NCBI RefSeq assembly: GCF_022803015.1
Contig: NZ_JAFKON010000003.1
Location: 434,001 to 498,000, forward strand
Direction of reading: 5' to 3'
From: Arthrobacter humicola
GTDB taxonomy: Bacteria; Actinomycetota; Actinomycetes; Actinomycetales; Micrococcaceae
DNA length: 64,000 nucleotides
Both the position numbers and the translations under genes were made by a program. The notes under the pieces are model-generated. The model was not told the origin of the DNA and did no database searches. It worked only from the letters and a program-made list of their open reading frames with translations. Positions 1 through 64,000 of the stretch are shown piece by piece. Position 1 is the stretch's first letter, and every line of letters starts with the position of its first letter.

Positions 1-229
1 CGCGGGCCTCATAGGACGCGGAGAGCACCACGGAGCGGTCCGCGGGGTAGCCCACGATCACGGGCTTTCCCTTCAGCTCAGGCCGGCTGCGCAACTCCAC
101 GGAGACAAAGAAGGCGTCCATGTCCACGTGCATGATGCTGCTGCGCCGCAGTTCCAGCAGGGACTCCCCGCCCAGGCTGCCGGCGGGCTGGATCTGGGGC
201 TGCGCATTCGAGGGCCCGTTGGGGTGCAT
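1..229 (-). CDS. dinB: DNA polymerase IV (Y-family), 5' end only
   Basis: Translesion DNA polymerase, cut by the window edge; only the first 76 residues are present. After a roughly 30-residue N-terminal extension comes the Y-family motif [14 protein letters not shown], in which the first Asp is a catalytic metal ligand, followed by [14 protein letters not shown] and the SASYEAR block typical of DinB. The ATG at 229 opens the frame; the inner ATG of MHVDMDAFF is a possible alternative start. The gene diverges from the lipoprotein gene at 345. The family call is secure from motif I; whether the C-terminal little-finger domain is intact cannot be seen. Confidence 0.9.
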
Positions 230-344
230 ATTCCTCTGCGCTCCCTGCTGATTCTCTGCGTCCGGCCCCACGTCTTCAATCCTATGCCCGGGGACTGACT
301 AAACTGGAGGCTGATTCCGCTTCAACCCCAGGAGGAAAGTCCCT

Positions 345-872
345 GTGAAGGTATTTGGACAGCGCAAACGTGCCGCAGCCGCCATCGCGGCGGCTGGCGC
401 GCTATTGGCCTTGGCCGCATGCACGCCTGCCGGCACCGGGAGCCCGGCGGCGTCGCCGGCGTCGACCCCGGACGCCTCTGCGCAGTCCTCCACCACGGCT
501 CCCCCCAGCCCTTCCGCGGAGCCCGGCACGTCAGCCACGGTCGGCGCCCTCGTGCCCGGCTTCCCGCAGAAACTCCTGCCGCTGATGCCCGGAGCCCAGG
601 TGGTCTCCAGCAGCTTCGACAAAACCACGGTGCCGGCAACCGCGGCACTGGTCGGCAGCATCACCGCCCCGGCCGCCGATGTCCTGGCTTTCTACGCCAA
701 GAGGCTGCAGGCGCAGGGCTTCAAGCCCGTACCCGGGGAAACCGTCGGCGCCCTGCCGTCCAAGGACTTCCTGCGCGGGGACAACGAAACCGTGAACATC
801 TCCGTCATGCAGACAACAGGGGTGTCCACGTTCACGATCGGTGCGAACGTCGCTGCCGAGTCCGTCAAGTGA
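345..872 (+). CDS. putative lipoprotein of unknown function
   Basis: A 175-residue exported lipoprotein. The GTG start lies 5 bases after a strong GGAGGAAAG ribosome site (331-339). Residues 1-26 form a lipoprotein signal: basic start, hydrophobic Ala/Leu core and lipobox LAAC with Cys26. A Ser/Thr/Pro/Ala-rich linker of about 35 residues follows, then a small globular domain (about 65-175) with no motif I can name. The stop overlaps the GTG of the prenyltransferase gene by four bases (GTGA), so the two are probably co-translated. A link to prenyl-lipid metabolism is possible but unsupported beyond position. Confidence 0.8.
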   Translation: MKVFGQRKRAAAAIAAAGALLALAACTPAGTGSPAASPASTPDASAQSSTTAPPSPSAEPGTSATVGALVPGFPQKLLPLMPGAQVVSSSFDKTTVPATAALVGSITAPAADVLAFYAKRLQAQGFKPVPGETVGALPSKDFLRGDNETVNISVMQTTGVSTFTIGANVAAESVK

Positions 873-1963
873 GTCTCGCCGAACAGCTGCGGCTCGAGCA
901 GGCGGATTACGTGGCCGCCGTCGCCGGCAAGCTCACCGAGTTCCTGACCAGCCGCCAGGCCATCATGGCCTCGATCTCCCAGGACATCGATCCGCTCATG
1001 GGCTCGATCTCAAACCTGGTCACGGGCGGAAAGCGCCTGCGGGCGCTCATGTGCTACTGGGGATGGCGCGGCGCCGGCGGAGAAGCCGGCGCGGCCGAGG
1101 TGGTCACGGCCGGCTCGGCCCTGGAGCTGTTCCAGGCCGCGGCCCTGATCCACGATGACATCATTGACCGCTCGGACACCCGCCGGGGCGGACCCAGCGT
1201 CCACCGCAGGTTCATTGAATTGCACGAGGCCCAGGGCTGGGCGCTGGACAGCGAGCGGTTCGGCCATGCGGCAGCGATCCTGACCGGGGATCTATGCCTG
1301 TCCTTCAGCGAGGAATCGTTCACGGAGATCGGACACCGTGCCGCCTCCGGCAGCCCGGCACGGCTGATCTTCAACCTCATGCGCGCAGAAGTCATGGCCG
1401 GGCAGTACCTCGACATCCTGGAAGAGGTCGCCGGGCCCCGGCGGGACCGTGCGGGGGCCGTCAGCCGGGCCCAGTCCATCATCCGGTTCAAGTCGGCCAA
1501 ATACTCCACTGAACACCCGCTCGCCCTCGGCGGCGCCCTGGCCGGCGCCGGCGACGAGCTGCTGCGCGGCTATTCCGCCTTCGCCCTGCCGCTCGGCGAG
1601 GCGTTCCAACTGCGGGACGATGTCCTTGGCGTCTTCGGTGACCCCGTCACCACCGGCAAACCTGCCGGGGACGATCTCCGTGAGGGCAAGCGCACGGTCC
1701 TGGTGGCCTTCGCCCTGGACCAGGCCTCGGCGGCCGAATCAGAGTTCATCGACGCCAAGCTGGGCAGCCCCGATCTCGGGGATGCAGACATCGAGGAGAT
1801 CCGGCGGATCATCGTGGACTGCGGCGCGCTCCAGGCCACGGAAGTGCTCATCGAGGAGTTCGGCAAGGCCGCCTTCGCTGCCCTGGACCTGTTGCCGCTT
1901 CAGGAGCTGCCCAAAACCGCGCTCCGCAGGCTGGCAGAAGCCACGGTCAGCCGCGCGGCTTAA
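869..1963 (+). CDS. polyprenyl diphosphate synthase (IdsA-type)
   Basis: Trans-isoprenyl diphosphate synthase that condenses isopentenyl diphosphate with allylic diphosphates to give precursors of carotenoids, menaquinone or other lipids. The 364 residues carry the first Asp-rich motif HDDIID (Asp96, Asp97, Asp100) and the second Asp-rich region LRDDVLGVFGD (Asp250, Asp251), plus the upstream GGKRLR substrate-binding motif. The GTG start overlaps the lipoprotein stop by four bases; a longer open frame upstream lies in the wrong frame of the lipoprotein gene. In mycobacteria the idsA2 gene (Rv2173) also sits beside Rv2175c and pknL, as here. Chain length of the product cannot be read from sequence. 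Confidence 0.9.
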   Translation: MSLAEQLRLEQADYVAAVAGKLTEFLTSRQAIMASISQDIDPLMGSISNLVTGGKRLRALMCYWGWRGAGGEAGAAEVVTAGSALELFQAAALIHDDIIDRSDTRRGGPSVHRRFIELHEAQGWALDSERFGHAAAILTGDLCLSFSEESFTEIGHRAASGSPARLIFNLMRAEVMAGQYLDILEEVAGPRRDRAGAVSRAQSIIRFKSAKYSTEHPLALGGALAGAGDELLRGYSAFALPLGEAFQLRDDVLGVFGDPVTTGKPAGDDLREGKRTVLVAFALDQASAAESEFIDAKLGSPDLGDADIEEIRRIIVDCGALQATEVLIEEFGKAAFAALDLLPLQELPKTALRRLAEATVSRAA

Positions 1964-1976
1964 CCCTGCCCTCACG

Positions 1977-2010
1977 CCGGTAACGCCTTTTAACCGGTAA
2001 CGCCTTTTAA
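1977..2010. repeat. perfect 17-bp tandem duplication
   Basis: CCGGTAACGCCTTTTAA occurs twice head to tail (1977-1993 and 1994-2010), directly after the prenyltransferase stop codon. It lies in the convergent intergenic region and is probably a recent slippage duplication. Confidence 0.85.
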
Positions 2011-2029
2011 GAGGTGCCTTGAAACGCGG

Positions 2030-2065
2030 CGGGCCGTGCACTGCGCTTGCGCTGTGCACGGCCCG
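2030..2065. terminator. convergent-gene hairpin
   Basis: CGGGCCGTGCAC (2030-2041) pairs perfectly with GTGCACGGCCCG (2054-2065) around a 12-base loop that can itself fold. It lies between the convergent prenyltransferase and Rv2175c-type genes. There is no clear U tract on either strand, so it is a GC-rich hairpin terminator of the kind common in actinobacteria rather than a classical one. Confidence 0.6.
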
Positions 2066-2115
2066 TGATGGCACGTCCGGGGGATGCTGCCGGCGCAGTT
2101 GCTGCCGGTGTGCTT

Positions 2116-2469
2116 TTACCAGGCCAGTGATTGTGCCCTGCGGCGAATTTCGGTCTTGCGACCTTCCCGCAGGGCGTCAATGGGCCGGCCGCGGAGGGAA
2201 TCGTCCGGCGTAAAGAGCCAGTTGATCAGTTCCTCATCCGAGTATCCGGCGTCTGAGAGAACAACAATGGTGCCTTTCAGGCTCTCCACCGCATGCCCGT
2301 CCTGGATGAAAGCCGCAGGCACGGACCGGATGCGCCGGTCGCCGATTCTCACGGCCGCCAGCGCACGCTCGTCCAGCAATGCATGGACCTTGGTGATAGA
2401 TACGTTCAGAAGCTGTGCGACATCGGGCAGGGGCAGCCATTCGCCCACGAGGCTTTCTACATTACTCAC
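2116..2469 (-). CDS. Rv2175c-family DNA-binding protein
   Basis: A 117-residue member of the actinobacterial Rv2175c family: an N-terminal winged-helix DNA-binding domain (WLPLPDVAQLLNVSITKVHALL) and a compact C-terminal helical domain containing DAGYSDEELINWLF. In M. tuberculosis, Rv2175c is a substrate of the kinase PknL encoded next door, which phosphorylates an N-terminal Thr. Here the N terminus is short (MSNVESLVGEW) and lacks a Thr, having only Ser2 and Ser6. A PASTA kinase gene lies 1.8 kb away. The target genes are unknown. The gene faces the prenyltransferase gene. Confidence 0.85.
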   Translation of the reverse strand: MSNVESLVGEWLPLPDVAQLLNVSITKVHALLDERALAAVRIGDRRIRSVPAAFIQDGHAVESLKGTIVVLSDAGYSDEELINWLFTPDDSLRGRPIDALREGRKTEIRRRAQSLAW

Positions 2470-2673
2470 GCATAAAGATTGCCACGGGCGGTGCCCCGCC
2501 GCCTAGTCGGCATCCGCAGAATTCACGCTGCGGCCATGGCCGGTCCCGCCGCGCCGGAATGCCGCCAGGCTTCACCGGGGACTCCCGTGGAACGACTTTC
2601 GGGCGACACTCCACCGGAAACGGGTTTGCGGAATGTCAAACGGTTCTTGTGCTAATTGCCAATTCATGAGAGA

Positions 2674-2723
2674 TTCACATAGATCACATTTGTAACAGAA
2701 ATAACTTTTGTCACACTGGTAAC
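2674..2723 (+). promoter_or_regulatory. array of six 9-bp-phased MtrA-like half sites
   Basis: Six pentamers of form NT(A/C)AC recur at an exact 9-base period: TTCAC 2674, ATCAC 2683, GTAAC 2692, ATAAC 2701, GTCAC 2710, GTAAC 2719. The tract is strikingly AT-rich for this genome and ends 53 bases before the LysM transglycosylase start. MtrA, the actinobacterial OmpR-type response regulator, binds direct repeats of GTCAC/GTAAC-like sequences and controls cell-wall hydrolases. That assignment is inference; the periodicity is directly visible. Confidence 0.55.
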
Positions 2724-2776
2724 ACCAGTTCTACCGGCCTGACCGCAGCGTTGCCGCTGAGAAGAGGATCTTTCCA

Positions 2777-4171
2777 ATGACAACCTCACGTTCGCCACAG
2801 CTCCGTCCGGGGCGCAGCCTGCCGCTCATCGCGGCGACGACGGCGGCGCTTCCCGCCGTCGTGCTTTCCTCCCTGGCGATCGCCCAGCCTGCCGCAGCCG
2901 AATCGCGGGTGCGCTCGGTCCCGGCAACGCTCGCGGCCGCCATGCGTGCCCAGGCGACGGCTGACGCGGCGACATCCCTGAAGGCGGCAGTGATCCCGGC
3001 CGCCTCCGTCCCGGTGACGCTGCCGAGCGCCTTGCGGCCCGCGCAGGCGGCGGCTCCGGCCGCCTACACGATCGCCCGCGGCGACACCATCAGTGCCATT
3101 GCCGGCCGCTACGGCCTGGACACGTTTGCCGTGCTCAAGCTGAACAACCTGCAGCCGAACACGATCATCTACCCGGGGCAGAAGATCAAGCTCACGGGCT
3201 CGACGCCGGCGCCGGCAGCGCCCAAACCGTCCGCACCGGCGAAATCGACGCCGGCAACGCCCGCCTCGGGCGGAGGCAGCGTGTACGTCGTCAAGTCCGG
3301 CGACACTCTGAGCGCCATCGCCAGCCGCCACGGCGTTGGTCTTTCCGAGATCTTCAAGTGGAACGGGCTCGGGATGAGCTCCGTGATCTATCCCGGCCAG
3401 ACGGTCAAGGTCGGCGGCGGTTCCAGCACGCCGGCCACCTCCGCACCCGTGGCCACCTCCGCACCCAAGCCGTCGGCGCCCGCGCCCGCCAGTTCCGGCT
3501 CCTACACCATCAGGGCCGGCGACACCCTCTCCGGCATCGCGGCCCGCAACGGTGTCAGGCTCTCGGACGTCCTGTCGGCCAACCGGCTGACAATGTCGAG
3601 CATCATTTACCCCGGCCAGAAGCTCGTCATCCCCGGCGCGTCGACCATCGCACCGGCATCAAGCACGCCTGCCCCCACCACGCCCCTCGTGCCCAGCACG
3701 TTCCTCGGGTTCAGCTACCCGGCCGCGGTGGTCAGCTCGGCCAACCAGAACAAGGCGCTGCTCAACGCCTCCCCGGTGCCCACCCGCCAGCAGATGAAGT
3801 CGATCGTGGCGGACACGGCCCGGCGCATGGGCGTGGACGCCAGCCTTGCACTGGCCTTTGCCTTCCAGGAATCCGGCTTCGACCAGCGTGCCGTGTCACC
3901 GGCCAACGCGATCGGCACCATGCAGGTCATCCCGTCCTCCGGCGAATGGGCCTCCGATCTGGTGGGCCGCAAGCTGAACCTGCTCGATCCGTACGACAAC
4001 GCCACGGCAGGCATCGCAATCATCCGCCAGTTGGTCCGCACGAGCCCGGATGTGGACACCGCAATCGCCGGCTACTACCAGGGCCAGTACTCGGTGAGCC
4101 AGAACGGCATGTTCGAGGACACCAAGGGCTACGTCGCCGCCATCAAGGCCAACCAGCAGCTGTTCGGCTAA
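2777..4171 (+). CDS. secreted LysM lytic transglycosylase
   Basis: Peptidoglycan-remodelling enzyme of 464 residues. An N-terminal secretion signal ends near the AQPAAAES cleavage region (about residue 41). Three LysM glycan-binding repeats follow (about 97-139, 169-212, 243-286; each ends in IYPGQ plus a short strand) joined by Pro/Ala/Ser linkers. The C-terminal SLT-type domain (about 340-455) contains FQESGF with catalytic Glu365, IGTMQVIPSS and a Tyr-rich end. It should cleave the MurNAc-GlcNAc bond, giving anhydro products, outside the membrane. An AGAAGAGG-like ribosome site precedes the ATG. The upstream repeat array suggests MtrA-type control. The gene stands alone between an opposite-strand regulator and the PASTA kinase gene. 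Confidence 0.9.
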   Translation: MTTSRSPQLRPGRSLPLIAATTAALPAVVLSSLAIAQPAAAESRVRSVPATLAAAMRAQATADAATSLKAAVIPAASVPVTLPSALRPAQAAAPAAYTIARGDTISAIAGRYGLDTFAVLKLNNLQPNTIIYPGQKIKLTGSTPAPAAPKPSAPAKSTPATPASGGGSVYVVKSGDTLSAIASRHGVGLSEIFKWNGLGMSSVIYPGQTVKVGGGSSTPATSAPVATSAPKPSAPAPASSGSYTIRAGDTLSGIAARNGVRLSDVLSANRLTMSSIIYPGQKLVIPGASTIAPASSTPAPTTPLVPSTFLGFSYPAAVVSSANQNKALLNASPVPTRQQMKSIVADTARRMGVDASLALAFAFQESGFDQRAVSPANAIGTMQVIPSSGEWASDLVGRKLNLLDPYDNATAGIAIIRQLVRTSPDVDTAIAGYYQGQYSVSQNGMFEDTKGYVAAIKANQQLFG

Positions 4172-4233
4172 ACCCGGCCGTTCGGCCAACTACAGACTCC
4201 AGCACAGGCTCCCTTTCGGCGGAGCGTGACGCT

Positions 4234-4270
4234 ACGGGCCCGGATCGCATGTTGATTCGGGCCCGTTTCT
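4234..4270 (+). terminator. terminator of the LysM transglycosylase gene
   Basis: ACGGGCCCG (4234-4242) pairs with CGGGCCCGT (4258-4266), followed by TTTCT. It lies 63 bases after the transglycosylase stop and just before the kinase promoter. Confidence 0.7.
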
Positions 4271-4280
4271 GTCCAGCGAC

Positions 4281-4286
4281 TACGAT
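4281..4286 (+). promoter_or_regulatory. candidate -10 for a leaderless kinase mRNA
   Basis: TACGAT ends 6 bases before the GTG start of the kinase gene (4293). That is the usual -10 to +1 distance, so transcription could begin on the start codon itself. No Shine-Dalgarno-like sequence precedes the GTG, and no good -35 is visible. Leaderless mRNAs are common in actinobacteria. Confidence 0.4.
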
Positions 4287-4292
4287 TGTAGG

Positions 4293-6449
4293 GTGCAGGA
4301 ATACGTGTCGGATGCTCTCGTAGGGAACCTGGTGGACAACCGCTACCAGGTTCGATCCAGGCTTGCCCGCGGCGGGATGTCCACCGTGTACCTCGCCACG
4401 GACCAGCGCCTTGAGCGTGATGTCGCGCTGAAGGTGCTCCATCCCCATCTGGCCGACGACCCGCAGTTCCTCGATCGGCTGGGCCGCGAAGCCAAGGCTG
4501 CCGCCCGGCTCTCCCACCCGCACGTCGTGGGCGTCCTGGATCAGGGCGAAGACGGCCGGCTCGCCTATCTGGTCATGGAGTTCATCAAGGGCCACACGCT
4601 GCGGGATGTCCTCAATGACAAGGGCGCCCTGTCGCCGCGGCTGGCCCTGGCGCTGATCGATCCGGTCGTCGAAGGCCTCGGCGCCGCGCACGCCGCCGGA
4701 ATGATCCACCGGGACATCAAGCCCGAAAACGTCCTGATCGCCGACGACGGGCGGATCAAGCTCGGCGACTTCGGCCTGGCCCGCGCTATCTCGACGTCCA
4801 CCAGCACGGGCGCCCTGATCGGGACCGTCGCCTACATCTCCCCCGAACTTGTCCTGGGCAAACAGGCAGATGCCCGCAGCGACATCTATTCGGTCGGGAT
4901 CATGCTTTACGAAATGGTCACGGGCCGGCAGCCGTTCGAAGGCGACGTGCCCATCCAGGTCGCCTACCAGCACGTCAATTCCACCGTCGCAGCGCCTTCG
5001 CTGGAGGTGCCCGGGCTGGCTGAGGAGATCGACGAACTCGTCCAGTGGTGCACGGACCGGGACCCGGACAAGCGCCCCGTCGACGGCAGCGCCCTGTTGT
5101 CCGAGCTCCGGCACATCAGGACCAACCTCAGCGACGCCGAACTCGACCTCCAGCCGCCGGCGGCTCGCAGCACCCTGCCGGCCGTAGCAGCACCGCCAAC
5201 CCGGCCGCCAGGCGGTACCGGTCCGGCGTCGGACGCGCAGGCAACGGCCCACGTGCTGCCGCCCACCGGAATGCCCACGGAGTTGCAGACTGAGGTATAC
5301 GGCAGCCTAGCCCGGCCCACCGAGATGATTTCCCGCACCGGCGGCAACCCGACCACCGTGATGTCCGGTGCCCCGCGGCGTCCGGCCTACGGACCGTTGT
5401 CCACCCCGGACGAGGCGGCTTACGACGGCGCCGGGTATGACGGCCCGGCGGAGAGCGCGGTTGCCCCCAGCAAACGCGCCCAGCGCAGGCTGGACCGGGA
5501 CGAGGAGAAGGCGCGCCAGCGCGCCGCCGCCACGCCCACCAGGACCCTGCACGAGGGCAACCCCCGGCGCCGCGGCTTGCTGTGGATCGTCCTGCTCGTC
5601 GTCGCGGCGCTGCTCGCCGCCGTCGCCGGCTGGTTCTTCGGCATGGGTCCCGGGTCGCCGGGAACGATTCCCCCGGTGGCGAACAAGACCGTTGCCGAGG
5701 CCCAGGACCTGCTCCGCACCGCCGGCTTCCAATCCACCGTGAAGGATGTCTTCGACGACGACGTCTCGCCCGGGCTCGTGGTCGGCTCGGAGCCGACCGC
5801 CGGAGAGGTCATCCGCAAGTTCCAGCCGGTGTCGCTGGCCGTCTCCAAGGGCCCGGAGCTGTTCCCGCTGCCGGAACTGGCCGGCAAGAGCCTGGGCGAG
5901 GCCAAGACCACGCTCAACGGCGCCCAGATGGCTCTGGGCCCGATCACCGAGACCTTCGACGAGAAGGCGCCGGCCGGAACCGTCCTTGCCCAGGCTCCGC
6001 GCAGCGGCAACCCGGTCAGGCACGGGACGCCCGTGGGCCTGACCGTCTCGAAGGGCCCCCAGCCCATCCCGGTCCCGGATGTCCGCGGGCAGGCGCAGGA
6101 CACCGCTGTAAAGGCCCTTGAGGATGCAGGCCTGAAGGCCGTGGTGGCCCCGGAAGCAGTCAATGACAGGAATGTCCCCGAGGGCGCGGTGCTGGCGCAG
6201 GACCCGGCCTCCGGCAACCTGACCAAGGGCGGCACCGTCACCTTGACCATCTCGAAGGGCCCGAAGCTCGTCGAGGTGCCCAGCTTCATCGGCAAGCAGG
6301 CCTCGGAGGCCCAGGAAGCCCTTGAGAAACTCGGCTTCAAGGTCCAGGTCGATAACATCCTCGGCGGTTTCTTCGGCACGGTCCGGGACCAGAATCCCGT
6401 GGACACGAAGGCCCCGGAAGGCTCGACCGTCACGCTCACCGTCGTCTGA
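4293..6449 (+). CDS. PASTA-domain Ser/Thr protein kinase (PknL/PknB family)
   Basis: Membrane receptor kinase of 718 residues. The cytoplasmic kinase domain (about 18-278) shows the Gly-rich loop RGGMSTVY, Lys47, catalytic loop HRDIKPEN (Asp141), DFG (159-161) and a Ser/Thr-rich activation loop (about 167-173). A long Pro-rich juxtamembrane region follows, then one membrane helix (about 429-450) and four extracellular PASTA repeats to the C terminus. Such kinases sense muropeptides or lipid II and regulate wall growth. The locus (prenyl synthase, Rv2175c-type regulator, kinase, class II DAHP synthase) matches the mycobacterial pknL neighbourhood, although M. tuberculosis PknL lacks PASTA repeats. 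The GTG start has no ribosome site and may be leaderless. Confidence 0.93.
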   Translation: MQEYVSDALVGNLVDNRYQVRSRLARGGMSTVYLATDQRLERDVALKVLHPHLADDPQFLDRLGREAKAAARLSHPHVVGVLDQGEDGRLAYLVMEFIKGHTLRDVLNDKGALSPRLALALIDPVVEGLGAAHAAGMIHRDIKPENVLIADDGRIKLGDFGLARAISTSTSTGALIGTVAYISPELVLGKQADARSDIYSVGIMLYEMVTGRQPFEGDVPIQVAYQHVNSTVAAPSLEVPGLAEEIDELVQWCTDRDPDKRPVDGSALLSELRHIRTNLSDAELDLQPPAARSTLPAVAAPPTRPPGGTGPASDAQATAHVLPPTGMPTELQTEVYGSLARPTEMISRTGGNPTTVMSGAPRRPAYGPLSTPDEAAYDGAGYDGPAESAVAPSKRAQRRLDRDEEKARQRAAATPTRTLHEGNPRRRGLLWIVLLVVAALLAAVAGWFFGMGPGSPGTIPPVANKTVAEAQDLLRTAGFQSTVKDVFDDDVSPGLVVGSEPTAGEVIRKFQPVSLAVSKGPELFPLPELAGKSLGEAKTTLNGAQMALGPITETFDEKAPAGTVLAQAPRSGNPVRHGTPVGLTVSKGPQPIPVPDVRGQAQDTAVKALEDAGLKAVVAPEAVNDRNVPEGAVLAQDPASGNLTKGGTVTLTISKGPKLVEVPSFIGKQASEAQEALEKLGFKVQVDNILGGFFGTVRDQNPVDTKAPEGSTVTLTVV

Positions 6450-6486
6450 CCGGCACCCCGCTCCGGCCCCTGCCGTCGCACAAGAA

Positions 6487-6523
6487 AGCTCCGCCCGGCT
6501 GCTGTAGCCGGGCGGAGCTCTTT
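6487..6523. terminator. strong terminator between kinase and aroG genes
   Basis: A perfect 13-bp stem, AGCTCCGCCCGGC (6487-6499) with GCCGGGCGGAGCT (6507-6519), loop TGCTGTA, followed by CTTTG on the plus strand; the minus-strand side runs into TTTCTTG. Probably bidirectional for the convergent pair. Confidence 0.85.
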
Positions 6524-6527
6524 GTCA

Positions 6528-6585
6528 GAACGCGTTCTGTGGGAAACGTTCTGTCGGAATGCGTTCCGCCAGACGCGTTCTGTCC
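6528..6585. repeat. four palindromic repeats of 14-15 bp
   Basis: Four copies of an imperfect palindrome related to GAACGCGTTC recur with 14-15-base spacing (shared CGTTCTGT or CGTTCCGC starting at 6533, 6547, 6562 and 6576). They sit between the terminator hairpin and the aroG stop codon. Function unknown. Confidence 0.6.
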
Positions 6586-6594
6586 ATCAGTGCG

Positions 6595-7986
6595 TCAGCG
6601 CTTGGAGAGCGCTCCGGCCACCAGGAACGCCATCTCGAGCGACTGCATGTGGTTCAGGCGCGGATCGCAGACGGACTCGTAGCGGTCCAGGAAGGCTTCC
6701 TGGTCGATCGGGTCGGCTCCGCCGAGGCACTCGGCGACGTCGTCACCCGTCATCTCCACGTGCAGGCCGCCGGGAACGGTGCCGAGCGCGTGGTGGACTT
6801 CGAAGAATCCGCGCACTTCATCAATGACGTCGTCGAAATTGCGGGTCTTGTAGCCGTTGGGCGAGGTGACCGTGTTCCCGTGCATGGGGTCGGTGACCCA
6901 AAGGACCTGGGCCCCGGAAGCGGTGACGCGCTCGACGATCGCCGGCAGCTTCTCGCGGATGTTGCCCGCACCCATGCGGGTGATGAAGGTGAGCCGGCCG
7001 GGCTCCCGGTTCGGATCCAGCTTGTCGATCAGGCGCAGGGCGTCGTCGCCGCTGGTCGACGGGCCGAGCTTGACGCCGATCGGGTTGCGGACCCGGGAGA
7101 GGAAGTCAACGTGTGCGTGGTCCAGCTCGCGGGTCCGCTCCCCGATCCAGAGGAAGTGCGCGGAGGTGTCGTAGGGCAGCCCCGTGCGCGAGTCGATGCG
7201 GGTCAGGGCGCGCTCGTAGTCCAGCAGCAGGGCCTCGTGGCTCGCGTAGAATTCCACCCGCTTCAGGGCCTCGAAATCGGCACCGCAGGAGGCCATGAAC
7301 TTGATGGCGCGGTCGATGTCCCGGGCCAGGGACTCGTAGCGGGCGTGGGCCGGGTTCTCGGTGAAGCCCTTGTTCCACTGGTGCACCAGGCGCAGGTCCG
7401 CGAAACCGCCCTGGGTGAAGGCGCGGATCAGGTTCAGCGTCGAAGCGGAGGTGTGGTAGGCCTTGAGCATCCGGCCGGCGTCGTGGGCGCGGGACTCAGG
7501 CGTGAAATCGTAGCCGTTGACGATGTCGCCCCGGTAGGCCGGCAGGGTGACGCCCTCGCGCGTTTCATCGTTGGAGGAGCGGGGCTTGGCGAACTGGCCA
7601 GCCATGCGGCCCATCTTGATGACGGGCATGGCCGCGCCGTAGGTCAGGACAACGGCCATCTGCAGGATGGTCCGGACGCGGGCGCTGATCTTGTCCGCCG
7701 TCGCGGCTTCGAAGGTCTCGGCGCAGTCGCCGCCCTGGAGCAGGAACGCCTTGCCCTGCGCGGCGGCGGCGAGCCGTTCGCGAAGGATGTCCACTTCGCC
7801 GGCGAACACGAGGGGCGGGAGGACGGAAAGTTCCTTGACGGACGCCTCGAACACAGCCGGGTCCGACCAGGTGGGCTGCTGCGAGGCCGGGAGCTCCCGC
7901 CAGTTGTCCAGTCCGGGATAGTTGGCGGCTCCGCTCTGGGCGGTGCTGGTCAGCGGGGAAACTGGTTTCTCAGATAGCTCGGTCAC
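6595..7986 (-). CDS. aroG: 3-deoxy-7-phosphoheptulonate synthase, class II
   Basis: First enzyme of the shikimate pathway; it condenses phosphoenolpyruvate and erythrose 4-phosphate to DAHP. The 463 residues fit the class II (plant/M. tuberculosis type) family: FLLQGGDCAETF with metal-ligand Cys88, the active-site block RMAGQFAKPRSS, and WVTDPMHGNT. The GTG start at 7986 overlaps a short inverted repeat ACTATC-TAAG-GATAGT (7985-8000), and TACTAT lies just upstream of it, so a leaderless start is possible. It ends toward the convergent kinase gene. Feedback inhibition by aromatic amino acids is known for the family but cannot be read here. Confidence 0.95.
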   Translation of the reverse strand: MTELSEKPVSPLTSTAQSGAANYPGLDNWRELPASQQPTWSDPAVFEASVKELSVLPPLVFAGEVDILRERLAAAAQGKAFLLQGGDCAETFEAATADKISARVRTILQMAVVLTYGAAMPVIKMGRMAGQFAKPRSSNDETREGVTLPAYRGDIVNGYDFTPESRAHDAGRMLKAYHTSASTLNLIRAFTQGGFADLRLVHQWNKGFTENPAHARYESLARDIDRAIKFMASCGADFEALKRVEFYASHEALLLDYERALTRIDSRTGLPYDTSAHFLWIGERTRELDHAHVDFLSRVRNPIGVKLGPSTSGDDALRLIDKLDPNREPGRLTFITRMGAGNIREKLPAIVERVTASGAQVLWVTDPMHGNTVTSPNGYKTRNFDDVIDEVRGFFEVHHALGTVPGGLHVEMTGDDVAECLGGADPIDQEAFLDRYESVCDPRLNHMQSLEMAFLVAGALSKR

Positions 7987-8073
7987 TATCTAAGGATAGT
8001 AGTCCCATCAAGGTTCGGGGGCCCTGCCTGTCATTGACAGCCCGGCTGCCGTCATATGGCGCCCGTGGCCCGC

Positions 8074-8916
8074 TCATGCGGGGCCGGGAACCTCCGGCCC
8101 CGCGTCCCCGGCAGCGGTTTCATTCGGGGTTTCCGGTGGGGCCGTGTTTGGGGCTTCGTTCGGGGTATTGCCGGCGGCCGCATCCTGCACCGCGTCAGGG
8201 CCCGCAAGGGTTTTGTCCGGGGCCGCGTCCTGCGCTTTGCCCGCCAGGCGGAGCTTTACGACGGCGGCGTACTCATCCACGTATTCCTGGCCGGAGAGGC
8301 GCATGAGTTCGTACATGATCTCGTCGGTCACTGAACGCTGGATCAGCCGGTCATCCTCCATGCCGTAGTAGCGGCTGAAGTCGAGCGGTTCGCCAAAGAT
8401 CATGCCGATGCGGCGGATGTTGGGCACGCGCTTGCCGATCGGCTGGACTTTGTCCGTTCCGATCATTGCCACCGGGACGACCGGAACACGGGCCTGCAGC
8501 GCAAGGCGCGCAACCCCCACCTTGCCGCGGTAGAGGCGCCCGTCGGGGCTCCGGGTCCCCTCGGGGTAGATGCCCAGGAGGGAACCCTTCTTGAGCACGT
8601 CCATGCCGGCGTTCAGCGACTGCGCGGACGCAGCGCCCCCGGACCGGTCCATGGGGAGCTGGTTGGTGAGCCGGAAGAAGGCTGCGGTCAGCCTGCCCTT
8701 GATCCCGGTGCCGGTGAAGTATTCGGATTTCGCCAGGAACGCCACCGGCCGCGGCACCATGACCGGCATGAAGATGGAATCCGAGAAGGAGAGGTGGTTC
8801 GAGGCAAGGATCGCGGCGCCCTCAGCAGGGACGTTGTCAAGGCCCTTGACCCAGGGCCGGAACAGCAGCCTGAGCACCGGCCCCAGGACAAACGTCTTCA
8901 TGAACCAATAAAACAC
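8074..8916 (-). CDS. plsC: 1-acyl-sn-glycerol-3-phosphate acyltransferase family protein
   Basis: Membrane-associated glycerolipid acyltransferase of 280 residues. The PlsC catalytic motif NHLSFSD (His41, Asp46) and the substrate motif YPEGTRSPDG (EGTR 119-122) are present, preceded by a hydrophobic N terminus (MFYWFMKTFVLGPVLRLLF). The last 50 residues are a low-complexity Ala/Pro/Glu tail. The start is GTG behind a GAGAGG ribosome site. Mycobacterial Rv2182c lies in the equivalent place downstream of aroG. It probably makes phosphatidic acid; acyl specificity is unknown. A second paralogue lies at 25587-26348. Confidence 0.9.
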   Translation of the reverse strand: MFYWFMKTFVLGPVLRLLFRPWVKGLDNVPAEGAAILASNHLSFSDSIFMPVMVPRPVAFLAKSEYFTGTGIKGRLTAAFFRLTNQLPMDRSGGAASAQSLNAGMDVLKKGSLLGIYPEGTRSPDGRLYRGKVGVARLALQARVPVVPVAMIGTDKVQPIGKRVPNIRRIGMIFGEPLDFSRYYGMEDDRLIQRSVTDEIMYELMRLSGQEYVDEYAAVVKLRLAGKAQDAAPDKTLAGPDAVQDAAAGNTPNEAPNTAPPETPNETAAGDAGPEVPGPA

Positions 8917-9028
8917 TCGGCAACCTCTCCGGAAGGCGTCTGGCCTGCGGCCCGAACCGGGTCCGGCCAGGCTTCAATGGACACCTTACTCTAGTGAGTT
9001 TTGGCGCTAAGGGTGACACGATGGGCTC

Positions 9029-9829
9029 ATGACTGAAAGCAGCACTCCCCCTGCGCCCGCCGCTTTCAGCTACCCCGGCCACGGCCCCAACGCCCGGACC
9101 GGTGTGGCCATCTGCCACGGCTTCACAGGCAGCCCGCTCAGCGTCCTGCCGTGGGCCCGCCACCTCGCCGCCCAGGGCTTCGCCGTATCGGTACCGCTTC
9201 TGCCCGGGCACGGCACCCACTGGCGGGACCTCGCCCGGCAGGGCTGGCAGGACTGGTACAGGAGCTTTGAAACGGCGTACCTGGACCTGGCCGGCCGGAC
9301 TGATGACTGCTACGTCGCGGGACTGTCCATGGGCGGCACGATCGCCCTGCGTACCGCGGCCCGCCACGGCGTGGCCGGCGTGGCGGCTGTCAACCCCGGC
9401 CTGAGCTTCTATGACCGCAGGGTCCGGATCGTGGGACTGCTCAAGTACTTCCAGCGCACCACCACGCCCATCCAGGAGGAGAATTCCACGGCGGCCACCA
9501 CCGACGACGGTGACTACTCCGTGACCCCGCTGGCCGCCGTCCACCAGTTGCGCCGGCTGTTCGCCGCGACCCTCCGGGACCTGCCGTCCGTCTCCGCCCC
9601 TGCCCTGGTGTTCAAGTCGGACACCGACGCCGTGGTCCCGCCGTCATCCCTGGCGCTGCTGCGCAGGCGGCTCGGGTCCCGGGAACTCACGGTGGTTCCC
9701 CTCCCGCACAGCGGGCACGTTGCCACCATGGACGCCGATGCGCCGCTACTCTTTGAAGAATCAGTGCGTTTCTTCCTGCAGCACGCCCACGCCATTTCGC
9801 CGCCCCGCGCCCCCTCGGAGACCCCATGA
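9029..9829 (+). CDS. alpha/beta hydrolase (carboxylesterase/lipase-like) 1
   Basis: Serine hydrolase of 266 residues, close to the thermostable Est30/monoacylglycerol-lipase type of small esterases. HGFTGSP (30-36) provides the oxyanion-hole region. The nucleophile elbow is GLSMGG (Ser100). DTDAVVPP supplies the probable acid, and SGHVATMD supplies the catalytic His (about 230). No signal peptide. It is the first of a tandem pair: the next gene starts within its stop codon (ATGA overlap) and encodes a paralogue. Substrate unknown; position beside plsC hints at lipid turnover. Confidence 0.85.
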   Translation: MTESSTPPAPAAFSYPGHGPNARTGVAICHGFTGSPLSVLPWARHLAAQGFAVSVPLLPGHGTHWRDLARQGWQDWYRSFETAYLDLAGRTDDCYVAGLSMGGTIALRTAARHGVAGVAAVNPGLSFYDRRVRIVGLLKYFQRTTTPIQEENSTAATTDDGDYSVTPLAAVHQLRRLFAATLRDLPSVSAPALVFKSDTDAVVPPSSLALLRRRLGSRELTVVPLPHSGHVATMDADAPLLFEESVRFFLQHAHAISPPRAPSETP

Positions 9830-10629
9830 GCATCCTCCCGGACCACTCGCCGTTCAGCAGCCCGTTCACGGGAACCATCCCCCGGACCGGCGTCGTGGTC
9901 TCGCACGGCTTCACCGGCAGCCCGCACGGTGTGCGGGACTGGGCGTTGTCCTTGGCCGGTGCCGGGTTCGCCGTCCGGCTGCCCCTGCTGCCGGGGCACG
10001 GAACGAGCTGGCAGGAGCTGGCCAAGACCCGGTGGCAGGACTGGCATGCTGCCTTGGACGCGGCCTACCTGGAGCTTGCGGAAGAATGCGACATCGTGGT
10101 CGTGGCGGGGCTGTCCATGGGCGGCGCCCTCGCGTTTCGGATCGCGGCCACCCGCCCTGTGGCGGGGGTGGTGGTGGTCAACCCCGGCCTGGTTATCGAT
10201 GATCCCCGCGCCCCGCTGGCGGGCGTCTTGAAGTTTGTCCTCAAGAGCACCCCTGCGATCGCCAATGACATCCTCAAACCGGGCATGGACGAGTGCGCCT
10301 ACCCGCGCACTCCGGTGGCCGCCGCGCACGAGCTCAACAAGATGTTCAAGGACACCGTGCGGCTGCTGCCCCGCGTCACGGCTCCGGTCCGGGTCTACCG
10401 TTCCACGGTGGACCATGTGGTGTCCGAATCCAGCATGGAGGCCCTGCGCCGCGGGTTGACCAACGCCCCGCTCGAGGTGGTCCGGCTGGAAAACAGCTAC
10501 CACGTCGCTACCATGGACAACGACGCGCCCGAGATCTTCCGTGGCACGGCCGAATTTGTCCGGTATGTTGCAGCCGCAGCCGGTCCGGGCGCCGCCCGCG
10601 CCAGCCGGAAGGACACGGCCAATGACTAA
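9826..10629 (+). CDS. alpha/beta hydrolase (carboxylesterase/lipase-like) 2
   Basis: A 267-residue paralogue of the preceding hydrolase with the same layout: SHGFTGSPHGVRDWA, LPLLPGHGT, nucleophile elbow AGLSMGG (Ser97) and a C-terminal YHVATMDND carrying the catalytic His. The four-base ATGA overlap with its neighbour indicates translational coupling, and its own stop overlaps the next gene by 8 bases. The pair looks like an old tandem duplication that has diverged clearly outside the motifs, so the two may differ in substrate. Confidence 0.85.
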   Translation: MSILPDHSPFSSPFTGTIPRTGVVVSHGFTGSPHGVRDWALSLAGAGFAVRLPLLPGHGTSWQELAKTRWQDWHAALDAAYLELAEECDIVVVAGLSMGGALAFRIAATRPVAGVVVVNPGLVIDDPRAPLAGVLKFVLKSTPAIANDILKPGMDECAYPRTPVAAAHELNKMFKDTVRLLPRVTAPVRVYRSTVDHVVSESSMEALRRGLTNAPLEVVRLENSYHVATMDNDAPEIFRGTAEFVRYVAAAAGPGAARASRKDTAND

Positions 10630-11344
10630 ACCGGACCCCGGCGTCCCTGACCCCGAGACCCCTGACCCCGAGATCCCTGACCCAGAAAACGACAGGTCGC
10701 CTGGCGCTGACGCATCCGGCCTCCAGCGCCCGGGCACCACCCCGCCCCCTGAGGCGCAGGACCCGGCCGCCGCGGCCGCACCGCTTGCCGATGACGACGC
10801 CGTGTGGCTGGATCTCGTCGCCAGGCTGGAAGGGGTCGGGCAAGGCGGGGACGAGGCAGTTGGGGGAACTGACGGCCCGGCCGGCGGAACGGACAGCGCC
10901 GCCGGCACCGGCGCTCGCTCCGGCGCCGGCACCGGTGCGAACAGGTCGTTCAGCGATTTCGACCCGCTGGGCCTCGCCGGCGTCGCGCCGATCGAACTTT
11001 CCGCCAGGGAGCGGCTCGCCTCCGCCCCGGGGAACCCGGCCGCGGGCAGCAATGAGGCGCCGGACACCGCATCCGGCCCCCGGGACTACGAGGCCGACGA
11101 CGACGATGGCGTGTTCGTCCCGGAGGAGCCGCCCAGCCTGGCCGGTGCAGATCCGATGACCGTCCTTGCCTGGATTGGCGCGGTGGGCGGCCCGATTGCG
11201 CTCGTGTTCTCGGCGATGTTCTGGCGGTCGGCCCCGACGCTGGCGATCGTGGGCATGGTGGCCGCGTTCGCGGCCTCCGTGGTGTTCCTGATCATGAAGC
11301 TGCCGGGCGAGAAGGACGAGCACGACGACGGGGCTCGCATCTAG
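10622..11344 (+). CDS. acidic/proline-rich protein with two C-terminal membrane helices
   Basis: Function not recognised. The 240 residues begin at the ATG at 10622, 8 bases inside the previous gene, and the protein is clearly in two parts. Residues 1-178 are low complexity, starting with PDPE-type repeats and rich in Asp, Glu, Gly, Ala and Pro. Residues about 180-226 form two membrane helices separated by FWRSAPT, and a short charged tail follows. The topology suggests a disordered cytoplasmic domain anchored in the membrane. It is probably the last gene of the hydrolase operon, since a convergent ROK gene follows. Confidence 0.7.
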   Translation: MTKPDPGVPDPETPDPEIPDPENDRSPGADASGLQRPGTTPPPEAQDPAAAAAPLADDDAVWLDLVARLEGVGQGGDEAVGGTDGPAGGTDSAAGTGARSGAGTGANRSFSDFDPLGLAGVAPIELSARERLASAPGNPAAGSNEAPDTASGPRDYEADDDDGVFVPEEPPSLAGADPMTVLAWIGAVGGPIALVFSAMFWRSAPTLAIVGMVAAFAASVVFLIMKLPGEKDEHDDGARI

Positions 11345-11401
11345 TCCACCGGTCAGGGCGCCAGCCACCGCGCTGGTTGGTTCAGGGCCCAGGAAGGCAC
11401 G

Positions 11402-12496
11402 CTACTGGGTGTGCATGCGGCTGCTGACCCGGGAGAGGTCGGCGGCGCCGATCAGTCCGGCGTTGGGTCCCAGGGCGGCCAGTTCGATCTCCGCCGCGGG
11501 GCGGAAGCCGCGGCCGGTGAGGTTCCGCGCGAAGGCCTTCCGGGCGGGCGCGACGAGCAGCTCGCCGGCGTCGCAGAGTCCGCCGCCGATCACGAACTTG
11601 CCTGGGTCCAGTGCCGCTGCGAGGTTCGCCAGGCCAAGGCCCAGCCATTCCCCGACGTCCTCGAGGAGTTCGCGGGAGGTCTGGTCCCCGGCCTTGGCCA
11701 GCTCCGTCACGATCACGCCCGTAATGCGTTCCACGTCGCCGTCCACGGCCTTGAGCAGTTCCTGGGCAACCGGGGAATTCGCGGCGGCCAGTTCCCTGGC
11801 CTCGCGGCCGAGCGCATTGCCCGAGGCGTATTGTTCCCAGCAGCCGCGGTTGCCGCACTCGCAGCGGTGCCCGCCCGGCATGATGATTTGGTGGCCGAAC
11901 TCCCCCGCCACACCGAAGCGGCCGCGTTCGAGCCGTCCGTCCATGACCATGGCCCCCCCGATTCCGGTTCCCAGGGTGATGCAGACCAGACGGTCCTGTC
12001 CCTGTCCGGCGCCGAAGCGCCATTCCGCCCAGGCGGCGGCGTCGGCGTCGTTGGTCAGCAGGACGGGGCGGCGCAGCAGCCGCTGCAGGTTCTCGCGCAG
12101 CGGTTCATTGCGCCAGGCCAGGTGCGGGCTGAAGAGGACAGTGCCGCCGTCGAGGTCCATCCAGCCGGCAGCGCCGATTCCGACCGACCAGATCCGGTGT
12201 CCGGTGCCCAGCTCTCCGACGAGTTCGACAATGACCTGTTCCACGGCGCGCGGGTCGTTGCCCGGGGTGGAGCGTTTGGCCTGGCTGAGGATCCTGCCCT
12301 CGGCGTCCACCACGCCGGCAGCAACCTTGGTTCCCCCGATGTCGACGCCGATCGCCAGGCCCTTGCGGCCCAGCCGCAGGTGTGAGCGGAGGTCATGCCC
12401 GGCCGTGGCGGCCGCGGCGCCGGCCAGGGTCCTGCTTCGCCAGGCGGCGGTCCGGCGGCGCAGGCCGGGCTGCCGGCCGGGTGTTGGTGTCTGCAT
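11402..12496 (-). CDS. ROK-family glucokinase
   Basis: ATP-dependent glucose kinase of 364 residues. The ROK phosphate-binding motif GVDIGGTKVAAG lies after a 45-residue N-terminal extension. LGTGIGGAMV, GEFGHQII and the structural zinc motif CECGNRGCWEQ mark the ROK kinase class rather than repressors, which carry a helix-turn-helix. I start at the ATG at 12496 (MQTPTPG), since the upstream part of the frame is Arg/Pro-rich and unconserved in appearance; a later start near LAIGVDIGG is also possible. It converges on the hydrolase operon. Confidence 0.85.
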   Translation of the reverse strand: MQTPTPGRQPGLRRRTAAWRSRTLAGAAAATAGHDLRSHLRLGRKGLAIGVDIGGTKVAAGVVDAEGRILSQAKRSTPGNDPRAVEQVIVELVGELGTGHRIWSVGIGAAGWMDLDGGTVLFSPHLAWRNEPLRENLQRLLRRPVLLTNDADAAAWAEWRFGAGQGQDRLVCITLGTGIGGAMVMDGRLERGRFGVAGEFGHQIIMPGGHRCECGNRGCWEQYASGNALGREARELAAANSPVAQELLKAVDGDVERITGVIVTELAKAGDQTSRELLEDVGEWLGLGLANLAAALDPGKFVIGGGLCDAGELLVAPARKAFARNLTGRGFRPAAEIELAALGPNAGLIGAADLSRVSSRMHTQ

Positions 12497-12719
12497 GGTG
12501 CCCCATTCTATTCGCCGGGGCCGCAACGGCAGCGAAGGCCCGGCCGCATGACGCGGCAGCAGAGCGCCGCGCACGTGCCCGCAGCATCCCCGACTGGCGG
12601 AACGGCGGTCCCGACCGTAAAGTTACTGGCCAGTAGGTGTCGCAGAACACACCTTCGGGGGGCCGCATACTAGGCTTAGCGGTACCCCTTGCGGGCCTAT
12701 GGATACCAAAGGAGCTGTC

Positions 12720-14543
12720 GTGCGAGAAATCATTGTCCCGCCCCTGGTGAATGTCGATCCGGACACCAATGTCACCGATCTCGTGGTGCGCCAGGCGGCC
12801 AAGGCTTCCAACCCTGCGCTGTTCTCGCGGCTCGACGCAGCCGGCCAGTGGCAGGACGTCCGCGCCACCGAATTCCTGGCCGACGTCTCGGCCCTCGCCA
12901 AGGGCCTCATGGCCAGCGGTGTGGCCGCCGGCGACCGGGTGGGCATCATGTCCCGCACCCGGTATGAATGGGCCCTGATCGACTTCGCCATCTGGTTCGC
13001 CGGCGCCGTCTCGGTCCCGATCTATGAAACCTCCTCCCCCTCCCAGGTGGCCTGGAACCTTGGCGACTCCGGCGCCGTGGCCGCGTTCGGCGAATCGGCG
13101 CACCACGAGGACATCATCCGGCAGGCGGCCACCTCCGAGGGCCTCACCGCCCTGGGGCATGTCTGGCAGCTCGAGGGCGACAGCCTGGACGAGGTCCGTG
13201 CGGCCGGAGCCGGCGTCAGCGACGCCGAGCTTGAAGCACGCCGCAGCCAGGCGTCCCTGAACGATGTCGCCACGATCATCTACACCTCGGGCACCACCGG
13301 CCGGCCCAAGGGCTGCGAGCTGACGCACGGCAACTTCGTGGAACTGTCCGAGAACGCGCTGGTCACGTCGCTGGGCACGATCGTCCACGAGCAGGCACGG
13401 ACCATCATGTTCCTGCCCATGGCCCACGTCTTCGCACGCTTCATCTCTGTGCTGGCAGTCGCGGCCGGCGTCACGGTGGCGCACACCCCGGATATCAAGA
13501 ACCTGCTGCCGGATCTGCAGAGCTACAAACCGACCTTTATCCTCGCCGTCCCGCGCGTTTTCGAGAAGGTCTACAACTCGGCCCTGACCAAGGCCGAGGA
13601 CGGCGGCAAGGGCGCCATCTTCCACCGCGCCGCGGACACCGCCATCGAATTCTCCCGGGCCCGGCAGGCCGGCAAGGTCGGGCTCGTACTGAAGCTCAAG
13701 CACGCCGTGTTCGACAAGCTCGTGTACAGCAAGCTCCGGGCCGCCATGGGCGGGAACGTCTCCCATGCCGTTTCCGGCGGCGGCCCGCTCGGCGAACGGC
13801 TGGGCCACTTCTTCCAGGGCATCGGCATGCAGATCCTGGAAGGGTACGGGCTGACTGAAACCACGGCCCCGGTCACGGTCAACACCCCCGACCTGATCAA
13901 GATCGGCACCGTCGGCGCCCCGATTCCGGGCAACTCCGTCAGGATCGCGGACGACGGCGAGATCCTCGCCAAGGGCGTGTGCGTCATGCGCGGCTACTAC
14001 AAGCGCGATGACCTGTCCGCCGCGACCTTCGACGACGACGGCTGGTTCCGCACGGGAGACATCGGCCAGCTGGACGAGGCTGGATTCCTGACCATCACCG
14101 GGCGCAAGAAGGAAATCATCGTCACGGCCGGCGGCAAGAACGTGGTCCCTGCCCTGCTGGAAGACCAGATCCGGGCCGACGCGCTCGTCTCGCAGGTGCT
14201 CGTGGTGGGCGACAACCGCCCGTTCATCGGCGCCCTGGTGACCCTGGACGAGGAAGCCCTCCCCGGCTGGCTGGGCCGCCACGGGCTCCCGGCCTCGACC
14301 CCTCTCGCCGAGGCTGCCGTCAACCCCGCCGTCAAGGCCGCGGTCCAGGAGCTCATCAACCACGCCAACCAGTCCGTATCCCAGGCCGAGGCGATCAAGT
14401 CCTTCCGGATCGTGCCGGCCGACTTCACCGAGGCCTCCGGACATCTGACCCCCTCCATGAAGGTCAAGCGGGCCCAGGTGCTCAAGGACTTCGAGAACGT
14501 GATCGAGGAAATGTACAGCGCCAAGCGACCCACCCTCGCCTAG
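12720..14543 (+). CDS. AMP-dependent long-chain acyl-CoA synthetase (FadD15-type)
   Basis: Activates fatty acids to acyl-CoA through an acyl-adenylate. The 607 residues show the P-loop-like motif IIYTSGTTGRPKGCE, the adenylate motif EGYGLTETTAP, the hinge region GWFRTGDIG and the C-terminal ITGRKKEIIVTAGGKNV, where a Lys/Arg-rich end completes the active site. An in-frame ATG exists at 12699, but the GTG at 12720 follows AAAGGAGC at the right distance and is the likelier start. Synteny with mycobacterial Rv2187 (fadD15) supports the assignment. A large terminator follows. Confidence 0.92.
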   Translation: MREIIVPPLVNVDPDTNVTDLVVRQAAKASNPALFSRLDAAGQWQDVRATEFLADVSALAKGLMASGVAAGDRVGIMSRTRYEWALIDFAIWFAGAVSVPIYETSSPSQVAWNLGDSGAVAAFGESAHHEDIIRQAATSEGLTALGHVWQLEGDSLDEVRAAGAGVSDAELEARRSQASLNDVATIIYTSGTTGRPKGCELTHGNFVELSENALVTSLGTIVHEQARTIMFLPMAHVFARFISVLAVAAGVTVAHTPDIKNLLPDLQSYKPTFILAVPRVFEKVYNSALTKAEDGGKGAIFHRAADTAIEFSRARQAGKVGLVLKLKHAVFDKLVYSKLRAAMGGNVSHAVSGGGPLGERLGHFFQGIGMQILEGYGLTETTAPVTVNTPDLIKIGTVGAPIPGNSVRIADDGEILAKGVCVMRGYYKRDDLSAATFDDDGWFRTGDIGQLDEAGFLTITGRKKEIIVTAGGKNVVPALLEDQIRADALVSQVLVVGDNRPFIGALVTLDEEALPGWLGRHGLPASTPLAEAAVNPAVKAAVQELINHANQSVSQAEAIKSFRIVPADFTEASGHLTPSMKVKRAQVLKDFENVIEEMYSAKRPTLA

Positions 14544-14571
14544 GCTGCAACCGCGACCGCCCCGCACCAGA

Positions 14572-14639
14572 GCAACGCGGGGTCAGATACGGCCCATCCG
14601 GCGCCCCTCATGGGCCGTATCTGGCCCCGCGTTGCTTTT
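14572..14639 (+). terminator. long-stem terminator of the acyl-CoA synthetase gene
   Basis: A 25-base arm (14572-14596, starting GCAACGCGGGG) pairs perfectly with 14611-14635, followed by TTTT. This is one of the strongest terminators in the window. Confidence 0.9.
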
Positions 14640-14661
14640 GTTCGGGAGGCAATGTCTGGCA

Positions 14662-14709
14662 GAAACAGAAGGGTCCTTCCGGCGGAAGCCGGAAAGACCC
14701 TTCTGTTTT
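14662..14709. terminator. bidirectional terminator, mainly for pyc
   Basis: CAGAAGGGTCCTTCCGG (14666-14682) pairs with 14689-14705 with one mismatch. A T run flanks it on the plus side (TTTTG), and the minus strand continues into TTTCTG. It lies 29 bases past the pyc stop. Confidence 0.8.
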
Positions 14710-14737
14710 GATGGGGTGCTGTGTTGCCGCGCTGCCG

Positions 14738-17700
14738 CTATTCGACGACGAGCAGCAGATCCCCGCCCTGGACCTGTTCGATCCCGGCGACGGCAAGCCG
14801 CGCGACGGTGCCGGCCACCGGCGTCGTGATGGACGCTTCCATCTTCATGGCCTCGATCGTGGCCACCGTGTCGCCGGCCTTGACGGTGTCCCCGGCCTTG
14901 ACGGTGAGCGTGACGGCACCGGCGAACGGCGAGGCGACCTGGCCCGGCTGGGACGTGTCGGCGCGTTCGGCGGCCTTGACGTTGCTCACCACTGAACGGT
15001 CGCGGACCACCACCGGCCGGGACTGGCCGTTGAGCGTGCACATTACCGTGCGCATGCCCTTCTCGTCCGGCTCGGAGACGGCCTCGAGCGAGGCGATCAG
15101 CCGGACGCCCTTCTCGAGCTCGATCTCGTGCTCCGCGCCGCGCTGCAGCCCGAAGAGGTAGTCCCGCGTGTCCAGCACGGAAAGGTTGCCGTAGGACTCC
15201 ACGCTCTTCTGGTAGTCCTTGGTGGGACCGGCGAAGAGCAGGCGGTTGAGCGTGCCCCGCCGGGTCTTGGAATCGCCGTTGAGCGCGGCGCTGTCCTCGG
15301 CGCTGATCTCGACGTCGCGGACCTTGACGGTGCGCCCCTGCAGCGCCTTGGTCCGGAAGGGCTCGGGCCAGCCGCCGGGCGGGTCACCAAGCTCGCCGGA
15401 GAGGAAGCCGATCACGGAATCCGGGACGTCGTACTTTTGCGGGTTCTCGTTGAAGTCTTCCGGATCGGCGTTGAGGCCCACCAGATGCAGGGCGAGGTCG
15501 CCCACCACCTTGGACGACGGGGTCACCTTGACCAGGCGGCCGAGGATCCGGTCCGCCGCGGTGTACATGTCCTCGATCGCCTCGAAACGCTCGCCCAGGC
15601 CCAGCGCCATTGCCTGCTGGCGCAGGTTGGAGAGCTGGCCGCCCGGAATTTCGTGCTGGTAGACCCGGCCTGTGGGGCCCGGCAGTCCGGACTCGAACGG
15701 CGCGTAGACCCGGCGGACGGCTTCCCAGTAAGGCTCGAGGGCGCAGACGTTCGCCAGGCTGAGGCCGGTATCGCGCGCCGTGTGGGCCAGCGCGGCGACG
15801 AGGGCCGAGGCCGAGGGTTGGCTGGTGGTTCCCGCCAGTGAGGCCGAGGCCACGTCCACGGCGTCCACGCCGGCATCCACGGCCGCGAGGAGCGTGGCCA
15901 GCTGGCCGCCGGCGGTGTCGTGGGTGTGCAGGTGGACGGGGAGGTCGAACCGCTCCCGCAGCGCCGAGACCAGGCGCGCCGCGGCAGCCGGACGCAGCAG
16001 TCCGGCCATGTCCTTGATCGCCAGGATGTGCGCCCCGGCGTCGACGATTTTCTGCGCCAGCTCCAGGTAGTAATCCAGGGTGTAGAGCGTTTCCTCCGGG
16101 TCCAGCATGTCCGCGGTGTAGCAGAGGGCAACCTCGGCGACGGCGGTACCGGTCTCGCGGACGGCCCGGATGGCCGGAGCCATCTGGTTGACGTCGTTGA
16201 GGGCGTCGAAGATCCGGAAAATGTCGATGCCCGTGGCGGCGGCCTCGTTGACGAACGCCACCGTGACCTCTTCCGGGTAGGGCGTGTAGCCGACGGTGTT
16301 GCGGCCGCGGAGCAGCATCTGCAGGCACAGGTTCGGCATGGCCTTGCGCAGGGCGGCAAGCCGGTCCCAGGGGTCTTCGCCGAGGAAGCGCAGGGCGACG
16401 TCGTAGGTCGCCCCGCCCCAGGCCTCGACCGAGAGCAGCTCGGGGAGCAGCTTGGATTCTGCGGGACCGGCCGCCACGAGGTCCCGGGTGCGCACCCGGG
16501 TGGCGAGCAGGGACTGGTGCGCGTCGCGGAACGTGGTGTCTGTGACGGCCACGGCGTCCTGCGCCCGCAGGGCACGGGCAAACCCTTCCGGGCCGAGTTC
16601 CTGGAGACGCTGGCGGGACCCTGGCCGGGCCGCGGCGTCATCCAGGGCCGGAAGCTTGTCCGCCGGGTCCGTGTGGACCTTGAGTTCGCCGTTGGGCTTG
16701 TTGACCGTGACGTCGGCAAGCCAGGTCAGCAACTTGGTGCCGCGGTCGGCCGAGACCCGTGCCTTCAGCAGCTGGGGCCGTTCGTCAATGAACGAGGTGG
16801 CCACATCCCCGGCGACGAAGTCGGGATCGTCCAGGACAGCCTGCAGGAAGGAGATATTGGTGGACACGCCGCGGATGCGGAACTCGGCGAGGGCGCGGCG
16901 GGCCCGGGCGACGGCGGCCGGGTAGTTGCGTCCGCGGCAGGTCAGCTTGACCAGCATGGAGTCGAAGTGCGGGCTGATCTCCGCGCCCGAGTAGACGGTG
17001 CCGCCGTCGAGCCGGACGCCGGCGCCGCCGGCCGAGCGGTAGCCGGTGATCTTGCCGACGTCGGGCCGGAAGCCGTTGGCCGGGTCCTCCGTGGTGATGC
17101 GGCACTGCAGGGCGGCACCCTTGAGCTGGACGCTCTCCTGGGACAGGCCCAGGTCCGCGAGGCTCTCACCGGCGGCGATGCGCAGCTGAGCCTGGACGAG
17201 GTCGACGTCGGTGACTTCCTCGGTGACCGTGTGCTCGACCTGGATCCGCGGGTTCATTTCGATGAAGACGTGCTGGCCGGCCCGCTCGCCCACGGTGTCG
17301 ACGAGGAATTCGACGGTGCCGGCGTTGACGTAGTTCAGCGCCTTCGCGAACTTCACGGCGTCGCGGTACAGCGCCTGCCGGATGCCTTCGTCGAGGTTCG
17401 GGGCCGGGGCGATCTCGATGACCTTCTGGTGGCGGCGCTGGATGGAACAGTCACGCTCGAAGAGGTGCATCACGTTGCCCTCTGCGTCGGCCAGGATCTG
17501 GACCTCGATGTGGCGCGGGCGCAGGACGGCCTGCTCCAGGAACATGGTGGGGTCGCCGAACGCGGCGTCGGCTTCGCGCATGGCGGCCTGCAGGGCCTCC
17601 GGGAGCGCCTCGCGGGTGTCCACGCGGCGCATGCCGCGCCCGCCGCCGCCGGCGACGGCCTTGGCGAAGATGGGGAAGCCGATTTCATCCGCGGCGGCGA

Positions 17701-18133
17701 TCAGTTCGTCCAGGTCCTTCGACGGCTGGCTGGACTTGAGGACCGGGACGCCGGCCTTGCGCGCGGCCTCGAGGGCGGCAACTTTATTACCGGCGAGTTC
17801 CAGGACCTCGGCCGGCGGGCCGACGAAGGTGATGCCGGCCTCCTTCGCGGCCCGCGCCAGGCGCGGGTTCTCGGAGAGGAAACCGTAACCGGGGTAAATG
17901 GCGTCCGCCCCGGACTCCTTGGCGACGCGCACCACCTCATCAACGTCCAGGTAGGCCCGGACCGGGTGTCCCTCCTCGCCGATCAGATACGCCTCATCGG
18001 CCTTCTGGCGGTGAATGGAGTTGCGGTCCTCATGGGGAAACACAGCGACAGTCTTGGCACCCAGCTCGTAGCTCGCGCGGAAGGCGCGAATCGCGATTTC
18101 GCCGCGGTTGGCCACCAGAATCTTAGAAAACAT
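14738..18133 (-). CDS. pyc: pyruvate carboxylase
   Basis: Anaplerotic biotin enzyme that carboxylates pyruvate to oxaloacetate. At 1131 residues it has the full single-chain architecture: N-terminal biotin carboxylase with ATP-grasp (KAVAGGGGRGMRRV, EMNPRIQVEHTVTEE), a carboxyltransferase TIM barrel (TFRDAHQSLLATRVR, HTHDTAGGQLATLLA), the tetramerisation region and a C-terminal biotinyl domain with EAMKMEA (biotin Lys1097). The ATG is preceded by a short AGGAG-like site. It is monocistronic, divergent from the ParA-like gene and closed by a hairpin. The enzyme replenishes the TCA cycle, which the methylcitrate and dicarboxylate genes further along also feed. Confidence 0.97.
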   Translation of the reverse strand: MFSKILVANRGEIAIRAFRASYELGAKTVAVFPHEDRNSIHRQKADEAYLIGEEGHPVRAYLDVDEVVRVAKESGADAIYPGYGFLSENPRLARAAKEAGITFVGPPAEVLELAGNKVAALEAARKAGVPVLKSSQPSKDLDELIAAADEIGFPIFAKAVAGGGGRGMRRVDTREALPEALQAAMREADAAFGDPTMFLEQAVLRPRHIEVQILADAEGNVMHLFERDCSIQRRHQKVIEIAPAPNLDEGIRQALYRDAVKFAKALNYVNAGTVEFLVDTVGERAGQHVFIEMNPRIQVEHTVTEEVTDVDLVQAQLRIAAGESLADLGLSQESVQLKGAALQCRITTEDPANGFRPDVGKITGYRSAGGAGVRLDGGTVYSGAEISPHFDSMLVKLTCRGRNYPAAVARARRALAEFRIRGVSTNISFLQAVLDDPDFVAGDVATSFIDERPQLLKARVSADRGTKLLTWLADVTVNKPNGELKVHTDPADKLPALDDAAARPGSRQRLQELGPEGFARALRAQDAVAVTDTTFRDAHQSLLATRVRTRDLVAAGPAESKLLPELLSVEAWGGATYDVALRFLGEDPWDRLAALRKAMPNLCLQMLLRGRNTVGYTPYPEEVTVAFVNEAAATGIDIFRIFDALNDVNQMAPAIRAVRETGTAVAEVALCYTADMLDPEETLYTLDYYLELAQKIVDAGAHILAIKDMAGLLRPAAAARLVSALRERFDLPVHLHTHDTAGGQLATLLAAVDAGVDAVDVASASLAGTTSQPSASALVAALAHTARDTGLSLANVCALEPYWEAVRRVYAPFESGLPGPTGRVYQHEIPGGQLSNLRQQAMALGLGERFEAIEDMYTAADRILGRLVKVTPSSKVVGDLALHLVGLNADPEDFNENPQKYDVPDSVIGFLSGELGDPPGGWPEPFRTKALQGRTVKVRDVEISAEDSAALNGDSKTRRGTLNRLLFAGPTKDYQKSVESYGNLSVLDTRDYLFGLQRGAEHEIELEKGVRLIASLEAVSEPDEKGMRTVMCTLNGQSRPVVVRDRSVVSNVKAAERADTSQPGQVASPFAGAVTLTVKAGDTVKAGDTVATIEAMKMEASITTPVAGTVARLAVAGIEQVQGGDLLLVVE

Positions 18134-18450
18134 ACTTCTCCTGCTTCATCGCGGGCGTATCGGTAAGTGCTCACAGTGTCTAGGACCTGTGCGGGCAAAC
18201 ACAAATCATTGTGGCGACTGTCACAGCATTATCCGTCACGGACGCCGCGATGGGCAGGGCCTTGGCCTTAGAGCTTTCCCCGTCCGTCCGATTGGCGAGG
18301 TTCTGGCGCCCCACGCCGGATGAAACGGGTTTCGCCGGAGCATCAACATATGATGAGTGGGTGGGTGGCGCATGCACGCCCCGGCTCCGAAGGACGCAGG
18401 AGCCGGCACGACCCCGTCTCGGCAACCGGCGTTAGGTATTGGTTTTTCAA
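18134..18450. other. intergenic region, pyc / ParA-like ATPase
   Basis: A 317-base divergent region with no convincing gene. It must carry both promoters. A TAGGTAT (18433-18439) just before the ParA-like GTG could be a -10 for a leaderless or near-leaderless transcript. No operator or riboswitch was recognised. Confidence 0.4.
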
Positions 18451-19332
18451 GTGCAAGTAGTGAGCATCAGCAGCCTCAAAGGCGGTGTCGGCAAGACATC
18501 CGTGACCACCGGACTGGCGTCGGCGGCATTGGCCGCCGGCATCCCCACCCTCGTCGTCGACCTTGATCCGCATGCTGACGCCAGCACGGCCCTGGGCGTG
18601 AGTCCGGACGATCAGCTCGATATCGGCAGGATGCTGAGGTCGCCGCGGCGGGCACATCTGGCGGACAACGTGGTCCCCAGCGGCTGGGTGGATCACGCCC
18701 GGATCAACGGCCGCGGCAACGCCAACGGCAGTGCGAGCGGCAGGATTCAGTCCGGCGCGGCAACCTCCGTCCTGGACGTGGCCGTCGGCTCCGCCTATAC
18801 CGGCATCTACGACCGCCCCGACCTGGGCCGCCGCGACCTTCGCCGGCTTTCCACGGTCCTGGCCGGCGCCACGAACTACGAACTCGTCCTGGTCGACTGC
18901 CCCCCGTCACTGAACGGCCTGACCCGGATGGCGTGGTCCGCAAGCGACAAGGTGACCCTGGTGGCCGAGCCCGGGCTTTTCTCGGTGGCCGGCACAGAAC
19001 GCACCATGCGCGCCATCCAGTTGTTCCGGCAGGAATTCGCCCCCAAGCTGTCCCCCGCGGGCATCGTGGCCAACCGGGTGCGCAGCAGTTCGGCCGAGCA
19101 CACGTTCCGGCTCTCGGAGATGGAATCCATGTTCGGCCAGCTGCTGTTGAGCCCGCATATCCCGGAGCAGGCCAACTGGCAGCAGATCCAGGGCGCGGCC
19201 CACTCCATCCACCACTGGCCCGGCGACTCGGCCAAGAATGCGGCCGGGCTCTTCGATGCCCTGCTGCAGAACCTGCTGAACCAGGGCAGCGTGGCCCCGG
19301 CCGGCGCTGTCCGCGACCGCAGCCTACGGTAG
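18451..19332 (+). CDS. ParA/MinD-family ATPase (orphan)
   Basis: Deviant Walker-A ATPase of 293 residues. SSLKGGVGKTSVT near the N terminus contains the signature Lys of the ParA/MinD/Soj class, and VDLDPHADAS and LVLVDCPPSL complete the nucleotide site. No ParB partner lies beside it, and it is distinct from the ParA at 31208-32119 in the scp operon. Start: GTG at 18451 (VQVVSISSLKGG) fits the family better than the in-frame TTG at 18439; neither has a clear ribosome site. It probably positions a cellular cargo or the wall machinery; the mycobacterial Rv2184c-type ATPases sit in the same neighbourhood (inference). Confidence 0.8.
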   Translation: MQVVSISSLKGGVGKTSVTTGLASAALAAGIPTLVVDLDPHADASTALGVSPDDQLDIGRMLRSPRRAHLADNVVPSGWVDHARINGRGNANGSASGRIQSGAATSVLDVAVGSAYTGIYDRPDLGRRDLRRLSTVLAGATNYELVLVDCPPSLNGLTRMAWSASDKVTLVAEPGLFSVAGTERTMRAIQLFRQEFAPKLSPAGIVANRVRSSSAEHTFRLSEMESMFGQLLLSPHIPEQANWQQIQGAAHSIHHWPGDSAKNAAGLFDALLQNLLNQGSVAPAGAVRDRSLR

Positions 19333-19362
19333 CCCCGGGCTGCCGTACACAGCGCAACAGAA

Positions 19363-19402
19363 TGAGGCCGCCTTCCCTGTCCGGGAGGCGGCCTCAGTCG
19401 TT
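19363..19402. terminator. terminator between ParA-like and MerR genes
   Basis: TGAGGCCGCC (19363-19372) pairs with GGCGGCCTCA (19387-19396), extended inward by TCCC/GGGA, and followed by GTCGTTTCT. It serves the convergent pair. Confidence 0.75.
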
Positions 19403-19434
19403 TCTGTGCTCAGTCATGTCTGCAGCTGTGGGCG

Positions 19435-20031
19435 CTAGCCGATCTTGCGGGCCGCCCGGCGCTTGCTCAGCTCGTCGTCGGGAAAGGACTGGTCCGCGGC
19501 GTGTTCGCTGGGAAGGGCTGCGAGGCTTCCTTCAACTTCGCGCCATACGCGGCCGACGGCGATGCCGAACACCCCCTGGCCGCCCTGGACGAGATCGATG
19601 ACTTCATCTGCCGATGTGCACTCGTAGACGCTGGCGCCGTCGCTCATGAGCGTGATTTGGGCGAGGTCCTCGACGCCGCGCTCACGCAGGTGTTCCACGG
19701 CGGTGCGGATCTGTTGCAGGGAGACGCCCGTGTCCAGGAGCCGTTTGACCACCTTGAGAACCAGAATGTCGCGGAAGCCGTAGAGCCGCTGCGAGCCGGA
19801 GCCGGCCGCGCCGCGGACGGCGGGCTCAACGAGTCCGGTGCGCGCCCAATAATCGAGTTGGCGGTAGGTAATGCCGGCCGCCTTGCAGGCGGTGGGTCCG
19901 CGGTAGCCCGCGTCCTCGTCCAGAACGGGGAGATCCTCGGTGAACAGCAGGCCCTGGGCACCGCTGGCGGGCACAGCAACGCCGGCCGTTGAGGCCTGCT
20001 TCAGCTCGCCTGCTTCGCCTTTCGGACTCAC
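19435..20031 (-). CDS. MerR-family regulator of the Rv1830 type
   Basis: Transcription factor of 198 residues. A short tail leads into the MerR DNA-binding domain (GYRGPTACKAAGITYRQLDYWARTG, then SQRLYGFRDILVLKVVKRLLDTG) and a C-terminal helical/effector region. It is the last gene of the conserved gcvH-garA-ftsR-nuclease-Rv1830 cluster. The Rv1830 protein in mycobacteria is linked to growth and division control. The GTG at 20031 follows a perfect AAGGAGGG; an upstream in-frame ATG at 20121 would put the start across the inverted repeat at 20106-20124 and is unlikely. The gap from the nuclease gene suggests its own promoter. Confidence 0.9.
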   Translation of the reverse strand: MSPKGEAGELKQASTAGVAVPASGAQGLLFTEDLPVLDEDAGYRGPTACKAAGITYRQLDYWARTGLVEPAVRGAAGSGSQRLYGFRDILVLKVVKRLLDTGVSLQQIRTAVEHLRERGVEDLAQITLMSDGASVYECTSADEVIDLVQGGQGVFGIAVGRVWREVEGSLAALPSEHAADQSFPDDELSKRRAARKIG

Positions 20032-20381
20032 GTGGACCCTCCTTGTCGTGGGTTCCCCTGGGTTTGTTGCATCGGCAGCAATAGATGTGAACAGCTGCAT
20101 GACACCGGATGAATACTTCATCCGTGTAATTCAGCCGGCTGCACCTTCCAGTGTGACTTGCGCGGCTACCGTATGCAATGGGAACTTGTACCTCCGACGT
20201 TAGGCCTGCCGGGGCCCAAGGTCAAAGACGTTGGGGCTATTCCAGGGGCGTGTCGAAAGTTTCATCCTTGACTTTAACGTTCAGTGCCGCCACAGCTGTC
20301 ACGCACGTATCAGAAACACCAGGAATCACAGGCACGCCCGCAACCGCGGCAGGTTCCCTGGCGCCGGTGGCCTGGGCCGGC
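20032..20381. other. 350-base intergenic region upstream of the Rv1830-type MerR gene
   Basis: No gene is supported. It separates the MerR gene from the rest of the garA cluster and should hold its promoter. The notable element is the inverted repeat at 20106-20124, annotated separately. Open frames on the opposite strand are GC-driven shadows that run on into the neighbouring genes. Confidence 0.5.
20106..20124. promoter_or_regulatory. perfect inverted repeat, candidate MerR operator
   Basis: CGGATGAA-TAC-TTCATCCG: 8-bp perfect arms around 3 bases, 75 bases upstream of the MerR start. MerR proteins bind dyads between promoter elements, so autoregulation is plausible. Confidence 0.5.
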
Positions 20382-20885
20382 TCAGCCGCCGAAGTCTTCG
20401 GGTTCGACGTCGTCGAGGAACTCGCGGAAGCGCCGCAGTTCGCCTTCCTCGTCCACGGCGGGTCCGGGGTGCGTGTCCTCGCCCTCGTCGTGTTCGGTGA
20501 TCCGGACGCCAGCCTCGTCCATGACGGCGTCGGCGCACCAGATCCGGCACTTGGCGCGCAGGGCAACGGCCAACCCATCGGAGGCCCGGGAGCTCACGGT
20601 GGTGCCGTTCTCGAACTGCAGCTGCCCGTAGAAGATGTTGTCCTCCACCGCCACGATGTTGACGCTGACGATCGTGTGGCCGAGGGCCTCGACAACGTCC
20701 ACCAGGAGGTCGTGGGTCATCGGCCGGGGCGGGATGACCCCCTGCTGGGCCAGGGCGATGGCGCTGGCCTCCGGGGTCCCGATCCAGATGGGCACGTGGC
20801 GCTCACCATGGATTTCCTTGAGCAGGACAAGCGGCTGGTTGGACGGCAACTCGATCCGCACGCCGACAATCTCCACCTCAATCAT
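20382..20885 (-). CDS. bifunctional nuclease family protein (BFN/DUF151)
   Basis: Protein of 167 residues with the BFN domain over about residues 1-130 (IEVEIVGVRIELPSNQPLVL, GTPEASAIALAQQG, DLLVDVVEALG, SSRASDGLAVALR), followed by an acidic tail. Family members have been reported to have DNase/RNase activity, but the bacterial role is poorly known. Its ATG shares one base with the stop of the upstream ftsR-type gene (TGATG), so the two are translationally coupled. The equivalent in M. tuberculosis is Rv1829. Confidence 0.88.
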   Translation of the reverse strand: MIEVEIVGVRIELPSNQPLVLLKEIHGERHVPIWIGTPEASAIALAQQGVIPPRPMTHDLLVDVVEALGHTIVSVNIVAVEDNIFYGQLQFENGTTVSSRASDGLAVALRAKCRIWCADAVMDEAGVRITEHDEGEDTHPGPAVDEEGELRRFREFLDDVEPEDFGG

Positions 20886-21607
20886 CAGATGTCCATCCTT
20901 GAGATGCGGTCGTGGACCAGCGCCTGGTGCAAGGACAGGCAGAGGTCGCTGATTTCCCGGGCCGCCTCGGCGGCGCGGGCGTGGGAGGCTGCGTCCTTGC
21001 GGGAGGTCAGGGTGGCCACAGCACGCTCCACGAGCCCGAATTCGCGGTCGGCAGCCGCCTGGAAGGGCCGCAGGTGGCGGGGTTCCAGGCCATGGCTCTC
21101 CAGCTGGACGCAGGCCCGCGCGACCTGCAGCGCGTGTTCGTCGAATTTGCCGTTGACGTGCCCGATCAGGCCGTAGCTCAGGAGCGATTCCAGCAGCGGG
21201 ACGCTCGCCCCGGATTCGGCGCGCAGCTGCTCCTCGCTGAGCCTGCGTGCCCGGCTGTGCAGCTCGGAGGCGAGCTCCTCGGAGACGATCCGCGGGGACA
21301 GCGTGACGCCTGCCGGCAGGTTCTCCGGCCGTTCGCCCCGGTCGATCGCATCAAGGTAGTCCTTGATGACCTTCAGCGGCAGGTACTGGTCACGCTGGAG
21401 TGAGAGGACGAAGCGCAGCCGTTCGACGTCGTTCTCGGAGTACTGACGGTAGCCGGCAGGTGTCCGCTGCGGGTTGATGAGTCCCTTTTCTTCAAGGAAC
21501 CGGATTTTTGACGCAGTCATGCTGGGGAAGTCGTCGCTCAGTTGAGCCAGGACTTCCCCGATGTTCAGAACCTGGGGTCCGCGCCGATCCGCATGTGCCG
21601 TGGCCAC
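20885..21607 (-). CDS. ftsR: MerR-family regulator of the FtsR (Rv1828) type
   Basis: Transcription factor of about 240 residues with an N-terminal MerR domain (LNIGEVLAQLSDDFPSMTAS, KIRFLEEKGLINPQRTPAGY) and a long helical C-terminal domain. The orthologue in Corynebacterium glutamicum activates ftsZ. The start is uncertain: the GTG at 21607 has GGGGTAG about six bases upstream, and a TTG at 21613 is also in frame. It sits between garA/odhI and the nuclease gene and overlaps the latter by one base, exactly as in mycobacteria. Confidence 0.85.
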   Translation of the reverse strand: MATAHADRRGPQVLNIGEVLAQLSDDFPSMTASKIRFLEEKGLINPQRTPAGYRQYSENDVERLRFVLSLQRDQYLPLKVIKDYLDAIDRGERPENLPAGVTLSPRIVSEELASELHSRARRLSEEQLRAESGASVPLLESLLSYGLIGHVNGKFDEHALQVARACVQLESHGLEPRHLRPFQAAADREFGLVERAVATLTSRKDAASHARAAEAAREISDLCLSLHQALVHDRISRMDI

Positions 21608-21624
21608 AGGCAACTACCCCGGAA

Positions 21625-22101
21625 TCAGACGTTGCCTGCTGCGCGGGCAGGGCTGAGGTAGAAGGTGAGGCGGAATTTGCCGATCTGGACCTCGTTGCCG
21701 GACTTCAGTTCCACCGAGTCCACGCGGTCGTGGTTGACGTAGGTGCCATTCAGGCTCCCGGTGTCCACAACCTCGAAGCTGCGCGCAGTGCGGCGGAATT
21801 CAACGTGCCTGCGCGAGACAGTGACGTCGTCGAGGAAGATGTCGGCGTCCGGGTGGCGGCCCGCCGTGGTGACGTCGGAGTCCAGCAGGAACCGCGCACC
21901 GGCGTTGGGGCCGCTGTGCGCCACGAGCAGGGCCGATCCGAAGGGAAGGGCCTCAACCGCTGCCCGTTCCTCAGTCGAAAGCTTCGGCGTGAAATTGGGT
22001 TCGTCGCGCACCGGAGTGAGGTTGATCGACGTGGTCTCCGAAGCCTTCACTCCACCCGTGCCGTAACCGTCACCGGTGTCGTTCCGTTCGTGCCCAAACA
22101 T
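21625..22101 (-). CDS. garA: FHA-domain regulator GarA/OdhI
   Basis: Phospho-switch protein of 158 residues. The N-terminal tail holds the kinase target motif ETTS (Glu22-Thr23-Thr24-Ser25). The FHA domain (about 55-145) has GRHPDADIFLDDVTVSRRH and GSLNGTYVN, the phosphothreonine-binding loops. In actinobacteria the unphosphorylated form inhibits 2-oxoglutarate dehydrogenase and affects glutamate enzymes; phosphorylation by PknB/PknG-type kinases releases it. The ATG at 22101 has a GAGGAGGA site; an upstream start at 22143 is less likely. It ties the PASTA kinase seen at 4.3 kb, and others outside the window, to TCA-cycle control (inference). Confidence 0.93.
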   Translation of the reverse strand: MFGHERNDTGDGYGTGGVKASETTSINLTPVRDEPNFTPKLSTEERAAVEALPFGSALLVAHSGPNAGARFLLDSDVTTAGRHPDADIFLDDVTVSRRHVEFRRTARSFEVVDTGSLNGTYVNHDRVDSVELKSGNEVQIGKFRLTFYLSPARAAGNV

Positions 22102-22261
22102 TGAGTCCTCCTCATTCGTTGCAGGTGTCCCCCCTGCAAACAACGCATGCCGTCCGGAAAAGCCTTGCAGTCCCGGTAATGAGGCCCTTCGGCGGGGCGC
22201 GGCTTTGTTTTGTTATCCCAACAACACTCGCCGGCGGCCCCGGCCCGAATGACCTCTGTCT

Positions 22262-22648
22262 TTAGCCTACCTGCTGTTCATACTCGGATGCACTGAGCAA
22301 GGACTCGACCGCGTCGGCTTCCGCGAGCCTGATTTCGATCAGCCAGCCTTCACCGTACGGATCGGAGTTGATAAGGGCGGAATCGGTGTCCAGCGACTCG
22401 TTCCTGGCGACCACCTCGCCCGTCACCGGGGCGTAAATATCGCTGACGCTCTTGGTGGATTCGACCTCTCCGACGACGTCGTTGGCCTTGATGGTGGTCC
22501 CGACCTCGGGCATCTGGGCGTAGACGACATCCCCGAGGGCGTCCTGGGCAAAATCAGTAATGCCCACGCGCACAACCCCGTCGGCGTTGGGGGCCGAAAC
22601 CCATTCGTGTTCTGCGGTGTAGGACAGGTCTTCGGGAATGATGCTCAT
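22262..22648 (-). CDS. gcvH: glycine cleavage system H protein
   Basis: Lipoyl carrier protein of 128 residues. The lipoylation motif VGEVESTKSVSDIYAP contains Lys66, and the surrounding hybrid-motif fold (DFAQDALGDVVYAQMPEVG) is typical. It shuttles the aminomethyl group between the P and T proteins. gcvP and gcvT are not in the window; gcvH upstream of garA is the usual actinobacterial arrangement. A GAAAGG ribosome site precedes the ATG. Confidence 0.95.
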   Translation of the reverse strand: MSIIPEDLSYTAEHEWVSAPNADGVVRVGITDFAQDALGDVVYAQMPEVGTTIKANDVVGEVESTKSVSDIYAPVTGEVVARNESLDTDSALINSDPYGEGWLIEIRLAEADAVESLLSASEYEQQVG

Positions 22649-22762
22649 GACGGGCCTTTCATCGGGTCAATCACCTGGCGGCGGCAGTCGTTTGTTCTAG
22701 CCGCCGCTGAAAGTATAGGCATATCGGGCAGGGGCCGGGGAGGGATCTGCGAAGATGGTGCC

Positions 22763-22840
22763 ATGGCAGAACATGCTCCGCTGAAGGGCGGGAACGTGCA
22801 CAACCGGGGCGCCGGGACCGTCCGGACACGCCAGGTCTAG
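22763..22840 (+). CDS. candidate 25-residue small ORF upstream of the Fpg-family gene
   Basis: An ATG-started frame of 25 codons (begins MAEHAPLKGG, ends TVRTRQV) stops three bases before the ATG of the glycosylase gene. It is basic and Gly-rich, with no membrane segment and a weak ribosome site. It could be a translated leader coupled to the downstream gene or simply chance. No family was recognised. Confidence 0.3.
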   Translation: MAEHAPLKGGNVHNRGAGTVRTRQV

Positions 22841-22843
22841 GCC

Positions 22844-23713
22844 ATGCCTGAGCTTCCTGAAGTTGCGGCCCTGACGGACTTTCTGGACGAGCACCTGCGC
22901 GGAGCAATGGTGCGGAAAATCCAGCCGGTCTCCTTCGCCGTGCTCAAGACGGCAGACCCTCCCTACTCCGATCTCCAGGGCAAGGCCGTCAGCGGCGTGC
23001 AAAGGTTCGGCAAGTTTGTCAGTGTGGAAGCGGACGGGCTGCATTTTGTCTTCCACCTCGCCCGGGCCGGCTGGGTCCGCTTCACGGACTCCCCTACCGA
23101 CGCCCAGCTGAAAATGGGGAAGGGCCACATCGCGCTGCGGCTGACGTTCTCGGGCGATTCCGGCCCGGTGGGCATGGATCTGACGGAGGCGGGCACGAAA
23201 AAGAGCCTGGCGGTCTATGTGGTCCGTGATCCGCACGACGTGCCCGGCATCGCGGCGCTCGGACCGGATCCGTTCAGTCCGGACTTCGACGTCGATGCAC
23301 TGGCCGGGATTCTCGGCTCCAGTTCACAGCAGATCAAGGGCGTCCTGAGGAGCCAGGGCATCATCGCGGGCATTGGGAATGCCTACAGTGACGAGATCCT
23401 GCACGCCGCCAGGACTTCGCCGTTCGCGATCGCCAAGTCGCTGGACCGGACGGACGTGCAGCGCCTCTACGACGCCATCCACACCATTCTGGGAACAGCG
23501 GTGGCGGAGGCCAAGGGCAAGCCGCCCAACGAGCTCAAGGACACCAAGCGGAGCCACATGCGGGTCCATGGCCGGACCGGCGAACCGTGTCCGGTGTGCG
23601 GGGACACAGTCCGGGAGGTTTCCTTTGCCGATTCCGCCCTGCAGTACTGCCCGACGTGCCAGACGAAAGGAAAGATCCTGGCCGACCGCCGGACGTCGCG
23701 CTTTTTGAAATAG
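22844..23713 (+). CDS. Fpg/Nei-family DNA glycosylase
   Basis: Base-excision repair enzyme of 289 residues that removes oxidised bases and nicks the strand. The N-terminal PELPEV provides the catalytic Pro and Glu. The helix-two-turn-helix region (GVLRSQGIIAGIGNAYSDEILH) binds DNA, and the C-terminal zinc finger has CPVCGDTV and CPTCQTKGK. The variant lesion-recognition region and overall length suggest an actinobacterial Fpg-like subfamily rather than canonical MutM. The frame ends at a strong terminator just before tRNA-Pro on the other strand. Confidence 0.88.
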   Translation: MPELPEVAALTDFLDEHLRGAMVRKIQPVSFAVLKTADPPYSDLQGKAVSGVQRFGKFVSVEADGLHFVFHLARAGWVRFTDSPTDAQLKMGKGHIALRLTFSGDSGPVGMDLTEAGTKKSLAVYVVRDPHDVPGIAALGPDPFSPDFDVDALAGILGSSSQQIKGVLRSQGIIAGIGNAYSDEILHAARTSPFAIAKSLDRTDVQRLYDAIHTILGTAVAEAKGKPPNELKDTKRSHMRVHGRTGEPCPVCGDTVREVSFADSALQYCPTCQTKGKILADRRTSRFLK

Positions 23714-23770
23714 CGGATCACCGCGGACCTTCCGGGGAACACCGCGGAGCGGATGTGTCCGGGAAACAGA

Positions 23771-23807
23771 AAACCCCGCCATTCCTTCATCAGGAATGGC
23801 GGGGTTT
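23771..23807. terminator. bidirectional terminator, Fpg gene / tRNA-Pro
   Basis: AAACCCCGCCATTCCT (23771-23786) pairs perfectly with 23792-23807. A/T tracts at both ends of the stem let it act on both strands. It lies between the glycosylase stop and the 3' end of tRNA-Pro. Confidence 0.85.
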
Positions 23808-23814
23808 CAGCTGT

Positions 23815-23891
<77 letters not shown>

Positions 23892-24039
23892 CTGGTTCCA
23901 CCGTTCTCCGCCCGGAAGTCTTCCCGGATTCGCTCCAGGTTTTCTTCCAAGCAGTCCGGCCGAACCACCTCCAAAAGCTTACACGATCCGGGAGGGTGCC
24001 TGTGACAATTTCAGGCTGTCACGGCAAGGTGTGTCGGAA

Positions 24040-25590
24040 TTAACGTTTCTTGCCACGCTTTTCGCGCACGCGCATGTTGACCTCGATGGGCGTGCCCTCG
24101 AAGCCGAAGGTCTCCCGGAGGCGTCGGGTGATGAAGCGGCGGTATCCCGGATCCAGGAATCCGGTGGTGAAGAGCACGAACTTCGGCGGCCGGCTCGAGG
24201 CCTGGGTGCCGAACAGGATGCGGGGCTGCTTGCCGCCGCGGACCGGGTGCGGGTGCGCTGCGACAAGTTCGCCCAGGAACGCGTTGAGGCGTCCAGTGGG
24301 GATGCGCTTGTCCCAGCTTTCCAGGGCGGTGTCCAGGGCCGGGACGAGCCGGTCCTTGTGCCAGCCGGTCTTGGCCGAGATGTTCACGCGCGGCGCCCAG
24401 GCCACGTGTGCCAGGTCCTGCTCGATTTCGCGTTCCAGGTAGCGGCGGCGCTCGTCGTCGAGGAGGTCCCATTTGTTGAAGGCCAGCACCAGGGCGCGGC
24501 CGGATTCAACGGCGAGCTGCAGGATGCGGACGTCCTGCTCGCTGAGCACCTCGTCCACGGCCAGGAGCACGACGGCGACCTCGGCCTTTTCGAGCGCGCT
24601 CTGCGTGCGCAGGGAGGCGTAGAAGTCCGCGCCCTGGGCCATGTGCTGGCGGCGCCGGATGCCGGCGGTGTCCACGAAGCGCCACGTGCGCCCGCCGAGT
24701 TCGATGAATTCATCGACCGGGTCGCGGGTGGTGCCGGCGGTGTTGTCCACCACCACACGCTCGGAACCGGCAAGCTTGTTCAGCAGCGAGGACTTGCCGA
24801 CGTTCGGGCGGCCGATCAGGGCGATGCGGCGGGGGCCGCCGGAGCGCTCGAGGCCTTCAATCAGGGAGTACTCCGGGAGGGTGTCCATGACGTGGTCCAG
24901 GAGGTCCGCCACGCCGCGGCCGTGCAGGGCCGAGACGGGGTACGGTTCGCCGAAGCCCAGGCCCCAGAGGGTGGCGGAGTCGGCTTCCTGGGCGAAGTCG
25001 TCCACCTTGTTGGCCACCATGATGACCGGCTTCTTCGACTTGCGCAGCATCTTCATGACGCCTTCGTCGGTCGCGGTCGCGCCCACGGCGGAGTCGACGA
25101 CGAACAGGACGGCGTCGGCAAGTTCCACGGCCATCTCGGCCTGTTCCGCCACACGGGCGTGGATGCCGCGGGCATCGTGCTCCCACCCGCCGGTGTCCAC
25201 CACGGTGAAGTTGCGGCCGTTCCAGTTTGCCGAGTACATGACACGGTCGCGGGTGACGCCGGGGGTGTCCTCGACCACTGCCTCGCGGCGGCCCAGGATC
25301 CTGTTGACCAGGGTGGATTTGCCCACATTGGGCCGTCCGATGATGGCCAGGACCGGGTCCAGCTTGACCGGGCCGTCAAAGTCCTCATCGTCGAAGTGGC
25401 CGCTCAGGAGGGCGGCGTCGTCTTCGTCGAGCTCGTAGTCGTCCAGCCCGGCACGCAGCGAGGCCGCGCGGAGTTCCGCTTCGTCATCGTCCAGGGCGGC
25501 AAGGTTTTCAGCCACCTGGTCGGTGCCGGTGGGCGTGTATTCGTCTTCGCCGGCGCCAAAATTGCCGGAGGTTTGAGTCGTATCGCTCAT
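24040..25590 (-). CDS. der: ribosome-assembly GTPase Der (EngA)
   Basis: Tandem-GTPase protein of 516 residues needed for 50S subunit maturation. Two G domains are visible, each with GRPNVGKS(T/S) P-loops, DTPGVTRDR or [10 protein letters not shown] switch regions and NKVD/NKWD base-specificity motifs, followed by a C-terminal KH-like domain ending in a basic tail ([10 protein letters not shown]). A roughly 80-residue acidic N-terminal extension is typical of actinobacteria. Its ATG overlaps the plsC stop by four bases (ATGA); it is the last gene of the parA-to-der operon. Confidence 0.96.
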
Positions 25591-26348
25591 TGCACTTTCC
25601 TTAGGTGGTGATCTGCCGGCGTCCCGGCTACTGCTTCATGACGTTCATGCGGTGATTCCGCGTGGGGCAGGGGCTGCCCGGTTCTTAGTACTGAGTCCTG
25701 GACATGGCGCGCTAATGCGGCCCGGATTTCGGTTCCCGCCCTGTCCATTGAAACACGCCCGCTCTCGCCCGGCCTGCGGCTGACGTTGATGGCCCCGCCG
25801 AAGCTGACATGCAGGCGCCGGCGCGGTGCGGGCACCGTGTCGAGGTGTTCGCCGCCGATTCTTGTGCCCAGGATGGCCACGGGAACCACGGTGGCGCGGG
25901 AGTTAAGCGCCAGCCAGGCGACGCCGTTGTTGATCGCGGCGGCCTCACCGCTCCCCCGCGTGCCTTCGGGAAGAATCCCGACGCACCGTCCGGCGTCGAG
26001 CAGGCTCCGGGCCGTGGCCAGCGCCGCACGGCCACCACGGCGGTCGACGGGCAACTGGCCCGACGCCGCCAGGACGCGGCCGAGGAACCCGGTGAACATC
26101 TCCTGCTTGACGAGGATGTGCATGGGCCGGGGCGAGGCTCCGAACATGACAGGCCCATCCAGGAAGCTGATGTGGTTTCCCGCGAAAATCACGGGACCGG
26201 CCGCCGGGACGTTGGAGCGTCCGCTGACCGAGGTGCGGTAGACGAGGTGGTCCAGGAGCCATCCCACGGGCCGGCTCCACGCCGTCGTCCACTGGCCGGG
26301 CAGGGCGGCGGGCGCTGTCCCCGGCAGTCCGGCGCGCCCCTCAGTCAC
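25587..26348 (-). CDS. 1-acylglycerol-3-phosphate acyltransferase family protein
   Basis: PlsC-type acyltransferase of about 253 residues, with NHISFLD (catalytic His and Asp) and [10 protein letters not shown] start at the GTG at 26348, which overlaps the cmk stop by 8 bases; longer frames run into cmk in another register. It sits between cmk and der, a common actinobacterial gene order. It is a second PlsC-like enzyme besides the one at 8074-8916, and the two are only distantly similar outside the motifs. Probable role: phospholipid synthesis or remodelling. Confidence 0.85.
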
Positions 26349-27084
26349 CGTGGACGGCCCGGAGCGGAACAGGAGAATGGTTGACCACGGTGTCCACGAT
26401 GTCGAGTGCGGCCTGGACCGTCTCGTCAAAGTCCAGGTCGGAGGAGTCCAGGGTCACGACGCCGTCGGCGGCCGTGGTGAAGTTCACTACGGTGGAGTCC
26501 TTGGCATCGCGGTGCGTGACCTGGGCTGCCAGCTGCTCGGCATTCTGGCTGCCGCCCAACTGGATGCCGCGGCGGCGCAGCCGGGCTTCCTCGCTGGCGG
26601 TCAGCAACATCCGCACCTCGGCATGGGGCGCGACGACGGTGGTGATGTCCCGGCCCTCGACCACCATGCGGCGGTGGTGCTTTTCGATCAGCTCGCGCTG
26701 CCGGCGGATCAGTTCAGTCCGCGCGCCCAGCGTGGTGGCGACGGCGCTGACTGCCGCGGAAATGGCGGGTTCACGGATGGCGAGAGTGACATCGTGCCCG
26801 CCGACGCGGACGTACTCTTCCTGCGGGCTCGTGCTGATTTCCAGCGGCAGGGTCTCTGCGGCGGTCTCGACGGCGGCCCCGTCGTCCAGGTCCGTGCCGC
26901 TCTGCAGGCAGAACCACGTCAGGGCGCGGTACATCGCGCCGGTGTCGAGGTAGGCCAGTTTCAGCCGGCGGGCCACCTCTTTGCTCACGCTGGATTTCCC
27001 GGAGCCGGAGGGGCCGTCGATGGCAACCACAAGGCTTTTTCCGGGGCGGACTACGTCCACTGTCTCGATGAGTTCCTGGGTCAT
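26341..27084 (-). CDS. cmk: cytidylate kinase
   Basis: Phosphorylates CMP and dCMP with ATP. The 247 residues carry the P-loop DGPSGSGKSS, the LAYLDTGAMYRA motif and the EGRDITTVVAP CMP-binding segment. The ATG at 27084 shares one base with the tyrA stop (TAATG), a coupling signal; an in-frame ATG at 27102 inside tyrA is the alternative. Confidence 0.95.
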   Translation of the reverse strand: MTQELIETVDVVRPGKSLVVAIDGPSGSGKSSVSKEVARRLKLAYLDTGAMYRALTWFCLQSGTDLDDGAAVETAAETLPLEISTSPQEEYVRVGGHDVTLAIREPAISAAVSAVATTLGARTELIRRQRELIEKHHRRMVVEGRDITTVVAPHAEVRMLLTASEEARLRRRGIQLGGSQNAEQLAAQVTHRDAKDSTVVNFTTAADGVVTLDSSDLDFDETVQAALDIVDTVVNHSPVPLRAVHGD

Positions 27085-28193
27085 TACTGGAGTACCCGCC
27101 ATCCACGGTCGTTGAGGGCTGCTATCAAAAGGTCGTGCTTGTTGGGCAGGACGGAAATTTCCACCATGCCCACATTCTGCCCCGAAGAGTGGTCGAGGCG
27201 GAGGTCTTCGACGTTGACGCCGATCTCGCCAATCTCGGTCAGCAGCTTGGCGATCTGCCCGGGTGTGTCATCCACCAGCACCGTCAGCCACGAGTATGCC
27301 TGCGGGGGTCCGCCGTGCTTGCCCGGGATCCGGGACTGGCCGGCATTGCCTTCGCTGATCAGCTGGGCAAGGTCCAGCCGGGCGCCGGGAGCGGCCGGTG
27401 CCTCCAGGGTGCCGATCAGCCGGTTGAGGTCCTCGCGGACTCCGTGCAGGATTTCCACCACTTTTTCCGCGTTCGCGCCCAGGATCTGGACCCAGAGCGT
27501 GGGATCGCTTGCGGCGATCCGGGTGACATCGCGCAGCCCGTTGCCGGCCAGGGACAGGGCGTGCAGGGGCGTGCCCTGCAGGCGGCTGGCCACGAGCGAG
27601 GACATCACCTGCGGCAGGTGTGAGACGAGCGCCACGGCTGCATCGTGCTCGTCGGCAGCGAATTCGGACACGACGGCGCCGAGATCGCCGGCCAGCGCAC
27701 GCGCCACCCGCAGAGACTCCGGCAATGTCTCCTCCGCCGGGCACACGACCCACGGCATGGAGGTGAACAGCTCGCCCCGGGCCGCGACCGGGCCCGATTT
27801 CTCGCGCCCGGCCATGGGGTGGGTCCCCACGTAGCGGCTCAGGTCCGCGCCGCGGCTGCGGAGATCGGCCAGGATCTGCGCCTTCACGCTCGCGATGTCC
27901 ACCACGACGGCGTGCGGGTAGTCCTGGAGCGCCTTGGCCACGACGTCCGCCGTGACATCCGGCGGCGCGGCCACGACGACGAGCTCCGGAGCCTCCCCCT
28001 CGAGGCGCGCCAGCGGCAGGCCGGCGCCGATGTCGACGGCGACGGCCTGGTTGGTCGGCGAGGGATCCGAGAGGAACACGGGAACGCCCCGCCCCCGCAG
28101 CCCCAGCCCGATGCTGGTGCCCAGAAGCCCGGAGCCCAGGACGAGCACCGGGCCGTTCAGGTGGCCGCGGCCGTGCGTGCGGAAGGCGGACAT
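27084..28193 (-). CDS. tyrA: prephenate dehydrogenase
   Basis: Oxidative decarboxylation of prephenate in tyrosine synthesis. The 369 residues contain an N-terminal Rossmann fold (VLVLGSGLLGTSIGLGL), the prephenate-binding block (YVGTHPMAGREKSG) and a C-terminal ACT domain (about 290-360, LTVLVDDTPGQIAKLL), where aromatic amino acids may give feedback control. It lies two bases after the rluB stop and is coupled to cmk. Confidence 0.94.
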   Translation of the reverse strand: MSAFRTHGRGHLNGPVLVLGSGLLGTSIGLGLRGRGVPVFLSDPSPTNQAVAVDIGAGLPLARLEGEAPELVVVAAPPDVTADVVAKALQDYPHAVVVDIASVKAQILADLRSRGADLSRYVGTHPMAGREKSGPVAARGELFTSMPWVVCPAEETLPESLRVARALAGDLGAVVSEFAADEHDAAVALVSHLPQVMSSLVASRLQGTPLHALSLAGNGLRDVTRIAASDPTLWVQILGANAEKVVEILHGVREDLNRLIGTLEAPAAPGARLDLAQLISEGNAGQSRIPGKHGGPPQAYSWLTVLVDDTPGQIAKLLTEIGEIGVNVEDLRLDHSSGQNVGMVEISVLPNKHDLLIAALNDRGWRVLQ

Positions 28194-28195
28194 GC

Positions 28196-29479
28196 TTACA
28201 GCCCCACGGAGGCCAGCAGGTGGCCGACTTCCTGCTTGCCGAGGTTGCGGATGCTGCCCTGGCGCTGGTCGCCGAGCCCGATGGGGCCGACCTTGACGCG
28301 CACCAGGCGCAGCACGGGGAAGCCGACGGCGTCGAACATGCGCCGGACGATCCGGTTCTTGCCCGAGTGCAGCACGACCTCGATCAGCACGTGGCCGGGG
28401 GTCGAGTCGACGAGCTTGAAGGAGTCCACCGAGGCGATGCCGTCCTCGAGTTCGACGCCGCCCTTGAGTTCGGCGCCCACGCCCTGCGGGAAGGGCCCGC
28501 GGACCTGCACGAGGTAGGTCTTGGGCACTTCATAGGACGGGTGCGTCAGGCGGTTGGCGAGCTCGCCGTCGTTGGTCAGCAGCAGCAGCCCTTCGGTGGC
28601 GACGTCAAGGCGACCCACGTGGAAGAGGCGTTCGCCGTGGTGGTTGCGGACAAAGTCGCTGATGCACGGGCGGCCGTCCGGGTCCTCCATGGTGGAGACA
28701 ACGCCCTTGGGCTTGTTGAAGACCATGTAGACCATGTTCTCGTCCAGCTGGATGCGCAGTCCGTCGACGTGGATCACTGCCGTCTTCGGGTCGACGCGCA
28801 CGCCGAGTTCGGTGACCACCTGGCCGTCGACCTCGACGCGGCCCTCGGCGATCATTTCCTCGCAGACCCGCCGTGAGGCGACGCCGGCGGAAGCCATGAC
28901 CTTCTGGAGGCGGGTGCCGTCGGCGTCGTGCAGCTCAGACTGCGGCACCTCGGCGCGGGGTCCGCGCTTGCGGGCCGGCTTGCGCACGGGCCCGAGGTTC
29001 TGGCCGAAGCGTTCACTGCCGAAGGCGCGGGAACCGGTGGCCTTGGCCGCTCCGGCGCCGACGCGCGGCTTGGGCTTGAGGGCGCCGGGAGTGCCGGGAG
29101 CCTTGCCGAAGCCGGGCTTGCGGGCGGCTGCCTTGCGGGCTGCCTCCTTGCCGGAGGGCGCTTTCGACTTCCAGTCAGCGGAAGCCGGGCGGGCAGTCGA
29201 CGGCGCCCCGTCGGGACCCTGCAGGTCCGGATCGATAAAGGCCTCTTCGCGAGGCTTGGGGTGCTTGAAGGGGCGGTCTCCGCCGCCCTTGTAGCCGGCT
29301 CCGCCGCTGCGGCCGGCGCCGCCTTGGGAGCTGCGGCCTGCGCCGCCCTTGTAGTCGGCTCCGCCGCTGCGGCCCGAACCGCCCTGTGCGCCGCGGCCCG
29401 AGCCCTGTGCTGAGTTTTGTCCGGCACTGTTACGTCCCGAACTGTTACGTGGTGAACCCTGGCGTCCCGCCTGTGTCAT
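28196..29479 (-). CDS. rluB: 23S rRNA pseudouridine synthase (RluB/RsuA family) with disordered N terminus
   Basis: Modifies uridine in rRNA. The 427 residues divide into a low-complexity basic N-terminal half (about 1-185) and a conserved enzyme: S4 RNA-binding domain (RLQKVMASAGVASRRVCEEM) then the synthase core with GRLDVATEGLLLLTNDG, which carries the catalytic Asp, and NRIVRRMF. The N-terminal region has Gly/Arg/Ser repeats (RSGGAGYKGG and RSGGADYKGG types) encoded by a 60-bp tandem repeat. Start at the ATG at 29479 behind AAGGACGG. The extension may bind RNA non-specifically (inference). Confidence 0.92.
   Translation of the reverse strand: MTQAGRQGSPRNSSGRNSAGQNSAQGSGRGAQGGSGRSGGADYKGGAGRSSQGGAGRSGGAGYKGGGDRPFKHPKPREEAFIDPDLQGPDGAPSTARPASADWKSKAPSGKEAARKAAARKPGFGKAPGTPGALKPKPRVGAGAAKATGSRAFGSERFGQNLGPVRKPARKRGPRAEVPQSELHDADGTRLQKVMASAGVASRRVCEEMIAEGRVEVDGQVVTELGVRVDPKTAVIHVDGLRIQLDENMVYMVFNKPKGVVSTMEDPDGRPCISDFVRNHHGERLFHVGRLDVATEGLLLLTNDGELANRLTHPSYEVPKTYLVQVRGPFPQGVGAELKGGVELEDGIASVDSFKLVDSTPGHVLIEVVLHSGKNRIVRRMFDAVGFPVLRLVRVKVGPIGLGDQRQGSIRNLGKQEVGHLLASVGL
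29282..29400. repeat. two tandem 60-bp repeats inside rluB
   Basis: The stretches from about 29282 and 29341 share most bases over about 45 positions (for example CGCCCTTGTAG(C/T)CGGCTCC in both) at a 60-base period. They encode the Gly/Arg/Tyr-rich N-terminal repeats of the pseudouridine synthase. Confidence 0.75.
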
Positions 29480-29589
29480 GACCCGTCCTTCGTTTGTTGG
29501 CCGACGGCCGCTGTCTCCCGACAACACCCGCCGACTGGGCAAAATGATTCTGCCCTAGTGGATACTCGTGCGCAGGCAGTTGTTCCTGC

Positions 29590-30288
29590 CTACATTCTTC
29601 CAGCGTCGTAAAACTCTTCGATGCCTTCAAGCCCCGGAAGGTGGGGTGAAAGCTGTGGCAATTCCGCCACCGAGCCGATTCCCATTCGCTCCAGGAAATA
29701 CGACGTCGTGCGGTACAGGATTGCTCCGGATTCGGGATCGGTTCCCGAGTCCTCGATCAGCCCCCGCTGCGTCAGCGTCCGCACGACAGAGTCAACGTTG
29801 ACTCCTCGAATTGCAGACACCCGCGCCCTAGATACGGGCTGGCGGTAAGCGATGACGGCGAGCGTTTCGAGCGCCGCCTGCGTCAGCCTGGCTGTCTGGC
29901 CTTCCAGCACGAATTCGCCGACGATCTCGGCGAATTCAGCGCGGGAATAGATCCGCCAGCCTCCGGCGATATTCCGCAATTCAAAACCCCGGGCGGTGGC
30001 GCTGAAGCCGTTCAAACTGGCATCGTCCACATCCGGGGCATTAACAGTATAACCGTTATACTCCCGCTGCAGTTCAGCCAGCAGGGTCTCGATGACGTCG
30101 ACCGTCAGGTTCAGTCCGGCTGCCAGGGCCTGGGCCGTGGCCGGTTCGTCGATCACCATCAGGACCGCTTCGAGGGCCGCGCGGGCGCCCCCTGGCAGGC
30201 TCGCGACGTCCGGCCCGGCCTCGCGGGCAGCGTCCGGCCCGGCGTCCGGCCCGGCCTCGCGGGCAGCGTCAGGGAGTCGTTCGTTCAC
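29590..30288 (-). CDS. scpB: segregation and condensation protein ScpB
   Basis: Kleisin-associated winged-helix subunit of the SMC-ScpAB condensin. The 232 residues contain two winged-helix domains (ALEAVLMVIDEPATAQALA and LTQAALETLAVIAYRQPVSR), with GVNVDSVVRTLTQRGLIE between. The N-terminal 28 residues are a repeated DAAREAGPD-type sequence made by a tandem DNA repeat. Its GTG start overlaps the scpA stop by four bases (GTGA). Confidence 0.93.
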   Translation of the reverse strand: MNERLPDAAREAGPDAGPDAAREAGPDVASLPGGARAALEAVLMVIDEPATAQALAAGLNLTVDVIETLLAELQREYNGYTVNAPDVDDASLNGFSATARGFELRNIAGGWRIYSRAEFAEIVGEFVLEGQTARLTQAALETLAVIAYRQPVSRARVSAIRGVNVDSVVRTLTQRGLIEDSGTDPESGAILYRTTSYFLERMGIGSVAELPQLSPHLPGLEGIEEFYDAGRM

Positions 30289-31199
30289 GGTTGGTCCTCG
30301 TATTCTTCACTCAGGTTTTCGCTGCTCCACCCCTGGGTATCGGCCGTCCAGTGCACCGTCAGTTCCCCCAGCGGCAGCAGCTGGTCAAAGCCCACTGCCC
30401 GGTCGCGGAACAGCTCCAGCAACGCCAGGAACCGCGCCACCACCACCAGCGTGGATTCGGCGTCGGCGATCAGGGCCCGGAAGCTCAGTGGCGTGCCCAG
30501 CCGCAGCCGGTTCCCCAGCAGCTCGGCCTGGTCCTTGACGCTGACGGGCGCGCCGTGCAGGTGCGCGAGGCCTACTTCGGTGGGGGCTGCCTCCTTGGGT
30601 TTGAGGGCCGCCTCGGCCAGGGAGGCGAACTGGGCAGGGGTGTGCCGCCACAGCAGTTCCGGAAGCAGGGCAGCGAAGTGCCCCTCAAGGGCAACCTGCC
30701 GGGGATAGCGCCGGGCCTCAAGCTCGAGCGTGGAGCCGATCATGCCGGCCACCTGCTTGAAGGCCTTGTACTGCAGCAGCCGGGCGAACAGGAGGTCCCG
30801 GGCCTCCAGCAGGGTAATGTCCTCATCGTCCTCAACCTCGCCCGCGGGCAGCAGCCGGGCCGCTTTGAGGTCCAGGAGGGTGGCCGCAATCACCAGGAAT
30901 TCGCTGGCCTCATCCAGGGCCCACTCCTCCCCCAGCTGCTGCAGGCCCCTGATGTACTTGATGAATTCGTCAGTGACCGTGGACAGCGCCACCTCGGTGA
31001 TGTCCAGCTGGTGCTTGGAGATCAGGCCGAGCAGGAGGTCGAACGGGCCGGTGAAGTTGGCCAGCCGCACTTCGAATCCGGGCTTTTTGACGCGCGGTTC
31101 TGCTGGGCCCTCCGGCCCCGCGGCCCGCGCGGATTCCGCGCGCGTGTCGAGCTCCGCAGGCATGTCGAGATTCGCTGGCGGAGAAAAGGCGCCTGCCAC
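30285..31199 (-). CDS. scpA: segregation and condensation protein ScpA
   Basis: Kleisin subunit that bridges SMC heads. Of 304 residues, the first 40 form a variable tail. The conserved kleisin N domain (FEVRLANFTGPFDLLLGLI, LDITEVALSTVTDEFIKYI) and C-terminal winged helix (VVVARFLALLELFRDRAVGF) follow. GTG start, 8 bases after parA and overlapping scpB by four bases. It is part of the parA-scpA-scpB-rluB order conserved across actinobacteria. Confidence 0.94.
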   Translation of the reverse strand: MAGAFSPPANLDMPAELDTRAESARAAGPEGPAEPRVKKPGFEVRLANFTGPFDLLLGLISKHQLDITEVALSTVTDEFIKYIRGLQQLGEEWALDEASEFLVIAATLLDLKAARLLPAGEVEDDEDITLLEARDLLFARLLQYKAFKQVAGMIGSTLELEARRYPRQVALEGHFAALLPELLWRHTPAQFASLAEAALKPKEAAPTEVGLAHLHGAPVSVKDQAELLGNRLRLGTPLSFRALIADAESTLVVVARFLALLELFRDRAVGFDQLLPLGELTVHWTADTQGWSSENLSEEYEDQP

Positions 31200-31207
31200 G
31201 ACCCTGG

Positions 31208-32119
31208 CTAGGGCGCGCCGCCGCGCGAGATCAGCTCTTTGGCCAGGCGGCGGTAGGCGTCGGCACCGACGTGGTTGCCCGCGTAGGTAGTGATGGGCTC
31301 GGCCGCGACCGTGGCGTCGGCAAATTTGATCGAGCGCTTGATGACGGTTTCGAAGACCTTGTCGCCAAAGGCCTCCACCAGGCGGGCAATCACCTCGCGG
31401 CCGTGCAGGGTCCGGGCGTCGTACATCGTGGCGAGCACGCCGTCGACCTGCAGGCGCGGGTTGAGGCGGTCCTGGACCTTGTCGATGGTTTCCACGAGCA
31501 ACGCCACGGCGCGCAGGGCAAAGAATTCACAGATCAGCGGGATGATGACGCCATGGGCGGCGGTCAGCGCGTTGACGGTGAGCAGGCCGAGCGAGGGCTG
31601 GCAATCGATCAGGACGACGTCGTAGTCGTCCTCGACCTTTTTCAGGGCCCGGTCCAGCACCTGTTCGCGGGCCACTTCGTTGACCAGCTGTACCTCGGCG
31701 GCGGAGAGGTCGATGTTGGCCGGGAGCAGATCTACGTTTTCCACGCCGGTCTTCTGGATGGCGTCGCGGATGTCCACCTTGCGGTCCATCAGCACGTTGT
31801 ACACGGTGAGGTCGAGCTCGTGCGGGTTGGTGCCCAGGCCGGCGGACAGGGCGCCCTGCGGATCGAAGTCGACCAGGAGCACGCGGCGGCCGTATTCGGC
31901 CAGGGCTGCGGCGAGGTTGATCGTGGACGTGGTTTTGCCGACCCCGCCCTTCTGGTTCACCATGGCGATGACCCGCGCAGGACCGTGGGAGGACAGCGGC
32001 GCGGGCTCCGGAAAGTCGCGTTGGGGCCGCCCGGTGGGGCCCATGACGGCGTCTTCCAGATCGAGTTCGGTGCCTTCCAGAGTTGCTGAACCCTGTTCGC
32101 TGCTCACGTATCTATCCAC
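31208..32119 (-). CDS. ParA-family chromosome-partitioning ATPase of the scp operon
   Basis: Deviant Walker ATPase of about 303 residues: MVNQKGGVGKTTSTINLAAAL, VDFDPQGALSAGLG, VLIDCQPSLGLLTVNAL. It heads the scpAB operon and corresponds to Rv1708 of M. tuberculosis, distinct from the oriC-proximal ParA. A roughly 45-residue N-terminal tail precedes the P-loop. Start uncertain between GTG 32119 and GTG 32107; neither has a strong ribosome site. Downstream, the gene order is conserved; upstream, xerD is 30 kb away because of the accessory block. Confidence 0.9.
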   Translation of the reverse strand: MDRYVSSEQGSATLEGTELDLEDAVMGPTGRPQRDFPEPAPLSSHGPARVIAMVNQKGGVGKTTSTINLAAALAEYGRRVLLVDFDPQGALSAGLGTNPHELDLTVYNVLMDRKVDIRDAIQKTGVENVDLLPANIDLSAAEVQLVNEVAREQVLDRALKKVEDDYDVVLIDCQPSLGLLTVNALTAAHGVIIPLICEFFALRAVALLVETIDKVQDRLNPRLQVDGVLATMYDARTLHGREVIARLVEAFGDKVFETVIKRSIKFADATVAAEPITTYAGNHVGADAYRRLAKELISRGGAP

Positions 32120-32361
32120 ACTTTCGATGACGGTGATTGTCGTGCTTCATTTTGCCGCTTCCGGGCTCCCGGAGCCCAGCGCGTTCCTCCCAAGGTTACA
32201 GCGCCCGACACGGTATTCGCCGGACCTTGACACTGCGCCGGAGGCTGTGCCTTGACGTTCGGGTTGAAGTCGAAGGTTGCTACCGGGCTGTCACGGCGGC
32301 CCGGGCGTGCCGGCAGGCACGCCCGGGGGACGCCAAGGGCGCTCCGGCGACCCCGGAGATA

Positions 32362-32390
32362 TTGAAGTTTGTACCCCGCAGGCCTACATT
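32362..32390 (+). promoter_or_regulatory. candidate hydrogenase-operon promoter
   Basis: TTGAAG (32362-32367) and TACATT (32385-32390) are separated by 17 bases, a good fit to a housekeeping sigma-70 promoter, with the predicted start about 18 bases upstream of the hypA ATG. It lies in the 295-base divergent region between parA and hypA. No other candidate of similar quality was seen there. Confidence 0.45.
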
Positions 32391-32414
32391 GAAACGACGA
32401 GGTGGCAGCGGCTC

Positions 32415-32744
32415 ATGCACGAACTTTCGATCACGCAAAGTCTTGTGGAGGCGGTCCTGGACCGGACCGGTGGACGCTCCGTGACGGGCGTCAACCTGCG
32501 GATCGGACCCTTGAGCGGCGTCCTCCCGGACGCCATGCGCTTTTGCTTCGAAGTCGTTTCAGCTGACACGCCGCTGGCCGGGGCAACCCTGACGATCGAT
32601 GAATCCGAGGGCCGGGCCAGATGCCGCAGCTGCCGCGACGAGTTCGTCCTTGAGGACATGTTTCTGCTCTGCCCCTGCGGCAGTGCCGATGTCGAAGTCG
32701 TCAGTGGCCGGGAGCTCCAGGTCACCTCGGTGGAGGTTGCGTAG
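32415..32744 (+). CDS. hypA: hydrogenase nickel-insertion accessory protein HypA
   Basis: Nickel chaperone that works with HypB to load Ni into the hydrogenase large subunit. At 109 residues it begins MHELSITQSL, where His2 is the essential nickel ligand. The zinc site is C70-x2-C73 and C86-x-C88, the second pair being one residue closer than the usual CxxC. A GAGGTGG ribosome site precedes the ATG. First gene of the hydrogenase operon, two bases before hypB. The longer upstream reading frame is not supported. Confidence 0.93.
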   Translation: MHELSITQSLVEAVLDRTGGRSVTGVNLRIGPLSGVLPDAMRFCFEVVSADTPLAGATLTIDESEGRARCRSCRDEFVLEDMFLLCPCGSADVEVVSGRELQVTSVEVA

Positions 32745-32746
32745 AC

Positions 32747-33679
32747 ATGTGTGCGACGTGCGGATGCGGCGACGACGCCGGCACCAGGGTTTCGGACCTC
32801 GACGGCACTGTGCACGACATCTTGCCCGCTGCTGCGGCCCCGCACGAACATCCGCACCCGCATCCGCACGAGCATCCGCACGATCACGGCCATCCCCACG
32901 ATCACGAGCACGATCACGGCCATCCGCGTCCCCAATCCCCCGGGACAGCCGACGCCGGGCACAGCCCCGCGGCGGAGGGACGGACCCTCATCTCCCTGGA
33001 GGAGAACCTGCTCGCCAAGAACGACCTCCTGGCCGCACGGAACCGGGGTTGGCTGGAAGGACGCGGCATCCAGGCCTTCAATGTCATGAGTTCCCCAGGG
33101 GCGGGCAAGACCACGCTCCTGGTCCGGACCATCAGGGAACTTGCCGGTGAGCTGGTCATTGGTGTGATCGAAGGGGACCAGGAGACCTCGCTGGACGCCG
33201 ACCGGATCCGCTCCACCGGGCGGCCGGTGATCCAAATCAACACCGGGGCGGGCTGCCACCTGGATGCCGGGATGCTGCAGCGGGCGCTGGGCGCGCTGGA
33301 TCCGGTCCCCGGATCGACACTCTTCATCGAAAACGTGGGCAACCTGGTGTGCCCGGCATTGTTTGACCTCGGCGAATCGGCCCGGGTCGTCGTGATCTCA
33401 GTTACGGAGGGCGATGACAAACCGCAGAAATACCCCCACATGTTCCTGGCTGCCGACCTGGTGATCATCAACAAAGCAGACCTGCTCCCCTATGTGGAGT
33501 TCGACGTCGAACGTTGCGTGCGCCAGGCGCGCCTGCTCAATCCCGGCGTCGACGTCCTGACCCTGTCAGCTACCACCGGCGACGGCATGGACGGCTGGCT
33601 GGAGTGGATCCGGAAGAATCCCCACCCGGCGGCGGCTGCCGCCGGGAGTGCGCCGCGCTCTGGCGGACTACGCGTTTGA
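32747..33679 (+). CDS. hypB: hydrogenase nickel-incorporation GTPase HypB
   Basis: GTPase driving Ni insertion. The 310 residues start with the high-affinity nickel motif CATCGCG (Cys2, Cys5, Cys7). A remarkable His tract follows in which every second residue from 33 to 59 is His (14 in all), a likely Ni store. The G domain has P-loop SSPGAGKTT (115-123), EGDQETSLDADR, the metal-binding GAGCHLD, and NKADLL. HypD, HypE and HypF are not in the window and must be encoded elsewhere. Confidence 0.96.
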   Translation: MCATCGCGDDAGTRVSDLDGTVHDILPAAAAPHEHPHPHPHEHPHDHGHPHDHEHDHGHPRPQSPGTADAGHSPAAEGRTLISLEENLLAKNDLLAARNRGWLEGRGIQAFNVMSSPGAGKTTLLVRTIRELAGELVIGVIEGDQETSLDADRIRSTGRPVIQINTGAGCHLDAGMLQRALGALDPVPGSTLFIENVGNLVCPALFDLGESARVVVISVTEGDDKPQKYPHMFLAADLVIINKADLLPYVEFDVERCVRQARLLNPGVDVLTLSATTGDGMDGWLEWIRKNPHPAAAAAGSAPRSGGLRV

Positions 33680-33734
33680 CCGTTGACGCAACATTCGAGC
33701 CGCGGCCACAGGGCGGGCTCCGAAGGAGGCAACG

Positions 33735-34793
33735 ATGCCTACAGCTACTGCATTGAAAGCGGAAGAAACCTTGATCCACGTCCTGTGGATCAATGCCGGA
33801 CTCAGTTGCGACGGTGACTCCGTGGCCCTGACGGCGGCAACCCAGCCAAGCGTCGAGGAGATAGCCCTTGGGGCGCTTCCCGGACTACCCAAGATTGCCA
33901 TGCACTGGCCGCTGATCGACTTCGAATGCGGCCCGCAGCAAGGCGCCGACGACTTCCTCGAGTGGTTCCGCAAGGCGGACCGCGGCGAGCTGGAGCCGTT
34001 TGTGCTGGTGGTGGAGGGGTCCATCCCGAATGAAAAGCTGCACGCCGCGGGCGGCTACTGGGCGGCCTTCGGCAACAACCTCGACACCGGACAGCCGATC
34101 ACCACCAGCGAGTGGCTGGACCGGCTGGCGCCCAAGGCGACGGCGATCATCGCCGCCGGGACCTGTGCGACCTACGGCGGCATCCATGCCATGGCCGGAA
34201 ACCCCACCGGCGCCATGGGGGTGCCCGACTATCTCGGGTATGACTGGCGCTCCAAAGCCGGGATCCCGATCGTGTGCGTCCCGGGCTGCCCCATCCAGCC
34301 GGACAACCTTTCCGAAACCATGACGTACCTGCTGTATCAGGCCACCGGACAGGCCCCCATGATTCCCCTGGATGAGGCGCTCCGGCCGACCTGGCTGTTT
34401 GGCCAGACGGTGCACGAGGGATGCGACCGCGCGGGGTACTACGAACAGGGCGACTTCGCCACCGAATACGGGTCCCCGAAGTGCATCGTCAAGCTCGGCT
34501 GCTGGGGACCGGTGGTCAAGTGCAACGTGCCCAAACGCGGCTGGATGAACGGAATCGGCGGCTGCCCCAACGTAGGCGGCATCTGCATCGGCTGCACAAT
34601 GCCGGGCTTCCCGGACAAATTCATGCCGTTCATGGACGAACCTCCCGGCGGCAAGCTGTCGACCGCGTCGGTCATGCCGTACGGCAAGACCATCAGGACA
34701 CTGCGGAACATCACGAAGCACACGCTGGACCAGGAACCCCGCTGGCGCAAACCCGGTAATGATCTGCTGACCGGCGCCAAGCGGACCTGGTAG
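33735..34793 (+). CDS. hhyS: [NiFe]-hydrogenase small subunit, group 1h
   Basis: Electron-transfer subunit of the actinobacterial high-affinity uptake hydrogenase. The 352 residues lack a Tat signal and C-terminal membrane helix, so the enzyme is assembled in the cytoplasm. The proximal cluster motif reads SCDGDS (Cys25-Asp-Gly-Asp28): Asp28 replaces the usual fourth Cys, giving the 3Cys/1Asp [4Fe-4S] cluster that characterises O2-tolerant group 1h enzymes. Further ligands appear in GTCATYGG, VPGCPIQPDN, HEGCDRAGYY, KLGCWGPVVKC and IGGCPNVGGICIGC. Strong GAAGGAGGC ribosome site. It precedes the large-subunit gene by 25 bases. Confidence 0.96.
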   Translation: MPTATALKAEETLIHVLWINAGLSCDGDSVALTAATQPSVEEIALGALPGLPKIAMHWPLIDFECGPQQGADDFLEWFRKADRGELEPFVLVVEGSIPNEKLHAAGGYWAAFGNNLDTGQPITTSEWLDRLAPKATAIIAAGTCATYGGIHAMAGNPTGAMGVPDYLGYDWRSKAGIPIVCVPGCPIQPDNLSETMTYLLYQATGQAPMIPLDEALRPTWLFGQTVHEGCDRAGYYEQGDFATEYGSPKCIVKLGCWGPVVKCNVPKRGWMNGIGGCPNVGGICIGCTMPGFPDKFMPFMDEPPGGKLSTASVMPYGKTIRTLRNITKHTLDQEPRWRKPGNDLLTGAKRTW

Positions 34794-34818
34794 GGACGCT
34801 AGGCAGAGAGGCAATGCA

Positions 34819-36612
34819 ATGACTTCGACGATTCCGATGCCCCCGGCGGACGGTACCGCGGGCGAGAACCTGGTGGAGATGGCCTGGGACCCGATCACAA
34901 GGATCGTCGGCAGCCTCGGCATCTACACCAAGGTCGATTTCAAGAACAACCAAGTGGTGGAATGCCACAGCACGTCCTCGATTTTCCGCGGCTATTCCAT
35001 CTTCATGCGCGGCAAGGACCCCCGGGATGCGCACTTCATCACGAGCCGGATCTGCGGAATCTGTGGCGACAACCACGCCACCTGTTCCTGTTACGCGCAG
35101 AACATGGCCTACGCCGTGAAGCCGCCCCACCTGGGCGAATGGATCGTCAACCTGGGCGAGGCCGCCGAGTACATGTTCGACCACAACATCTTCCAGGAGA
35201 ACCTGGTCGGCGTGGACTACTGCGAGAAGATGGTCTCCGAAACCAACCCGTCGGTGCTGGCCAAAGCCGAGAACACGCCGGCCCCGCACGCCGCTGAGCA
35301 CGGCTACCGCACCATCGCGGACATCATGCGCTCGCTGAACCCGTTTACCGGGGAGTTCTACCGCGAGGCGCTGCAAGTGAGCCGGATGACCCGGGAAATG
35401 TTCTGCCTGATGGAGGGCCGGCATGTCCATCCCTCCACGCTTTACCCCGGCGGCGTGGGCACCGTGGCGACGATCCAGCTGATGACGGACTACATCACCA
35501 GGCTCATGCGGTACGTGGAGTTCATGAAGAAGGTCGTGCCGATGCACGATGACCTCTTCGACTTCTTCTATGCGGCCCTGCCCGGGTACGAGCAGGTGGG
35601 GCTGCGGCGCACCCTGCTGGGCTGCTGGGGGTCCTTCCAGGACCCGGAGTTCTGCAATTTCGCCTACAAGGACATGACGGAGTGGGGCCGGAAGATGTTC
35701 GTCACCCCCGGCGTCGTGGTGGACGGCAAACTCGTGACCACGGACTTGGTGCGCATCAACCTGGGGATCCGGATCATGCTGGGCTCGTCCTACTACGAGG
35801 ACTGGGGCGACCAGGAAATGTTCGTCACCCGCGACCCGCTGGGCAACCCGGTGGACCGCCGGCACCCTTGGAACCAGCACACCAACCCGCGGCCGCAGAA
35901 GCGCGACCTCGAGGACAAGTACAGCTGGGTGATGTCACCGCGGTGGAATGACGGCGAAAGCAACCTGGCGCTGGATACCGGCGGCGGCCCGCTGGCCCGG
36001 CTCTGGTCGACCGCCCTTGCCGGCTTCGTCGACACCGGCTACCTCAAGTCAACGGGCAGCAGCGTCCAGATCGAGCTCCCCAAGACTGCGCTGAAGGGCC
36101 CGGTGACCCTGGAATGGAAGATCCCGCAGTGGAGCAACACGCTGGAGCGGAACCGCGCCCGGACCTATTTCCAGGCCTACGCGGCGGCCGCCGCCCTGCA
36201 CTTCGCCGAAAAGGCGCTCGAGGAAATCCGGGCCGGCCGCACCAAGACGTGGGAGTCCTTCGAGGTGCCGGAGGAAGCCATCAGCTGCGGCTTTACCGAA
36301 GCCGTCCGCGGTGTGCTCTCGCACCACATGGTGATCCGCGACGGCAAGATCGCCAACTACCATCCCTATCCGCCGACGCCCTGGAACGCCAGCCCGCGCG
36401 ACTCCGAGGGAACACCGGGCCCGTATGAGGACGCGGTGCAGGGCCAGCCCATCTTCGAGGAGAACGACCGCGATCATTTCAAGGGCATCGACATCATGCG
36501 CACCGTCCGCAGCTTCGACCCCTGCCTGCCGTGCGGCGTCCACATGTATCTCGGCGACGGGCAGACGCTGGACTTGCTGCACTCCCCCACGCAGTCGCTC
36601 ACCGGTGAGTAG
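34819..36612 (+). CDS. hhyL: [NiFe]-hydrogenase large subunit, group 1h
   Basis: Catalytic subunit that oxidises H2, able in this group to use atmospheric concentrations. The 597 residues contain the L1 motif RICGICGDNHATC (Ni ligands Cys79 and Cys82) and L2 motif DPCLPCGVH (Cys569, Cys572, His575). A 22-residue extension after His575 is the part removed by the maturation endopeptidase once Ni is in place; a matching protease gene is at 40632. Preceded by GAGAGGCAATGCA. Electrons probably pass to the respiratory quinone pool via the NifU-Rieske protein downstream. Confidence 0.97.
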   Translation: MTSTIPMPPADGTAGENLVEMAWDPITRIVGSLGIYTKVDFKNNQVVECHSTSSIFRGYSIFMRGKDPRDAHFITSRICGICGDNHATCSCYAQNMAYAVKPPHLGEWIVNLGEAAEYMFDHNIFQENLVGVDYCEKMVSETNPSVLAKAENTPAPHAAEHGYRTIADIMRSLNPFTGEFYREALQVSRMTREMFCLMEGRHVHPSTLYPGGVGTVATIQLMTDYITRLMRYVEFMKKVVPMHDDLFDFFYAALPGYEQVGLRRTLLGCWGSFQDPEFCNFAYKDMTEWGRKMFVTPGVVVDGKLVTTDLVRINLGIRIMLGSSYYEDWGDQEMFVTRDPLGNPVDRRHPWNQHTNPRPQKRDLEDKYSWVMSPRWNDGESNLALDTGGGPLARLWSTALAGFVDTGYLKSTGSSVQIELPKTALKGPVTLEWKIPQWSNTLERNRARTYFQAYAAAAALHFAEKALEEIRAGRTKTWESFEVPEEAISCGFTEAVRGVLSHHMVIRDGKIANYHPYPPTPWNASPRDSEGTPGPYEDAVQGQPIFEENDRDHFKGIDIMRTVRSFDPCLPCGVHMYLGDGQTLDLLHSPTQSLTGE

Positions 36613-36618
36613 CCCGCC

Positions 36619-37593
36619 ATGGACCGGGAGAATCTGTTGGGCTCGGCCGGTGAACGGATCAGTTCCCTCCTGGACGCACTGGGCTCCGGCGGTCCGGTGG
36701 CCCGGGACCGGGCGGAGGAACTGGTCCGGCAGGTGACGGAACTCTACGGTGCCGGGCTGGAGCGGATCCTGCACGTGCTCGATTCGCAGGGTGCGCTCGG
36801 GCCCGGAACGGTTTCCGCCCTCACCTCCGACCCGTTGGTTTCAGGCCTGCTCCTGATCCACGGGCTGCACCCCGTGGACCTGCCCGGTAGGGTCGCCGGT
36901 GCCCTGGACTCGGTCCGGCCCTACCTCGGCTCGCACGGCGGGGATGTGGAACTGCTCGGTATCAGCGAAGAAGGCGTCGTCCGGCTGAGGCTGCTGGGCA
37001 GCTGCCAGGGCTGTCCGTCGTCGTCGGTGACGCTCAAGCTCGCCGTCGAGGACGCGATCGAATCTGCGGCGCCCGAGGTGACCGGCATCGAAGTGGAGGA
37101 GGCGGCTCCCGCCGCCGTTCCCGCCCTCATCCCGGTCGGCGCCCTGCGCTCGCGGCTGGACGGGCTGGGCGGCCCGCCCGACGGCGGCATACGCAGTGCC
37201 GCGCCGGACTGGGCGGTCCCCGACGCCGGCACGCCGGCCTCAGGCACGTGGCAGGCGGTCCCGGCCCTCGCTGAGCTGGAGTCCGGAGCCGTGGCGGGCT
37301 TCCTGGTGGCGGGCGTGGAGGTGCTCACGTGCCGGATCGGTCCGGACGTCTACGCGTTTGTGGACCGGTGCCCGCGGTGCACCCACTCCATGCCGGGCGC
37401 CTCGCTGCAGCGGGCGCTGGCTGCCCCGGTGGGCGGGGGGCTGTTGCGCTGCCCGCACTGCCGCAGCCACTTCGACGTCCGGAAGGCCGGGGCCTGTCTG
37501 GAGGACAAGGCGCTGCATCTTGATCCCCTCCCGCTGCTGCTCCGCGACGGGGTTCCCTCCGTGGCCGTCCCCACCACCGCGGACCCGCTGTGA
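36619..37593 (+). CDS. NifU-like/Rieske-like iron-sulfur fusion protein
   Basis: Predicted electron-relay or maturation protein of 324 residues. Residues about 94-160 form a NifU C-terminal domain with CQGCPSSSVTLK (C129xxC132). Residues about 212-320 form a Rieske-like [2Fe-2S] domain in which the paired motifs read CPRCTH (251-256) and CPHCRSH (278-284), each with an extra Cys compared with the usual CxH and CxxH. Related proteins (HhyE/HucE type) are required for H2 oxidation in mycobacteria and are proposed to link the hydrogenase to the quinone pool. Starts 6 bases after hhyL. Confidence 0.88.
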   Translation: MDRENLLGSAGERISSLLDALGSGGPVARDRAEELVRQVTELYGAGLERILHVLDSQGALGPGTVSALTSDPLVSGLLLIHGLHPVDLPGRVAGALDSVRPYLGSHGGDVELLGISEEGVVRLRLLGSCQGCPSSSVTLKLAVEDAIESAAPEVTGIEVEEAAPAAVPALIPVGALRSRLDGLGGPPDGGIRSAAPDWAVPDAGTPASGTWQAVPALAELESGAVAGFLVAGVEVLTCRIGPDVYAFVDRCPRCTHSMPGASLQRALAAPVGGGLLRCPHCRSHFDVRKAGACLEDKALHLDPLPLLLRDGVPSVAVPTTADPL

Positions 37594-37636
37594 GATGCAG
37601 GCACATGAATTCCGCGGCACGGGAACGGAGCAGGGC

Positions 37637-38374
37637 ATGACGGCGACGCCGGGAACCGGAAGTCAGCCGGCCGGCAGCGCCGGAAACAACAGCGCCGGAA
37701 ACAACAGCGCCGGAAACAGCGCGTCGGCGCTCGCCGTGCTCCGCCGGATAGCGTCCACCCGCCCGGCCCAGCCTGCCGGCGAGCGCTGCGAGATGTGCGC
37801 GGAGCCCATCCCGGACGCCCACCAGCACGTGGTGGATCTGGAGAACCGCTCCCTGCTGTGCACGTGCCGGCCCTGCTATCTGCTGTTCACGGACTCGTCG
37901 GCCCATCTGCGTTACCGCTCCGTCCCTGACCGCTACCTCTCGTTCGAGCCCTTCGAGCTCGGACAGGCCCAGTGGGACGAGCTGGAAATCCCGGTGGGGC
38001 TGGCATTCTTCTTCTTCAACTCGGCTCTTGGCCGGACGGCCGCTTTCTACCCGAGCCCCGCGGGCGCCACGGAGTCCGAACTTCCCCTGGCTGCCTGGGC
38101 GTCGGTCGAGGCGGCCAACCCGGCCATCACCGCGCTCGCCCCCGACACGGAAGCCCTGCTGATCCGCGCCCCCGGCCCCGACCGGGGCCGGGCGGACTGC
38201 CACCTTGTCCCCATCGATGCGTGCTACGAGCTAGTGGGCCGCCTGCGGCGGGTATGGAAGGGCTTCGACGGCGGCCAGGAGTCCCGCCAGGAGCTCGCGG
38301 GATTCTTCGACCGGATCAGCCGCCGCAGCAGGCCGGGCGCCCCCGCGGCAGATCTGGAGGGACGCCATGGTTGA
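37637..38374 (+). CDS. DUF5947-family hydrogenase-associated protein
   Basis: Uncharacterised 245-residue protein found beside group 1h hydrogenases. After a Gly/Asn/Ser-rich N terminus comes a probable metal site, CEMCAEPIPDAHQHV and LLCTCRPC (Cys51, Cys54, His62/64, Cys75, Cys77, Cys80). A soluble alpha/beta region (YLSFEPFELGQAQWDEL, HLVPIDACYELVGRLRR) follows. The ATG at 37637 has GGAG at correct spacing; an ATG at 37595, right after the preceding stop, is the alternative. It overlaps the next gene by 8 bases. A role in assembly or electron transfer is inference from context. Confidence 0.8.
   Translation: MTATPGTGSQPAGSAGNNSAGNNSAGNSASALAVLRRIASTRPAQPAGERCEMCAEPIPDAHQHVVDLENRSLLCTCRPCYLLFTDSSAHLRYRSVPDRYLSFEPFELGQAQWDELEIPVGLAFFFFNSALGRTAAFYPSPAGATESELPLAAWASVEAANPAITALAPDTEALLIRAPGPDRGRADCHLVPIDACYELVGRLRRVWKGFDGGQESRQELAGFFDRISRRSRPGAPAADLEGRHG
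37676..37722 (+). repeat. three 15-bp tandem repeats in the DUF5947 gene
   Basis: AGCGCCGGAAACAAC is repeated at a 15-base period (third copy imperfect) and encodes the NNSAG-type repeats near the N terminus. Probably slippage in a disordered linker. Confidence 0.75.
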
Positions 38375-39008
38375 GCTCGATTTCAGTGTGCTGGACATCG
38401 CCCCGGAGCCCTACGCGGCCGCACCCCAGCTGACCGCCCGCCTGCGGATCCAGGAGAAAAGCGGCGCCGCCGTCCATGCCATGGCCCTCCGGTGCCAGGT
38501 GCGGATCCTGGCCCAGCGCCGCGGCTACGACGCCGACGAGGAAACCGGGCTGCTGGAACTCTTCGGCACCCGCGGACGGTGGCCCACCACGCTCAAGCCC
38601 TTCATCTGGATGCACAGCGGCATCCTGGTCCAGGGATTTGCGGACAGTGCCGACGTTGACCTGCCGCTGCCCTGCACGTTCGACTTCGACGTCGCAGCGG
38701 CAAAATACCTGAACTCCCTGCGGGACGGGACGGTCCCGCTGGAGTTCCTCTTCTCCGGGACGGTCTTCACGCGCGGCGCGGCGGGCTTCGGCGTCGAGCA
38801 GATTCCCTGGGACCGGGAAACGCGGTACGCCCTGCCCGTGGCGGCCTGGCGGTCGCTGATGGACGCATTCTTCCCGAACCAGGGATGGATCCGCCTGGAC
38901 CGCGACGTCCTCGCGGCCCTGGCCAGGTACAAGGCGGTCCACGGCTTGATTTCCTGGGAGGCCGCCATCGAGGGGCTGCTGGCCGGGGCGGGTGACCCGG
39001 TGCCGTGA
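38367..39008 (+). CDS. DUF6084-family hydrogenase-associated protein
   Basis: Uncharacterised 213-residue soluble protein, probably beta-rich, beginning MVELDFSVLDIAPEPYAAAP. It has no signal peptide, membrane helix or Cys cluster. Conserved-looking aromatic blocks include KPFIWMHSGILVQGF, PCTFDFDVAAAKY and YALPVAAWRSLMDAFFPNQG. It overlaps its upstream neighbour by 8 bases and its downstream neighbour by four (GTGA), so tight co-translation with the hydrogenase accessory proteins is likely. Its job is unknown; a structural partner or scaffold role is a guess. Confidence 0.75.
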   Translation: MVELDFSVLDIAPEPYAAAPQLTARLRIQEKSGAAVHAMALRCQVRILAQRRGYDADEETGLLELFGTRGRWPTTLKPFIWMHSGILVQGFADSADVDLPLPCTFDFDVAAAKYLNSLRDGTVPLEFLFSGTVFTRGAAGFGVEQIPWDRETRYALPVAAWRSLMDAFFPNQGWIRLDRDVLAALARYKAVHGLISWEAAIEGLLAGAGDPVP

Positions 39009-40519
39009 ACACCGGACTCAGCCTGGCCCGCGCCGTCGCCGACGCCGTCCTCTACGAGGGGTACCTCCTGTACCCCTACCGCGCCTCGTCCGCCAAGAAC
39101 CAGGCCCGCTGGCAGTTCGGCGTGCTCGGGCCGCCGGGCGCGGCTGAATCCGGTGCCGGCGAACAGCCGGACATGGCAGCGGATTGCCTCCTCGAGCCGG
39201 GACCCGCGGCCCGGGTCGACGTGCACCTGCGCTTCCTGCACCTCCAGAGCCGTTCCGCCGAACGCGCGGATGCCGGCGGTTTCACGCCCGTCGACGAACT
39301 CACCGTCGGCGCCTCCCGGTGGCTTAGCTGGGACGAGGCAACGGATCAGGAGATCACCCTCGGGCCGTACAGCCTCGGCCAGCTTGCCGCGGGCGTGTGC
39401 GCGCCGGTGAACGTGCCGGCGAACGAGGACATCGAGCCCGTGCTGGATCCCGCCGGCGCCATTGCCGGCCGGCTTGTGCGCCGGCGGCGGGAGCTTCGTG
39501 GCGAGGTGCGCCTGCTGGCGGCGCAAGTGGTGGCGCCGGGGCAGGCCGCCCAGGCCGGCGCCCCGGGCGGGCAGGCGCACGGGCCGCTGTGGCGGCTCAG
39601 GGTCACGGTGGAGAACGCGGCGGCAGCGGCCACCGACACGCGTACCGCCATCGAGTACTCGTTCATCGGAGCCCATGTCCTGCTCGCCGTCCACGACGCC
39701 GATTTCCTGTCGGTGATCGATCCGCCGGGATGGGCAGCAGCGGCGGCGGCTTCGTGCAGCCAGCACCGCTGCTGGCCGGTGCTCGCCGGCCCCGAGGGGC
39801 AGCGCGATGTCCTGCTCCTGTCCCCGATCATCCTCTATGACCATCCGGCGGTAGCACCGGAAAGCACCGTGGAATTGTTCGACGCGACGGAGATCGATGA
39901 AATCCTGACCTTGCGGGTGCTCACCCTGACCGATGCGGAAAAGGCGGAGGCCCGGTCAACCGATGCCCGGGCCGCCGCGATCATCGAGCGCTGCGAAAAC
40001 ATGACGGCAGAGGAGCTCCAGCAGTTGCACGGCATCCTGCGGAACCCGCACGCCGGTGCGCCCCGTGGACCCGGGAGCATCGGAGGCGACGGCTTCCCCG
40101 GCCCCGCGGTCCCGGCCTATCCGGAGTTCTCAGTTCCGGAATTCTCGGTTCCGGGCGCCTCCGACGCGGACACCGGCGCCGGCACGCCGTGGTGGGATCC
40201 GGCCCGGGACGCGGCCGTGGATCCGGGATCGGACACCGTCTTCATCGACGGCGTCCCGGTCTCACGCGGCAGCAGGGTGCGGGTTGTCCCGCTGCGCCGC
40301 GCCGACGCCCAGGACCTCTTCTTCGCCGGCAAGTCGGGGCGTGTCACCGGAGTCCACTTCGACGTCGACGGCGGAACGCACGTCGCGGTGGTCCTCGAGG
40401 CGGACCCCGCCGCCGAACTGCAGGAGTGGTACGGACGGTATCTGTATTTCGCCCCCGAGGAACTCGTCCCGCTCACCGCGGCGCCGGCCCCGGACAACGG
40501 AAAGGAACCATCACCATGA
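39005..40519 (+). CDS. large uncharacterised hydrogenase-operon protein
   Basis: Family not characterised. The 504 residues seem to hold three parts. Residues about 1-330 form an alpha/beta region beginning ALADAVLYEGYLLYPYR-like (AVADAVLYEGYLLYPYRASS). About 335-405 is a linker with Ala/Gly/Pro and a repeated PEFSVP. A C-terminal small beta-barrel-like domain (about 408-490: VFIDGVPVSRGSRVRV, LFFAGKSGRVTGVHFDVDGG, YLYFAPEELVPL) resembles a KOW/SH3-type fold. GTG start with four-base overlap upstream and ATGA overlap downstream. No enzyme motif recognised. Confidence 0.7.
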   Translation: MNTGLSLARAVADAVLYEGYLLYPYRASSAKNQARWQFGVLGPPGAAESGAGEQPDMAADCLLEPGPAARVDVHLRFLHLQSRSAERADAGGFTPVDELTVGASRWLSWDEATDQEITLGPYSLGQLAAGVCAPVNVPANEDIEPVLDPAGAIAGRLVRRRRELRGEVRLLAAQVVAPGQAAQAGAPGGQAHGPLWRLRVTVENAAAAATDTRTAIEYSFIGAHVLLAVHDADFLSVIDPPGWAAAAAASCSQHRCWPVLAGPEGQRDVLLLSPIILYDHPAVAPESTVELFDATEIDEILTLRVLTLTDAEKAEARSTDARAAAIIERCENMTAEELQQLHGILRNPHAGAPRGPGSIGGDGFPGPAVPAYPEFSVPEFSVPGASDADTGAGTPWWDPARDAAVDPGSDTVFIDGVPVSRGSRVRVVPLRRADAQDLFFAGKSGRVTGVHFDVDGGTHVAVVLEADPAAELQEWYGRYLYFAPEELVPLTAAPAPDNGKEPSP

Positions 40520-40635
40520 AAGCTCTTGGCATCATGACAGTCGTGCTCTTGCTGGCCGCGGGCCTGGCAGCAGCCGTCGTCGGCCTGCGTTCAATTCCGG
40601 ACATCAAGCGCTACGTGCGAATGCGGAGCATGTGA
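40516..40635 (+). CDS. 39-residue single-helix membrane protein (DUF6893-like)
   Basis: A tiny protein, easily missed: a short N terminus (MKALGIMTV), one hydrophobic helix (about 6-24, VVLLLAAGLAAAVVGL) and a basic tail SIPDIKRYVRMRSM. The ATG overlaps the preceding stop (ATGA) and follows AAAGGAACC; the stop overlaps the next gene's GTG (GTGA). The double coupling inside the operon argues that it is translated. It could anchor the otherwise soluble hydrogenase, or its relay protein, to the membrane (inference). Confidence 0.75.
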   Translation: MKALGIMTVVLLLAAGLAAAVVGLRSIPDIKRYVRMRSM

Positions 40636-41216
40636 GGCCCGGTGTGAGCGGGGTCCTGGTGGCGGGCGTGGGGAACGTGTTCCTTCGCGACGACGGATTT
40701 GGGCCGGCCGTCGCCCGCCGGCTGGCCGAGGAGCAGTCCGGCCTGCCCGGCTGGGCGCCGGAGGAGGTCCAGGTTCGGGACTACGGGATCCGCGGGCTGC
40801 ACCTCGCCTACGATCTCCTGGACGGGGTGGATGCGCTCGTGCTCGTGGATGTGCTCCCGGCCCCGGCCGACGGGAGCACAAGCGCAGGGACGCTCCGGAT
40901 CCTGAAGATACGGGTGGAGGACCTGGAAAGCGGCGGTCCGCTGACGCCGGCCGGCCTGCGGGCCGATCCGGCCTTCGATCCGCATGGCATGGACCCGCTG
41001 GCTGTCCTCCGCCGTCTGCGTGTTTTGGGCGGATCGCTGCCGGAGACCTACCTGGTCGGCTGCATCGCGGGGCGAACGGACGAGGGCATGGGACTGTCCG
41101 AGGACGTGTCCCGCGCCGTTCCGGCAGCCGTGGAAGCAGTCCGCACCCTGGTGGCAGCCCGCATCACGAAGGCAGACGCAGCGCCCGCGAGCGCGGCTCC
41201 GGATGAAGCAGGCTGA
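40632..41216 (+). CDS. hydrogenase maturation endopeptidase (HyaD/HycI family)
   Basis: Protease that trims the large-subunit C terminus after nickel loading. The 194 residues show VAGVGNVFLRDDGFGPAVARRL, the family GxGNxxxxDDGxG signature whose acidic residue senses Ni, then DYGIRGLHLAYDLLDG and ALVLVDVLPAP. A conserved metal-binding His should be in the DPHGMDPLAVL segment. Start: GTG at 40632 gives the operon's usual four-base overlap, while an in-frame GTG at 40644 has better ribosome-site spacing. Its substrate is presumably the 22-residue tail of the large subunit at 34819. Confidence 0.9.
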   Translation: MRPGVSGVLVAGVGNVFLRDDGFGPAVARRLAEEQSGLPGWAPEEVQVRDYGIRGLHLAYDLLDGVDALVLVDVLPAPADGSTSAGTLRILKIRVEDLESGGPLTPAGLRADPAFDPHGMDPLAVLRRLRVLGGSLPETYLVGCIAGRTDEGMGLSEDVSRAVPAAVEAVRTLVAARITKADAAPASAAPDEAG

Positions 41217-41229
41217 GGAGGAACCACGG

Positions 41230-41487
41230 ATGTGTCTGGGAATACCGGGCCGGATCATCGAAGTGATCGACGGCTACAACGGGCAACTCGCCCTCGTGGA
41301 TGTGGCCGGAGTGGAGCGCAAAATCAACATTGGCCTCCTCGATGACGGCCCTGTGGAGAGCGGCACGTGGGTCCTGATCCACATGGGCTTCGCCCTGGAA
41401 CGCGTGGACCAGGAAGGTGCCGCCCGTGCGATGACGGGACTTGAGCTCATGGGACGGGGCCCGGACCCCACCGACACGGTCCCGTAG
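41230..41487 (+). CDS. hypC: HypC/HupF-family hydrogenase assembly chaperone
   Basis: Small chaperone of 85 residues beginning MCLGIPGRIIEV. Cys2, exposed after Met removal, carries the Fe(CN)2CO precursor together with HypD and binds the immature large subunit. VDVAGVERKINIGLL and GTWVLIHMGFALERVD complete the family pattern. GAGGAGG ribosome site. It is the last gene of the hydrogenase operon on this strand; HypD, its obligatory partner, is not here. Confidence 0.94.
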   Translation: MCLGIPGRIIEVIDGYNGQLALVDVAGVERKINIGLLDDGPVESGTWVLIHMGFALERVDQEGAARAMTGLELMGRGPDPTDTVP

Positions 41488-41492
41488 CCTTC

Positions 41493-41540
41493 ACTCCCCA
41501 CTGGCTGGACTCCCCACTGAAGGAACTCTCCACTGACGGA
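41493..41540. repeat. three imperfect 16-bp tandem repeats after hypC
   Basis: ACTCCCCACTG, ACTCCCCACTG and ACTCTCCACTG start at 41493, 41509 and 41525, a 16-base period. They fill the short space between hypC and the convergent DUF6390 gene. No hairpin terminator is evident. Confidence 0.7.
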
Positions 41541-41555
41541 ACTGCAAGGCGCCCG

Positions 41556-42326
41556 CTATTCGAGGGCGATCGCGGCGCCGCGGTGCTCCACGCCGGAATT
41601 CGCGATCTGGAGGTGGCGCGCAAAGTAGTGCTGGAGCCGGTGGAGCTGGGCGGGCGAGAGCCGGTCGCACACCCAGTCCCAGTGGAGGGACACCATGTCC
41701 CCGGGCGTGAGGTCAGCAATGAAGCCGGACCCGGCCACGGCGTACTTGGCCGTCTCGATCACCGGTTCCCCCAGCGACAGCGCCATCCCGTCCCACGCCA
41801 GGGGCCGCGAGCGCACGAGGGCGCTGTCCCCTTCGACGGCCACCACCTCGCCCCACCGGATGCGGCATTGGTCAAGGACGTTCAGGGCCGTGGATGAGCG
41901 CCGGTCATCGCGCAGGAGTCCCGTCCACGGATAGATTTCCAGGACGTGGAAGCTGTGATGCGGGACGCCGCCGGCCAGGACCCCTTCCATCAGGTGCGGG
42001 AACTGATGCCCGGTCCGTGCGCGGAACCGGTCCTCCATGGAATTGCCGATGCTGCGTACACCCACGGAGTCCAGCAACGTGTTTCCCACCCAGTAGGCCT
42101 CCACCACCGCGTAGTCCAGCGGGTCCGGGATTCCGGTGGCACCGGCGATGAGCTCCAGGTACGGCCAGGCGCCGGCGAACCCCTTCGCAAGTTCGCGCAG
42201 GCCCGCGTCGGTCACCCCGGACTGGCCATAGTGCAGCAGCGCGTCGCTGTCAGGCGGCCCGCAGCTGCCCCGCGAATTCGGCGGATACGCGTAGCGGACA
42301 AACAGTTGGGCGCCGTTGATTTCCAT
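41556..42326 (-). CDS. DUF6390-family hydrogenase-associated protein
   Basis: Uncharacterised 256-residue protein that faces the hydrogenase operon. Motifs that stand out are GAQLFVRYAYPPNSRGSCGPPDS near the start (containing NSRGSCGP), NSMEDRFRARTG, and HSFHVLEIYPWTGLL; many conserved-looking His, Trp and Tyr residues suggest an enzyme or cofactor-binding fold. The ATG at 42326 follows GAGGCC; a longer frame upstream is unsupported. Members are known to occur near NiFe hydrogenase genes, so a maturation or regulatory role is inferred. Confidence 0.75.
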   Translation of the reverse strand: MEINGAQLFVRYAYPPNSRGSCGPPDSDALLHYGQSGVTDAGLRELAKGFAGAWPYLELIAGATGIPDPLDYAVVEAYWVGNTLLDSVGVRSIGNSMEDRFRARTGHQFPHLMEGVLAGGVPHHSFHVLEIYPWTGLLRDDRRSSTALNVLDQCRIRWGEVVAVEGDSALVRSRPLAWDGMALSLGEPVIETAKYAVAGSGFIADLTPGDMVSLHWDWVCDRLSPAQLHRLQHYFARHLQIANSGVEHRGAAIALE

Positions 42327-42406
42327 CCCGTGGCCTCGTTTCACAGGGGATATCAGCGAGGCTAGCACCGGCGCCCATCGGCGAACAATGCCCTGTGTGA
42401 CCGGCA

Positions 42407-42435
42407 TTGACACCCCTGCGCATTCGGCGGATGCT
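42407..42435 (+). promoter_or_regulatory. candidate promoter of the FecCD-type ABC operon
   Basis: A consensus -35 TTGACA (42407-42412) is followed after 17 bases by GATGCT (42430-42435), keeping the key A and T of the -10. The substrate-binding-protein ATG lies 86 bases downstream. The leader holds no metal riboswitch that I can recognise. Confidence 0.4.
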
Positions 42436-42521
42436 GTGAGGAAATGCCGCACCGGGACCATTGCTGTGGCCGGCGCGGAGCGAAAGGCCGTGGCGCGCGG
42501 TCCTTCCCGGGAGGTAGGCCG

Positions 42522-43709
42522 ATGAGCATCCCCGAAGCCAACCGACGATCTGTACTGGCAGCGGCCCTCTACGGCGGAGGGGCGCTGTTCCTCGCATCCT
42601 GCGCCGCGGCCGGCACGGCGCCACAGTCGTCGCCGCAGTCAACGCCGCCGGCAGGGACTGCCGGTACAGCGCCCCCGGGTTCCGCCTCCGACCCGGCCGG
42701 GATCCAGGTGACGGACCAGCGCGGGACCGTCCTGAGTTTCGACCACCCGGTCACCCGCGTGGTGACCATTCCCATGCCCGCCGCCTCCCTGCTGGCCGCC
42801 GTCGACCAGGGCGCCAGCCATCTCGCCGGGATGCACAACGCCTCCTGGGTCGCGATGCGCGACGGCGCCATGGGCGCCATGTACCCGGAGGCCCTGAACA
42901 TCCCGCACGACATCGCCACGACCGACTTCACGCCCAATGTCGAAAGCATCCGGGCGCTGAACCCCGACGTCGTGGTCCAGTGGAGCGATGCGCAACTGAC
43001 GACACCGCTGGAACAGGCCGGGATGAAGGTCCTGGGCATCACGAACACCGGCACGCAGCAGGACGTGGACACGTGGGCCGCGCTCTTCGCAACGATGCTG
43101 GGCCGGCCGGACCGGGCCGTGCAGATGAAGGCGCGCAGCGACGGGCAACAGAAGGCCATCCAGGCCGAGGCCGCCGCCCGCGGCACCGGCGGCCCGGGCA
43201 TCATCTACTTCAACAGGTTCAGCGGCGGCCTCAAGGTGGCCGGAAGCGGCAGCTACAACGACTTCTACATCAAGCTCATCGGGGCACACAACCCCGCCAC
43301 CGGCCCGCAGGGCCTTCAGGGCAAGGGCATGGTGGGCGTGGACGTCGAACAGGTTCTGGCCTGGGATCCGGAAATCATCCTGCTCGGGAACTTCGACGGC
43401 GCGATGCCCGCCGACATCTACGCCAACCCGGTGTGGCAAAGCGTCTCCGCCGTGCGCTCCCGCCGCGTCTACAAGGTCCCGCTGGGCGGCTACCGCTGGG
43501 ATCCCCCCGGCCAGGAATCGCCACTGATGTGGCGCTGGCTCACAGATGTCAGTTTCCCCTCCGGCAACCGCTCCACGCTGAGGGACGAGACAAACGACTA
43601 CTTCGACTTCCTGTACCGCCACCGGCCATCGGCGCCCGAGCTGGACAAGATCCTCTGGACCGAAGCCAACGGCACCTCGGCCAACTACCGGCAGTTCGAT
43701 GCTTCGTGA
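42522..43709 (+). CDS. iron-siderophore/metal ABC transporter substrate-binding lipoprotein
   Basis: Periplasmic-binding lipoprotein of 395 residues, cluster A-II (FhuD/BtuF/TroA-like). The signal peptide ends in lipobox LASC (Cys27), then a Ser/Pro/Gly linker and a two-lobed domain: VTRVVTIPMPAASLLAAV, ALNPDVVVQWSD, VLGITNTGTQQDVDTWAALF, QVLAWDPEIILLGNF, YKVPLGGYRWDPPGQESPLM. The ligand could be a ferric siderophore, cobalamin, haem, or a nickel/cobalt chelate. Its place beside a NiFe hydrogenase makes nickel or iron supply attractive (inference). Strong GGGAGGTAGG site; its end overlaps the permease gene by 11 bases. Confidence 0.88.
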   Translation: MSIPEANRRSVLAAALYGGGALFLASCAAAGTAPQSSPQSTPPAGTAGTAPPGSASDPAGIQVTDQRGTVLSFDHPVTRVVTIPMPAASLLAAVDQGASHLAGMHNASWVAMRDGAMGAMYPEALNIPHDIATTDFTPNVESIRALNPDVVVQWSDAQLTTPLEQAGMKVLGITNTGTQQDVDTWAALFATMLGRPDRAVQMKARSDGQQKAIQAEAAARGTGGPGIIYFNRFSGGLKVAGSGSYNDFYIKLIGAHNPATGPQGLQGKGMVGVDVEQVLAWDPEIILLGNFDGAMPADIYANPVWQSVSAVRSRRVYKVPLGGYRWDPPGQESPLMWRWLTDVSFPSGNRSTLRDETNDYFDFLYRHRPSAPELDKILWTEANGTSANYRQFDAS

Positions 43710-44772
43710 GGCCCAGCCTCTGACCACGGGACCCCCCGGCGGCCGGGGATCGCGGCTGCGCCAGGTCATCGGTCCATGCCTGCTCTCCGGAGCAGTCCTG
43801 GCGGCCGTGTCCGCGGTTGCACTCGCCAGCGGCCGCTACAGCGTGCCCCTGGACCATGTCGTGCAGATCCTGGCGTCCCGAATAGTTCCCTTCGGCCCGG
43901 GCCTTCCCGCGGCCGAGGAAAACGTGGTGCTGCTGGTCAGGTTGCCCAGGGTCCTGCTTGCCCTCCTGGTCGGTGGCGCCCTCGCAATCGGTGGCGCGGC
44001 CCTGCAGGCCGTGTTCCGCAATCCCCTGGTCAGCCCGGAGGTCATCGGCGTCTCCTCGGGCGCCTCCTTCGGCGGTGCCCTGGCCCTGCTGCTGGGCCTG
44101 GGCCCCGTCGCCCTCGTGGGCGGATCGTTCGGCTTCGGGCTGCTGGCACTGGGAATCGTCTTCCTCATCACGTCCGGGCGGGGCGGCGCCCACATCCTCA
44201 TGGTGGTCCTCGGCGGAATCGTCACGGCCTCGTTCTTCTCCGCCCTGGTGGCCCTGGTGACGTATCTGGCGGACCCGTTCACCACCTTGCCCGCCATCGT
44301 TTTCTGGCTGCTTGGCAGTGTCTCCACCGCCACCTGGGCGAAAGTGCTGGTGGCCCTCATTCCGATCGCTGCCGGCGGCATCGTCCTGCTGGCCCTGCGG
44401 TGGCGGATCAATGTGCTCTCGCTCGGCGACGACGACGCCACCGCCCTGGGGCTCCGGCCCCGCCCCCTGCGCTGGGCGGTCCTCACCGCCGTGGCCCTCA
44501 TGGTCGCCGGGGCCGTCGCCGTCAGCGGCGTCATCAGCTGGGTGGGGCTGGTCATCCCCCACCTCGCACGCATGTGGGTGGGACCGGACCACCGCGTGCT
44601 GCTGCCGGTCTCCTTCCTGCTGGGCGGGGCCTACCTGATCGCCATCGACACCATCGCGCGCACCGCCACGGCCGGGGAAATCCCGTTGGGCGTCCTGACC
44701 GCCCTGATCGGCGCACCGGTCTTCTTCGTGCTCTTGCGCCGGAACCGGGAGAGGATCTGGGACGGTGCTTGA
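43699..44772 (+). CDS. FecCD-family ABC permease
   Basis: Integral membrane permease of 357 residues, with about ten helices as in BtuC/FecD. VRLPRVLLALLVGGALAIGG, ALQAVFRNPLVSPEVIGVSS and SGVISWVGLVIPHLARM are family signatures; the last contains the loop that contacts the ATPase. Only one permease gene is present, so it should act as a homodimer. Eleven-base overlap with the binding-protein gene and 8-base overlap with the ATPase gene. Confidence 0.93.
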   Translation: MLREAQPLTTGPPGGRGSRLRQVIGPCLLSGAVLAAVSAVALASGRYSVPLDHVVQILASRIVPFGPGLPAAEENVVLLVRLPRVLLALLVGGALAIGGAALQAVFRNPLVSPEVIGVSSGASFGGALALLLGLGPVALVGGSFGFGLLALGIVFLITSGRGGAHILMVVLGGIVTASFFSALVALVTYLADPFTTLPAIVFWLLGSVSTATWAKVLVALIPIAAGGIVLLALRWRINVLSLGDDDATALGLRPRPLRWAVLTAVALMVAGAVAVSGVISWVGLVIPHLARMWVGPDHRVLLPVSFLLGGAYLIAIDTIARTATAGEIPLGVLTALIGAPVFFVLLRRNRERIWDGA

Positions 44773-45514
44773 GCTGCGCGGGGCCGGGTTCGGCTATTCA
44801 CCGCAGAACTGGGTGTTCAAGGATCTCAGCTTCTCGGTGCCGCCGGGCACCGTGACCGCGGTCCTGGGGCCCAACGGCAGCGGCAAGACGACCCTGGTGC
44901 GCTGCGCGGCCGGCATGCTGGCCGTACAGGAGGGTGCGGTGCGCAGGTCCGAGACGGCGGGCTATGTTCCCCAGGCGCGCGGCAGCACGTTCGCCTACCC
45001 GGCCCTGGACATGGTGGTCATGGGCCGTGCCCGCCACATCGGCGTCTTCCGCTCCCCCGGCAGCCGGGACAGGGCCGCCGCGCTCCGCGCCATGGACCGG
45101 GTCGGGATCGCCGCCCTGGCCGGCCGGCTGTTTCCGACGCTGAGCGGGGGCGAGCAGCAGCTGGTCCTGATTGCACGGGCTATCGCGGGCGGTTCGCGGC
45201 TCCTCGTCCTGGACGAGCCGTCCACCGGGCTGGACCTGAAGAACCAGGTCCGGGTCCTCCAGCTGCTGAGGGAACTCGTGCGGACCGGGATGTCGCTGCT
45301 CGTGAGCACCCATCACCCGGACCACGCCCTGTTCCTCGCGGACTCGGTGGTCCTGATGGGCGCCGCGGGTGTGGTGACCGGGCCTGCCGGGCCGCTCCTC
45401 GCCGATGCGCAGCTTTCGGCGCTGTACGGCGTACGCGTCAGCACCCTGAACTACGACGACGAAGGGACGCCCCGCCGCACCGTGGTCACCCCCTTCGGCG
45501 CCGACGAGGGCTGA
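44765..45514 (+). CDS. ABC transporter ATP-binding protein (FecE/BtuD-like)
   Basis: ATPase of 249 residues with Walker A GPNGSGKTT (35-43), the signature LSGGEQQ, Walker B LLVLDEPSTGL and the H-loop STHHPDHA. GTG start within the permease gene. It completes a three-gene metal or metallophore importer. A long hairpin follows 10 bases after the stop. Confidence 0.93.
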   Translation: MLELRGAGFGYSPQNWVFKDLSFSVPPGTVTAVLGPNGSGKTTLVRCAAGMLAVQEGAVRRSETAGYVPQARGSTFAYPALDMVVMGRARHIGVFRSPGSRDRAAALRAMDRVGIAALAGRLFPTLSGGEQQLVLIARAIAGGSRLLVLDEPSTGLDLKNQVRVLQLLRELVRTGMSLLVSTHHPDHALFLADSVVLMGAAGVVTGPAGPLLADAQLSALYGVRVSTLNYDDEGTPRRTVVTPFGADEG

Positions 45515-45520
45515 ACCGAA

Positions 45521-45562
45521 CGCCCAAGCGCCCGGCAGCTGGGCTGCCGGGCGCTTGGGGCG
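45521..45562. terminator. terminator between ABC operon and dctA
   Basis: CCAAGCGCCCGGCAG (45524-45538) pairs perfectly with CTGCCGGGCGCTTGG (45544-45558), loop CTGGG. There is no T run, so termination may be shared by the convergent genes as a GC-only hairpin. Confidence 0.7.
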
Positions 45563-45651
45563 TCATCGAGCGGTAGTGCTTCCGGTCAGTTTAGGGCCGG
45601 GGTGCGGCTCACGCCGGTTCCGGCGCGGGTCAGGACGGTGCAGGCGTCGGT

Positions 45652-47019
45652 TCAGGCGTGTGCCAGGACCGGTCGTGCCGGCTGTGCGGGCTGTTCGGCG
45701 GCATCCTGTGCGCCGGAGTGGCCGGCCAGCATCGTCTCTTCGTCGAACGGCTCGGCACCGGCCAGGACACGGTCCACGCGTCCGCCGTCGATCTCCTTGA
45801 CCCAAGTGCCGATCAGCACCGTGGCGACGGCGTTGCCGGTGAAGTTGGTCAGGGCGCGCGCCTCGGACATGAACCGGTCGATGCCGACGATCATGCCCAC
45901 GCCGCCCAGCAGCTGGGGTGCGTGCGCCTGGAGTCCGGCGGCCAGCGTGGCCAGGCCGGCGCCGGTGACGCCGGCGGCACCCTTGGAGGCGATGATCATG
46001 AAGACCAGCAGGGAAACCTGGGCGCCAAGGTCCAGCGGCGTGCCCATGGCGTTGGCGACGAAGAGTGCTGCCATGGTCAGGTAGATGGCGGTCCCGTCCA
46101 GGTTGAAGGAGTAGCCGGTGGGGACCGTGACGCCCACGACGGGCTTGGACACGCCGAGGTGTTCCATCTTCGCGATCAGGCGGGGCAGCGCGGCTTCGGA
46201 GGAGGAGGTCGAGAAGATCAGCAGGTATTCGCGGCCGAGGTATTTCATGAGCTTGAAGATGCTGACGCCCGCGACCGCCTTGAGCAAACCGCCGAGGACC
46301 ACGACGATGAACAGGGCGCATGTGATGTAGAAGGCGCCCATCAGGGTCGCCATGCTGATGATGGCCTGGAAGCCGGTGGCGCCGACCACCGCGGCGATCG
46401 CGCCGAAGGCTCCGACCGGGGCCAGCCACATGATCATGATGAGGATGCGGAACACGAGGGCCTGGCCGTACCCGACGGCCTTGAGGATCGGGGCTCCCTG
46501 GGGGCCCATCTTCTGCAGCGCGAAGCCGACCAGGATCGCGGCGAGGAGAGTCGGCAACACAGGAATGTCGCCCGGGATGATGCCCAGCAGGAAGTCAACG
46601 GTGCTGTCGACTGCCGCCTTCTTGTTCGGATCATAGGGGGCGAGCTTGAGGCCCTCGCCCGGGTGGATCAGGTTGCCGACCACGAGGCCGATCGCCAGGG
46701 CGAAGGTGGACATGACCACAAAGTAGGCGAGCGCCAGGCCGCCGACCTTGCCGACCGTCGCGGCCTTGGCGATGGAGCCGATGCCGAGCACGATCGTGCA
46801 GAAGATCACGGGCGCAATCATCATCTTGATGAGTTTGATGAAGCCGTCGCCGAGCGGCTTGAGGGATTTGCCGACCTCGGGGAACAGCAGGCCAATAACG
46901 GCACCTGCGATCACGGCGACGATGACTGCGATGTAGAGGTAGTGGGACTTGTCCAGTCCCTTGCGCTTCTTGGCCGGAGCGGCGGCCGGTGCTGCTGACT
47001 CTCCTCGTTGAGAGGCCAT
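45652..47019 (-). CDS. dctA: C4-dicarboxylate:cation symporter (DctA, DAACS family)
   Basis: Uptake of succinate, fumarate and malate. The 455 residues contain about eight helices and two re-entrant loops with TSSSEAALPR and the substrate/cation motif GYSFNLDGTAIYLTMAA. FMIIASKGAAGVTGAG and GIDRFMSEARALTNFTGN match DctA/GltP proteins. The ATG at 47019 (MASQRGES) follows AAGGAGA; a longer frame upstream is unconserved in appearance. It diverges from the CitA/DcuS-type two-component genes that probably control it. Confidence 0.94.
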   Translation of the reverse strand: MASQRGESAAPAAAPAKKRKGLDKSHYLYIAVIVAVIAGAVIGLLFPEVGKSLKPLGDGFIKLIKMMIAPVIFCTIVLGIGSIAKAATVGKVGGLALAYFVVMSTFALAIGLVVGNLIHPGEGLKLAPYDPNKKAAVDSTVDFLLGIIPGDIPVLPTLLAAILVGFALQKMGPQGAPILKAVGYGQALVFRILIMIMWLAPVGAFGAIAAVVGATGFQAIISMATLMGAFYITCALFIVVVLGGLLKAVAGVSIFKLMKYLGREYLLIFSTSSSEAALPRLIAKMEHLGVSKPVVGVTVPTGYSFNLDGTAIYLTMAALFVANAMGTPLDLGAQVSLLVFMIIASKGAAGVTGAGLATLAAGLQAHAPQLLGGVGMIVGIDRFMSEARALTNFTGNAVATVLIGTWVKEIDGGRVDRVLAGAEPFDEETMLAGHSGAQDAAEQPAQPARPVLAHA

Positions 47020-47156
47020 GGTGTTCTCCTTGGATAGGCTGGACTTGGTGCGGTCCTGGCTGTGGTCCGCTCTTGTCCTTCTTGCGTGTAACCCCATCAT
47101 TGATGAGAAGGTGACGCGCATCACCCTTGCGTTCATATTGGTCATGGAAGGTGTTG

Positions 47157-48872
47157 ATGATCCGGCGCTGGAGCATCGCCCGCAGGCTGTTTGCGGCCAA
47201 CCTGCTGTTCGTGGTGGCCCTGACGGCCATCGTTGGCACGGCCGTGTTCGTGGACGCGCGCGATCACGCCTACGACGAGGCCGGACGCCGGATGGCCGGC
47301 ATCGCCACCGCCGTCGCCGACGCCCCCTTCGTCCTGGCGGCGGCGGACACAGCCGATCCCACGGCCCTGCTACAGCCGTATGCCCTGAAGACCATGAACG
47401 ACGCCGACGCGGATTTCATCACGATTATGGCCCCGGACCGCACACGCTGGACCCACCCGCGCGATGAGGAACTGGGCAAACCGTATATCGGCTCCATCGA
47501 CGCAGCCCTCCATGGCCAGGTGTTCACGGAAGTCGTGGCCGGCACCCTCGGCCCGTCGGTGCGCACCATCGCCCCGGTGAAGGACGCCCACGGCAAGGTC
47601 CGGGCGCTCGTGGCCGCGGGCGTGACGGTCCGGACGGTGGACGTCGCACTCTCCGGCCGGCTGCCGGCGCTGCTGGCCATCAGCCTGGCGCTGCTGGCCG
47701 GCGGGTCGGCGGCGGCCTGGCTCCTGGGACGGTACCTGCGCCGGGTGACCCGCGGCTGGGGCCCGGAAGAGCTGGGCCAGCTCTTCGCGTACTACGAATC
47801 GGTGTTGCATTCGGTGCGTGAGGGCGTGATCCTCATCGACCCCAGGGGCAAAGTGGTGATGTACAACGACCAGGCCGCCGAACTGCTCGGGCTGAGGAAA
47901 CAGTCCGCCGACGGCGGTCCCACCTCCGGCGCTGACGGCGGCGTTGCGGGGGGCGGGCGCCAGGCGGCGCCCTCCCTCGCGGAGTTGCCGCTGGCCCCCA
48001 GCCTCAAGGAACTCTTCGAATCGGGGCGGACCGCCCTGGATGAGATCCACCTGACCGGCTCGCGGATCCTGGTGGTCAACCAGGGCCCCGCGGTGGGACC
48101 CGAATCTGCCGGCGCCCGCCCGCACGGAGCGAAGTCCGGCGCTGGCACTCCTGTATACGGAACGGTCGCCACCATCCGGGACCGTACCGAGATCGAATCC
48201 CTGGGCAGTGAACTCGAGACCATGCGCACGCTCTCGGACGCGCTCCGCGCCCAGACCCATGAGCACGCCAACCGGCTCCACACCATCGTCTCGCTCATGG
48301 AACTGGGCCGGGGCCCCGAGGCGCTGGACTTTGCCACCAAGGACCTGGAACTGAGCCAGCGGCTCACGGATGACATTGTGAGCTCCATCGAGGAACCCGT
48401 GCTCGGCGCCCTGATCATGGGCAAGGCAGCCGAAGCACACGAACGCGGCGTCGAACTGACCCTCAATGCCATCGGTTCGACGGCCGTGACCGGACTGGCC
48501 GTGCAGGACCTCGTGGCCATCCTGGGGAACCTGCTGGACAATGCAATCGACGCGGCAGCCGAGGCGCCGGCACCCAGGCTCGTGGAGCTGACCGTCGAGA
48601 CCACCGGCTCCGCCCTGGAGATTACCGTGGAGGACAGCGGCCCCGGGATCGATCCCGCGGCCGTGGAGGACGTCTTCCGGCACGGTTTCAGCACCAAGGC
48701 CCCGGGACCGTTCGGACGCGGCCTTGGGCTGGCCCTGGTGCGCCAGGCGGTCCAGCGGCTGGGCGGTACCATGACAATCACCAGCCCGGCCGGGGCGCTG
48801 TTCCGCGTCACTCTGCCCGTCACAACACCGCCGGCCACTACGCTGCCGGTCACTACCGAGGGACAACCATGA
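47157..48872 (+). CDS. CitA/DcuS-type sensor histidine kinase
   Basis: Membrane sensor of 571 residues for extracellular di- or tricarboxylates. First membrane helix about 11-31, periplasmic single-Cache sensor (about 32-165), second helix about 167-190, cytoplasmic PAS (about 205-330), and the dimerisation box QTHEHANRLHTIVSLMELGR, with the phospho-accepting His about residue 368. The HATPase domain has NLLDNAIDAA, DSGPGIDP and GFSTK with GRGLGLALV. The ATG at 47157 follows GGAAGGTG. Its stop overlaps the response-regulator gene by four bases. Confidence 0.93.
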   Translation: MIRRWSIARRLFAANLLFVVALTAIVGTAVFVDARDHAYDEAGRRMAGIATAVADAPFVLAAADTADPTALLQPYALKTMNDADADFITIMAPDRTRWTHPRDEELGKPYIGSIDAALHGQVFTEVVAGTLGPSVRTIAPVKDAHGKVRALVAAGVTVRTVDVALSGRLPALLAISLALLAGGSAAAWLLGRYLRRVTRGWGPEELGQLFAYYESVLHSVREGVILIDPRGKVVMYNDQAAELLGLRKQSADGGPTSGADGGVAGGGRQAAPSLAELPLAPSLKELFESGRTALDEIHLTGSRILVVNQGPAVGPESAGARPHGAKSGAGTPVYGTVATIRDRTEIESLGSELETMRTLSDALRAQTHEHANRLHTIVSLMELGRGPEALDFATKDLELSQRLTDDIVSSIEEPVLGALIMGKAAEAHERGVELTLNAIGSTAVTGLAVQDLVAILGNLLDNAIDAAAEAPAPRLVELTVETTGSALEITVEDSGPGIDPAAVEDVFRHGFSTKAPGPFGRGLGLALVRQAVQRLGGTMTITSPAGALFRVTLPVTTPPATTLPVTTEGQP

Positions 48873-49588
48873 GCGAGATCCGGGTGCTCGTCGTCGAGGA
48901 CGAGCCCATCGCTGCCGCAGCGCACGCCGCCTACATAGAAAGGCTGGACGGTTTCACCCTGGCGGGCTCCGCGCCCGACGGCCAGTCCGCCCTGCGCCTG
49001 CTCACCGAATTCTCCGCGGCAGGCAATCCGGTGGAGCTGGTCCTGCTGGACATGAACCTCCCGGACCTGCACGGGCTGGACATCGCACGCCGGATGCGGG
49101 CGGCCGGACTGTTCGCGGACATCATCGCCATCACCGCGGTGCGGGAATTGAACATTGTCCGCAGCGCGGTGGCCACCGGCGTGGTCCAGTACCTGATCAA
49201 GCCGTTCACCTACGCGACCTTTGCGGACAAGCTCGCCAGCTACCGGCTGTTCCGCGAGCAGCTGGCCGCACCCCTGGCCGGGGAAGCCGGAGCCCGGGCG
49301 TCCCAAAGCGATGTGGACCAGGCCTTCGCCAGCCTCCGTGCCCCGTCCGAGCTGTCGCTGCCCAAGGGCCTGTCCGCATCCACGCTGGAATCCGTCCAGG
49401 ACTACATCAAGCAGCAGGCCGAGGCGGTGTCGGCCAGCGAGGTCATGGAGGCGCTTGGGATGTCCCGGGTCACCGCCCGGCGCTACCTCGAGTACCTCGC
49501 CGACGCCGGAACGGTCACCCGCGCCGCCCGCTATGGCGCCCCCGGCCGGCCGGAGAACGAATACCGCTGGAACCGGCCGCGGACGTAG
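48869..49588 (+). CDS. CitB/DcuR-type response regulator
   Basis: Response regulator of 239 residues. The receiver has acidic pocket EDEP (Asp11), phospho-acceptor Asp61 (LLDMNLPD) and Lys111 (LIKPF). The C-terminal helix-turn-helix (SASEVMEALGMSRVTARRYLEYL) is of the citrate/malate regulator type. The ATGA overlap couples it to the kinase gene. The likely target is divergent dctA, perhaps also the permease gene beyond. Confidence 0.93.
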   Translation: MSEIRVLVVEDEPIAAAAHAAYIERLDGFTLAGSAPDGQSALRLLTEFSAAGNPVELVLLDMNLPDLHGLDIARRMRAAGLFADIIAITAVRELNIVRSAVATGVVQYLIKPFTYATFADKLASYRLFREQLAAPLAGEAGARASQSDVDQAFASLRAPSELSLPKGLSASTLESVQDYIKQQAEAVSASEVMEALGMSRVTARRYLEYLADAGTVTRAARYGAPGRPENEYRWNRPRT

Positions 49589-49926
49589 GCCTGCCGCTCC
49601 CCCGTTCCCGTCACCGGGAGGGCACTTGCCGGTAATCCCGGGAAACACTGCCGCGAAATGCCGTCCCGGCGGTTTCCATGCGGCGGGATGATCTCGAATG
49701 CTTGCTGCCATGCGGCCGCTGTTGACGTGTCAGGGCAGCGGGGCGGCGCGCGTTGCGAATAGGCGATGATCCGGGTGATCATCATTCGCCGCCCCACTGC
49801 GGTCTGGTGCCGGCGGACTCTGTGTGTCCGGGCCTTCTTCGTGGTTGCTTGCCGCGACCGAAGACTTCATTCCATGCGGCGGGGTCGTCCTGGCTATCGG
49901 GAGCCGCGTCGCCGGTGGCCGTGCGG
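49589..49926. other. intergenic region, response regulator / MatC-like permease
   Basis: A 338-base convergent region without a supported gene. It contains a hairpin (49755-49789): GATGATC (49765-49771) pairs with GATCATC (49777-49783), and GCGAAT with ATTCGC outside a 4-base bulge. CCATGCGGCGG or a close variant recurs three times (near 49676, 49708 and 49872). It may be decayed sequence plus a weak terminator. Confidence 0.4.
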
Positions 49927-51372
49927 TTACATGATGCCGGTGGGAACCAGCAGGACCCAGGCGAGGGCCGGGGCTACGAGCACCACTCCCCCGGCATATG
50001 CCATCAGCTGCCGGTAGACTCGCTGCCTGTCGTTGGCGCGGGCGTTGGCGACCACCAGCGCCCCGTCGGTGGAGAAGGGCGAGACATCCACCACCGTGGC
50101 AGCTATAGCCAGCGCCGCGACCGTTCCTGAGGCGCTCAGCGAGCTGGTAGCCAGGAGCGGACCGGCCAGGGGAATGAACGCGGTCAGCAACGCCGTGGAT
50201 GAGGCGAAGGCTGAGCCGACCCCAATGACGTAGCAGAGGACCAGGGCCACCAGCAGCGGTGCGCCCAGTGCCAGAGCCTGCTCAGCGAGGGTGTCGATGA
50301 CGCCAACGTGCTGGAGCAGGGAGACATAGGTGATCATGCCGGCTACCAGCAGGACGGTGGACCAGGAGACGCCGCCGATGAACGTCTGGTGTTCTTTGAT
50401 GTTGACCAGCGCCAGCAGGAGTCCGGCAGAGAGCGCGACAAAGCCGATCGGCAAGTGGAAGCCCAGGGTGCACACGAGCATCACCGCGATCAGTGCCAGC
50501 GTGAGGATCTGCTGCCCGTGAGGGCGGCTGGTGCGGGCGGTGTCGACGTCGGCATGCTGGCCGCCTTCGCCGTCCCGCAGCCTGCCCAGGAGGGCGAACA
50601 GGACGATGGTGAGCACGGAGAGAATGAGATTGATGGCGAAGCTGGCGATGAAGAGTGCGCCCTGGGAAATGGGAAATCCGTTCTTCAGGGCGATGTCGTG
50701 CACCAGCACCCCGGCGACGGACAGCGGGGAAAAGCCGCCGGCGTGGGCTCCGTTGATGATGAATGCGCCCATCAGCACGGGATGGATCCGGGACTCGTAG
50801 GCGAAGCCGATGGCCGCCGGTGCCAGCAGCGCGACGGCGGCCGGCGAGAAGGTGCCCAGTGACGTGAGCGCAGCAGCGATCAGGAAGAACACCCAGGGCA
50901 GCAGCATCGTCTTGCCCCTGACGAGGCGTACGCAGGTCTGGACGATGATGTCGATGGTGCCGTTCCGCTGGGCCATGCTGAAGAAGTACGTGACTCCGAT
51001 GATCGTCACGACGATGCTGGCGGGGAACTCTTCGAGGATCTGCTTGTCCGTCATTCCGAGCATGAAATAGCCGACGCCGAAGGAGGCCACCAGCCCCATC
51101 ACGCCGATGTTCAGCGGCCATTTCGTGGCGACGATGAACATTATGACGAGGATGACGAGCGGGATGATTTGGACAGCGGTCATGGAGTGCTCCGGTTGCG
51201 GGGTGGCCGAAGGGTTGAAGATATCACCCCCCAGCACGAGCGCAATCAACGCCAGGAACGCGAACCCGGCGGCCGCCGCCAGTAGGATTCGGCGGCGGCG
51301 GGTTGGACGCGGGGCATCGTTGTCCCGGGTCTCGTCCGCAGCGACAGCGGTGCGGTGCTCAGTCTTGGTCAT
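49927..51372 (-). CDS. MatC-like di/tricarboxylate permease (IT superfamily)
   Basis: Membrane transporter of 481 residues with about 12 predicted helices, in two related halves typical of the ion-transporter superfamily. MTAVQIIPLVILVIMFIVAT opens the conserved part; GTFSPAAVALLAPAAIGFAY, INGAHAGGFSPLSVAGVLVH and VVDVSPFSTDGALVVANA carry the paired re-entrant loops. It resembles MatC malonate/dicarboxylate carriers. The gene lies 10 bases after a PrpF-type isomerase gene, and that pairing suggests the substrate is an unsaturated tricarboxylate or dicarboxylate (inference). GAGGAG ribosome site. Confidence 0.85.
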   Translation of the reverse strand: MTKTEHRTAVAADETRDNDAPRPTRRRRILLAAAAGFAFLALIALVLGGDIFNPSATPQPEHSMTAVQIIPLVILVIMFIVATKWPLNIGVMGLVASFGVGYFMLGMTDKQILEEFPASIVVTIIGVTYFFSMAQRNGTIDIIVQTCVRLVRGKTMLLPWVFFLIAAALTSLGTFSPAAVALLAPAAIGFAYESRIHPVLMGAFIINGAHAGGFSPLSVAGVLVHDIALKNGFPISQGALFIASFAINLILSVLTIVLFALLGRLRDGEGGQHADVDTARTSRPHGQQILTLALIAVMLVCTLGFHLPIGFVALSAGLLLALVNIKEHQTFIGGVSWSTVLLVAGMITYVSLLQHVGVIDTLAEQALALGAPLLVALVLCYVIGVGSAFASSTALLTAFIPLAGPLLATSSLSASGTVAALAIAATVVDVSPFSTDGALVVANARANDRQRVYRQLMAYAGGVVLVAPALAWVLLVPTGIM

Positions 51373-51382
51373 GATCGTCTCC

Positions 51383-52501
51383 TCAGCGGGTGGCTCCCGC
51401 GAGGGAGGCAGCGACGGCGCTGCCGGGGACCTCGGGGAGATGGATGATGGTTGTGGCGATGGTGCGGGCCGTGCGGTCGACGCCTACGAGGAGCGTCCCG
51501 TCGTGCTCCTCGCTCCAGGTCTCGATGACCCCGGCGGGGGTGCGGAGCCGGAGCGTGCTCCCCAGGGAGTCGCCCGTGATGGTGTGCAGCACGGTGCCGG
51601 GGGTGCGGGCGGCCAGGGTCAGGGCGATGCTGCCGGTGATGGCCAGGGCCGGGTGGGGCTTGCCCATGGAGAGCATCATGACGTTGGCGTCGCAGCCGGG
51701 GTCGGCCTGGGCGGGCGCGGCTACGATGGCGAGCTTGGGGATGGCCCGGGCCGCTTCGGCTGTTGTGCGGACCAGCCCCATCCGCACCGCCGCCTGCCGC
51801 CGGATCTGCTCCAGGGTATCCAGCTGCAGCTCCACTCCGGCGCGCCAGCTGTCGTACCTGGCCAGGTCCAGGCCCAGTTCTTCGGCGTTGACGATCACCA
51901 CGGGCGCTCCGGCGTCGACCATCGACACAGTCCAGCGGGTTCCGCCGGCGGTGAGGGTGTCAGTGGCCGCTCCGGTGGGCAGCAGCGCACCGGTGGTCCT
52001 GCCGGCAGGGTCCTGGAAGCCGAGCCCCACAGCGTAGCCGGGGAAGGGTACGCCTGGCATCCGGGCGTCCGGAACGGAGGCCAGGGCTCCGGCAGGGGTG
52101 GCCACGCGCTGGACGATGATTTGGTTGGTGTTGGTGTTGCGGGTGACGATCCGGGTAACGTCTCCGTTGGGGAGCACCCAGCCCTTCTCGATGGCGTACA
52201 GACCCACCACCGCCGAGCCGTTCCCGCAGTTGCTGCCCCAGTCCACCGCGGCCTCTTCGACGCCCACTTGGGCAAAAGTGTACTCAACGTCGATGTCCCC
52301 ACTGACGGGCCGGTGCAGGATCACGGCCTTGCTGGTGGTCGAGGTGGCGCCGCCGACGCCGTCGATCTGGCGCGGGTCCGGGCTGCCGAACAGCCGCGGC
52401 AGCAGCACATCGAGGCTGGTGCCGCCCGCCTGAAGATGTTCCGCTTCGAACACCCAGCACTTGCTGGTGCCTCCGCGCATCCATTGGGCTTCGATCTTCA
52501 T
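51383..52501 (-). CDS. PrpF/4-oxalomesaconate-tautomerase-like isomerase
   Basis: Isomerase of 372 residues in the PrpF family, made of two diaminopimelate-epimerase-like halves. RGGTSKCWVFEAEHL, GVGGATSTTSKA, DWGSNCGNGSAVVGL and MLSMGKPHPALAITG are family signatures. Known members isomerise 2-methylaconitate (with AcnD), 4-oxalomesaconate or trans-aconitate-like acids. The methylcitrate genes of this window use PrpD, not AcnD, so PrpF is not needed there; the partner permease points to a separate acid catabolism. Divergent from a LysR gene. Confidence 0.85.
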   Translation of the reverse strand: MKIEAQWMRGGTSKCWVFEAEHLQAGGTSLDVLLPRLFGSPDPRQIDGVGGATSTTSKAVILHRPVSGDIDVEYTFAQVGVEEAAVDWGSNCGNGSAVVGLYAIEKGWVLPNGDVTRIVTRNTNTNQIIVQRVATPAGALASVPDARMPGVPFPGYAVGLGFQDPAGRTTGALLPTGAATDTLTAGGTRWTVSMVDAGAPVVIVNAEELGLDLARYDSWRAGVELQLDTLEQIRRQAAVRMGLVRTTAEAARAIPKLAIVAAPAQADPGCDANVMMLSMGKPHPALAITGSIALTLAARTPGTVLHTITGDSLGSTLRLRTPAGVIETWSEEHDGTLLVGVDRTARTIATTIIHLPEVPGSAVAASLAGATR

Positions 52502-52766
52502 GGTTTTTCCCGCTTCTCCTCGTGCCTCAGACTTGAATGAGGACCTGAAAAGAGATTGAGCCAGATCACAAATTTAGACAATGTTGGATTTTTTCAGGGG
52601 GATGTAGGATTGCTTAACTCATAGAGCGCTGGAGGATTATTCCCCAGCTGCAAAGCGTCCGTTGCCAGGAAAAGTGCTCGAAGTCCTCAAGGGAGGCCCG
52701 GTCCCGGCAGGGAATGAACCAAAGGCGAAGAAGGGTGAAGCGTTGCTAAAGGAGGAAGGCCAGGAT

Positions 52767-53681
52767 TTGTTCGATATAAGGCGGCTGGCGCTTTTGCTGG
52801 AGGTGGTGGAGCAGGGCTCGATCACCGCGGCGGCCGAGTTGATGATGTACACGCCCTCGGCCGTCTCCCAGCAGCTGCGCAAGCTCGAGCAGGAGGTGGG
52901 GCAGCCTCTGCTCACCCGTCGCTCCCGCGGGGTGGTGCCCACCGAGGCCGGCCAGGTTCTGGCCGGCCACGCCCGCAAGATCGTCTGGCAGATGCAGGCA
53001 GCCCGGTCCGACCTGGGCCAGATTGCGGGCCTAAGACGCGGTTCCCTGACCGTGGGTACGTTCCCAACCCTGGCCGGATCCTTCCTGCCCATCGTCATCC
53101 GGACCTTCAAAAAGCGCTACCCGGCCATCAGCCTCTCGTTGCGCAGCGCCCGCTTCGATGAACTCGTCGCAGATCTGCAGTCCGGCGTCACGGGTCTGTG
53201 CCTGCTCTGGGATTACCCCTGGAACCCGTTCCGGGACGATTCCATCCGCGTAACCGAGGTCTTCCGGGAGAGCACCGTCATCCTGGTGGCCCGCAGCCAC
53301 CCGCTCGCCGAGCGTGAGCAGGTAAGCATGGACGACCTGCGCAACGAGTCCTGGATCGTGCGCGCCGAGGCCCACCCCGTCGTGGAGGTGCTGCAGCGCT
53401 CCGCTCACGACGCCGGATTCGAACCGGAGATTGCCTTCCTGGCCAACGACTACCAGGAGGCCCAGGCCATGGTCAGCGTGGGAATGGGCGTGGCCATGGT
53501 GCCCAAGACCGCCGTAGCACTTCAGCATCCCGACGTGAAGGTGCTGAGCCTGGGTTCCGCTGCCCCGCTGCGGAGGATACTGCTGGCGCAGCGGGAGGAC
53601 AAGGTCTATGCCCCGGCCGAGGTGGCCTTCCACTCCACCCTGTTGGAAATCGCCCGCGAACGGGCCGGCGACTATCACTAG
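52767..53681 (+). CDS. LysR-family transcriptional regulator
   Basis: Regulator of 304 residues, the usual family length when started at the TTG at 52767 (LFDIRRLALLLEVVEQGS), which follows GGAGGAAGG. A longer in-frame extension from the TTG at 52662 looks non-coding. The HTH is GSITAAAELMMYTPSAVSQQLRKLE, followed by the effector domain (SLTVGTFPTLAGSFLP, EAQAMVSVGMGVAMVP). Divergent from the PrpF-permease genes, which it probably controls. The space between is unusually AT-rich and should hold its binding sites. Confidence 0.88.
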   Translation: MFDIRRLALLLEVVEQGSITAAAELMMYTPSAVSQQLRKLEQEVGQPLLTRRSRGVVPTEAGQVLAGHARKIVWQMQAARSDLGQIAGLRRGSLTVGTFPTLAGSFLPIVIRTFKKRYPAISLSLRSARFDELVADLQSGVTGLCLLWDYPWNPFRDDSIRVTEVFRESTVILVARSHPLAEREQVSMDDLRNESWIVRAEAHPVVEVLQRSAHDAGFEPEIAFLANDYQEAQAMVSVGMGVAMVPKTAVALQHPDVKVLSLGSAAPLRRILLAQREDKVYAPAEVAFHSTLLEIARERAGDYH

Positions 53682-53699
53682 ACCACGAGGCTGCTCCGG

Positions 53700-55607
53700 T
53701 CACGCAGGGCCGGGGCGCAGGGTGTCGATCAGCGCGTCGATCACGCCGGCGTCCTCGATCGTGGAGGGCACCACGTAGGTCTCGCCGTCGGCGATCTGGC
53801 GCATGGTCTTGCGCAGGATCTTTCCCGAACGGGTCTTCGGCAGGGCGTCCACCACGGTGACGTGCTTGAAGTCCGCCACGGCCCCGATGTCGCGCCGGAC
53901 CAGGGCGATCAGGTCCTTGACGAGGACGTCCTCGGGCACGTCAACCCCGGACTTGAGGACCACGTAGCCGCTGGGCCGCTGGCCCTTGAGCGGGTCGGCG
54001 AGGCCGATCACGGCGCATTCGGCAACTGCCGGGTGCTGGCCGATCACCTGTTCCATGGCGCCGGTGGAGAGCCGGTGTCCGGCGACGTTGATGATGTCAT
54101 CTGTGCGGCCCATGACGAAGACGTAGCCGTCCTCGTCCCGGTAGCCGGAGTCACCGGTGGCGTAGTAGCCCTCAAACGCCTGGAGGTAGGAGGAAATGTA
54201 GCGGTCGTCGTTGCGCCAGAGCGTGGTCAGGGTGCCAGGCGGCAGCGGCAGGCCCAGGACGATGTTGCCTTCCATGCCGGCCTCGACGTCCCCGCCGGCG
54301 CCGTCGACGACGTTGAGCCGGAAGCCGGGCATCGGGACGCTCGGCGACCCGGCCTTGATCGGCAGTCCGCCGAGGCCGCGGGGGTTGGCGCAGATGGCCC
54401 AGCCGGTCTCCGTCTGCCACCAGTGGTCGACCACCGGAACACCGAGCACCCGGGAGGCCCAGTGGAAGGTATCGGTGTCCAGCCGCTCGCCGGCCGCGAA
54501 CAGGGTCCGCAGGCTGGCAATGTCGTATTTGTCCAGGAACCGGCCCTCAGGGTCGGCCTTGCGGATGGCCCGCAGCGCGGTGGGCGCGGTGAACAGCACG
54601 TTGACCTTGTGGTCCTGGATGACCCGCCAGAACGCGCCGGCGTCGGGCGTCCCCACCGGCTTCCCTTCGTACAGCACCGTGGTGGCGCCGGCCAGCAGCG
54701 GACCGTAGACGATGTAGGAGTGGCCCACCACCCAGCCGACGTCCGAGGCGGTCCACATGACGTCGCCGGGACCGACGTCGTAGAGGTTTTCCATGGTCCA
54801 TTTCAGGGCCACGGCGTGGCCGCCGTTGTCCCGCACCACGCCCTTGGGCGAGCCGGTGGTGCCCGAGGTGTAGAGGATGTACAGCGGGTCCGTGGCCTTG
54901 ACGTCCACCGGCGCGGCCGCCTCGGCGGAGGCCATCTCGGTGTCCCAGTCGAGCCATCCGGGGTGCTCGGCCGCCATGGAGGCCACCGTCGAGGCGAAGC
55001 CGTCCCTGGCCTTGACCAGCACCGGGGTTCCGGCGGCGCCGGCGATACTGAGGGCCTCGGCGACGGCGGGCAGGTACTCAATCCGGCGCGACGGCTCGAT
55101 GCCGCCGGACGCCGCCACCACCGCCGCGGGGGCTGCGTCGCGGATGCGGGCGGCAAGTTCCTTGGGAGCAAACCCGCCGAAGACGACCGAGTGCACGGCG
55201 CCGAGCCGTGCGGTGGCCAGCATCGCGATCACGGCCTCGGGGATCATCGGCATGTAAATCACCACGCGGTCGCCCTTGCCGACGCCGCTGCGGCGCAGGA
55301 CACCGGCGAACCGGGCCACGAGGTCCGTCAGTTCCGCATAGGTATAGCTCTGCCGGATGCCCAACATCGCTGAGTCGTAGACCAGGGCATCCTGCTCACC
55401 CCTGCCCTGGGCGACGTGCCGGTCGAGGGCGTTGTACGACGTGTTCAGGACCCCGTCCGGAAACCAGTCGTAGAGCGGCGCCCGGCCCGCGTCAAGGGCC
55501 TGCTGCGGTGGCGTCTGCCAGGAGATCCCTTCCGCGGCCTCCAGCCAGAACTCTGCGGGATGTTCCAGGCTCCGTTCGTAGGCGGCCCGGTAGCTCTTGG
55601 TGACCAT
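53700..55607 (-). CDS. prpE: propionyl-CoA synthetase (acetyl-CoA-synthetase family)
   Basis: Activates propionate to propionyl-CoA, the entry step of the methylcitrate pathway. The 635-residue protein shows ILYTSGTTGSPKGVVRD, the acyl-adenylate motif WWQTETGWAI, YYATGDSGYRDEDGY and the acylation-sensitive Lys in PKTRSGKILRK. Starting at the ATG at 55607 gives the normal length; an ATG at 55616 is close. It diverges from the GntR gene and the prpDBC operon, with TGTATACA operators in between. Acetate as substrate cannot be excluded. Confidence 0.88.
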   Translation of the reverse strand: MVTKSYRAAYERSLEHPAEFWLEAAEGISWQTPPQQALDAGRAPLYDWFPDGVLNTSYNALDRHVAQGRGEQDALVYDSAMLGIRQSYTYAELTDLVARFAGVLRRSGVGKGDRVVIYMPMIPEAVIAMLATARLGAVHSVVFGGFAPKELAARIRDAAPAAVVAASGGIEPSRRIEYLPAVAEALSIAGAAGTPVLVKARDGFASTVASMAAEHPGWLDWDTEMASAEAAAPVDVKATDPLYILYTSGTTGSPKGVVRDNGGHAVALKWTMENLYDVGPGDVMWTASDVGWVVGHSYIVYGPLLAGATTVLYEGKPVGTPDAGAFWRVIQDHKVNVLFTAPTALRAIRKADPEGRFLDKYDIASLRTLFAAGERLDTDTFHWASRVLGVPVVDHWWQTETGWAICANPRGLGGLPIKAGSPSVPMPGFRLNVVDGAGGDVEAGMEGNIVLGLPLPPGTLTTLWRNDDRYISSYLQAFEGYYATGDSGYRDEDGYVFVMGRTDDIINVAGHRLSTGAMEQVIGQHPAVAECAVIGLADPLKGQRPSGYVVLKSGVDVPEDVLVKDLIALVRRDIGAVADFKHVTVVDALPKTRSGKILRKTMRQIADGETYVVPSTIEDAGVIDALIDTLRPGPA

Positions 55608-55678
55608 GACGTACATCCTGTCCACGACGTTGTGATGCAGCCATGGTAAACCGGGGCGGACCGGCGATACAAGGGTCA

Positions 55679-55688
55679 TGTATACACA
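55679..55688. promoter_or_regulatory. GntR operator 1, TGTATACACA
   Basis: Contains the perfect 8-bp palindrome TGTATACA (55679-55686) near the 5' end of prpE. It matches the second site 62 bases away. The TGTATACA-like form is typical of FadR/VanR-type GntR operators. Confidence 0.65.
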
Positions 55689-55740
55689 ACTCGGCTATTT
55701 GTTCACCACAGGCGGCAATTGCTGGGCAAAGAGCCGTGGC

Positions 55741-55750
55741 GTGTATACAC
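55741..55750. promoter_or_regulatory. GntR operator 2, GTGTATACAC
   Basis: A perfect 10-bp palindrome 44 bases before the gntR start. With operator 1 it would let one regulator control both divergent prp transcripts and its own gene. Confidence 0.65.
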
Positions 55751-55794
55751 TGATGATGTTCCATCCCGACACAGCCACCACCGAAGGAGGCAGG

Positions 55795-56454
55795 ATGCGC
55801 GCCAGCGACAAGGCCTACGCGGCCCTGCGCGACGACATCATCGAATGGCGCCTCCTGCCCGGAACCGTGCTCGCGGAGGTGGAACAGTCGGCGCGCCTCG
55901 GCATCTCCCGCACCCCGCTGCGGGAGGCCCTCAGCCGGCTCACGGCCGAAGGGCTGACGACGACGGCGGGCGGCCGCGGCGTCGTCGTCACCGACATTTC
56001 CCTGGACGACATCGACGAACTGTTCGAACTGCGCGAAACCCTCGAGGGCAGGGCCGCCGCCCTCGCCGCCGAGCGCGGCGACCCCGCAACCTTCGATGCG
56101 TTGCGGCGCGAACTGCTCCAGGCCCCGGAACTGATCGGCGGCGAGGATCCGGCCCTGCACGACTACTACGGGCTGGTCGGACGGCTGGACGCGGCCATCG
56201 ACGCTGCCATCTCCAACGCCTACCTCGTCCAGGCCATGCGCAGCCTCCGCGTCCACCTCGTGCGCGTCCGCCGGCTGGCCGCCGACGACGCCGCCCGGCT
56301 TACTGCCGCCGCCGCCGAGCACGCGGCCATCGCCGAGGCGATCGCCGCCGGCAACCCGCGCCTGGCCGAGGCCGCCACCACGCTTCACCTGCACCGCAGT
56401 CTTTCGCACGTCAAAGCCGCCCATACACCTCAGCAAAGGGAGCACCATGGTTAA
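55795..56454 (+). CDS. GntR-family (FadR/FCD-type) regulator of the prp genes
   Basis: Transcription factor of 219 residues. The winged helix is [20 protein letters not shown] with [21 protein letters not shown], and the helical FCD ligand domain follows ([50 protein letters not shown]), with Asp/His metal ligands expected. Start at the ATG at 55795 behind AAGGAGGC. The stop lies 8 bases inside prpD, so it is the first gene of the prpDBC operon. The likely effector is 2-methylcitrate or a related acid (inference). Confidence 0.88.
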
Positions 56455-57967
56455 GGAACACCACGTCCGCGTTTACAAGAGCGAGGAAAACCTGGGCCGC
56501 GAGGACCAGCTCGCCTACAAGATCGCCAAGGTCGCCGCTGATCCCGTGGAGGTCACCGATGAGGTCACCGACATGGTGATCAACCGGATCATCGACAACG
56601 CCTCGGTGGCGGTCGCGTCGCTGAACCGCGCCCCGATCGTCGCGGCCCGGGCCCAGGCCCTCACCCACGGCCCCAGCACCGGCGGCAAGGGCGCCAAGGT
56701 CTTCGGCATCGAGGAACGCGTCTCCCCCGAATGGGCTGCCTGGGCCAACGGCGTCGCGGTCCGTGAACTCGACTACCACGACACCTTCCTGGCCGCGGAC
56801 TACTCGCACCCGGGTGACAACATCCCCCCGGTCCTGGCCGTCGCCCAGCACGTCGGTTCCAGCGGCCGGGACTTGGTCCGCGGCATCGCCACCGGCTACG
56901 AGATCCAGGTCAACCTGGTCAAGGCCATCTGCCTGCACAAGCACAAGATCGACCACGTGGCCCACCTCGGCCCCTCCGCCGCCGCCGGCATCGGCACCCT
57001 GCTGGGCCTCGACGTCGAGACCATCTTCCAGTCGGTCGGCCAGGCGCTGCACACCACCACCGCCACCCGGCAGTCCCGCAAGGGCGAAATCTCCACCTGG
57101 AAGGCGCACGCCCCGGCGTTCGCCGGCAAGATGGCCGTCGAATCCGCGGACCGTGCGATGCGCGGCCAGACCTCCCCCGTGCCGATCTACGAGGGCGAAG
57201 ACGGCGTGATCGCCTGGATGCTGGACGGCCCGGAGGCCTCCTACACCGTGCCGCTGCCGGAGGCCGGCGAAGCCAAGCGGGCCATCATGGACACGTACAC
57301 CAAGGAACACTCGGCCGAATACCAGGCCCAGGCGTGGATCGACCTCGCCCGCAAGCTCAACGGCGAACACCCCGAGGTCACGGACCCGGCCAACGTCGAG
57401 TCCGTGCTGATCAAGACCAGCCACCACACCCACTACGTGATCGGCTCCGGCGCCAACGACCCGCAGAAGTACGATCCCACGGCCAGCCGCGAGACGCTGG
57501 ACCACTCGATCCCGTACATTTTCACCGTCGCCCTGCAGGACGGCACCTGGCACCACGTTGACTCCTACGCCCCGGAACGCGCTGCCCGCCCGGACACCGT
57601 TGAACTCTGGCACAAGGTCAGCACTGTCGAGGATCCGGAATGGACCCGCCGCTACCACTCCCTGGACATCGCCGAGAAGGCCTTCGGCGGCACCGTGGAG
57701 ATCACGCTCAAGGACGGCACGGTCATCACCGATGACATCGCGGTCGCCGATGCCCACCCGCTGGGCGCCCGGCCGTTCGCCCGGGAGCAGTACGTCAACA
57801 AGTTCCGCACCCTCGCCGCCGGCCTGGTGGCCGACGAGGAGATCGAGCGCTTCCTTGCCGCCGCCGCCCGGCTCCCCGAGCTCGCCGCCGGCGAGCTGGA
57901 CCAGCTGAACATCCAGGCCGCCGACGGCGTGATCGACCTCGCCGGCGCCCCGAAGGGACTCTTCTAA
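56447..57967 (+). CDS. prpD: 2-methylcitrate dehydratase (MmgE/PrpD family)
   Basis: Dehydrates 2-methylcitrate to 2-methyl-cis-aconitate. The 506 residues contain the MmgE/PrpD helical domain ([56 protein letters not shown]) and the C-terminal small domain. No iron-sulfur cysteines are needed in this family. Overlaps gntR by 8 bases, and its stop shares a base with the prpB ATG (TAATG). Confidence 0.95.
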
Positions 57968-58869
57968 TGTTGTATTCGAAGGTCACACCTGAGCAGAAGC
58001 GGATCCGGTTCCGCGAAATCCTCGCCTCCGGCACCATCGCCCAGTTCCCCGGCGCGTTCAACCCGCTCTCGGCGCGGCTGATCGAGGAGAAGGGCTTCGC
58101 CGGGGTGTACATTTCCGGCGCCGTCCTCGCCAATGACCTGGGCCTGCCGGACATCGGGCTGACCACCCTCACGGAGGTGGCCACCCGCGCCGGGCAGATC
58201 GCCCGGATGACGGACCTGCCGGCGATCGTCGACGCCGACACCGGCTTCGGTGAGCCCATGAACGTGGCCCGGTCGGTCCAGGAACTCGAGAACGCCGGCC
58301 TGGCCGGCTGCCACATCGAGGACCAGTTCAACCCCAAGCGCTGCGGCCACCTCGACGGGAAGAACGTCGTGGACCTGGAGACCGCCACCAAGCGGATCCG
58401 GGCCGCGGCCGATGCCCGCCGCGACCCGAACTTCCTGATCATGGCCCGGACCGACATCCGCGCCACGGACGGGCTCGAGGCCGCCCAGGAGCGCGCCAAA
58501 GCGCTCGTGGAGGCCGGTGCGGACGCGATCTTCCCGGAGGCGATGAAGGACCTGGCCGAATTCCAGGCCATCCGCGATGCCGTTGACGTCCCGATCCTGG
58601 CCAACATGACCGAATTCGGCCAGAGTGCCTTGTTCACCGTGGAGGAGCTGGCCGGCGTCGGCGTCAATATGGTCATTTATCCGGTGACGCTGCTCCGTAG
58701 TGCCATGGGCGCTGCGGAGCGTACTCTGGAATCGATTAAGGCCGACGGAACCCAGGAGGCACAGGTTGGAAGCATGCTGACCCGTGCGCGTTTGTACGAT
58801 CTCGTTGATTACGAGGCTTACAACCGTTTCGATACCGGAGTCTTTAATTTCCAGATCCCAGGTAAGTAA
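57967..58869 (+). CDS. prpB: methylisocitrate lyase
   Basis: Cleaves 2-methylisocitrate to pyruvate and succinate. The 300 residues have the ICL/PEP-mutase barrel, with VDADTGFGE (metal-binding Asp89 and Asp91), the catalytic loop KRCGH (Cys126) and IFPEAMKDLAEF. TAATG coupling with prpD. The pyruvate formed would link to the pyruvate carboxylase encoded at 14738-18133. Confidence 0.95.
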   Translation: MLYSKVTPEQKRIRFREILASGTIAQFPGAFNPLSARLIEEKGFAGVYISGAVLANDLGLPDIGLTTLTEVATRAGQIARMTDLPAIVDADTGFGEPMNVARSVQELENAGLAGCHIEDQFNPKRCGHLDGKNVVDLETATKRIRAAADARRDPNFLIMARTDIRATDGLEAAQERAKALVEAGADAIFPEAMKDLAEFQAIRDAVDVPILANMTEFGQSALFTVEELAGVGVNMVIYPVTLLRSAMGAAERTLESIKADGTQEAQVGSMLTRARLYDLVDYEAYNRFDTGVFNFQIPGK

Positions 58870-58931
58870 GCCCCGCATAGAACCTCCGGCACGTGCCGGT
58901 ACACAGGCGTTAGGAACAAAGGAGTTTCAGC

Positions 58932-60071
58932 ATGGCTGAACAGGACATTAAGAAGGGCCTCGCCGGCGTCGTGGTGGACTACACCGCGGTCTCCAAGGTC
59001 AACCCGGACACGAACTCGCTGCTGTACCGCGGCTACCCCGTCCAGGAACTGGCTGCCAAGTGCAGCTTCGAGGAAGTCGCGTACCTGCTCTGGAACGGCG
59101 AGCTGCCCGACGCGGAGCAGCTGGCGGAGTTCACCGCCCGGGAACGCGCCGGGCGTGCCCTGGATCCGGTCGTCAAACAGGTGATTGACGCGCTGCCCAC
59201 CACCGCGCACCCCATGGATGTCTGCCGGACTGCCACGTCGGTGTTGGGGGCCCGGCACCCCCTTGCCGAGGACGCCTCGCGCGAAGCCAACCTGGCCAAG
59301 GCCATCGATCTGTTCGCCGCGATGCCGGCAGTGGTGGCCTACGACCAGCGGCGCCGGCACGGCCAGGACGTGGTGGAGCCCCGCGAGGATCTGGGCTACG
59401 ACGCCAACTTCCTCTGGATGACGTTTGGTGAGGAAGCCGTCCCCGAAGTAGTCGACGCGTTCAATGTCTCCATGATTTTGTACGCCGAGCACTCCTTCAA
59501 CGCCTCGACCTTCACGGCCCGGGTCATCACCTCCACGCTCTCGGACCTGCACTCTGCCGTGACCGGCGCCATCGGGGCCCTCAAGGGCTCGCTGCACGGC
59601 GGTGCCAACGAGGCCGTCATGCACACCTTTGACGAGATCGGCATCCGGCCGGAGGAGTCCCTGGAGGACGCCCACGTCCGGGCCAAGGCCTGGATGGAGG
59701 ACGCCCTGGCCCACAAAAAGAAGGTCATGGGCTTCGGCCACCGCGTCTACAAGCACGGCGACTCCCGGGTGCCCACCATGAAGTCGGCGCTGGACAAGAT
59801 GATCGCGCACTATGGCCGGCCGGAGCTCCTGGGCCTCTACAACGGGCTCGAGACGGCGATGGACGAGGCGAAGGGGATCAAGCCGAACCTCGACTATCCG
59901 ACCGGCCCCACGTACCACCTCATGGGCTTCGACACGGCCACGTTCACCCCGCTGTTCGTCGCCAGCCGCATCACAGGCTGGACGGCGCACATCATGGAGC
60001 AGCTGGATTCGAACTCCCTGATCCGCCCCTTGAGCGAGTACAACGGCGTCGAGGAACGGCACCTGGCGTAG
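58932..60071 (+). CDS. prpC: 2-methylcitrate synthase
   Basis: Condenses propionyl-CoA with oxaloacetate. The 379-residue citrate-synthase fold has LHGGANEAVMHTF, with the catalytic His, VMGFGHRVYKHGDSR and the C-terminal VASRITGWTAHIMEQ containing a substrate Arg. Short length and position after prpDB favour methylcitrate over citrate synthase, although such enzymes often accept acetyl-CoA. Preceded by AAAGGAG and a 62-base gap from prpB; closed by a strong terminator. Confidence 0.94.
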   Translation: MAEQDIKKGLAGVVVDYTAVSKVNPDTNSLLYRGYPVQELAAKCSFEEVAYLLWNGELPDAEQLAEFTARERAGRALDPVVKQVIDALPTTAHPMDVCRTATSVLGARHPLAEDASREANLAKAIDLFAAMPAVVAYDQRRRHGQDVVEPREDLGYDANFLWMTFGEEAVPEVVDAFNVSMILYAEHSFNASTFTARVITSTLSDLHSAVTGAIGALKGSLHGGANEAVMHTFDEIGIRPEESLEDAHVRAKAWMEDALAHKKKVMGFGHRVYKHGDSRVPTMKSALDKMIAHYGRPELLGLYNGLETAMDEAKGIKPNLDYPTGPTYHLMGFDTATFTPLFVASRITGWTAHIMEQLDSNSLIRPLSEYNGVEERHLA

Positions 60072-60108
60072 CAGGGCTTCCTGCGGGACGCACGGGACTG
60101 GACAGCCG

Positions 60109-60153
60109 GCACGGGCCGGCCACCTATTCGTAGGTGGCCGGCCCGTGCTGTTT
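60109..60153. terminator. strong terminator between prpC and a Nudix gene
   Basis: GCACGGGCCGGCCACCT (60109-60125) pairs perfectly with 60132-60148, loop ATTCGT, followed by a short TGTTT. It serves the convergent pair. Confidence 0.85.
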
Positions 60154-60164
60154 GCCCGCGGACT

Positions 60165-60647
60165 TCAGCGCCGCGGGATCCGGACCGACGCAACGGTCTC
60201 GTTGTCCTCGTTCAGGACCACGACGACGTCGATCGTTTCGCCTGCCAGCGCCGGAGGCAGCCAGTGCCCCGCATCCTGCCACATCCGCTCCAGCGGCAAC
60301 GCCGCGGAGTCGAACCATTCGGGCGTTATTTCGGGGCTCTCGGCGGGTTCGCCGTGCCACCGCCGGGTGGTGAAGAGCCGGCACGACATGTTCCAGTCAG
60401 GCCGGGCCGGAAAGATGAACTCGACAACGCCGGCGTGGGCCAGGTCCTCTTGGAGCACTATGATCCCGGCTTCTTCCCAGACCTCGCGGACCACGGCCTC
60501 GGCGTCGCTCTCCCCCGGCTCCACGTGGCCGCCGATTCCCACGATCTTGCCGATGCCAAAGCCGGTCCTCTTCATGCCCAGCAGCACCTCGGTGCCGCTC
60601 TCCGCATCACGGAGCGGGAAGCAGAGAGTGACGGGCGTGAGCTTCAT
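60165..60647 (-). CDS. Nudix hydrolase (MutT-like, 8-oxo-dGTPase type)
   Basis: Nudix enzyme of 160 residues with a complete box, GHVEPGESDAEAVVREVWEEAGI (residues about 40-62; key Glu pair in EVWEEAG). KLTPVTLCFPLRD at the start and the PDWNMSCRLFTTRRWHG and WFDSAALPLERMW segments resemble the MTH1-type oxidised-purine triphosphatases. Start ATG at 60647. Adjacent to but not overlapping the ECF partner gene. Substrate inferred. Confidence 0.88.
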   Translation of the reverse strand: MKLTPVTLCFPLRDAESGTEVLLGMKRTGFGIGKIVGIGGHVEPGESDAEAVVREVWEEAGIIVLQEDLAHAGVVEFIFPARPDWNMSCRLFTTRRWHGEPAESPEITPEWFDSAALPLERMWQDAGHWLPPALAGETIDVVVVLNEDNETVASVRIPRR

Positions 60648-60682
60648 GTGCTCAACCCTATAGCTGCCGCAGGCTGCCGGCG

Positions 60683-61444
60683 CTATCCGGCGGCCGGGCC
60701 GTCGCCGACAAGCTGCTGCCTCAGTTCGACCGGTATCCCCTTCTGCGCGAATTCCTTGTCCATGGCCTGCTGCGGCGTGAGGCCCTGGTTGTTTGTGGCT
60801 TGGAACTCCCAGTTGTAGACGCTGGACCACTCCTGCCGGACATCGCAGAGGAATCGGCCGTTCTGCAGTTTGGCGATCTTGAACCAGGCGTTGCCGCCAT
60901 CGAGCTGGAGTGCCCGGATACCGTCACCGGAAATGGAGTAGGCGAGCCATCCGCCGGCGCAGCCCAGCACCGTGTAGTAGCCCTGTTCGGCGGGGGCAAT
61001 CGGGATGATCGCGCGCTGCTGGTCATTGCGCTGCTGGTCAATGTTGGCCAGGGTGCATGCGACCCCGCCGGTGCTCAAAGCGGCAGGACTCGCTTTCGTG
61101 GGAGACGACGGGGCGGCTGGTGAGGCAGCGGACGGGGTTGGGGACGACGGCAATGGGCTCGCGGAGACAGTCGGGGCCGGGATGCCCGTCTGGGCAGGCC
61201 CCGGTGCTGGTTGGGGCATCAGATTGCCGCCGACAACCACCGCGCCAACGATGGCTGCAGCGGCCAGTACAGTCGCGGCCGCAGCCCGCACGGCATTGCG
61301 TCGTGCCGGAGTGCGCCCTGCCAAAAGGACGACATTCGGATCCGTGGAAAATACGATTGAGCGGGCAGAGTCGCTTCCGGACTCTGCCCCCGGCGCTCCC
61401 ACCCGAGGTTTTGCATCCCTCATGAGCTGTTCGATGCGGTCCAT
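60683..61444 (-). CDS. membrane protein paired with the ECF sigma factor (putative anti-sigma)
   Basis: Protein of 253 residues: a cytoplasmic N terminus (about 1-50, MDRIEQLMRDAKPRVG), one membrane helix (about 52-73), a long Pro/Ser/Thr/Ala linker and an extracytoplasmic domain with two Cys (GVACTLANID, VLGCAGGW) and a Trp-rich end. It lies 2 bases after the sigma-factor stop. The topology suits an anti-sigma factor, but no HxxxCxxC zinc motif is present. Start at the ATG at 61444 behind GAAGGAC. Confidence 0.7.
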   Translation of the reverse strand: MDRIEQLMRDAKPRVGAPGAESGSDSARSIVFSTDPNVVLLAGRTPARRNAVRAAAATVLAAAAIVGAVVVGGNLMPQPAPGPAQTGIPAPTVSASPLPSSPTPSAASPAAPSSPTKASPAALSTGGVACTLANIDQQRNDQQRAIIPIAPAEQGYYTVLGCAGGWLAYSISGDGIRALQLDGGNAWFKIAKLQNGRFLCDVRQEWSSVYNWEFQATNNQGLTPQQAMDKEFAQKGIPVELRQQLVGDGPAAG

Positions 61445-61446
61445 GG

Positions 61447-61950
61447 CTAGTCCTTCCGTTCGGTCATGAGATGTGAGGGGGCAGCTTTCGCGAACGCCCG
61501 GCGTGCCCGGTGCAGGCGAACCGCAGCGGCGGATGAAGAACATCCCAGCGTCTGCGCCATTTCAGCGATGGTCAGCTCGTCCCAGTAGGAGAGCATAAGG
61601 ACTTCGCGGTCCCGCTCCCTGAGCTGCACCAGCACCTCTGCCACGGCGGCTCGTTCTTCATCGTTTGACCCGGGGGCTTGGCTGCGGACATCGTCTTTCA
61701 GCCTTTCGACAAGTTCCTGGCGGCGCCGGCGGCCCTTGTACTCATTGCCGACCACATTCCGGGCCGTTGCCAACAACCAGCCAATGCCGGGCGGTTCCGC
61801 CAGCTCCTTCTCCCAGGCAATTCTGAAGACGTCCGCGGCCAGTTCCTCGGCGCGGTGCCCGTCACTGATACGGCACGCAATGTAGCGGTAGACCCGCGCG
61901 GAGTGCTGGGTGTGCAGATCAATGAACGCTTGCTCTTTGGCAGCCAACAT
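61447..61950 (-). CDS. ECF-family RNA polymerase sigma factor
   Basis: Sigma-70 family factor of about 167 residues. Region 2: VYRYIACRISDGHRAEELAADVFRIAWE and the WLLATARNVVGNEYKGRRRR core/-10-binding segment. Region 4: LRERDREVLMLSYWDELTIAEMAQTLGCSSSAAAVRLHRARRA, a typical HTH. Start: ATG at 61950 follows GGGGGAACC; ATG 61968 is nearly as good. Co-transcribed with the membrane partner. No regulon can be deduced here. Confidence 0.9.
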   Translation of the reverse strand: MLAAKEQAFIDLHTQHSARVYRYIACRISDGHRAEELAADVFRIAWEKELAEPPGIGWLLATARNVVGNEYKGRRRRQELVERLKDDVRSQAPGSNDEERAAVAEVLVQLRERDREVLMLSYWDELTIAEMAQTLGCSSSAAAVRLHRARRAFAKAAPSHLMTERKD

Positions 61951-62076
61951 GGTGGTTCCCCCGGACATCGATGACTTCTTCTTGATGTGTAAGTGTCCAG
62001 TGAACGGCATTTCCTTACACAGGCCCGCAAAAAAGTTCGCCGTAACCGGCGCGGTGCGGGACCGGCGGACTATACC

Positions 62077-63099
62077 TTAGCCCAGGGCGCGCGGGTGCGC
62101 GGCGGCATAGATCTCCCGCAGCGTATCGGCCGTCACCTGGGTGTAGACCTGCGTGGTGGTCACCGAGGCGTGCCCCAGCAGTTCCTGCACCACCCGGACG
62201 TCGGCGCCGCCCTCCAGCAGGTGGGTGGCGAAGGAGTGCCGCAGCGTGTGCGGCGAAACGTCCTTGGTGATGTGGGCCTTGTCCGCCGCCGCCTTCAAAA
62301 TGGTCCAGGCGCTTTGCCGGCTGATCCTGCCGCCGCGGGCGTTGAGGAACAGGGCAGGGGTGCCCTTGCCCTTGGCGGCCAGCAGGGGCCGGCCGCGGAC
62401 GAGGTAGGCGTCAAGGGCTCGTGCCCCATAGGATCCGAGCGGGACGAGGCGTTCCTTGGAGCCCTTGCCGAAGAGCCTGACGATCGCGGGCCCTTCGCCG
62501 GCGTCGGACCCGCCCGAGGTATGCAGGGAAATGTCGTCAACGTCCAGGCCCACGGCTTCGCTGATGCGGGCACCGGTGGAATAGAGGAATTCGAGCAGCG
62601 AGCGGTCGCGCAGGCCGGTCGCCGTGTCCGTGCCGGCCGCCTCGAGGATCCGGGTGACCTCGTCGATGCTGATGGCCTTGGGCAGCCGCTTGCCGGGCAT
62701 GGGCGGGTGGACGTCGCTGGCCGGGTCGGTGGACGTGATGCCTTCGAGGGCCCAGAACTTGTGGAGTCCGCGCACAGCCACCACCGTCCGGGCCGCCGAG
62801 CGGATGCCCAGGGCCGAGCCGCCGTCGGACCCGTCGGAGAGCGCCTGAACGAAGGCTGTGACGTCGTGCCGGGTGATCTCCGCGGGGCGTTCCCGGCCCG
62901 CGTGGGCCAGATGCCTGGCGTAGCGGGCCAGGTCCCGCCGGTAGGCGGAGAGCGTGTTGGCCGCGAGGCCCCGCTCCACGCCCATGTGCTGCAGGTAGTC
63001 AGTGATTGCGCGGTCGATCGCCGTCACCGCCCGGGCGGGCGGGCGCTCGGGAGCGGCTGCCTGCGCCGGGGCCGGCGGTTCGGCAATCAGCGGTTCCAC
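62077..63099 (-). CDS. xerD: site-specific tyrosine recombinase XerD
   Basis: Resolves chromosome dimers with XerC at dif. The 340 residues contain the N-terminal core-binding domain ([20 protein letters not shown]) and the catalytic domain with the R-H-R-H/Y set: [13 protein letters not shown] (Arg), [19 protein letters not shown] (His, Arg), [12 protein letters not shown] (His, nucleophile Tyr). GTG start shares one base with the Nudix stop (TAGTG). In related genomes parA-scpAB follows closely; here they are 30 kb away. No dif-like site was seen. Confidence 0.95.
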
Positions 63100-63761
63100 T
63101 AGCGCTGGCTGGGATGGGCGGGCCAGGGCGCGTCGGCCGGGCGGAGGCTTTCGAAGTTGCCCGCGCGGGCGGCGGCAGCAGCCAGGACGCCGACGACGGC
63201 GGACGGGTTGTGGAGGCGGCCGTCAAGGACCGCCCGCACGGCCTCGTCCAGCGGGGTCCAGCGCAGTTCGATTTCGGCTTCCTCGTCGGTGCGGACGTGC
63301 CGCTCATGTCCCGGCACCTCACTCAGGCCGCGGGCCAGGTAGATGCGGATGGCCTCGCTGGAGGAGCCCGGGGAGTTGAAGAAGTCCGCCAGCACGTTCC
63401 AGCGGTCCGCGACGAGGTCTGCTTCCTCGGCCAGTTCGCGGGCGGCCCCGACGACGAAGTCCTCCCCTTCGACGTCAAGCAGCCCGGCGGGGATCTCCCA
63501 GAGATCCATGCCGACGGGGTGCCGGTACTGCCGGAGCAGCAGCACGTCGCCGTCGTCGTTCATCGGGAGAACCGCCACCGCGCCGGGATGGTCGATATAG
63601 TCCCGGACCAGGGTGTCGCCGTCGTCGTTGAGCTGGAAACTGTCGCTGACGACGTCCCAGATCCTGCCCTCGTACACCTTCCGGGACGACAAAAGACGGC
63701 GCGGGCTCGGCTCATCCGAAACCTGCCGTGCAGCATTGGGGGTCTCAGACATACCGGGCAT
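63099..63761 (-). CDS. ADP-ribose pyrophosphatase-type Nudix hydrolase
   Basis: Nudix protein of 220 residues between pyrG and xerD, as in mycobacteria (Rv1700). The box appears as [24 protein letters not shown], slightly variant but with the REL-EEA core. [25 protein letters not shown] and the upstream [15 protein letters not shown] match ADP-ribose/NUDT5-like enzymes. Start ATG 63761 behind AAGGA; ATG 63752 is an alternative. The pyrG stop is 27 bases upstream. Confidence 0.92.
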
Positions 63762-63788
63762 CGCGCCGTCCTTTGATTCAGTTGGAAA

Positions 63789-64000
63789 TTACTTGGACAC
63801 TGCTGCCGACGAGGGCTTGGGCGCAGGTGCCGGGGCATCGGCCTTTGCACTCGGGCTGCTGCTGGCAGCGGGCGCGGCATCGCCGGCCCGCTGGTGGCCA
63901 AGGGCAGCCTCAATCAGGCCCGCGAACAGCGGGTGCGGGCGCGTGGGCCGCGAGCTGAGCTCGGGGTGCGCCTGCGTGGCCACGTAGTACGGGTGGACGT
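63789..64000 (-). CDS. pyrG: CTP synthase, 3' end only
   Basis: The last 70 codons of CTP synthase; the rest is beyond the window. [18 protein letters not shown] contains the His and Glu of the glutamine-amidotransferase triad, followed by [12 protein letters not shown] and an Ala/Pro/Ser tail of about 35 residues beyond the normal end. The gene order pyrG-nudix-xerD is conserved in actinobacteria. Confidence 0.92.

Follow-up and report, generated by a model that had tools for sequence, protein, structure and literature searches.

The hhyE locus and its product

The window, the 64,000-nucleotide stretch of Arthrobacter humicola DNA analysed here, carries a group 1h [NiFe]-hydrogenase operon whose genes run in the order hhyS, hhyL, hhyE. 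The hhyE open reading frame adjoins the 3' side of hhyL and is the single match to hhyE in a search of the genome; it is a real gene and encodes the HhyE protein of this operon. On its own 3' side lie genes for a DUF5947 and a DUF6084 protein, followed by those for a 504-aa protein and a maturation protease. The features of the locus are:

33735..34793, + strand: hhyS, hydrogenase small subunit (Pfam PF14720, PF01058)
34819..36612, + strand: hhyL, group 1h-type large subunit (PF00374; the large-subunit tree places it in one clade with C. necator AH)
36619..37593, + strand: hhyE, encoding HhyE, 324 aa (open reading frame, Pfam, homologues, literature family)
36625..36858, + strand: N-terminal helical domain of HhyE, residues 3-80 (AlphaFold helices 3-22, 26-56, 62-70 and 72-80)
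36895..37089, + strand: NifU-like domain, residues 93-157 (PF01106, E = 4.4e-22; match to 2z51)
37003..37014, + strand: NifU CxxC, C129 and C132 (sequence)
37240..37572, + strand: Rieske-ferredoxin-fold domain, residues 208-318 (fold match to 2qpz; profile match)
37369..37380, + strand: first knuckle, CPRC, with C251 (canonical Rieske cysteine) and C254 (His+1) (alignments)
37450..37461, + strand: second knuckle, CPHC, with C278 (canonical Rieske cysteine) and C281 (histidine position) (alignments)
37595..38374, + strand: DUF5947 protein with a CxxC-HxH-CxCxxC motif (PF19372, E = 3.4e-73)
38367..39008, + strand: DUF6084 protein (PF19562)

As defined by Islam 2019 (PMC6883350), HhyE proteins are encoded beside group 1h hydrogenase subunits and combine a NifU CxxC with two C-terminal CxxC motifs, all of which are found in the window protein. 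Its gene neighbourhood and both sets of motifs likewise agree with what is described there for M. smegmatis HhyE (MSMEG_2718). The hallmarks of the related HucE proteins, a CxH...CxxH ligand set and a group 2a partner, are absent from it. The NifU-like domain scores 78.4 bits against PF01106 (cut-off 27) and contains C129 and C132, and the match to the Rieske family PF00355 falls below the gathering score (16.9 against 20.3 bits). Further cysteines and histidines form two groups, C251/C254/H256 and C278/H280/C281/H284. An initial sequence-only reading had identified the protein as a NifU-Rieske fusion of the HhyE type, and Pfam, fold comparison and operon context bear this out.

Ancestry and ligand register of the C-terminal domain

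The structure of HhyE was predicted with AlphaFold from an alignment of 18 sequences, yielding metal-free models. The pLDDT is about 95 across most of residues 211-310, with lower values of 71 in 261-270 and 84 in 271-280. Residues 85-162 of the model match the Nfu protein 2z51 (Z 11.4, rmsd 2.1, 76 residues), and residues 208-318 match the Rieske ferredoxin 2qpz (Z 14.5, rmsd 2.1, 102 residues). At the sequence level, a profile built from 26 domains with four cysteine ligands (Cys4) retrieved dioxygenase Rieske ferredoxins from the PDB with an E-value of 2.9e-9, and one single HHalign comparison of the Cys4 and HucE domains gave 98.9% (E = 1.7e-17). Among the matches listed, the best fold and profile matches of the HhyE C-terminal domain are Rieske proteins, a ranking that does not exclude rubredoxin. 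Together, the predicted fold and the profile comparisons show the C-terminal part of HhyE to be homologous to Rieske ferredoxins, which makes it a predicted true Rieske-ferredoxin domain with a Cys4 site.

Rieske ferredoxins of dioxygenases bind a [2Fe-2S] cluster with two histidine ligands. The structures 2qpz, 1vck and 3gce belong to this class and share fold and sequence homology with the HhyE domain, but they differ from it in their two histidines and [2Fe-2S] cluster, where HhyE has a Cys4 ligand set. Five Rieske-ferredoxin alignments among the matches listed are free of gaps both within and between the cluster loops. In this register, C251 and C278 correspond to the canonical cysteines, R253 to the first histidine, C254 to the residue following it (His+1) and C281 to the second histidine. 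HhyE therefore lacks the Rieske CxH...CxxH set; it reads CxxC...CxxC, has histidine at neither ligand position and displays two CxxC knuckles of the rubredoxin type. The sequence-only reading had singled out C251 and C278 as two extra cysteines, a parsing that the gap-free loop alignments invert, as both are the ordinary Rieske cysteines.

Ligand sets and site loss across HhyE and HucE proteins

We surveyed 185 loci, comprising the window, 80 contigs from near-relative genomes, four plasmid records and 100 further genome loci, and encoding 183 distinct HhyE or HucE proteins (L050 and L123, as well as L102 and L159, are duplicates). All are from Actinomycetota, the phylum of the window, except the four plasmids. 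The 80 contigs were found through a NifU peptide scan, so this set may favour intact NifU domains. The C-terminal ligand set is Cys4 in 120 loci, Cys2His2 in 16 and of another kind in 9, and 40 proteins have no C-terminal domain; L107, an "other" locus with an unreadable run of N in the domain, was left out of the ligand counts. C251 and C278 are thus conserved among homologues, and all four cysteines occur together in those 120 of the 185 loci; the outcome named beforehand as speaking against the earlier proposal, extra cysteines that vary among homologues, is not what we found. Given this conservation, the cysteines are not a chance feature, and what they form is a pair of CxxC motifs, not a Rieske motif supplemented by two residues.

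The distance from C251 to C278 is 27 residues in 85 of the 120 Cys4 rows, the kind found in the window, and 19 in 25 of them, while the same two cysteines in Cys2His2 rows lie 21 (11/16) or 19 (5/16) residues apart. Hence, the length between the loops varies and the loops themselves align. The additional stretch of the 27-residue kind (window 37393-37449) coincides with the segment of the domain that is modelled at lower confidence.

The histidines near the knuckles are distributed differently from the cysteines. Histidine occupies position 256 in 12/120 Cys4 rows, position 284 in 88/120 (all 79 near relatives, 8 of the 40 further loci outside that set, and the window) and position 300 in 110/120; at position 280, Gly, Thr, Ser and Arg predominate. 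These counts bear on the cluster that the sequence-only reading proposed, a Rieske-like cluster with mixed Cys/His ligation in which C254-T-H256 served as CxH, C281-R-S-H284 as CxxH and the remaining cysteines were additions. The motifs on which it was built (CPRCTH, CPHCRSH and the NifU CxxC) are all present, and the retention of H284 throughout the near relatives speaks for it. However, neither H256 nor H284 coincides with a histidine position of the Rieske motif or shows general conservation, and we rejected mixed ligation as very improbable. What stands of the suggestion of an unusual cluster is that, with these cysteines, a normal His2Cys2 Rieske cluster is unlikely.

HucE proteins of group 2a hydrogenases align with HhyE along the chain, C-terminal domain included, but differ in their ligands, which are CxH and CxxH in 16/16 rows (L112, L113, L114, L141, L142, L144-L146, L148, L169-L175) as opposed to the CxxC/CxxC of HhyE. 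The second HucE motif, CxxH in all 16 rows here, differs from the CxxC printed in the main text of Islam 2019, where the HucE motif is given as CxH(x15-18)CxxC (PMC6883350). In three HucE proteins (L173, L174 and L175), the Rieske ligands are canonical and the second NifU cysteine is gone (C-R).

The ligand sets split cleanly by hydrogenase type. With group labels assigned by score, comparing the window and C. necator large subunits against those of Thermus, Mesorhizobium and Sulfobacillus rather than by a curated classifier, the nearest large subunit is of group 1h for 118/118 Cys4 proteins (116 distinct; three of the 118 pairings rest on large-subunit fragments) and of group 2a for 13/13 Cys2His2 proteins. 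Two further Cys4 and three further Cys2His2 loci have no large subunit in reach. Six "other" rows were also labelled 1h by the script, at 412-534 bits compared with more than 600 for all Cys4 rows except three; on the large-subunit tree they form a divergent clade that is sister to 1h, and we treated them as a separate group. Six loci beside this divergent [NiFe]-hydrogenase clade (L147, L149-L153; L154 and L155 were also noted) display a third NifU-Rieske ligand set, in which the first-loop histidine is missing (CPPGSxL or CPVDG) and the second loop reads CPWHGC or CPWHNC.

Truncated HhyE proteins, which lack the C-terminal domain, retain the N-terminal part, helical domain included; for most rows, the profile match begins between positions 1 and 11 of 300. 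An intact NifU CxxC is present in 118/118 Cys4 rows with a group 1h large subunit and, outside the 80-contig set, in 39/40 Cys4 loci, the remaining one being a partial alignment. The motif is gone from 29 of 32 truncated HhyE proteins beside 1h enzymes (26 truncated rows beside full-scoring 1h subunits, minus L178, plus L177, plus six added rows), and the reverse case was never seen. The NifU CxxC is thus lost only in proteins without a Cys4 domain. L178, which has the CxxC, was left out of the truncation counts, as its sequence ends at the contig end just inside the domain. The six truncated tree rows from extra genomes all lack the CxxC and add no new independent loss. An example of a protein that lacks both the C-terminal domain and the NifU CxxC is the 192-aa HhyE of C. 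necator H16 (L111:7968-8546).

The truncated proteins that keep the CxxC are L176, L177 and L179. L177 is an ordinary truncation; its CxxC is intact, a DUF5947 gene lies directly 3', and the neighbouring 1h enzyme is fragmentary. In L176 (9500-10414), the HhyE frame leads straight into DUF6084 where the C-terminal domain begins, as a result of either a deletion or a misassembly. On the large-subunit tree that includes both, the domain changes 8 times and the CxxC 5 times. Where branches are supported, independent pairs change in the same direction in 3-4 of 6 cases and never in opposite directions (p = 0.125), as compared with 5/6 (p = 0.0625) without L176 and L177, so counting these two proteins weakens the link between the sites. 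The link between Cys4 domain and CxxC is accordingly one-directional in our data and not significant on the tree (p = 0.125). On the tree, a Cys4 protein (L137) is closely related to L177, so that the domain seems to be lost first and the CxxC later. In the divergent clade, truncated proteins keep the CxxC (7/7, L177 not counted), and the erosion of this motif is therefore observed only in group 1h proper. We also considered whether the lost domain persists as a separate second ORF, but a domain profile run across the 40 loci returned just two other Rieske-type ORFs (L184 and L191), and this possibility was rejected.

Several cysteines of the hydrogenase subunits also differ by HhyE type, in comparisons that, like those of DUF5947 below, leave out L107, L176, L177 and L178. 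HhyL C91 (in ATCSC) occurs in 95/115 Cys4 rows versus 1/24 rows with truncated HhyE, HhyS C65 in 88/108 versus 8/23, and HhyS C181 (in CVPGC) in 95/108 versus 9/23; these differences are probably a lineage effect. The seven HhyS cysteines from C230 onward are present in all rows of both kinds (108/108 and 23/23).

Metal site and role of HhyE

The closest guide to the metal site is an engineered protein. In the Sulfolobus Rieske protein ARF, the triple change H44I/K45C/H64C produced a mononuclear Fe(Cys)4 site (Iwasaki review, PMC2946596). HhyE has the same register, with a residue other than histidine at the first ligand position, cysteine at the next and cysteine in place of the second histidine, so that the four ligand positions in the Rieske scaffold are the same, although the ARF mutant is a man-made single domain and HhyE is natural and fused to NifU. 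Mainly on the basis of this match, a mononuclear site is predicted for HhyE, which by analogy most likely holds one tetrathiolate metal, iron or zinc, and not a Rieske [2Fe-2S] cluster.

Counting against a mononuclear site, a set of four cysteines can also carry a [2Fe-2S] cluster, the kind for which this fold is made, and the single change H64C gave ARF a low-potential 3Cys-1His [2Fe-2S] cluster (PMC2946596). In the same work, however, it was the CxxC register in the first loop that gave the mononuclear site, and the combination of CxC with CxxC (H44C/H64C) largely failed, and an all-cysteine low-potential [2Fe-2S] cluster inside the Rieske fold appears unlikely to us. Zinc could instead have a structural role, merely stabilizing a Rieske shell kept for docking; this possibility overlaps our preferred explanation in the ligand set, not in the role. 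It would fit the description of the mononuclear ARF sites as Fe/Zn (PMC2946596) and the weak, sub-threshold zinc-ribbon profile matches near the second CxxC. We nevertheless regard a structural zinc site as doubtful, since the NifU CxxC is lost only in the absence of the domain, a hint at a linked function with which zinc would be compatible.

The cysteine pattern itself is not new, as the two C-terminal CxxC motifs have been in print since 2019 (PMC6883350); there, the HhyE pairs are called rubredoxin-like, and a Rieske signature is reserved for HucE. We found no description of the HhyE domain as a ligand-swapped Rieske domain in the open-access papers searched. As far as our literature searches reach, the Rieske ancestry and register, the match of this register to the engineered rubredoxin-like site, the clean split by hydrogenase type and the loss of the NifU cysteines only without the Cys4 domain are new.

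Genetic data on HhyE come from M. smegmatis, where hhyE is needed for Hhy activity: its deletion abolished activity, and the Hhy band did not appear even with the artificial acceptor NBT (Islam 2019, PMC6883350). Native gels in the same study showed HhyE co-localizing with HhyL and HhyS, an observation compatible with either a subunit or a maturase. The related enzyme Huc was purified as HucL, HucS and HucM, the main text making no mention of HucE; it reduces the menaquinone analogue menadione as well as NBT and has menaquinone bound at HucS (PMC10017518). As Huc belongs to another hydrogenase group, Hhy need not share direct menaquinone reduction. A 2023 review states that certain hydrogenases, Huc included, require additional assembly or maturation proteins, and cites three works for this, Islam 2019 among them (PMC10657181).

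These data inform the choice between two roles. Islam 2019 favoured an electron relay on five lines of argument, including the native-gel co-localization and the lack of a known electron-transfer subunit (PMC6883350). HhyE would then be the electron-accepting subunit, with electrons passing from the distal cluster of HhyS to a NifU-bound cluster, on to the Cys4 site and finally to menaquinone; the co-occurrence of both metal sites in all 118 Cys4 proteins with a 1h enzyme agrees with such a path. On the other hand, NBT did not rescue the deletion, purified Huc, the sister enzyme, contains HucL, HucS and HucM with menaquinone at HucS, and most truncated HhyE proteins beside 1h enzymes (29/32) have neither metal site, even though DUF5947, wherever its gene was found in truncated-HhyE loci, keeps its motif (25/25). 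Relay by HhyE, also entertained in the sequence-only reading, is weakened by these observations and seems an unlikely role. Maturation is favoured by the NBT result, the composition of Huc, the statement of the review and the presence of a NifU domain, and we judge it the probable role of the protein.

A comparable protein is a rubredoxin-related hydrogenase maturation protein of R. eutropha, which we take to be HoxR/HupI. As proposed for HhyE, this protein, cited in PMC6883350, combines a rubredoxin-type site with a link to hydrogenases and a maturation role; the difference lies in the fold, as the HhyE domain matches Rieske ferredoxins. Our best explanation, to which as a whole we assign a probability of about 0.5, is that HhyE is a three-part accessory protein of the group 1h [NiFe]-hydrogenase, which would serve Fe-S maturation of hydrogenase specifically and carry a rubredoxin-like site occupied by Fe or Zn. 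The Cys4 site would cooperate with the NifU CxxC, and their shared task would most likely be Fe-S cluster delivery, repair or reductive assembly for the small subunit of the hydrogenase; the helical N-terminus may bind the hydrogenase.

We considered whether a metal-bearing HhyE goes with high affinity for H2. The C. necator AH, whose HhyE is metal-free, fits such a link: it is reported to have been purified and to be of low affinity, with a Km of 3.6 uM and no atmospheric uptake. Methylacidiphilum does not: M. fumariolicum SolV oxidises subatmospheric H2, and Methylacidiphilum species are reported to be without HhyE (Islam 2019, PMC6883350). We therefore do not claim it.

The DUF5947 gene was found in 119/120 Cys4 loci, with the CxxC-HxH-CxCxxC motif in 118/119, as well as in 24/24 truncated 1h loci and one truncated locus without a large subunit, with the motif in all 25; it was found in 0/16 Cys2His2 and 0/8 "other" loci. 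A Foldseek search of the PDB with the DUF5947 model (mean pLDDT 92.9) gave no match at E <= 0.001. As this Cys/His motif survives in lineages with metal-free HhyE, DUF5947 would be a better candidate electron acceptor than HhyE. Joining these lines, we tentatively propose a natural conversion of a Rieske to a rubredoxin-like site, in which the first ligand would have shifted one residue past the histidine and become cysteine, and the second histidine would have been replaced by cysteine. The NifU domain and the Cys4 site may constitute one Fe-S assembly and redox module of group 1h hydrogenases, which several lineages would have shed, the Cys4 domain first and the NifU cysteines after it, leaving a metal-free HhyE, with DUF5947 as the likelier acceptor.

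If this is true, nature arrived at the ligand changes introduced by engineering in 2005, and a natural route exists between two textbook classes of iron-sulphur proteins. The result names residues to change and predicts a metal site, and natural controls are at hand in HucE with Cys2His2, HhyE with Cys4 and truncated HhyE without a site. It also singles out DUF5947 as carrying a metal-type motif kept by 1h operons. For the biological sink of atmospheric hydrogen, these findings bear on the electron exit route of the group 1h hydrogenase and on cluster insertion into it.
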